Part shown: in pieces, positions 1-25,208 of the stretch
How the letters are laid out: the number at the start of each line of letters is the position of its first letter
Numbering within the stretch: the first letter of the stretch is position 1
DNA from: a virus
DNA: 25,208 nucleotides
IMG/VR virus record: IMGVR_UViG_3300032282_000926
Span: 1-25,208 of that record
Direction: 5' to 3' (one strand)
Made by a program: the position numbers and the translations under genes
The notes under the pieces: generated by a model
The model's database searches: none
What the model saw: only the letters and a program-made list of their open reading frames with translations
Told to the model about the DNA's origin: nothing

Positions 1-3000
1 GAGACTCAGGCTAAATCCATTCTTACCCAAGCGGCACGTAAAGCTGGTAGCACCGCTGGTCTTGCTACTCAAGCTGGCCTTCACGGTACTGGTGAAGTCA
101 CGGGTCGTGCGGTTGAAGAAGGTGGCCTTGAGAACGTCAATTTAGGCTACGTTATTCCCGCCGCTGTCGTCCACGGCGTTGCCGAGTTCATTGGCGATAA
201 GCTAGCCATTGGCTCTATTCTCAACAAGAGCGGTAAGTCCACTAGCAACCTTGCGCTAGACATTGCTAAAGAGATTGGCAAGCTAGGTCTTAAAGAAGCC
301 CCGGTTGAGGTTGTTCAGTCTATCGCTGAGCGCTTTGGCGCTCAGATGCCGGTCGCAGATGCTGAAGCTCTTACTGAATACTTCAACGCCACGATGGCGT
401 CTTTCGGTATGGCGGTTGCTCCCGGTGGAGTGGGCGGGGCTAGGACTAGACTGTCTGCATACCAAGAAAAGCTTGCTAAAGAAGGCGCTGCTGCGCGTGA
501 GGCGGCGGCTAAGACCGAGCTTGAAGATGCGATTACGGGCGCTAATCAGGCTACGGATGAGGACGTTGAAGCAGCCTTGAAAGGCGAAGCACCGCCTAAG
601 AAAAAAGGAAAAGGTAAGAAGAAAGGCGCTGACACTACGGTGGGCGGCGAAGGGACTGACACACTTGGTGGTGGGACCGGTAATGACACGCTTGGTGGTG
701 GGACCGGTAATGACACGCTTGGTGGTGGAACAGGTAATGATACGCTTGGTGGCGGGACTGGCAACGACACAGTAGGTGGTGGGAGTGATACAACTCAAGG
801 TGGGTCTGGGAACGACACGCTAGGCGGGGGTGATGACACTACTAAAGGTGCTGGTGGTGATGACACCACTCAGGGCGGTGGTGCTGGCGCTGGTGCGGAT
901 ATCTATGACCAGATCAAAGCTGACATCCTTGCTGGGAACACTCCGTCTGTCAATCGACTGAAGAAAGCTTTCAAGATCGGTGAGAAGAAGGCCAACGAAC
1001 TCCTGAAAAGGCTGGAGGACGAGGGCATCATTACCGGGAAAGATCCTCAGACCGGCAAACGGACGCTAAACAAAGCTAAAGTTAATGCAGACGTAGATGC
1101 TGCGGCGCTTAATTCATTAGACGGTTTGTTTGGCGCTGACGATAAACTATTTGCTAGTTCTGGCGACAAGTCTGCGGCTGATGAAAAAGAAAATAAAATT
1201 ATCTCAGCGGTTGCTACACTAGTTAACGGCATCGAAAATGCCGAGAACATTAACTACGTAGACCTCGTTAAACAAGTTAAAAATAAGATCGTAACGAAGT
1301 TTGGCGCGAAGGCTGAGCAAGCTCTTACTAATGATGTTTTACGGGCCGGGTATGAGCTTAGTAGCATAGGTCAACAACGAGAGCAACAGTCACAACAGCA
1401 GGTAGAGAATCAGCGTACTGGGAAAGTAGTGGTCCCAGAGATGCAAAAAACGCTGTATGAAGAAAACCGTGAGCTGCTTAATGAGCAGGGCGCTCCTAAG
1501 CTGTGGGATAACTTAAGTAAGCTTGAGCAACTTAGGTATCTCTCTAATAAAGTTCTTGAGCTAGCTAACATTCCACGCCGTAAGTGGAACTCTCTTTCCA
1601 AAAGACAACGTAACGAACTAATTGAAGATGATCTTGCTGATGAATATAACGACAGCAGGAAAGAAGGCGCTCCTGATTGGACCGAACTAAGCGCTAAAGA
1701 ACGCCTAGCGTTTGGGATGAAGCGGTTTGCGGATCTGTACGCTGTTGACCGTGAAGTTAAGCTTGAGAATCGTCGCACTCTGCCTGAGTGGGATAAGCTC
1801 ACCCCGGATGAAAAGCTAATCTATTTTGAGAACATCAGGGAAAACACTCAAGAAGAACACGATGCTGCGGCAGAGGCATTAAATAAATATAGAAAAGGTC
1901 GTTCTGGCATCCGTAAAGCTGGTGGGGAAGAATACAGCCCTAGACAGTACGCTGTAATAAACAGCTATACCAATAACGCAGAACGGCTGTCTGGAAGAAA
2001 TTTTTTTAGCTTTCCGTTTCCTCGATGGCTTGATCTGCCGCAGTCCATCCGTGACGCCTATACAGACATTGCGACTGGTGGGACATTTGAAGGCAAGAAT
2101 GAGAACGTAAAGATTCCCGTTGAGGAAGATATCCGTGCGGGGTTTGAAGAAGTTGCTAAGAGACTGAGTGAGCTTTCTAGCAAGGAAGAGCTTTCTGGCG
2201 GGGAAAAACAACTCGAAAAACCGTATGTCTACGGCTATGACCAAGATAAAGTTAGCCGTCTTGTATCTAGAGTTAGAGAACGTGTCAGCGCAGAACGCGC
2301 TACGCAGGACATCGAAGCTGAGCGCGAAGCCGCTGAAGAAGAGCGGCTCTATCCTAAAGGTTTTCCTGTCTCAAGGGGCGTTCTTGCTGAGCTTAAAAAG
2401 CCGGATGCGTCTCTTAACACCGTGCTCAAGATGCTCACGAAAGAAGCTCGTGGCATCTTCTCGTTGTTTCCCAAGCATAAACGACTGAAAGATTTTGATG
2501 ACGCCGTAATCAAACTGAATTTAATTCAGCAAAATATAAATAATGCTGAAGCTAAGCTTAAAAAACTAGAAAGTGCAGAAAAGCCCGATGAGCAACAGAT
2601 CGACAAGGCGAAGGCTAGGCTGAGGGTTCTCAGAGGTCAGTACACTAAAGCTAGCAAAGACGTAAAGTATATTGAGCATCTAGGCTATAGAGTCGCGTAT
2701 GAGGAACAGTCAGAGCTTGCGATCCTCTCAGGACTGACATCATCTAAAGCTTCCTCTGCGCTGTACCGCTACCTTGCGCAAGCGCTTGATCAGGGTATTA
2801 AACTAAACACCAAGGTGGTGATGGACCCGACCAATCCGGTCGTGGAACAACTCGTTGCTAGCGGCAAGCTTGCCGCTTATGAACCTAGCACGGACACCAT
2901 TTACCTTACTGAAAACGGGTTGGACGAATCCACCCTGCTGCATGAGATCATCCATGCGGCAACTGTAGCTATTATCCGTCAGTACTACGCAGACCCTACG

Positions 3001-6000
3001 TCTCTTACAAAAGACCAAAGGGAAGCGGTTGAGCACATGGAGAAGATCTACGAACGCGCTAAAGAAAAACTTGGCGCTAAGTATCCATTTGCGTTTGAGA
3101 ACCTGTATGAGTTTGTCAGCTACTCGATGACAAACAGCTCGCTGCAAGAGGATCTTTCTAAGATTAACTCGCGTGGTCTGGCTAAGTACACGCTTTCCCC
3201 GGCTGCTGCCGCTAAGGCTGCGCTTGAAGAAGGAGCGGCCCCAGAAGTAGCAATTGAAACAGTTCCTAAAGGGTTCTTCCAGTCTGCGAAAGATCTTCTG
3301 TCACAGCTAGCCCAAGCTATGATGAAGATGTACAACATCATTGTCCCCACTAATCAGGGGAATCAGCTTAGCCGGGGTATGTTCGCTGCTTACTTAGCGC
3401 AATGGAAACCGATTGAACTTACTTCAATTGCTAAAGAGCTAGAGAAGAGGAAAAAATTAACTGAAAAGATTGAGGCTTCAGAACACAAACTCATGCAGAT
3501 GGCGGCTGAAGGTAAGACTGATACTAAAGCCTACATCAGAGAGCAGGAGAAGCTTGAAAAGCTCAATGAAGAGCTTGAGACTTTTGGCGAAGATCAGATA
3601 ATTGAAGCGGCAGAGAAAGAAGCCGGTAGAGAGCCAGTTTACAAAGAACGCGCCAAAGATGACATTGATGCTATCTATGAAGAGATTCAAGATAGAGAAA
3701 CCGCTATAGATGAGGCTGAGAATAAACTTTTTTCTGAAGCGTATCAGGGCGCGCTAAAACTTCATGAGGCTGAGTTTGATAAAAAACGCAGCCAGATGTT
3801 CTTGTCTCAGCTAATCGGCCTTGAGGGTAACCTTCTCCTTGAGGTGTCTGAGGCTTTCGGTCTATTGCTTGCACCGATTGAATCGGCTCGTCCCGGTGAA
3901 GATACACGGAGAGCTACTGGCCCCATAAAGATGGAGGAAGATATTCTCCATGCAACTGCGGCTGCTGGAGCTGCGGTCAATGCGGTAGCGCCGGGAGGTC
4001 AAACTCCCGCACCTAAGACTAGTAAGAAGCCAAAGAAGCCCGCGCCTACTTTGCGAGTCGCTGACCTAGATAGCCAACCCGATGACTACGGCCCCACGCA
4101 AGGTGAAAGGGCTAGCTGGTTTACTCGCGTTAAAAATTTGTTCTTTACCCCACAAGGTCAGGACTTGCTCATACAAAAAGTCCAAGATGACCGCTGGTAT
4201 GTAAATCTGTGGGAGAGGCAGCATCAAGCTTCTGGCCAGATTATTCATGAGCAAAATAAAGCGTTTAATAACATCCATACGCAGATAACTCTTGCTACCG
4301 GCAAAGCTGAGCGATTTTTGACCGCTTACGCAGCAGAACCTGCGCAGCAACTGACAACCGCTGTAGCTGAACTCGGCACTGCGCTGGGCAAGGATGGGGC
4401 AGAAACTCTTAAATGGTTGTACTCATTGCTTGAGGCTTTGCATGAGCCGGAACGTAGGATGGTTTACTACGTTTTGAATGTGCCGCTAAAAGAACCGGCT
4501 CATAAAGTCAGGCAAAGCATCGTCACTCTGTTGAATACTAAGTCTGTAACCGAAGCCCAAGCAAAGCAACTGCGCGATAAGCTTGATAGCCTCATCTTTA
4601 CAGACAGTACTAAGACTACGCTTACGGCTAATGTTGATCCGCTGGGTAAATCCCCAATTACGGGCAACAAGAAGTGGAAGTCTAAGATTGATACTGATAT
4701 TAAATCGAATACTTATAACGTCACGGGCCGTGATCCTGACTCGATTGAAAAGACCTTAAAACAGTATCAGCAACAATACGCGCTTCAATACCCGCAGATT
4801 CAGACCGTCATTCAAGCGCTAAAGAAAGTCCAGACTACCCAGATCGAGTTAGACAGGATGGCTAACTACTGGACTTCGATGGCTGATAACTGGAAGAACT
4901 TTTACGGGTGGCAAAACTACGTCCCGCTAAAAGGTAGAAATAATAGGTACGAGAAAAACGACCTTAACTACAACAGTCAGAAGCTAAGTTCTGAGATGCA
5001 GGAAACTAACTACGCGATGGAAGGGCGTATGTCTCCTGCTGATAACCCCATCTTGCGTGTTTTAGTGGACCTTACTCGTTCCGCTGCGCGTGCTGGTAGG
5101 AAAGACGTAACTCAGGCCATTAAAAACGCTTTGGCTCCCGACAAAAAGTACAACCCAGATGGAGCAGGGATCTTAGATGGTAAAGTAAAAGCTCACATCC
5201 CGTTTGAAGATCGCAAAGAAGCTCAGCAGTTTAAGGGCGAGAAATATATCTTCCACCACAACTCTGATGGGTCTATTGATGTCTTAGAAGTATCTGACCC
5301 GGCTATGCGTCAAGCTATTCGTCGCACCATGAAAACGACGAGTGTGTTTACCGATATAGCTAACACCATCACAAGCGCAATTGGTAAAGGGCATACACGC
5401 TACAACTATCAGTTTGCGCCTAAAAACTTTGTGACTGACGCTCTTACCAATGCCTTTACTATCTCTGCTGAAAAAGGTATGCGTGTTGCGGGGTCCGTCA
5501 TACAAGTCCTCGCTGCTGATGTTCTGTATAAGGGCGGCTTCCGTAAAGCTATGACCGCCGCTGCGGCTTGGGGCCGTTCGGATCAAAGGTCAAAAGACAT
5601 ACTGGAAGCATTGAAGAGAGAAAGCCCCACCGGTAAAAATATCGTTGATTACCTTGTGTATGGCAGTAAGGTTTCATATCTCAGCAGCATGTCTCTTAAG
5701 TCTAAGTTTGATGAGATTGAAAGCGAAGTTCTTCGTAAGCGTGAGCCGGGAGTTAAAACATGGGTTCTTGATAAAGGGGAATCAATTAGTAAGTTCCTTG
5801 ATATCTGGAATGACATGTTTGAGCTTTCAAGCCGTGCGGCTATCTTTGGTGTGCTGCGAGATCGGTACATGAAAGAGGGTATGAGCGAACAGGCGGCGTC
5901 GGACAAAGCTGGCGCTGAGACTAAAAACCTCGCTAACTTTGAGCAGGTTGGCGAGTACGGTAAAGCGCTTGGCGCGTTGTATATGTTCTTCCGACCCGCT

Positions 6001-7203
6001 GCAACCGGCGCGGTAAGGGCTTCAGCGGCGGTGATGCCTGCGTTTAGAAACCTTGAAAATGTCAAAAAGACTTTGCCGAAGAGCATCCTCGGCAACAAGA
6101 AAGCGCTAGCTGAGTTTGAAAAGGACTTCCTGAAGAGGAAGCGCAATGCTCAAGTGACGATCGGTTCGCTGATGGGCATGGGTATGATGGTGTACATGAT
6201 GGCGCTCATGATGTCCGACGACGATGAGTTTGGTCGTAACACCGTCGCTAATGACAATATGCAGCAGTGGACTAAGTACGCCCGGTTCCATTTACCGAAG
6301 AGCGTGTATGAAGCTCTTGGCATGAAAGAACCCCTGATCATCCAGATCCCTTGGGGTTTCGGTCTTGGCGCGTTTGCATCCTCTGGCGCTCAGTTGGCGG
6401 CGGTCATAGGTGGTGAAAGCAAATTCACCGACGCGATTGCGAACATCTTCCTTCAGATCTCGCTGGATACGTTCATACCTGTCCCGTTGTCGCGGATGCC
6501 CGCTACTGAGATGCCGTGGCAGTTTGCAGTTGATTCGGCAGCGCCAAGCTTTGCGCGGCCTGTGATCGAGTACCTGATCAACAAGAACGGCCTAGGTCAG
6601 AGCATCTACAACGACATGAACCGTAGGTTTGGTGACGCCTACACGGGCGGCGATAAGATCCCGCAGATCTACAAAGACGCTGCAAAGTACATGGCTGATG
6701 AGACGTACGGGGCGTTTGACTGGAGCCCCAACACTATGTACTTCTTAGCTAACAGCTACATTGACGGTATGGCTAAGATCGTAGAGTTTGGCTACGGCTC
6801 AATGCAGCTTGCTGGCGGGGAAAAGACTTTCAGTCCTAAAACTGACATACCCTTGCTCGGGTCGTTCTTCGGGTCGCGTGGCAGCGTAGACACCCGAGAG
6901 TTCTCTGCCGTAGAGCAGCAAATCAAAGAAAAAGAGCGGCGGCTCAACATGTTTAAGACTGATCCAGTTCAGTACGCTAAATATGTATCCGCTCACCCAT
7001 TCGATGAGATGCTTGTGGATGCTTACAACAAGAAGATCGGCGGGGAACTTAATGCTCTACGTAAGCAAGCAAATGAGTTCCGCAGGTTAGGGAGTCTGTC
7101 CCCCGCCGACAGACAGGCGCTCTTGAAGCTCAATCAGTTCCAGCAAGATTTAGCTAAGCACAGCTTGGTTGAGCAGTTCAAATCGTACGACATCAAGCCC
7201 TAA
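1..7203 (+). CDS. Giant virion/ejection protein with zincin and LPD38-like region (5' end missing)
   Basis: The reading frame is already open at base 1, so the N-terminus lies outside the window; 2400 codons are visible before TAA. Domains in visible residue numbers: Ala/Gly-rich helical start (1-145); Lys-rich patch (about 198-210); Gly/Asp/Thr repeats matching the RTX nonapeptide (222-299); winged helix like the FtsK gamma domain (300-360); Gln-rich stretch (about 455-470); coiled coils (about 838-890 and 1140-1245); a zincin motif HEIIHA (981-986) followed by a Glu in LYEFVSYS as a possible third zinc ligand; an LPD38-like C-terminal part (about 1790-2250) with one hydrophobic Met/Gly-rich helix (2051-2072) and a DDDEF motif. 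LPD proteins are very large phage polypeptides, and podoviral ones are thought to be internal or ejected proteins. Role inferred: capsid-internal protein that enters the host with the DNA, perhaps cutting itself or host proteins. A mobile-element polyvalent protein is the alternative. Confidence 0.85.
664..771 (+). repeat. Tandem 27-bp repeats encoding RTX-like nonapeptides
   Basis: Four tandem 27-bp units start at 664, 691, 718 and 745. The first two are identical and the other two differ mainly at synonymous positions. Each encodes the nine residues LGGGTGNDT, so the periodic string reads GGTGNDTLG, an exact match to the RTX calcium-binding consensus GGxGxDxUx. Degenerate Asp/Gly/Thr-rich units continue to about 897. 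RTX repeats are known to fold into calcium-loaded beta-rolls in secreted proteins; only about five good copies are present here, so a flexible Gly-rich linker is the alternative. Confidence 0.85.
898..1080 (+). other. FtsK-gamma-like winged-helix segment inside the virion protein
   Basis: Residues 300-360 of the visible protein contain [20 protein letters not shown] followed by [11 protein letters not shown]. This has the spacing and key residues of the FtsK gamma winged helix: a Ser-x-x-x-Leu-(Q/K)-(R/K)-x-(F/L)-x-Ile-Gly start, then an Ala-x-x-(L/I)-(L/I) recognition helix, then Leu-Glu-x-x-Gly-Ile-(I/V) leading into the wing. In FtsK this domain reads short oriented DNA sequences on the chromosome. 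A generic wHTH of another family is possible. Confidence 0.65.
7094..7114. other. Perfect 7-bp hairpin near the end of the virion gene
   Basis: GTCTGTC (7094-7100) and GACAGAC (7108-7114) are perfect inverted repeats around a 7-base C-rich loop, about 90 bases before the + strand stop. There is no T-tract on either strand, so it is not a classical terminator. It lies within codons and could be chance or could slow or pair transcripts at the convergent junction. Confidence 0.4.
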
Positions 7204-7406
7204 CCTATGCGCCATACCCGGACACCAAGGTGATTGTCCTTGGTGGTCTGGTACACCTTAATGCGGACCTTAGCGCGCTTGGCTCCCATCTCAACCGCAT
7301 AGATCATATCTGGGCCACGGAGCGTGGGGATGAAGAAGCTGTCCCCCACGCTCATACCTTCAAACGGGAATATCCACTCTGGTTCAAGGATTTGATCCGG
7401 GGTCAT
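7200..7406 (-). CDS. Small hypothetical protein at the convergent junction
   Basis: An unrecognised 68-residue protein, mixed charge with no membrane segment, containing [18 protein letters not shown], which resembles small phage beta-rich proteins with a 'GDSFFVP' motif. I chose ATG at 7406. A TTG six bases upstream (7412) is in frame, but neither has a clear Shine-Dalgarno. The start lies inside the 3' end of the primase-helicase gene (stop at 7384), so translation is probably coupled to it. Its TAG (7202-7200) overlaps the TAA (7201-7203) of the + strand virion gene. It is the last gene of the leftward unit. Confidence 0.7.
7223..7245. other. 8-bp hairpin just beyond the virion gene stop
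   Basis: CACCAAGG (7223-7230) and CCTTGGTG (7238-7245) pair perfectly around a 7-base loop, 20 bases after the virion gene stop and inside the oppositely oriented small gene. No T-run follows on the + strand. It may cap the 3' end of the late mRNA or be a weak, factor-assisted stop signal; this is inference. Confidence 0.45.
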
Positions 7407-10254
7407 TTCCAATCCATTCGCTAGGAATTTCTATCTTGAACCAGTAGAGATAGGTCGGGTCAGTACTGATAGCACCCTTCCATCCGGTAGTCAGTCTGCC
7501 CTTCTTGCTGTCGATGAGCTGACCGCTGTTCTTCATCACAAACTCAAACTCTCTAGAGCTAACTGAGATGTCGTTCAGATACTTCTTGAAGTCAGCCTTT
7601 GATATTTGTAGCAGCCCTTCATCTACAGATATACGCGCCACGATCTGATTTCGGGGTTCTATCTTTGCACGACCATCAGACAAGACAAGGATGTTGCCTA
7701 GATTCTTGTTCATGTAGTCACCGAGGATAGCGCCGTAGTCTGTGCGATTGACCTTCACCACGTTTTCACGGATGTTGATCATCTGTAGGACGATGAATTT
7801 GTAGACGCTCTCAAGGTCCACGTTGACGATGTTCGCGCTGTTGCAGATCTCTCCCGCTGCGAACGTCACGCTGATCAGGTTCTTGTGATAGCGGTACGAC
7901 GAGTCACCGCCAAAGTCTTTAGAAAATCTCTCACCCCACTTCTCTATAAGACCTAGCACAGCAGCGTCACCGAGCCTAAAGACTTCTTTGATGAACATCG
8001 GTCCCGCATGCCCGTAGTTGAAGTTAAACGCATTGAACACCTTCGCGCCAAACAACCCGCCAGCGTCTGACTTAAGTAGCGATGGTTGACGGACTAGAAA
8101 CTCAACGACACGAGCAGCCTCTCCATCAGGGTTGGCTTTTATGATCTCTAACTTCTGGTAGATAGACTGATTAGTTGTGAATATGCTGATCAATGATGCA
8201 GCCATCTCATGCTCGCGCTCAGCGTTGACTGACGCCTGCAACCGGATCTTCGTCTTGCCGTTAGATATCCTGTGAATAGTGTTAGACATCGGCTTGGGAT
8301 CTTTGTTAGAAATCTCATCAAGACCGAACGGGAGATTGCGTAGCGCGAGGTATCGCCCTGTCAGACCGTTGTCAGTTGTCTCGCAGACGCTCATCTGAGA
8401 TGGATTGCCCCAGATGCTCAAACCGGCGTACAAAGCACCGGTCTTGGCTGCACCCGACTCTCCTAGAAGGCACACAGACACGCCGGGAGTTGACGTATAG
8501 CACATCAAAGGAGAGGCAAATCCGCACAAAAGCGCGAAGCTGTGGATCTCAAACTCAGGCTTGCGCAACTCATCTACTGACTCACGCCAACGCTCATACG
8601 TCCCGCGCGGATGCAGCATCTTTGCAAGTCCCCGAACAAACGGAGAAGTCGGCGCATCAACGACGTTGCCTAGATGAGTGACTTCTTTATCACCAATGAC
8701 AAAGCTGCGCTTGGCCCATGCTTCGTCCTGTATCTCTTCGGTCCATCCCATTTGCATACGCATCATGTCTGCCTTTCCTGTAGCTTGCATAAACTGACCC
8801 CATTTAACGATGTAGTCCATGATCTGTTGTGTATTAGTGGGAGTGAAAAAAACTCCGTTCGATGTAAGAACGCCTTTCAAGCTCTCTACCGAATAGACTG
8901 ACTTCATCGGTAGCAGCACTTCTCGCGGAGTGTCCTTTGGCAGCTTCAAATACATGACCAAACATTCACCATCGTGTTTACTGAACATGCGCCTGATCGG
9001 ATAGAAGTCATAAGCAAGCAGCATGACGATGGGCTTGACGGTCTTGTTGCCTTTACTGTCTACGCTAGGGGGAGGTTGGTAATATACTCCTCCGTTCTCT
9101 CCTCGGCTGAAGGGGAATAGCGTGTCTGGGAAATTAAAAATCTTTTCGGAATCCTCCGCTTCCCAAACTGATTTCGACGGATCTGACGGAGGGGCGGGCT
9201 TAAAGACTCTGGCGAGACTAATAGGGCTATTGATCTTGCCTTTGAATTTGCACCCGTCGCAGTGGTCGGGGTAGTTAGACAGGAACCACCCGCAGGTTCT
9301 AGGAGCGTCGAGCCGACTTGCTTTTTCAATGGTTTCTTCTTTGTTATAAGCATGGTAGTCCTCTGACAGTATGTGTATGGCTTCATCGCCATCACCACAG
9401 AATTTAGCTACCGACAAGCCAGCCCACCAAAGAGGTTCCGTAAGATCTCTTGAGTTGACCAGTATGTTTGCTATCTGTGGACATCCCTCTCCGTTAAGGC
9501 TTTTCTCTGCTAGCTGCTGAAACGAACGCTCAAAGTTGTCCAGTTTGAGGATCGCGCGTGTGTCATCGTCGAGTCCTCTACGGGCTTCTTCAAGGGCTAG
9601 CTTCGTGTCAGGGGGCGGTTCGCCTAAGAAATCTTTGAAGGCGTCGAATGAGTATTCGTAGATGTCATCGTCGAGGAACGCTGTCGGTGCTGGTGGTGTC
9701 GGGTCATAGTTAAATGAATCAGCCCAACGCATGCACCGCGCTGCGTCCGCAGAATTAGCGTCTGGATCAATGATGATGTGCTTGAGACACATCTCTTTGA
9801 AGAGCTTGGCGTACGGTAGAAATTGATCCTTCCTGACTTTCTCGTCAAGCACCCAGTACGCATGGATGCCTACACCAGAACTAACTCTCACGGGCGGTGG
9901 TAGCCCAGCTTCTTCAATCAGTTTGTCTAGCGCCTTGAGCGCGTCTGCCTGTGTGGCGTAGCCTTTGTTTGTCCTTGCCTTCTCCTCACCTACGTCAAGA
10001 TCGAGAAAGAAAGACTTCAAGTACATGCAGCTAGGCGCATCGCGCTTGTAGCCATCGAACACACCCATAGCAACATAGATGTCGTACTTGTTCGCTTGCT
10101 TGAGACTTTCTATCTTGGGGAATATCTCCTCTATTGAATCCACCCAATGATGCTTCCATGCTTGAGCGCGTGGCAGCGACCTATCAAATGTCCCGATGCA
10201 GTAAGAACCATCTTCCTGATCTGGGAGTGCTTTCTCATAGAATTGTTTTAGCAT
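7384..10254 (-). CDS. Primase-helicase: AEP primase, zinc-like module and DUF927-type ATPase
   Basis: This 956-residue protein probably makes primers and unwinds the replication fork. The N-terminus carries the archaeo-eukaryotic primase motifs: FFLDLDVG (Asp85, Asp87), SSGVGIHAYW (Ser126, His131) and IIDPDANSADAARCMRW (Asp163 or Asp165 plus basic residues). A middle segment has Cys258, Cys321, Cys332 and Cys335 in the spacing seen in phage primases, likely zinc-binding. The C-terminal ATPase has Walker A GESGAAKT (598-605), the DUF927 hallmark SIWGNP, and Walker B LPFGLDE (Asp646, Glu647). ATG at 10254 is preceded directly by AAAAGAG, a poor Shine-Dalgarno at zero spacing. An intrinsic terminator ends only 12 bases upstream, so expression needs read-through or antitermination. 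It is the largest replication gene here and ends overlapping the small 68-residue gene. Confidence 0.9.
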   Translation of the reverse strand: MLKQFYEKALPDQEDGSYCIGTFDRSLPRAQAWKHHWVDSIEEIFPKIESLKQANKYDIYVAMGVFDGYKRDAPSCMYLKSFFLDLDVGEEKARTNKGYATQADALKALDKLIEEAGLPPPVRVSSGVGIHAYWVLDEKVRKDQFLPYAKLFKEMCLKHIIIDPDANSADAARCMRWADSFNYDPTPPAPTAFLDDDIYEYSFDAFKDFLGEPPPDTKLALEEARRGLDDDTRAILKLDNFERSFQQLAEKSLNGEGCPQIANILVNSRDLTEPLWWAGLSVAKFCGDGDEAIHILSEDYHAYNKEETIEKASRLDAPRTCGWFLSNYPDHCDGCKFKGKINSPISLARVFKPAPPSDPSKSVWEAEDSEKIFNFPDTLFPFSRGENGGVYYQPPPSVDSKGNKTVKPIVMLLAYDFYPIRRMFSKHDGECLVMYLKLPKDTPREVLLPMKSVYSVESLKGVLTSNGVFFTPTNTQQIMDYIVKWGQFMQATGKADMMRMQMGWTEEIQDEAWAKRSFVIGDKEVTHLGNVVDAPTSPFVRGLAKMLHPRGTYERWRESVDELRKPEFEIHSFALLCGFASPLMCYTSTPGVSVCLLGESGAAKTGALYAGLSIWGNPSQMSVCETTDNGLTGRYLALRNLPFGLDEISNKDPKPMSNTIHRISNGKTKIRLQASVNAEREHEMAASLISIFTTNQSIYQKLEIIKANPDGEAARVVEFLVRQPSLLKSDAGGLFGAKVFNAFNFNYGHAGPMFIKEVFRLGDAAVLGLIEKWGERFSKDFGGDSSYRYHKNLISVTFAAGEICNSANIVNVDLESVYKFIVLQMINIRENVVKVNRTDYGAILGDYMNKNLGNILVLSDGRAKIEPRNQIVARISVDEGLLQISKADFKKYLNDISVSSREFEFVMKNSGQLIDSKKGRLTTGWKGAISTDPTYLYWFKIEIPSEWIGNDPGSNP

Positions 10255-10266
10255 CTCTTTTAAGGC

Positions 10267-10289
10267 AAAAAAGGCGAGTTGCCTCGCCT
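10267..10289 (-). terminator. Intrinsic terminator with GNRA loop, upstream of primase-helicase
   Basis: On the - strand a perfect 7-bp stem AGGCGAG/CTCGCCT closes a GCAA tetraloop and runs straight into six T residues. The + strand lacks a following T-run, so it acts leftward only. It sits between the HTH gene (stop 10311) and the primase-helicase start (10254), dividing the leftward unit. Confidence 0.88.
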
Positions 10290-10310
10290 GTGTTGAAGAT
10301 GATGCGGGCG

Positions 10311-10634
10311 TTACTCCGCAGGGCTGTCTGTTGTGCGAGTGAGATCCTCTAGATAACTCTTAGCTTCAAGGACTGACTTGGCAGGAAGAATGCCTTTTTT
10401 CATGTCGCTTTCTATGATGTCCGTGAGTACATCTACTTTGAGCACGTTCTTGTAACGTACCCTGCCCCCACGGAACCAATTGTGTAGTGTTACTCGGCTG
10501 ACTCCGAGAGCTTGAGCGACAGCTATAGAGGGCAAGTTTGCTGCTATACAAGCCCTTGCTAATGCTATACCCGCGCTTTCGGAGTCAGACCGACCTACAG
10601 CAATCCGAAGAGCCTCGCTGTAAGTCCGTGACAT
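10311..10634 (-). CDS. Small Cro/CI-like HTH DNA-binding protein
   Basis: A 107-residue protein with a helix-turn-helix at about residues 36-57 (IAVAQALGVSRVTLHNWFRG), the pattern Ala-x-x-Leu-Gly-Val-Ser-x-x-Thr-Leu-x-x-Trp typical of Cro/CI-like and transposase-type HTHs. The rest is helical and charged. It starts with TAATG overlap on the preceding gene, with no obvious Shine-Dalgarno of its own, so it is translationally coupled. A strong terminator follows its stop. It could be a transcriptional regulator of the phage or an origin-binding protein next to the primase; sequence alone does not decide. Confidence 0.8.
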   Translation of the reverse strand: MSRTYSEALRIAVGRSDSESAGIALARACIAANLPSIAVAQALGVSRVTLHNWFRGGRVRYKNVLKVDVLTDIIESDMKKGILPAKSVLEAKSYLEDLTRTTDSPAE

Positions 10635-11482
10635 TACTTCTTAGCCCACTTCTTGACAACGCTGGCAACATCCGCCGCTTTCTCCCCGCCAGTAAACGCC
10701 TCTTCACGTTTAACCGGCTCAGCGACTTCCGTTACTTCAGCTACTTCGCGCTGCGAGTCCCCGCCTTCATCAGTCTGGAACACCGTCATCTTGATAGATG
10801 CTTCAGCAGCAGGACTCTTAGACTGCGAAGCAATAGCGGGCAGTTCTTCCTGAGGCACAGCGCCAGCTACGCTAAACATCACCTTAGGCGTAGGAGACTT
10901 AGTGTCAAAAGACATCTTGGTGATGACGCGCCCTGCGCTGACGTTGTGTGCAGCGAGGTGCTGCACGTAAGCGCGGAACGGATACTTGCCGTTATCTTCT
11001 GAACCAAACACCGAGGTAGCGGGAAGCACCAACTGCATCACATCGCCCGAGGGATCGTTAGGAAGAACAACAGCCGTCCTCCAAGACAACCTGCACGCAG
11101 TACCGCCGTTGACTCCCGAACCCTTGACCGACTTAGGACATGAAGAGCAGTCCATGGCTAGCGGGTTCTTAACTTCTGCATCCGGCTTCTCGGAGTTACT
11201 CGACCAGCAAGCGGGGCTAATACGCTCACCTTCTTTGTAGGTCTTGTCGTAGAAGCTACGTGCGGGCTTGTGCGCCATCTTGACGAAGATGATGTTCATC
11301 GAGCGGTCCTCGATAGCGCCTACCTCTTTACCACCAACATACTTGCGGAACACGCCCCCCTTGATAGAGATGCGCTTAGTGCCTCCCCTGCTACCACCAG
11401 CAATAGCGGCGGTATCTTCGTCGAGGCCCGTAGCGACAAGGGCGGGGTTGTTTGCAAGCAGGGTGACAAGATCGTTACTCAT
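10634..11482 (-). CDS. Four-cysteine conserved phage protein, candidate ssDNA-binding protein
   Basis: A 282-residue protein with a beta-rich, low-hydrophobicity N-terminal two-thirds and a disordered Glu/Ala/Lys-rich C-terminus ending KKWAKK. Four cysteines, Cys92 (ACWSS), Cys112 and Cys115 (CSSCPKS), and Cys130 (TACRLSWR), look like a structural zinc site. The Cys-Trp-Ser, Cys-x-x-Cys-Pro and Cys-(R/K)-x-x-x-R pattern recurs in phage proteins found with replication genes and often suspected to be ssDNA-binding OB-fold proteins. It lacks the acidic tail of classical SSB, so the assignment is inferred from position and composition. A good Shine-Dalgarno (AAGGA, spacing 7) precedes the ATG. 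Its TAA overlaps the HTH gene start. Confidence 0.85.
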   Translation of the reverse strand: MSNDLVTLLANNPALVATGLDEDTAAIAGGSRGGTKRISIKGGVFRKYVGGKEVGAIEDRSMNIIFVKMAHKPARSFYDKTYKEGERISPACWSSNSEKPDAEVKNPLAMDCSSCPKSVKGSGVNGGTACRLSWRTAVVLPNDPSGDVMQLVLPATSVFGSEDNGKYPFRAYVQHLAAHNVSAGRVITKMSFDTKSPTPKVMFSVAGAVPQEELPAIASQSKSPAAEASIKMTVFQTDEGGDSQREVAEVTEVAEPVKREEAFTGGEKAADVASVVKKWAKK

Positions 11483-11504
11483 GATTAGTCCTTACTAGAT
11501 TGAC

Positions 11505-11906
11505 TCAGTTGGAAGGTTTACGAACCACAACGGCGTATTCCCTCATTACATTCACACCGGGCGGCAGGCCATCGCCTTTATGCTCAGACATGAATTCTTT
11601 GAAGTTGCTCTGATGGATGCGGCGCTCCAGCAGCTCAACGGCTTCGTTCTCTAAGATGAATTTTTTTAGATTCTCCCAATCGTTGCAGATGTAGCGTTCA
11701 TTAAGCTTACGGATGACTGTACCGGAGCCAGTCTTGATACTGCTAGCATCCGTCTCATTGCACACAGTCAGCATGTGTCCTTCTAGGATAGATGCTTCTT
11801 CCTTAAGCGCCTTGTCTGCTGCCTCGTACTCACGCAACAGTTTTTCACGCTCCTCACGGATGGTGAGGAACGCCTTCACGTACTCTTCAAAACTTAGATC
11901 ACTCAA
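11505..11906 (-). CDS. Conserved phage protein of the replication block, TTG start
   Basis: A 133-residue protein with a helical coiled-coil N-terminus (about 10-45) and a compact C-terminal part containing SIKTGSGTVIRKLN, DWENLKKFI and GLPPGVNVMREYAVVV. The 'S-(V/I)-K-T-x-x-G-T' plus 'LPPGVN' signature is seen in conserved phage proteins of unknown function next to recombination genes; I do not have a specific function. The start is TTG at 11906 with CAGGAG seven bases upstream, lying in the last codons of the SNF2 helicase gene, whose TGA overlaps the new start region. Co-translation with the helicase and the following four-cysteine protein suggests a role as replication or recombination accessory factor (inference). 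Confidence 0.82.
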   Translation of the reverse strand: MSDLSFEEYVKAFLTIREEREKLLREYEAADKALKEEASILEGHMLTVCNETDASSIKTGSGTVIRKLNERYICNDWENLKKFILENEAVELLERRIHQSNFKEFMSEHKGDGLPPGVNVMREYAVVVRKPSN

Positions 11907-13461
11907 TTCCCAACTCCTGTTTATAAAGATCGACTAGTTTTTCATGCAGCTCAACTTTGCCCTGAAGCATCTTGTACATGTGTCTCTCGATCTCAGAACC
12001 TTGTAGGTGGACTACAGTCATACTGTTCTTCTGGCCTTGACGATCAATACGTGCGATGCACTGTAGGTACACTTCAACGCTTGAGACTGGCGACCAGAAC
12101 ACCACCGTATCCGCAGCGGTCAGCGTGATGCCATGCGCTGCTGACTGTGGCTGTATGACCAACACTCGTGGGTTCTCTTGAGATTGAAAGCGGTTGATGA
12201 TGTCTGCTCGTTTGACTGCTGTTACATCGCCACTGATCACTTCATTGGTAACTCCTTGACTGGTTAGATACTCGGACACTATGTCGATAGTGTGTTTGAA
12301 CGGGACGAACACTAAGATCTTGTTGCTTGTTTCTTCTATGACTTCAGACAACTCGCTCAAGCGTGGCTTGATGTCAAACTCAAGTACTGCTCCACCGTCG
12401 GCATAGACCGCTCCTCCTGAGATCTGCAAGAGTTTGCTTACTTGCGCCGCTGCGTTCACCGCTGTGATCTTCTCTGTACCGGCTCTGACTAGCATCTGAT
12501 CACGAATCAACTTGTAGTACGTTAGAACTTGGTTTGAGAGAGCGACTACCCGTGTCTGATATGTCACGGGGGGTAAGTCAAGGCACTGTGCTTTTTCAAA
12601 ACGAATTGCTGGTTGTAGGACTGTATGTACGCTTGCCCTAGCGTTAGGCTTAGGCATCCACTTGAACCTCGACACTTGATACATGACTTGATCTCGCCAA
12701 CTACTGACGTACTTAGGAACCTTGTTCGGGTACAGCAACTTCGCTAGACCGTATGCGTCCATCGGAGACTGAGAGGCAGGTGTCCCGGTTAGCATCCACA
12801 AGCGCGATGTAGAGGCTATCTTGTTCATCACCTTCCAGCGCTTCGTCGTAGCCGTTTTATAAGCGTTCGCTTCGTCGATGACAATTAGGTCAAACCCTGA
12901 TGCCCTGATTTCGTCGGCAACAATCGCTACCCCGTCGTAATTGATGATGACAAACTCGTAGTCACCCTCTAAGATTTTCTTACGCTTTGCTGCTGAGCCA
13001 TGCGCCACGGCTGTGGTTCTGTGCATGGCTGTCTTGAATAGATCGTCCTGCCATGCCGTGTACATGATCGAGACGGGGCACACCACCAACACGCGCTTCA
13101 CTAAGCCCTTCTTCATCAAGTAGTCAGCCGCCCAGATGACGGATGAAGTCTTACCTGTCCCAGCTTCGTTGAAGCAGAAGGCTCGTTCTCTTAGCGCGAG
13201 GTAAGCGGCGGTTATGCGTTGGTGCTTGAACGGGGTGTAGAGTCCGGGCCAATCGTAGTCATGGTTCATCGGGCTCGGAACGTCGCTGTTAGGGTAGAGC
13301 CGCGCTAAGCGCTGCATCTCCTCTAGACCCCAATACACGACTATATCTGCGTGATTCTCGTTTTGACGTAGAATCTCTACTCTGTCTATGTGTCCAACGA
13401 TACACGACAAGTCCTTAACTGATACCGTCAACCTGACGGCAACATCATCGACTAATTCCAT
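11899..13461 (-). CDS. SNF2-family superfamily 2 helicase
   Basis: This 520-residue ATPase has both RecA-like lobes of an SF2 SNF2-type translocase. Motifs: Q-like PFKHQ (77-81), motif I NEAGTGKT (98-105), motif II DEAN (196-199) where DEAH or DEAD is usual, motif III LTGTPAS (224-230), a motif V region QPQSAAHGITL, and motif VI QCIARIDRQGQ (467-477), where the Arg-x-x-Arg-x-Gly-Gln signature is typical of SNF2. It lacks long accessory insertions and has about 75 extra N-terminal residues. Phage SNF2 helicases commonly lie with Cas4-like exonucleases and PolA, as here. It probably remodels replication or recombination intermediates. ATG at 13461 has GAGG six bases before it. A weak terminator and repeats lie in its 5' leader. 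Confidence 0.93.
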   Translation of the reverse strand: MELVDDVAVRLTVSVKDLSCIVGHIDRVEILRQNENHADIVVYWGLEEMQRLARLYPNSDVPSPMNHDYDWPGLYTPFKHQRITAAYLALRERAFCFNEAGTGKTSSVIWAADYLMKKGLVKRVLVVCPVSIMYTAWQDDLFKTAMHRTTAVAHGSAAKRKKILEGDYEFVIINYDGVAIVADEIRASGFDLIVIDEANAYKTATTKRWKVMNKIASTSRLWMLTGTPASQSPMDAYGLAKLLYPNKVPKYVSSWRDQVMYQVSRFKWMPKPNARASVHTVLQPAIRFEKAQCLDLPPVTYQTRVVALSNQVLTYYKLIRDQMLVRAGTEKITAVNAAAQVSKLLQISGGAVYADGGAVLEFDIKPRLSELSEVIEETSNKILVFVPFKHTIDIVSEYLTSQGVTNEVISGDVTAVKRADIINRFQSQENPRVLVIQPQSAAHGITLTAADTVVFWSPVSSVEVYLQCIARIDRQGQKNSMTVVHLQGSEIERHMYKMLQGKVELHEKLVDLYKQELGIE

Positions 13462-13478
13462 ACTGTCCTCGACTAGTT

Positions 13479-13499
13479 AAAAACGCCCCTTACGGGGGC
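13479..13499 (-). terminator. Short GC-rich hairpin with T-run ahead of the SNF2 gene
   Basis: On the - strand GCCCC and GGGGC form a 5-bp stem around CGTAA, followed by G and five T residues. It lies only 18 bases upstream of the SNF2 start codon, in the leader. The stem is short, so it may be a leaky attenuator. The spacing relative to the next gene resembles the stronger terminator before the primase-helicase. Confidence 0.55.
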
Positions 13500-13543
13500 T
13501 AGTCGGCTAAGACCACATCGGAGATATGCGTCTTAACAGGCGC

Positions 13544-13616
13544 GGTTAGCGGGGGAATGAACTAACCCCTAGCAACAGCCACAGTAGTCTACTCACTCAC
13601 GCCTAACAGTAGACTA
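13544..13616. promoter_or_regulatory. Repeat-rich intergenic region upstream of SNF2
   Basis: The 164-base non-coding gap 13462-13625 holds two near-identical 11-mers, ACAGTAGTCTA (13581-13591) and ACAGTAGACTA (13606-13616), 25 bp apart, and an inverted repeat GGTTAG (13544-13549) / CTAACC (13562-13567) with adjoining G5/C4 runs. I see no convincing -35/-10 pair. It could hold operators, an origin element or structured leader RNA; no function can be assigned. Confidence 0.4.
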
Positions 13617-13625
13617 TGCTCGGAC

Positions 13626-13877
13626 TCACTTCATAGAGCCGTCGGACTTCCTAGGGAAGGACCGATTCTTACTAGGCGACTGCAACTTGTAGCCGTCCTT
13701 ATTCGTGCCGCCTTTGCTCAAAGCTTTAACATGGGCTACGTCTTTGCCCTCTCTGTTAACACCTTTCTTATCCAAAGCCCGCCTCGCGCGTTGCCGCTCC
13801 ATGCGGTCCTCGTGCTCACCACGCGCAAGTTGCTGTTGGTATTCTTTCTTATACGGTCTTGGTTTGTTGGTGTACAT
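13626..13877 (-). CDS. Small HNH-related protein, possibly degenerate
   Basis: An 83-residue, very basic protein. Residues 41-76 (NREGKDVAHVKALSKGGTNK and onward to SKNRSF) match the small phage HNH-like family in which 'DHxxPLSKGGSN ... N' is usual: His49, Gly56-Gly57, Asn59 and Asn71 are kept, but the acidic residue before the histidine is Ala48. No cysteine pairs are present. It may be a weak nuclease or a DNA-binding relic. The Arg/Lys-rich N-terminus (about 7-37) could bind nucleic acid. A good AAGGA site precedes ATG 13877, which lies inside the end of the 69-residue gene upstream. Confidence 0.75.
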   Translation of the reverse strand: MYTNKPRPYKKEYQQQLARGEHEDRMERQRARRALDKKGVNREGKDVAHVKALSKGGTNKDGYKLQSPSKNRSFPRKSDGSMK

Positions 13878-14058
13878 TTTGTTTTTCCTTCAGATGACGA
13901 ACGGCGCTATAGGCCAGCCTCGCTTCGACGGAAATATCGACTAGCGCCTCAATCGCATCATCATATCGTTGCGCCAACAATAAGTCATTAGCTAGTCGAA
14001 CATGCTTGGTAATGTTGAGGATGTGGGGGGAGTAGTCCACCATCTGATCGTCTTTCAT
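13849..14058 (-). CDS. Small helical hypothetical protein
   Basis: An unrecognised 69-residue protein, predicted mostly helical (HVRLANDLLLAQRYDDAIEA repeats the hydrophobic periodicity of a helical hairpin). ATG at 14058 overlaps the TGA of the Cas4-like exonuclease gene (ATGA), and AAGG lies seven bases upstream, supporting the start. Its 3' end overlaps the HNH-like gene by 29 bases. Small proteins of this kind are common between phage replication genes; no function can be given. Confidence 0.7.
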   Translation of the reverse strand: MKDDQMVDYSPHILNITKHVRLANDLLLAQRYDDAIEALVDISVEARLAYSAVRHLKEKQNVHQQTKTV

Positions 14059-14714
14059 CTACGTACCTTGTAGTATTCGCAAGTGTTCACAGGACACCAA
14101 CCGCACAACGGCGTAGAGCTAGGGTTCCATACATTGTTCTTGTATGAATCGTCTAACCGTTGAAGGTCACCTTCAAAACTTTTCCACAGCTTGTCGATGT
14201 CATCACGCTTGTATTCTTCATCAACGAAGCTGTTATGTGCAACGAACAGCAGACCGGCCTTGATGTTCTCTACCTCAGGGAAGTGTGCGAACGCCATCAA
14301 AGCCATCAGCTTTAATTGCTTAGTGTCTGGGTACTTGTTGCTTCCTGTTTTGTAGTCCACGATGTAAGCATCGGACTCATCAATGGTCATCAAGTCTACG
14401 ATGCCCCTAACCCAGTACCCTTTACCGTACTGACAAGGCTGTCGGTCAACGTCAAGAGCCATCTTGTGCTCACAGAATCGTTCACCGGGGATCTCCAGAA
14501 CAGCGTCCATGACAGTTTTGTACATTTGATAGTTTCGGACTAAGGGTTTTCCCTCCCTCACATAATCTTCCAAGGCTCTATGTACTTCTGAGCCATAGGT
14601 CATCTGTGGGGTAGGGAACTTAGTGAAACGCTTTAGTACTTTGACTTCATGGTACTGGCGGGGGCAGTTAACATAGTCTTTTAACGATGAGAATGACCAA
14701 GTAAATGACGACAT
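14055..14714 (-). CDS. Cas4/RecB-like PD-(D/E)XK exonuclease with four-cysteine cluster
   Basis: A 219-residue nuclease of the RecB/Cas4 group. Core motifs: His45 (YGSEVHRALEDY), Asp107 (RGIVDLM), Asp120 and Lys122 (IVDYKTG), and Gln133 (QLKLMAL). One N-terminal cysteine, Cys17 (VNCPRQYH), and three C-terminal ones, Cys204, Cys207 and Cys212 (CGWCPVNTC), match the split 1+3 arrangement that binds a 4Fe-4S cluster in Cas4 and AddB. It probably resects DNA ends during recombination-dependent replication with SNF2 and PolA. No cas genes or repeat array are nearby, so adaptation is not implied. The start is supported by AAAGG upstream. It is followed by two small overlapping genes. Confidence 0.92.
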   Translation of the reverse strand: MSSFTWSFSSLKDYVNCPRQYHEVKVLKRFTKFPTPQMTYGSEVHRALEDYVREGKPLVRNYQMYKTVMDAVLEIPGERFCEHKMALDVDRQPCQYGKGYWVRGIVDLMTIDESDAYIVDYKTGSNKYPDTKQLKLMALMAFAHFPEVENIKAGLLFVAHNSFVDEEYKRDDIDKLWKSFEGDLQRLDDSYKNNVWNPSSTPLCGWCPVNTCEYYKVRR

Positions 14715-14750
14715 GGGGTACCTTTATAGAGTGTATTGCTACGCCCTATA

Positions 14751-16616
14751 TTAGCATTCACCATAGCTACGCGCCCACTTAGTCTCACATGTGATAGGCA
14801 ACCCTTTAGCCCACTCGGGCGTGGCCGACATACACTCGTAGATATATTGCAGCGCAGCATCTTTCTCGTCATCTCGTGCCACCACCACCGCTGAGTCATG
14901 GACTGTCATAGCGATCATGTACCTCTTACTGATCTTGAGCATCTGCCAGCCGACTACGATCCTTGCAAGCGCCTGTACTACGTTCTCCACCATCGTGCCG
15001 CCCCAGATAGGTACGCTTCCCTTACGGGATTTGTAGATGTATTTACCTGTTGATTCTGGGTCCAGTCTTAGGTCGGGGTAACGGATGTACAGCCCGTTCG
15101 GCAGCTTGATGCCATCACCCGTCACCGTAACGCATCTGTGGGAGTCTAGATAGTAGGGCTTACCCTTACCCCAATTGCTCAAGTCGCGGATCACCTTGTC
15201 ACACTCGCGCCATAGCTCAGGGATGGTGTTGTTCTTCTCTCGATACAGCTTAACTATGTCCTCGCATTCTTCGATAGGCAAGTCCACGTTCACCGGCTTA
15301 GCTGTAGCAAGTGTATGTTTTAACTTAGTCGCTCCAGTACCGTAGCCGAGACCGAGGATGCAGGTCTTGCCCACAAATCTTTCAGTCTCATTAGCCTTGG
15401 TGATCGTCTTGCCATAGACCTCGCTAGCGAAGATCGAATAGACATCCTCTTTGTTAGCGAACTGCTTGACCACATCCTCTTGACCCGCTAGCCACGCAAG
15501 TATCCGCGCCTCGATCTGAGATGAGTCAGCGTTGATAATGATGTGACCCTCAGGCGCGACGATGGCGTTCTTCAGCGTTTTCTTTTTCTTGTCACGGCTA
15601 GGCAAGTTCTGGAAGTTCACCTTGTCTGTGCCCGCCCATCTGCCTGTGTGCGCCCCGTAGTACTTGAGTGGGACCGGCAGCTTGCCTTTGTTCCTACCAC
15701 CGATGTTCAGGAACCGCTTGATCCTAGACTCCTCCATCGTTGACTTAGTGCCGAGACGAACAGCGCATAGATGCTGAATGAAATCATCTTCGTGTTCGGT
15801 TAGCGCGATGAACCCTTCATCGTTTTTAGCAAGGGCGAACGTAGGCTTGCCGGTTATAGGGCTAGTCTTAATTGGGGGATCAATGCCGAAACTGTCTAAG
15901 ACAGTAGCGAACTTCTTATTACTCGCTAGCTTCTTTCTTACCTCTTCTTCATTGCTGCACTCCAGCTTGTCCATCAGACCACGCAGCAGCTCGTTGCGTT
16001 CTTCTTCCATCTCAGTCAGACGGTTTTGCAGCATGGCATCGTCGATGCAGAGAGTGGGGTAGATGTACATCCTCAGAGTGAGATCTATTAGATCCAGTTC
16101 ATCCTCTGGGAAGTTAGCCGTAAGGATGAGAAACAACTTTAAGGTTAGCTCAACGTCGTTACAGCAATACATACCGTAGCGACTAAGCTCGTCTTGATCG
16201 AAGTCAGCTCTACGTTTTCCTTTGGCTTGGACTACTTCATCGCCTTTTACGCCGATCTTGTACCTCTCAGCTAAAGATGCCAGTGACCCCCCGGCTTCTA
16301 CACCGTGGATAGCCCGCGCCATGCTCAGCGTATCGAGGAAGTAATGGGGCTTGATGCCGAACTTCCAGTAAAGGATGGCCCCATCGAACAGCGTGTTGTG
16401 GCAAAGAAGTACGCTATTGTCCCAGTCGAAGGTGGACAAGTATTCAGCGATCTCCTTGTGTGTACCACTAAACCACACAGATTCCCGCTCGTTAACTTTC
16501 ACTCCTACGCCAATGACTTCAAAGCTCTTGTCCCTGACGTACTCTTCAGTCGTCTGTTTCTTGAACCCTATTTCGTCGTCGTAGAAGGTCTCAAAGTCTA
16601 GTGTGATGATATTCAT
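14751..16616 (-). CDS. polA: Family A DNA polymerase with 3'-5' exonuclease
   Basis: This 621-residue replicative polymerase has a proofreading domain with DxE (Asp7, Glu9), HN...D (His73, Asp78) and YxxxD (Tyr150, Asp154). The polymerase domain has TGRWAG (324-329), motif A ADSSQIEAR (Asp364, Glu369), O-helix R413-x3-K417-x3-L421-x3-Y425-G426, the ENVVQALAR segment (544-552) and motif C VHDS (His573, Asp574). It lacks a 5'-3' exonuclease. Two substitutions stand out: Leu421 is at the position of E. coli Phe762/T7 Tyr526, and Ser575 replaces the usual Glu after His-Asp. Leu at the first site is known from several marine and environmental phages. GGGGAGG seven bases upstream supports ATG 16616. 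It is 36 bases upstream of the Cas4-like gene and probably co-transcribed. Confidence 0.96.
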   Translation of the reverse strand: MNIITLDFETFYDDEIGFKKQTTEEYVRDKSFEVIGVGVKVNERESVWFSGTHKEIAEYLSTFDWDNSVLLCHNTLFDGAILYWKFGIKPHYFLDTLSMARAIHGVEAGGSLASLAERYKIGVKGDEVVQAKGKRRADFDQDELSRYGMYCCNDVELTLKLFLILTANFPEDELDLIDLTLRMYIYPTLCIDDAMLQNRLTEMEEERNELLRGLMDKLECSNEEEVRKKLASNKKFATVLDSFGIDPPIKTSPITGKPTFALAKNDEGFIALTEHEDDFIQHLCAVRLGTKSTMEESRIKRFLNIGGRNKGKLPVPLKYYGAHTGRWAGTDKVNFQNLPSRDKKKKTLKNAIVAPEGHIIINADSSQIEARILAWLAGQEDVVKQFANKEDVYSIFASEVYGKTITKANETERFVGKTCILGLGYGTGATKLKHTLATAKPVNVDLPIEECEDIVKLYREKNNTIPELWRECDKVIRDLSNWGKGKPYYLDSHRCVTVTGDGIKLPNGLYIRYPDLRLDPESTGKYIYKSRKGSVPIWGGTMVENVVQALARIVVGWQMLKISKRYMIAMTVHDSAVVVARDDEKDAALQYIYECMSATPEWAKGLPITCETKWARSYGEC

Positions 16617-16634
16617 AACGTAGCCTCCCCTACC

Positions 16635-17063
16635 TCAGTCATCATATCCGCGAACGTGCGGGTAACTCTTTGCTTCTTTGGTTGGCGGTCCGATACGGGG
16701 GGCGGGTTCAGGACGATGTCGTACTGGAGCAGGTGGTTTGGAAACGGCCAGCTGGTAGTTCCAGCCCCAGATATTTTTTCCGCCTTTTGCTTTGGTTTGA
16801 ATGATCTTTCCTTCACTTTCTAGCTCTCCCATTGCCTGATTAACCGTACTAGGATTAACCATAAAGTAGGCTGCCAAAGTGGCGGTATCGACAGGCTTCT
16901 TGCGATCTTTCATGAACTTCTCAAGCTTCTGTTTTGTATTCATTTCTGGTTCTTTGATTACTTCGATGGTCGTGAACTCATGACCGCAAGCGCGGCATGT
17001 CCGGTGTCGTATTACGCCTTTGTTTTTGCTTTTGGTTTCGCCTTGGCATTCAGGGCAGAGCAT
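16635..17063 (-). CDS. Zinc-ribbon plus winged-helix protein (NrdR-like N-terminus)
   Basis: A 142-residue protein. The N-terminal zinc ribbon, CPEC (Cys3, Cys6) and CRACGHEFTTIEV (Cys23, Cys26), resembles the ribbon of NrdR and of TFIIS-like small proteins, including the 'F-T-T-x-E' ending. Residues 57-90 form a winged helix (ATLAAYFMVNPSTVNQAMGE then LESEGKIIQ), and the C-terminus is a Pro/Arg-rich tail. The NrdR ATP-cone is absent, so this is not NrdR itself. It may be a phage transcription regulator or DNA-binding adaptor. It begins by TAATG overlap with the gene before it and ends 18 bases ahead of PolA. Confidence 0.8.
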   Translation of the reverse strand: MLCPECQGETKSKNKGVIRHRTCRACGHEFTTIEVIKEPEMNTKQKLEKFMKDRKKPVDTATLAAYFMVNPSTVNQAMGELESEGKIIQTKAKGGKNIWGWNYQLAVSKPPAPVRHRPEPAPRIGPPTKEAKSYPHVRGYDD

Positions 17064-17278
17064 TACTTACCTCTCTCCTCATACCCTGACTTAAACCCAC
17101 CTTTCCACGCCTTGTCCCACGCTACGCACCACAACTCGTAAGACCCGTCGAGCGGAAACTTGAATTCGGACTTGCCCTTCATAAACGCTTTAACGTCCTT
17201 GCGTTTAATGAACGCTTCCCACGCCTTATCACGGGCGCGGTTGCCGATAGGTATCTCGTCTATGTCATCTCTGGTCAT
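17063..17278 (-). CDS. Small aromatic-rich hypothetical protein
   Basis: An unrecognised 71-residue protein rich in Lys, Asp and Trp (ELWCVAWDKAWKGGFKSGYE). It has no signal peptide or membrane helix. ATG at 17278 forms ATGA with the TGA of the upstream gene, and its own TAA overlaps the next ATG, so it sits firmly in a translationally coupled chain. The 'AWDKAWKxGFKxGYE' type of ending occurs in small phage proteins of unknown function. Confidence 0.72.
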   Translation of the reverse strand: MTRDDIDEIPIGNRARDKAWEAFIKRKDVKAFMKGKSEFKFPLDGSYELWCVAWDKAWKGGFKSGYEERGK

Positions 17279-17604
17279 GTGTTCTTCTCCTTTAGCTTTG
17301 CTTCGATAGCCCTTGCGAACGAAAAAGTTTCACTGCTGGCTGATGTCAATTCATCTGCCTCAAGGTCGCAAATTTCTATCTCCGTCAGCCCGACCCATTC
17401 ACGCTGCGGCGGTTTTTGGCTTTGTTTCAGCATCTCGTCTGCTATTTCGTATGAGCGTTCTGCATACTTCTCAAAAAGCTGTTTGTCATCGTCATACGCA
17501 CCAAGCGCAAAACTCTGCATCACCTTTGCTGCGAAGTAATCGCGCAGGGTCATTCCGTGATACGCTGTGCCCGTCGGAAATGCTGGGCCTCCGTTATTTT
17601 TCAT
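17275..17604 (-). CDS. Conserved small phage protein of the 'NGGPAFP' type
   Basis: A 109-residue protein. The N-terminal half carries NNGGPAFPTG and GMTLRDYFAAKVMQSF, a signature seen in many phage and prophage hypothetical proteins, followed by an 'EIADEML' helix. The C-terminal half (WVGLTEIEICD and FARAIEAKLKEKN) looks like a second family of short phage proteins that normally ends 'FARAIEAKLKEKN'. The gene therefore looks like a fusion of two common phage mini-modules. AGGAGAG upstream supports ATG 17604. Function unknown. Confidence 0.82.
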   Translation of the reverse strand: MKNNGGPAFPTGTAYHGMTLRDYFAAKVMQSFALGAYDDDKQLFEKYAERSYEIADEMLKQSQKPPQREWVGLTEIEICDLEADELTSASSETFSFARAIEAKLKEKNT

Positions 17605-17605
17605 C

Positions 17606-17806
17606 TCACTCTCCTATCCTGATCGGGCAGATGCCGTTCTCAAACTGCGGGGGCCATGTGTAGACAACTCGATCAATAGTGGGTGGATCAATCGCAATCT
17701 GTAGTCTGCGCTGGCACTTTTCACAGGGAGGCATAGGCTTCCCGGTTTTCTCATTGCCCCACTTGAGGCCGTGACATCGCGCTACGTCATTGGGCAGTGT
17801 GCTCAT
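17606..17806 (-). CDS. Small Cys-rich hypothetical protein
   Basis: A 66-residue protein with Cys11-His12, Cys28 and Cys31 (MPPCEKCQRR), suggesting a small zinc-binding knuckle, plus Cys60 near the C-terminus. The 'PPCxxCxRR' motif is common in small phage and prophage proteins of unknown role. The Shine-Dalgarno is weak (GAGAG). Its TGA lies one base before the next start codon. An 82-base gap with nothing recognisable separates it from the DUF3310 gene. Confidence 0.7.
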   Translation of the reverse strand: MSTLPNDVARCHGLKWGNEKTGKPMPPCEKCQRRLQIAIDPPTIDRVVYTWPPQFENGICPIRIGE

Positions 17807-17888
17807 ATTAGATTCTCTCGTGAAGAAGGTAACGGAGGAACCCTCAGTACGAAGTGTCCCTACCGTATACCTTTGCCCATGATGAGTT

Positions 17889-18377
17889 TTACTTCAGGCT
17901 TGCGATCTCACGACTCAAGTACCACTGAGCCTTCTCAAGATCCTGAAGCCTACTGCCCTTGTGGTCTGCGCGAGTGATGTATTTCACCACGTTACCGAGG
18001 TTGTAGTTCAGCTTCTTAGCCTCGATGAAGTCGATAGTCTCGATGCCGCCTTGCGTGTAGTGCGGCGGGTGATTGACTAGATCCGCAGCGGGTTTCGGCG
18101 CTACCGGCACAAACGTGATCGGCTTCTTCTGCATGCGCTTTAGCTTCTTTGCCCAAGCTGCATCACGCAGCTTCTTTTTCTGTGCGTAGCCAAGCTTACC
18201 CTTGCATCGCCGCAGTAAGTCATAGGCGTAAGAGGTGTTGCACTTGAGAGCCTCTTGGATTTGAATGGGTCTAATCTTAGGGTTAGCGTCATACAACTCT
18301 TTGGCTAGCTCAAATTTAGATTTCAACTTGGTCAATGGCCCACTAACTACTAGAGTACCCTGCATTTGATCACTCAT
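17889..18377 (-). CDS. DUF3310 protein with N-terminal HTH-like segment
   Basis: A 162-residue protein. Residues 100-161 are a clear DUF3310 domain: VNHPPHYTQGGIETIDFIEA, then NLGNVVKYITRADHKG, then LEKAQWYLSREI. DUF3310 is a widespread phage domain sometimes annotated as nucleotide-kinase-like, without proven function. Residues 36-58 (IQIQEALKCNTSYAYDLLRR) look like an HTH, and a Lys-rich linker joins the two parts, so it may bind DNA. AAGGAG eight bases before ATG 18377 is a strong ribosome site. It follows the 54-residue gene. Confidence 0.88.
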   Translation of the reverse strand: MSDQMQGTLVVSGPLTKLKSKFELAKELYDANPKIRPIQIQEALKCNTSYAYDLLRRCKGKLGYAQKKKLRDAAWAKKLKRMQKKPITFVPVAPKPAADLVNHPPHYTQGGIETIDFIEAKKLNYNLGNVVKYITRADHKGSRLQDLEKAQWYLSREIASLK

Positions 18378-18390
18378 TTACTGCTCCTTA

Positions 18391-18555
18391 CTAGATGGTT
18401 TGGTCTACGGTTTCACGGTTTTGTTTGAACAAGTAATCATCACGATACTCGCTCGGTGGACGCCAACCGTACTTGCGCCACACTTTCTGAACGTCAGCGA
18501 ACGATGTCCACTTAACGATGACGGGGATTTCAAAATCATCTTTCTCTCCTTTCAT
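18391..18555 (-). CDS. 54-residue hypothetical protein
   Basis: A small coding sequence encoding [10 protein letters not shown] ... DQTI, with a Trp/Arg/Tyr-rich middle ([19 protein letters not shown]). Support comes from context: its ATG overlaps the TGA of the VRR-NUC gene as ATGA, it fills an otherwise empty 174-base gap, and its TAG ends just before the AAGGAG of the DUF3310 gene. A GGAG lies 11 bases upstream, a long spacing, so translation is probably coupled. Function unknown. Confidence 0.7.
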
Positions 18556-18842
18556 TTTGAATTGATCTCCAAGAAATTTTCTAGATAGACTATGGTCGTT
18601 TCATCTACTACCAACGTGAAGCCGCCGCTAGCCTCGATGCGCCTCATGTTGTCCTCTTGCAAAGCGGTAGGCTTATTGCCGTTTGCCTTGCATTCGATCC
18701 CAAAGAACTTTCCCCTATGACAAACTAAGAAGTCAGGGGCACCTGATGAACCGTACCCACCCGTCACAGGCATGGTCCAGTAAGCGCCAACGGCGTCTAA
18801 GATTTTCTTAACCTTAGCTTTTACTTTGCCCTCAGGTGTCAT
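18552..18842 (-). CDS. VRR-NUC domain PD-(D/E)XK nuclease
   Basis: A 96-residue stand-alone VRR-NUC domain: Glu4 ([10 protein letters not shown]), [10 protein letters not shown] with Asp37, FFGIECKA with Glu50-x-Lys52, and Gln62 ([14 protein letters not shown]). The order Glu, Asp, Glu-x-Lys, Gln is the family's metal and catalytic set. Phage stand-alone VRR-NUC proteins act on branched DNA such as Holliday junctions (family knowledge), which fits debranching before packaging. GAGG upstream and ATGA overlap with the gene before support the start. Confidence 0.93.
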
Positions 18843-19030
18843 TTGTTTCTCACCTCGATCATTGCGTCTGCGAATTTATATGCTTGCTCAGCAAGCAGCG
18901 TCTTGTAGTCCACGATCCCGATGTTGACGCTACCGGAGAACTTATAATCCGCGCTTCCTACGATTAAGCCAATTAGGGCAAACCCTGCGAAAGCGTCTCT
19001 CAAGTCTTGATCTTGCATGTTATTTCCCAT
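18839..19030 (-). CDS. Small conserved-type phage protein
   Basis: A 63-residue protein with DLRDAFAGFALIGLIVG near the start and AEQAYKFADAMIEVR at the end, the '(R)DxFAxxAL ... AYxxADAMxxxR' pattern of numerous small phage proteins with unknown function. The start could be ATG 19030 or ATG 19018; neither has a good Shine-Dalgarno. It overlaps the end of the upstream gene by 31 bases from 19030, and its stop overlaps the VRR-NUC start (ATGA). Confidence 0.75.
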   Translation of the reverse strand: MGNNMQDQDLRDAFAGFALIGLIVGSADYKFSGSVNIGIVDYKTLLAEQAYKFADAMIEVRNK

Positions 19031-19344
19031 TTAGTTGCCCTGTTGAGCAGTTGGTCTATTGAGTCGGTTGATATTAAGAGTCGTGCTGACATACTGTCTG
19101 GGTCACCTTCAAGCCAACCCGTCTCGGTGTTACTTCTCACGTAATCTGCATAGGTGATACCTCCAGCTTTGATCATCGTGTACTTCTCGATGAACTCGTC
19201 CGGTAGATCCTCCAGTCTCTTGAAGAGTCTTATGGAGCCAGCTTTTATCGAATTAGCTGAATGCCCCGGAATATAGATTTCATACTCACCGTCTTTAATG
19301 TGGCTGATAAAGACGGTGTGCAAATCCACCGCAGGGTCCAGCAT
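19000..19344 (-). CDS. Hypothetical protein at the end of the MoxR-VWA block
   Basis: An unrecognised 114-residue protein, mixed alpha/beta, with HTVFISHIKDGEYEIYIPGH near the N-terminus. An in-frame ATG at 19374 exists, but ATG 19344 is preceded by GGGAGAG at a 5-base spacing and lies two bases past the TGA of the preceding gene, so I chose it. It is the last gene in a run of six whose 5' end has the sigma70 promoter. No motif gives a function. Confidence 0.72.
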   Translation of the reverse strand: MLDPAVDLHTVFISHIKDGEYEIYIPGHSANSIKAGSIRLFKRLEDLPDEFIEKYTMIKAGGITYADYVRSNTETGWLEGDPDSMSARLLISTDSIDQLLNRATKWEITCKIKT

Positions 19345-19346
19345 GC

Positions 19347-20372
19347 TCACTCTCCCGTCGGGGCGAACAGCCATATCCGACTGTATTCCCCCGGCGACCT
19401 CCTGTAATACTGAACAGCATCAAGTTCTTTGTAGTGGATGTCTGCGACAGGAACAGTACTGTCAAGATAGAACGAATACTTACCGGCGTTTTTCTCATGT
19501 GAAACTTTCATCATGAGTAAGAGAGGAACAAGCTCGGGGAAGGATTCAGCCATTTTGCTAGGCTCAATCACACGCATATCTCCCACCTGAGTGAGCGCCG
19601 TATTGTTGTCATGCACTATCGGAGCGGATACGGTAGAGACAGGGGCGAGTTTATATTTACTCACGTAGACCCTTCTAGATCCGATGCCGATACCCCAGAA
19701 CGTACGACCAAAGATACTTTCTTTGTGGATCGTGGCTTCTACTTGCTGCTGATCAACCTTGTCGAATTGCTCAAGGTAACTTGTGAGCGTGTCCATATTG
19801 AGTGCGACAGGATCATTCCTAACGACCTTGCGAAATAGATCATGAATAATCTCAGCGTCAAACCCGTACGTGGTCTTTGTGTTAGTCCCAACTCTCTGCT
19901 GTATCAGAGCCTTGCATGAGCTGATATGCTCATTCACCTCGCCCATGAAGTGATAGACAAGACCATCTACATTGAGCGCCCGAGCCTTTTTCAAAGACGC
20001 GAACAAGTAGTTCATTTTCTTACTACAGTAGGTATGCCTATCTGAATCAGACTCACCACGCTGTTTGGGAAAAGCGGGCGTGTAGAAAGAGAACTCTGGA
20101 CCTTCAACCGTACGGGATACGAAAGCATGCCCGACAGGTACACCGTTGCTAGCGGTCAGGCAAAAGATATCGTGATTGTCTGAAGTCTCCCTACGGATGT
20201 CTACTAGCTGCAATCCATTTCGGTAATGGAACTCAAGCGCGAGTTTCCAACCGTTAATGTCCAAAGACTTTTTATGCAGGGCATCAACGTCGCACTCGGC
20301 GTAAAAGAATTTGCGCGGGACGAATACCTGATCTGCCCCATTGACAATTTCGATGTGCGTATCTCTGTTCAT
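19347..20372 (-). CDS. Unrecognised 341-residue protein of the MoxR-VWA block
   Basis: I do not recognise a family. The protein is soluble, with no signal peptide or membrane helix. The N-terminal third is beta-rich and polar, the middle is helical (KKMNYLFASLKKARALNVDG), and the C-terminal part has mixed strands. Scattered cysteines (27, 71 and others) form no obvious metal site. AGGAG upstream of ATG 20372 gives a confident start. It lies 21 bases after the 332-residue gene and runs almost directly into the 114-residue gene. Position suggests it is a partner or client of the MoxR-VWA pair. Confidence 0.78.
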   Translation of the reverse strand: MNRDTHIEIVNGADQVFVPRKFFYAECDVDALHKKSLDINGWKLALEFHYRNGLQLVDIRRETSDNHDIFCLTASNGVPVGHAFVSRTVEGPEFSFYTPAFPKQRGESDSDRHTYCSKKMNYLFASLKKARALNVDGLVYHFMGEVNEHISSCKALIQQRVGTNTKTTYGFDAEIIHDLFRKVVRNDPVALNMDTLTSYLEQFDKVDQQQVEATIHKESIFGRTFWGIGIGSRRVYVSKYKLAPVSTVSAPIVHDNNTALTQVGDMRVIEPSKMAESFPELVPLLLMMKVSHEKNAGKYSFYLDSTVPVADIHYKELDAVQYYRRSPGEYSRIWLFAPTGE

Positions 20373-20393
20373 TTCATCTCTCCTGTGAGTGGA

Positions 20394-21392
20394 TTAGTCT
20401 AGATACTGATGGACCATTTGATCACGGCAATACAAGACGTAGCCCCACTTTGAAGTGGGGTACGCTGTAGAGTTACTAGGCACAGCTTTACGCGAAAAGA
20501 CTTCTTCGGCGTAGACATTCTTGTACAAGTAATCAAATAGTTTTGAGCGAACGGTGCGGATGACTAACTCCGGGTCTATCTTGAGCCTCGCATAGCTATT
20601 AGGATCTTCCGTTTGTCTCATGTAACCCTTGATCTGGTTAAGGAGATAGAACCCGTTAGACCCTGACATCGACAACGAATAGAAGATGTAGGCATCAAGC
20701 GGATTACTGTCCTGAAGCTTTTGAGCTAGATCAAACATATTCATGGGGTCATCGACCGTCGTATCGACCATCTGCCACCGAAAGATAGATGAGCCACCGT
20801 GCGCCTTGTACGTTTCTGCTGCGTACTCGATCAGGACTTGGGGTTCAGTAGCGCGGAGCATCGCCTCAGCTACGTCCATGAACGGCTTGTACTTCTTGAT
20901 TATTGGACGGGTAGCGCTTTGCTTGAGTTCCCTAGTGAATAACCTGTATGGAGTCACCACCGTGTTGGTTGCGATGTCTATCACCATCTTGTAGAAAACG
21001 GGATACATCTTGTCCGACATACTGGACTTGAAGATGACACCACCACGCCGACTGTCGTTGGTGAAGTAACCGCTATGTCCATTGATCGAGCCTAGCCCCG
21101 ACGCCGAGGAGAACCACGATCTCATGCCTTGCCCAAAGCGAGTGAACAAAACCTGCAAGGTGTTGTCGGGGCGAACAATACACACCAAGTTGGGTTGCTT
21201 GTCGTTGTTCGGTCCCCACGTGTAGCCTTTGTAGATGTGGTACACCGGCTCTGAGTAGCGAATGTCATCAACCACCTGAAAGGAAGCGTCTGTCCGTCGG
21301 TGTTCACCCCACGGGAACCTATTTGTAGTTCCACGCAGGGGTGGAGCGATAGTTCTGATTTTCGTCAGATGGTGGTAATCGAATCCGTTCAT
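20394..21392 (-). CDS. Unrecognised 332-residue protein of the MoxR-VWA block
   Basis: No family is recognised. The protein is soluble and Tyr/Arg-rich. The N-terminal part (RFPWGEHRRTDASF, then short strands such as LVCIVRPDNTLQVLF) looks beta-structured. The C-terminal half is helical, with DPMNMFDLAQKLQD and LDAYIFYSLSM. AAGGAG at 21398-21403, five bases before ATG 21392, overlaps the stop codon of the VWA gene, so the two genes are tightly coupled. This coupling is the main clue: it is likely made together with the VWA protein. Confidence 0.8.
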   Translation of the reverse strand: MNGFDYHHLTKIRTIAPPLRGTTNRFPWGEHRRTDASFQVVDDIRYSEPVYHIYKGYTWGPNNDKQPNLVCIVRPDNTLQVLFTRFGQGMRSWFSSASGLGSINGHSGYFTNDSRRGGVIFKSSMSDKMYPVFYKMVIDIATNTVVTPYRLFTRELKQSATRPIIKKYKPFMDVAEAMLRATEPQVLIEYAAETYKAHGGSSIFRWQMVDTTVDDPMNMFDLAQKLQDSNPLDAYIFYSLSMSGSNGFYLLNQIKGYMRQTEDPNSYARLKIDPELVIRTVRSKLFDYLYKNVYAEEVFSRKAVPSNSTAYPTSKWGYVLYCRDQMVHQYLD

Positions 21393-21401
21393 CTCATCTC
21401 C

Positions 21402-22694
21402 TTAGTTGCTAACATTGACCATCTTCCCAGCACCGGGAGGCGCGAAGAAATTGTTCTCCGTCACAAGCCACAGCGATGGGATACCAGTTGTCCAGTTGAT
21501 CGACGGCTCAAGATAGCCATCGGTGAACACCAGCAGACAGTCTGCTTTGATCATGTTGTTTACTACGTACTCCGACACGCAACTGACCCTCGTACCGCCG
21601 CCTCCCTTCGGCTTGAGCACCTCCTTCAAGTTGTCGTACTTGCCTTCAAAGATCTGCTCCCCATGCACCTTGGTGTCCCACCACAGCACACGCACACGCT
21701 CGGGAACGCACACCTCACACAGCGAAGCAAGCTCACTAGCGAACATGTTGAGGATGTCATCGCCAATTGAACCGGATGTATCAAAGGCCACGATCAGCTC
21801 ACCCATCGACTCGACCTCAACCCCCGGTAAGATGTAGTCGTTTGCTAGATGACGCTTGTTCGGTTTGCGCCACGTGTACTCATCTGCACCACGCGCAAAC
21901 GACATCAGAAACTCAGCCAATGCTTGCCGCCAGTCAATTTTTGGAGTGAGCATGTCTGTGATAGCGCGAGGAATCTCCGCGCCGAGCCTACCTGCGAGGA
22001 TGCCGCCCTCACGCAGCGCTTTGTCGATCTTGTCGCCCATCTCCTTGATCTTCTCAGGGGTCATGTCTTTGGCGTTTGTGAAGTCATGCTCGTCTGCCTT
22101 AGACAAGTCATACTCCTTGCCGTTGACCTTGACCTTGCGTTTACCTCCACCCTTCGATGGACCACTACTTTGCCCGTCGCTACCCTCCTCACCATCGTCG
22201 CAACTGCCGCCACCCTCACCGTCTCGACTGCCGTTGTTCTCGTCCTCGTCTAGTTCTTTCATAAGATAGGCGAACACTTTCGGGAAGCTCCAGTTATGGA
22301 ACATCTCGTCGTACATCGCGCCGCTAGGCAGATCAACCAGACGCTCCTCCTTGCCTTGCAGCTTGACCTTGATGTTCATGATGATGTCGTTCACCACGAA
22401 GTCAGCGGCAATGTTGGCGACCATCTGATTCTTCTCGAAGAAGTTCTTGCCGATGGTCAGGTGTTTTAGCGCCACGTGCAGGTTCTCGTGAAGTACAACA
22501 CCACGAAACTGTGGATCAGTAAGTTTCTCCATGTAGTCGTAGCAGTACCTCTTGTTCACACCGTCCGTGTAAGCGGTGAACTGACCGCTCACCATCTCGC
22601 TCTTGCCCATGAGAAACACACCCGAGTACAGCGCGGTGCTCGGTTGCTTCATCATCGCAAGGTGCGCCCTCTTCAGCCTGATTGCTTGGTCCAT
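21402..22694 (-). CDS. Zincin-like + VWA protein (DUF2201/CobT-like), partner of MoxR ATPase
   Basis: A 430-residue protein in two parts joined by an acidic Gly/Asp/Ser/Glu linker (about 142-177). The N-terminal domain has LHENLHVALKH (His69, Glu70, His73) followed by NIAADFVVND (Asp98), the pattern of the DUF2201-type putative metallopeptidase domain. The C-terminal VWA domain has a complete MIDAS: VAFDTSGSIG (Asp305, Ser307, Ser309), GGGGTRVS (Thr368) and VFTDG (Asp392). VWA proteins of this kind act as substrate adaptors for MoxR AAA+ rings, as in ViaA/RavA and CobT/CobS. The start is placed at ATG 22694, with GGAGAG four bases upstream; a longer frame from 22748 would overlap the ATPase gene without a ribosome site. 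It lies just downstream of the ATPase. Confidence 0.92.
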   Translation of the reverse strand: MDQAIRLKRAHLAMMKQPSTALYSGVFLMGKSEMVSGQFTAYTDGVNKRYCYDYMEKLTDPQFRGVVLHENLHVALKHLTIGKNFFEKNQMVANIAADFVVNDIIMNIKVKLQGKEERLVDLPSGAMYDEMFHNWSFPKVFAYLMKELDEDENNGSRDGEGGGSCDDGEEGSDGQSSGPSKGGGKRKVKVNGKEYDLSKADEHDFTNAKDMTPEKIKEMGDKIDKALREGGILAGRLGAEIPRAITDMLTPKIDWRQALAEFLMSFARGADEYTWRKPNKRHLANDYILPGVEVESMGELIVAFDTSGSIGDDILNMFASELASLCEVCVPERVRVLWWDTKVHGEQIFEGKYDNLKEVLKPKGGGGTRVSCVSEYVVNNMIKADCLLVFTDGYLEPSINWTTGIPSLWLVTENNFFAPPGAGKMVNVSN

Positions 22695-22698
22695 GATT

Positions 22699-22704
22699 CT
22701 CTCC
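22699..22704 (-). promoter_or_regulatory. Ribosome binding site setting the VWA start
   Basis: GGAGAG lies four bases before ATG 22694, in the 23-base gap after the ATPase stop. It favours this start over the longer frame. Confidence 0.8.
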
Positions 22705-22717
22705 GTTGAAGTTAGAT

Positions 22718-23800
22718 TTAGAACAGCTCGTGGTTCTCTTTGGTCCACGTGCGGATCTGCTCGTTATGCGCAGCGAGGCGCATAGACTTGGGGTTGCGCA
22801 TCATCATCGTGAAGAAGATGCTCTGAACCTCGGCGCTAGGCAGACGATTGACCCACCCCATAAACTTGGTCAGATCGTCCTGAACGTCGAGCGTGTCCAC
22901 CGCTTGCATGCAGATCATCAACTGCGCAGCGATCTCGTCAGGGATCTTCGTGTTGTCGGGGTTCTTCACGATGTCCTTCACATCAGTAAGACTCTTCTCC
23001 ATCATCAGGAACGCAGCCATATCCGCAGCAGCGGAAGCGCCGATAGTGCCAGCAAGCGCAGCGCTGGTAGCATTAGGTCCGAGGATGTCAGCGTTGCGCA
23101 CGATCACATCGCACTTCTCAAGGGAGCGCGGGGAACAGAACGACAGCGCCGGGACAGTCGGCTTGAAGATGTACGGATTGTCTTTCTGATCAGGGTCAAG
23201 GTACGATGCCATGCACTTGGGGTACATCTGAACCCACGTGCGAATAACGCGGCTGATACCTTTCTTCGTGGCATAGACTAGCCATTCCTTAGCGGTAGGC
23301 TTACGCATCTGCAAGATGCAGACACGATTGCCAGCGTGGGCAAGCATTGTGTCGCCCACCCCGTCCGTCTGATTGTTGCTCGTCGCCATGATCACCGAGC
23401 CTTCAGGCAAAGCGCGGTCACCGACCATACGCTCCAACATCAGCCTAGTGAAAATAACCTGAAGCATCTTCGGAGCTTTCATCATCTCGTCGAGCAAGAT
23501 GAACTTCGGCTTATTCGCAGTCGGACCGTCCAACTTGAAGAGCGATGCTACGTAGTAGTCCAGCGACTTGGTGGAATGATTCGGCATGTTCATGCCGATG
23601 TCGGTCATGTCCTTGACGGGACAGTCTACGTAGATGTAGTCATACGCATCGCCATGGTCCTCCTCTGCCATCTTCAGCAGCGAAGTCTTGCCGCAGCCCG
23701 GTTCGGACTGCACGACCACGGTCAGGGTCTTGCCCACGATGGGGATGAGGGTGCGAAGCTCGTCGATGGAAACGGAATTGACGTTGCGAACTTGAGTCAT
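22718..23800 (-). CDS. MoxR-type AAA+ ATPase
   Basis: A 360-residue AAA+ protein with Walker A SEPGCGKTS (Lys38, Thr39), Walker B KFILLDEM (Asp104, Glu105), sensor 1 IMATSNN (Asn142/143) and a sensor-2-like SPRSLEKCD segment. The order and length fit the MoxR/CobS/GvpN branch, which builds hexamers that work with VWA partners; the next gene encodes one. No zinc or protease domain is fused. ATG 23800 has GGAG six bases upstream. An in-frame TTG at 23812 would overlap that site, so it is rejected. The gene follows a 106-base leader with a strong RNA hairpin. It is presumed cytoplasmic; its substrate is unknown. Confidence 0.93.
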   Translation of the reverse strand: MTQVRNVNSVSIDELRTLIPIVGKTLTVVVQSEPGCGKTSLLKMAEEDHGDAYDYIYVDCPVKDMTDIGMNMPNHSTKSLDYYVASLFKLDGPTANKPKFILLDEMMKAPKMLQVIFTRLMLERMVGDRALPEGSVIMATSNNQTDGVGDTMLAHAGNRVCILQMRKPTAKEWLVYATKKGISRVIRTWVQMYPKCMASYLDPDQKDNPYIFKPTVPALSFCSPRSLEKCDVIVRNADILGPNATSAALAGTIGASAAADMAAFLMMEKSLTDVKDIVKNPDNTKIPDEIAAQLMICMQAVDTLDVQDDLTKFMGWVNRLPSAEVQSIFFTMMMRNPKSMRLAAHNEQIRTWTKENHELF

Positions 23801-23806
23801 GACTTT

Positions 23807-23810
23807 CTCC
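23807..23810 (-). promoter_or_regulatory. Ribosome binding site setting the MoxR start
   Basis: GGAG lies six bases before ATG 23800 and overlaps the upstream in-frame TTG, deciding for the ATG. The same layout (GGAG, six bases, ATG) occurs in the DUF3150-like gene. Confidence 0.8.
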
Positions 23811-23853
23811 AAGAATTAAAACAGACGAAACAAAACGAAACAGGATAGCGATT

Positions 23854-23877
23854 GTGAACCACCTCTCGGTGGCCCAC
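23854..23877 (-). other. Wobble-supported RNA hairpin in the MoxR leader
   Basis: On the - strand GTGGGCCACC and GGTGGTTCAC form a 10-bp stem closed by a GAGA (GNRA) tetraloop. Two of the pairs are G-U, so only the leftward RNA forms the full stem; the + strand would have A-C mismatches. No T-run follows directly. It is likely an mRNA stability or processing element between the DUF3150-like and MoxR cistrons. Confidence 0.65.
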
Positions 23878-23906
23878 AAGCTAGGACAAACCCGTATAAC
23901 GGGGGG

Positions 23907-24839
23907 TTACTCAGCGATCTCTTCGGGCTGAGCAAAGACAGAAAATTTGCTGAGGATGTCGTCGATACCTTCCTTGACCTGCACCCTCACCGCTTCAGAG
24001 TCACGGATGTCCTCAGCGGTATACGAACGCATGACATTGCCAAGCGCTTCACGCGCTTGCTCAAGCTCGTCTGAACTTGATGGATTGAAAGATTGATAAG
24101 CGTTGATAAGCTCGTGCGCTTTGGTGATCGTGCTGTCATAGATCCTGCGCTTCTTGATCTTGGTCTCGCCGTTCTTATCGACCACGTTGTCCACCTCGCA
24201 GCAGTACGAAATCGAGCGCATGACATCGCCCATCCTACGGAACTGATCTGCGACCAAGTTAGCCATAATCTCCTCAGTCTGCCGAGAGTATGTGGTATGC
24301 AACTCTTCAGCGATCTCTTGAGCGATGGAACACCGAAAATCCTGCATCGGAACGTCGTACATGTACAGCTCCATGCGGAAGCGTTTGAGCATGGCATCCT
24401 TGGTCGGATAGTCGTTGCGGTTGAACATGTCACCCTGCTTGAATGCCATATCCGACACGATCCCGTCGTAGGCGTCGTACAGCGCTTCGACCATCTTGAA
24501 GAACTGCGAACGAAGGATCTCGTACTCCTCCTTGAACTTCGGGAGGATTGCAGTTGGCAAGTAGTTGCTCGACTTGTTCCATGAATACGTGATCCGATCC
24601 ATCCAGTTGGTCACCGTCTGCCGGTGATTCACGATCTGCACATGCAATGGATGATCCGCTAAGAGATACTGCGTAGCGCGCAGCGCTTTCTTGTCTGCGC
24701 CTTTCTGCGCGGCCATCTCACCGGAAACACTCTTAGCCGACTTCGTGAAGGACGGGATCTTCATCTCGACCGAAACAAGCAAGCCGGAAGTCGCAAGCGA
24801 GATGAGGTGCTGCGGTTTGTTCAACGTAACGACTGACAT
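23907..24839 (-). CDS. DUF3150-like protein, first gene of the MoxR-VWA block
   Basis: A 310-residue, largely helical protein. The N-terminus (LISLATSGLLVSVEMKIPSF, then Lys/Ala-rich helices and LPTAILPKFKEEYEILRSQF) resembles DUF3150-type phage proteins that occur beside MoxR and VWA genes; I am only moderately sure of this family. The central part is charged and helical with no catalytic motif, and the C-terminus is acidic. I chose ATG 24839 because GGAG lies six bases upstream; ATG 24851, four codons earlier, contains that same GGAG. The sigma70 promoter starts transcription about 90 bases upstream. It may be a structural subunit or client of the ATPase. Confidence 0.83.
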   Translation of the reverse strand: MSVVTLNKPQHLISLATSGLLVSVEMKIPSFTKSAKSVSGEMAAQKGADKKALRATQYLLADHPLHVQIVNHRQTVTNWMDRITYSWNKSSNYLPTAILPKFKEEYEILRSQFFKMVEALYDAYDGIVSDMAFKQGDMFNRNDYPTKDAMLKRFRMELYMYDVPMQDFRCSIAQEIAEELHTTYSRQTEEIMANLVADQFRRMGDVMRSISYCCEVDNVVDKNGETKIKKRRIYDSTITKAHELINAYQSFNPSSSDELEQAREALGNVMRSYTAEDIRDSEAVRVQVKEGIDDILSKFSVFAQPEEIAE

Positions 24840-24845
24840 GACTGA

Positions 24846-24849
24846 CTCC
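24846..24849 (-). promoter_or_regulatory. Ribosome binding site of the DUF3150-like gene
   Basis: GGAG lies six bases before ATG 24839. If the upstream ATG 24851 were used, this site would be within the coding sequence and no other ribosome site would be visible. Confidence 0.65.
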
Positions 24850-24858
24850 ATTTAGTGC

Positions 24859-24875
24859 TCCACCAAACAGGTGGA
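24859..24875 (-). other. Leader hairpin just before the first MoxR-block gene
   Basis: On the - strand TCCACC and GGTGGA pair perfectly around a TGTTT loop, ending 9 bases before the GGAG. It could protect the mRNA or modulate access to the ribosome site. It has no T-run. Confidence 0.6.
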
Positions 24876-24939
24876 ATTGTTGAGGAACGATCTTGACTAC
24901 CCTACCGGACTGACTAACTGAACTGCTTCTCCATTGTGT

Positions 24940-24968
24940 ATTATACCCTAACTTTACATATAAGTCAA
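24940..24968 (-). promoter_or_regulatory. Near-consensus sigma70 promoter driving the MoxR-VWA block
   Basis: On the - strand a -35 box TTGACT (24968-24963) and a perfect -10 TATAAT (24945-24940) are separated by exactly 17 bases; transcription should start near 24933. One mismatch from consensus in twelve positions, in the only sizeable intergenic gap here, makes it very likely real. It implies early expression by the host polymerase. Confidence 0.9.
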
Positions 24969-24970
24969 GC

Positions 24971-24995
24971 CACTAAAAAACTTTTTAACTTAGTG
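24971..24995. promoter_or_regulatory. AT-rich inverted repeat / UP-like element upstream of the promoter
   Basis: CACTAA (24971-24976) and TTAGTG (24990-24995) are inverted repeats flanking A6 and T5 tracts, beginning two bases upstream of the -35 box. The A/T tracts fit an UP element that contacts the polymerase alpha subunit. The dyad could also be an operator or a weak end signal for the gene upstream. Confidence 0.5.
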
Positions 24996-25007
24996 CGATG
25001 CCAGTTG

Positions 25008-25208
25008 CTACTGCACGCCCCCCTCATGCTCCGAACTCAACAGCACGAAAGCGTCATAGGCTGAACCTAGAGCTTTCATGTAGTCCTCCCTACTGATCTC
25101 CAGAACCACGGTCAGCTTTGCGATGATCGTGTAGAGAACACTTAGGACAATCTGAGGCTCATACTCAGATAGAAGGATCATGATCTCGTGGTGCAGGAAT
25201 TTGATTGC
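25008..25208 (-). CDS. C-terminal end of an unrecognised protein, cut by window edge
   Basis: An open frame runs from the right edge to TAG at 25010-25008, giving 66 residues (AIKFLHHEIMILLSEYEPQI ... SSEHEGGVQ). It is helical with a hydrophobic middle (IVLSVLYTIIAKLTVVLEIS) and SREDYMKALGSAYDAFVLL. Internal ATGs exist (at 25181 and 25079), but none has a convincing ribosome site, so the gene probably begins beyond the window. It lies upstream of the sigma70 promoter on the same strand and belongs to a separate or read-through transcript. Function unknown. Confidence 0.65.
   Translation of the reverse strand, partial: AIKFLHHEIMILLSEYEPQIVLSVLYTIIAKLTVVLEISREDYMKALGSAYDAFVLLSSEHEGGVQ

Follow-up and report, generated by a model that had tools for sequence, protein, structure and literature searches.

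The locus analyzed here raises the question of why a phage should carry an AAA+ ATPase of the MoxR type beside a zincin/VWA protein and three genes of no recognised family, and what such a set of genes does during infection. The window, i.e. the whole stretch of DNA analyzed, is an entire IMG/VR record of 25,208 bases and probably a genome fragment. According to the original prediction it contains a block of six tightly spaced genes on one strand (positions 19000-24968) headed by a near-consensus sigma70 promoter. All six ORFs were confirmed on the minus strand downstream of this promoter (Table 1), and are called D, M, V, U332, U341 and U124 in the following. The spacing is indeed tight for M-V, where the ATG of V is preceded by GGAGAG and lies 23 nt past the M stop codon, as well as for V-U332 and U332-U341, and the U341 and U124 ORFs overlap. 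For D and M the description is loose, since the two genes are separated by a gap of about 104 nt with hairpins inside.

Table 1 Position of the promoter and the six genes of the block in the window.
Feature	Position	Strand	Basis
Sigma70-type promoter TTGACT-N17-TATAAT	24940..24968	-	11/12 consensus match, heads the block
D, DUF3150-like protein, about 310-314 aa	23907..24851	-	Family-level PF11348 matches and plasmid homologues
M, AAA+ ATPase, probably of the MoxR/midasin clade, 360 aa	22718..23800	-	PHROG 1297, invariant motifs, midasin
V, zincin-like metallopeptidase + VWA domain, 430 aa	21402..22694	-	PF13203, PF09967, HExxH, MIDAS
U332, uncharacterised protein	20394..21392	-	Kept in 73/93 complete loci
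U341, uncharacterised protein	19347..20372	-	Kept in 91/93 complete loci
U124, small uncharacterised protein	19000..19374	-	Positional family, kept in 90/93 complete loci

The hairpins in the D-M gap (window 23804-23906) are CCACC..GGTGG and CCCGTTATACGGG, and a CCACC..GGTGG hairpin is found immediately upstream of the D start (window about 24860-24874). Possible functions of the hairpins near D are stoichiometry control or RNA processing. Elsewhere in the window, a 2285-aa virion-type protein (346-7203, plus strand) contains a zincin-like HEIIHA motif and shows a match to PHROG 2206 ("virion RNA polymerase") that covers no more than its residues 787-1056, which align with profile positions 2022-2269.

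The predicted identities of the ATPase and of the zincin/VWA protein were borne out. V consists of the Pfam domains DUF2201_N and DUF2201 (PF13203, 6.7e-27, and PF09967, 1.2e-16) and was assigned to PHROG 1314. In 107 relatives the HExxH motif (HENLH) is 98-100% conserved and the MIDAS motif DxSxS/T/D, represented by DTSGS, T386 and D410, is 100% conserved. M matches the PHROG 1297 ATPase (2e-53), and the Walker A GK, the Walker B DE, an N, Arg163 and the sensor-2 PR (SPRS) are invariant in 115 relatives. Asp116 is nearly invariant alongside the ATPase motifs, the HExxH and the MIDAS (107-115 relatives), and the catalytic residues of the block as a whole are 96-100% conserved across relatives. 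Midasin is the best PDB match to the M family profile (5e-6), AAA_5 is matched with 1.5e-7 by the best member, and AAA_3 is matched by just two of 24 M proteins; with moderate confidence, sequence similarity places M in the MoxR/midasin clade. For D the DUF3150-like label probably applies at the family level: PF11348 is hit by 11 of 24 relatives, with 1.6e-4 as the best value (gathering cut-off not given), but the window protein itself has no Pfam match to PF11348. A profile of the D family finds the DUF3150-type gene of plasmid-borne MoxR/VWA clusters with E-values of 1e-18 to 4e-35. The only match for D in prokaryote genomes lies on an apparently chimeric MAG contig and was rejected. In this actinobacterial contig (L186, CAIPLJ010000099.1) purine genes of chromosomal origin and a gene resembling UDP-glucose dehydrogenase are joined to a phage D-M-V block.

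The conservation of the block was surveyed in IMG/VR with iterative profiles over all ORFs, giving 121 non-redundant loci; the search with V returned 61 viral contigs, and the search with D returned 363 stretches, 80 of which were retained. The order D-M-V-(U332)-U341-U124-VRR_NUC is nearly fixed across about 120 non-redundant loci. Among the 93 loci with full context, U341 and U124 are present in nearly all and U332 in most (Table 1); the two loci without a recognised U341 carry a 411-aa ORF weakly similar to U341 at the same position, U124 was lost in three loci, and D without V was seen only at contig ends. Regarding the possibility that the block is broken in close relatives, the order is thus essentially intact, while U332 is optional and U124 is occasionally lost. 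No occurrence of the partner U332 apart from the MoxR-VWA pair was found, as a search anchored on nothing but U332 showed the block at 32 of 32 loci, and U332 was found neither in 84,980 prokaryote genomes, searched at pattern sensitivity, nor in phage isolates queried with the window proteins. U341 has no conserved stretch that could serve as a search anchor, and its absence elsewhere is less well tested. As far as searched, U332, U341 and U124 are specific to this little-studied lineage of environmental phages, in which the six-gene set opens a probably early operon. In the literature searched we found no description of the six-gene unit.

Membership of the three partners in well-described unrelated families received no support either, since searches in Pfam, PHROGs, NCBIfam, PADLOC and the PDB sequences, with a library set that differed between the family alignments, gave nothing significant for U332, U341 or U124. 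U124 is 124 aa long, or 114 aa if translation starts at an internal ATG, and has the conserved family core R..F..LPD.iK..laMI.A...D(I/T)GW. AlphaFold2 predicts, with fair confidence, a beta-rich N-terminal and a helical C-terminal domain for U332 (pLDDT 82.8, pTM 0.74), and a beta domain, long helices and a C-terminal beta-alpha-beta domain for U341 (pLDDT 82.9, pTM 0.78). Neither model matched a PDB fold at E<=0.001, and the two proteins may represent new folds or poorly sampled ones. Matches to sliding-clamp folds were scattered, with TM about 0.1, and were dismissed. In BFVD one 415-aa relative of U341 was found (2e-10); a tblastn search with divergent members, intended to trace this relative, was empty. 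U332 showed no homology to U341 or U124. The C-terminal domain of U341 and U124 align collinearly as profiles (P=0.007 versus at least 0.14 in control pairs), which is too weak for paralogy to be accepted; an ancient duplication is possible.

The core and the partners diverge at different rates, in line with the picture of a constant ATPase/VWA core with variable partners. The median identities are 0.53, 0.60 and 0.57 for D, M and V versus 0.27, 0.21 and 0.32 for U332, U341 and U124 (up to 2239 pairs). All six genes are under purifying selection with dN/dS values of 0.09-0.22, where the core genes have medians of 0.09-0.12 and the partner genes of 0.18-0.22. The partners evolve fast yet constrained, and together with the conserved order the low dN/dS values show that the block is beyond chance. 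Pairwise dN/dS revealed no positive selection on the partners, and DUF3310, located outside the unit, is comparably divergent, so fast divergence by itself is no proof that the partners face the host.

A constant core adjoined by variable partners is also what characterizes the MoxR-vWA ternary conflict systems with their variable third components (PMC7159879), and by analogy the block could be a phage-borne conflict system, where a MoxR-VWA thresholding switch frees the effectors U332 and U341 against competing phages or plasmids. The partners, however, are diverged orthologues in fixed order and not exchanged effector modules, they are retained almost universally in the lineage, and no VMAP, iSTAND, FtsH or beta-propeller component was recognised in the block. 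An assignment to the conflict systems with MoxR-vWA cores that Kaur et al. described was not supported: there was no PADLOC match, no recognisable effector domain was found in the partners, and bpMoxR was touched by only one of 24 M proteins (E=0.009). We consider this reading quite improbable.

To see how far the partners follow the core, the distances of each family were compared with those of V as partial correlations given the polymerase, with significance taken from permutation. The partial r was 0.64 for M, 0.59 for U341, 0.45 for D, 0.38 for U124 and 0.37 for U332 (permutation p 0.001 for U341, U332 and U124), while the next genes gave -0.13 (VRR_NUC) and 0.11 (DUF3310). The absence of co-variation in these two places the boundary of the unit just past U124, and we conclude that D-M-V-U332-U341-U124 is a co-inherited unit. 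The co-evolution signal supports a physical partnership of the products, though short of proof. Covariation of this kind may, at least in part, reflect linkage, although VRR_NUC, which normally overlaps the end of U124, gives none.

The expression context was deduced from the promoter and the gene surroundings. The near-consensus sigma70 promoter claimed to head the block is the sole site of 11/12 strength in 16.5-25.2 kb and is conserved 5' of D in relatives: a site of at least 10/12 was found there in 48% of 110 relatives, whereas shuffled sequences gave 7% and an internal control stretch gave none. The loci, 1.93 Mb in all, contain 101 strong sites, and 47 of these lie upstream of D at a distance of up to 400 nt. 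One relative of 62 kb (the record behind L128, read as L188-L191) has the block at the start of a replication operon that extends over the genes for DNA polymerase, exonuclease, SNF2 helicase and primase, with terminase, portal and other virion genes on the opposite strand; in the window, replication genes as in this relative come after the block. These features suggest early expression by the host polymerase.

The M-V pair itself is already known from N4 (gp24/gp25), jumbo phages and plasmids, and the six-gene unit builds on that pair. Relatives of V and M were found in 734 and 204 phage records, respectively. In N4-like phages gp24/gp25 (PHROG 1297/1314) belong to the early/middle region and likewise consist of an AAA+ ATPase followed by a VWA protein of the DUF2201 type, with about 22-32% identity to M and V of the window; they are core genes of the Schitoviridae with no assigned function (PMC4193335) and lie directly after the middle RNA polymerase genes (PMC4193335, PMC2784036). 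In the Schitoviridae phages S6 and Zuri, however, the pair has different neighbours and no adjoining DUF3150, U332, U341 or U124, and the whole genomes gave no U341 or DUF3150 match. PHROG 1314 is labelled "HNH endonuclease" across RefSeq N4-like phages (e.g. NC_019514.1), but its member in the window belongs to the DUF2201 zincin-VWA proteins.

Homologues of D, M and V also cluster on five Burkholderiales plasmids (L177, L182-L185), including pl2WSM5005, pENH92, Robbsia p3 and Variovorax plasmid 2 (D matches of 1e-18 to 7e-32). The triads of these four differ from the phage block in their order, M-D-V, in their plasmid gene surroundings and in the lack of U332, U341 and U124. T4SS genes adjoin the triad in two plasmids, and some 3 kb separate the ATPase from D and V in the Simplicispira plasmid. 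Judged from these similarities the D-M-V core is common to phages and plasmids, which implies a core role outside virion assembly.

RavA-ViaA, NorQ-NorD and midasin are established families in which an AAA+ protein of the MoxR/midasin clade acts with a MIDAS/VWA domain, and known MoxR-VWA pairs mature client complexes. The machine could thus be an assembly factor like RavA or NorQD that matures or remodels a replication, recombination or transcription complex of the phage, with U332, U341 and U124 as its clients, and both the head position in the replication operon and the place of the N4-like pair just past the middle RNA polymerase genes fit this. The M-V pair is nevertheless found with differing phage polymerases and also on plasmids, no co-evolution with V was seen for VRR_NUC and DUF3310, the block's immediate neighbours in the replication operon, and the polymerase-independent signal is confined to the block, making such a role rather unlikely in our view.

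A chaperone and maturation protease for virion assembly, one of the roles left open by the original prediction, was explicitly proposed by Iyer et al. for the MoxR + metallopeptidase-vWA pair of jumbo phages, and the group 2.2 pair has the same two-protein domain architecture as M-V (PMC7824862). The window block differs in having four extra conserved partners and in its early-type operon. Arguments against this role are the sigma70 promoter of host type, which is conserved, and the place of the block in the replication operon, on the strand opposite the virion genes. No location of the block with structural genes was found, no structural PHROG was matched by U332, U341 or U124, and D-M-V occurs on plasmids. 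Although the MoxR-VWA pair of ATV reportedly has a role in virion assembly, we regard this function as improbable for the present block.

Some phage papers label such pairs CobS/CobT (PMC11288001, PMC11705849), which would make the pair a cobaltochelatase for B12 synthesis and thus auxiliary metabolism. This we find extremely improbable: V is a DUF2201 zincin-VWA protein by Pfam, the block contains no CobN-like large subunit, and neither the scanned proteins of the window nor the scanned large proteins of the 62-kb relative included CobN or another B12 protein. In the CRP-810 phages the genes that carry the CobS/CobT label belong to another size class (617 and 650 aa); as the replication genes also differ, the CRP-810 phages were rejected as members of the same lineage.

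With ATPase, MIDAS and zincin motifs all intact, the block is most naturally read, by analogy, as a machine that uses ATP to pull and has a protease attached to it. As in RavA-ViaA, NorQ-NorD and midasin, M would form a hexameric ring on which V docks; these systems differ in having neither a zincin domain nor DUF3150, and their clients are cellular complexes. The MIDAS of V would grip a substrate or an adaptor, ATP hydrolysis would pull, and the zincin domain might cleave what is gripped. D would be a constant scaffold subunit, and U341, U124 and the optional U332 would select or present the substrate, or form a client complex. The target would more likely be one or more host proteins, in takeover or in anti-defence, than the virion, as suggested by the early position, the fast divergence of the partner subunits and their co-evolution. 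Our tentative proposal, which we would place close to even, is therefore an early ATP-driven protein-remodelling and probably proteolytic machine, inherited as one unit and most likely directed at host proteins. A more specific version, a takeover remodeller-protease that dismantles or attacks host complexes at the start of infection through the diversifying targeting subunits U341, U124 and U332, on a core common to N4-like phages and conjugative plasmids, is possible but doubtful.

The M-V pair is widespread in phages (more than 700 records with V relatives) and belongs to the core of N4-like phages without an established function. The present lineage adds a bounded set of co-evolving partners and a conserved early-type promoter, and thereby makes the question of the target testable.
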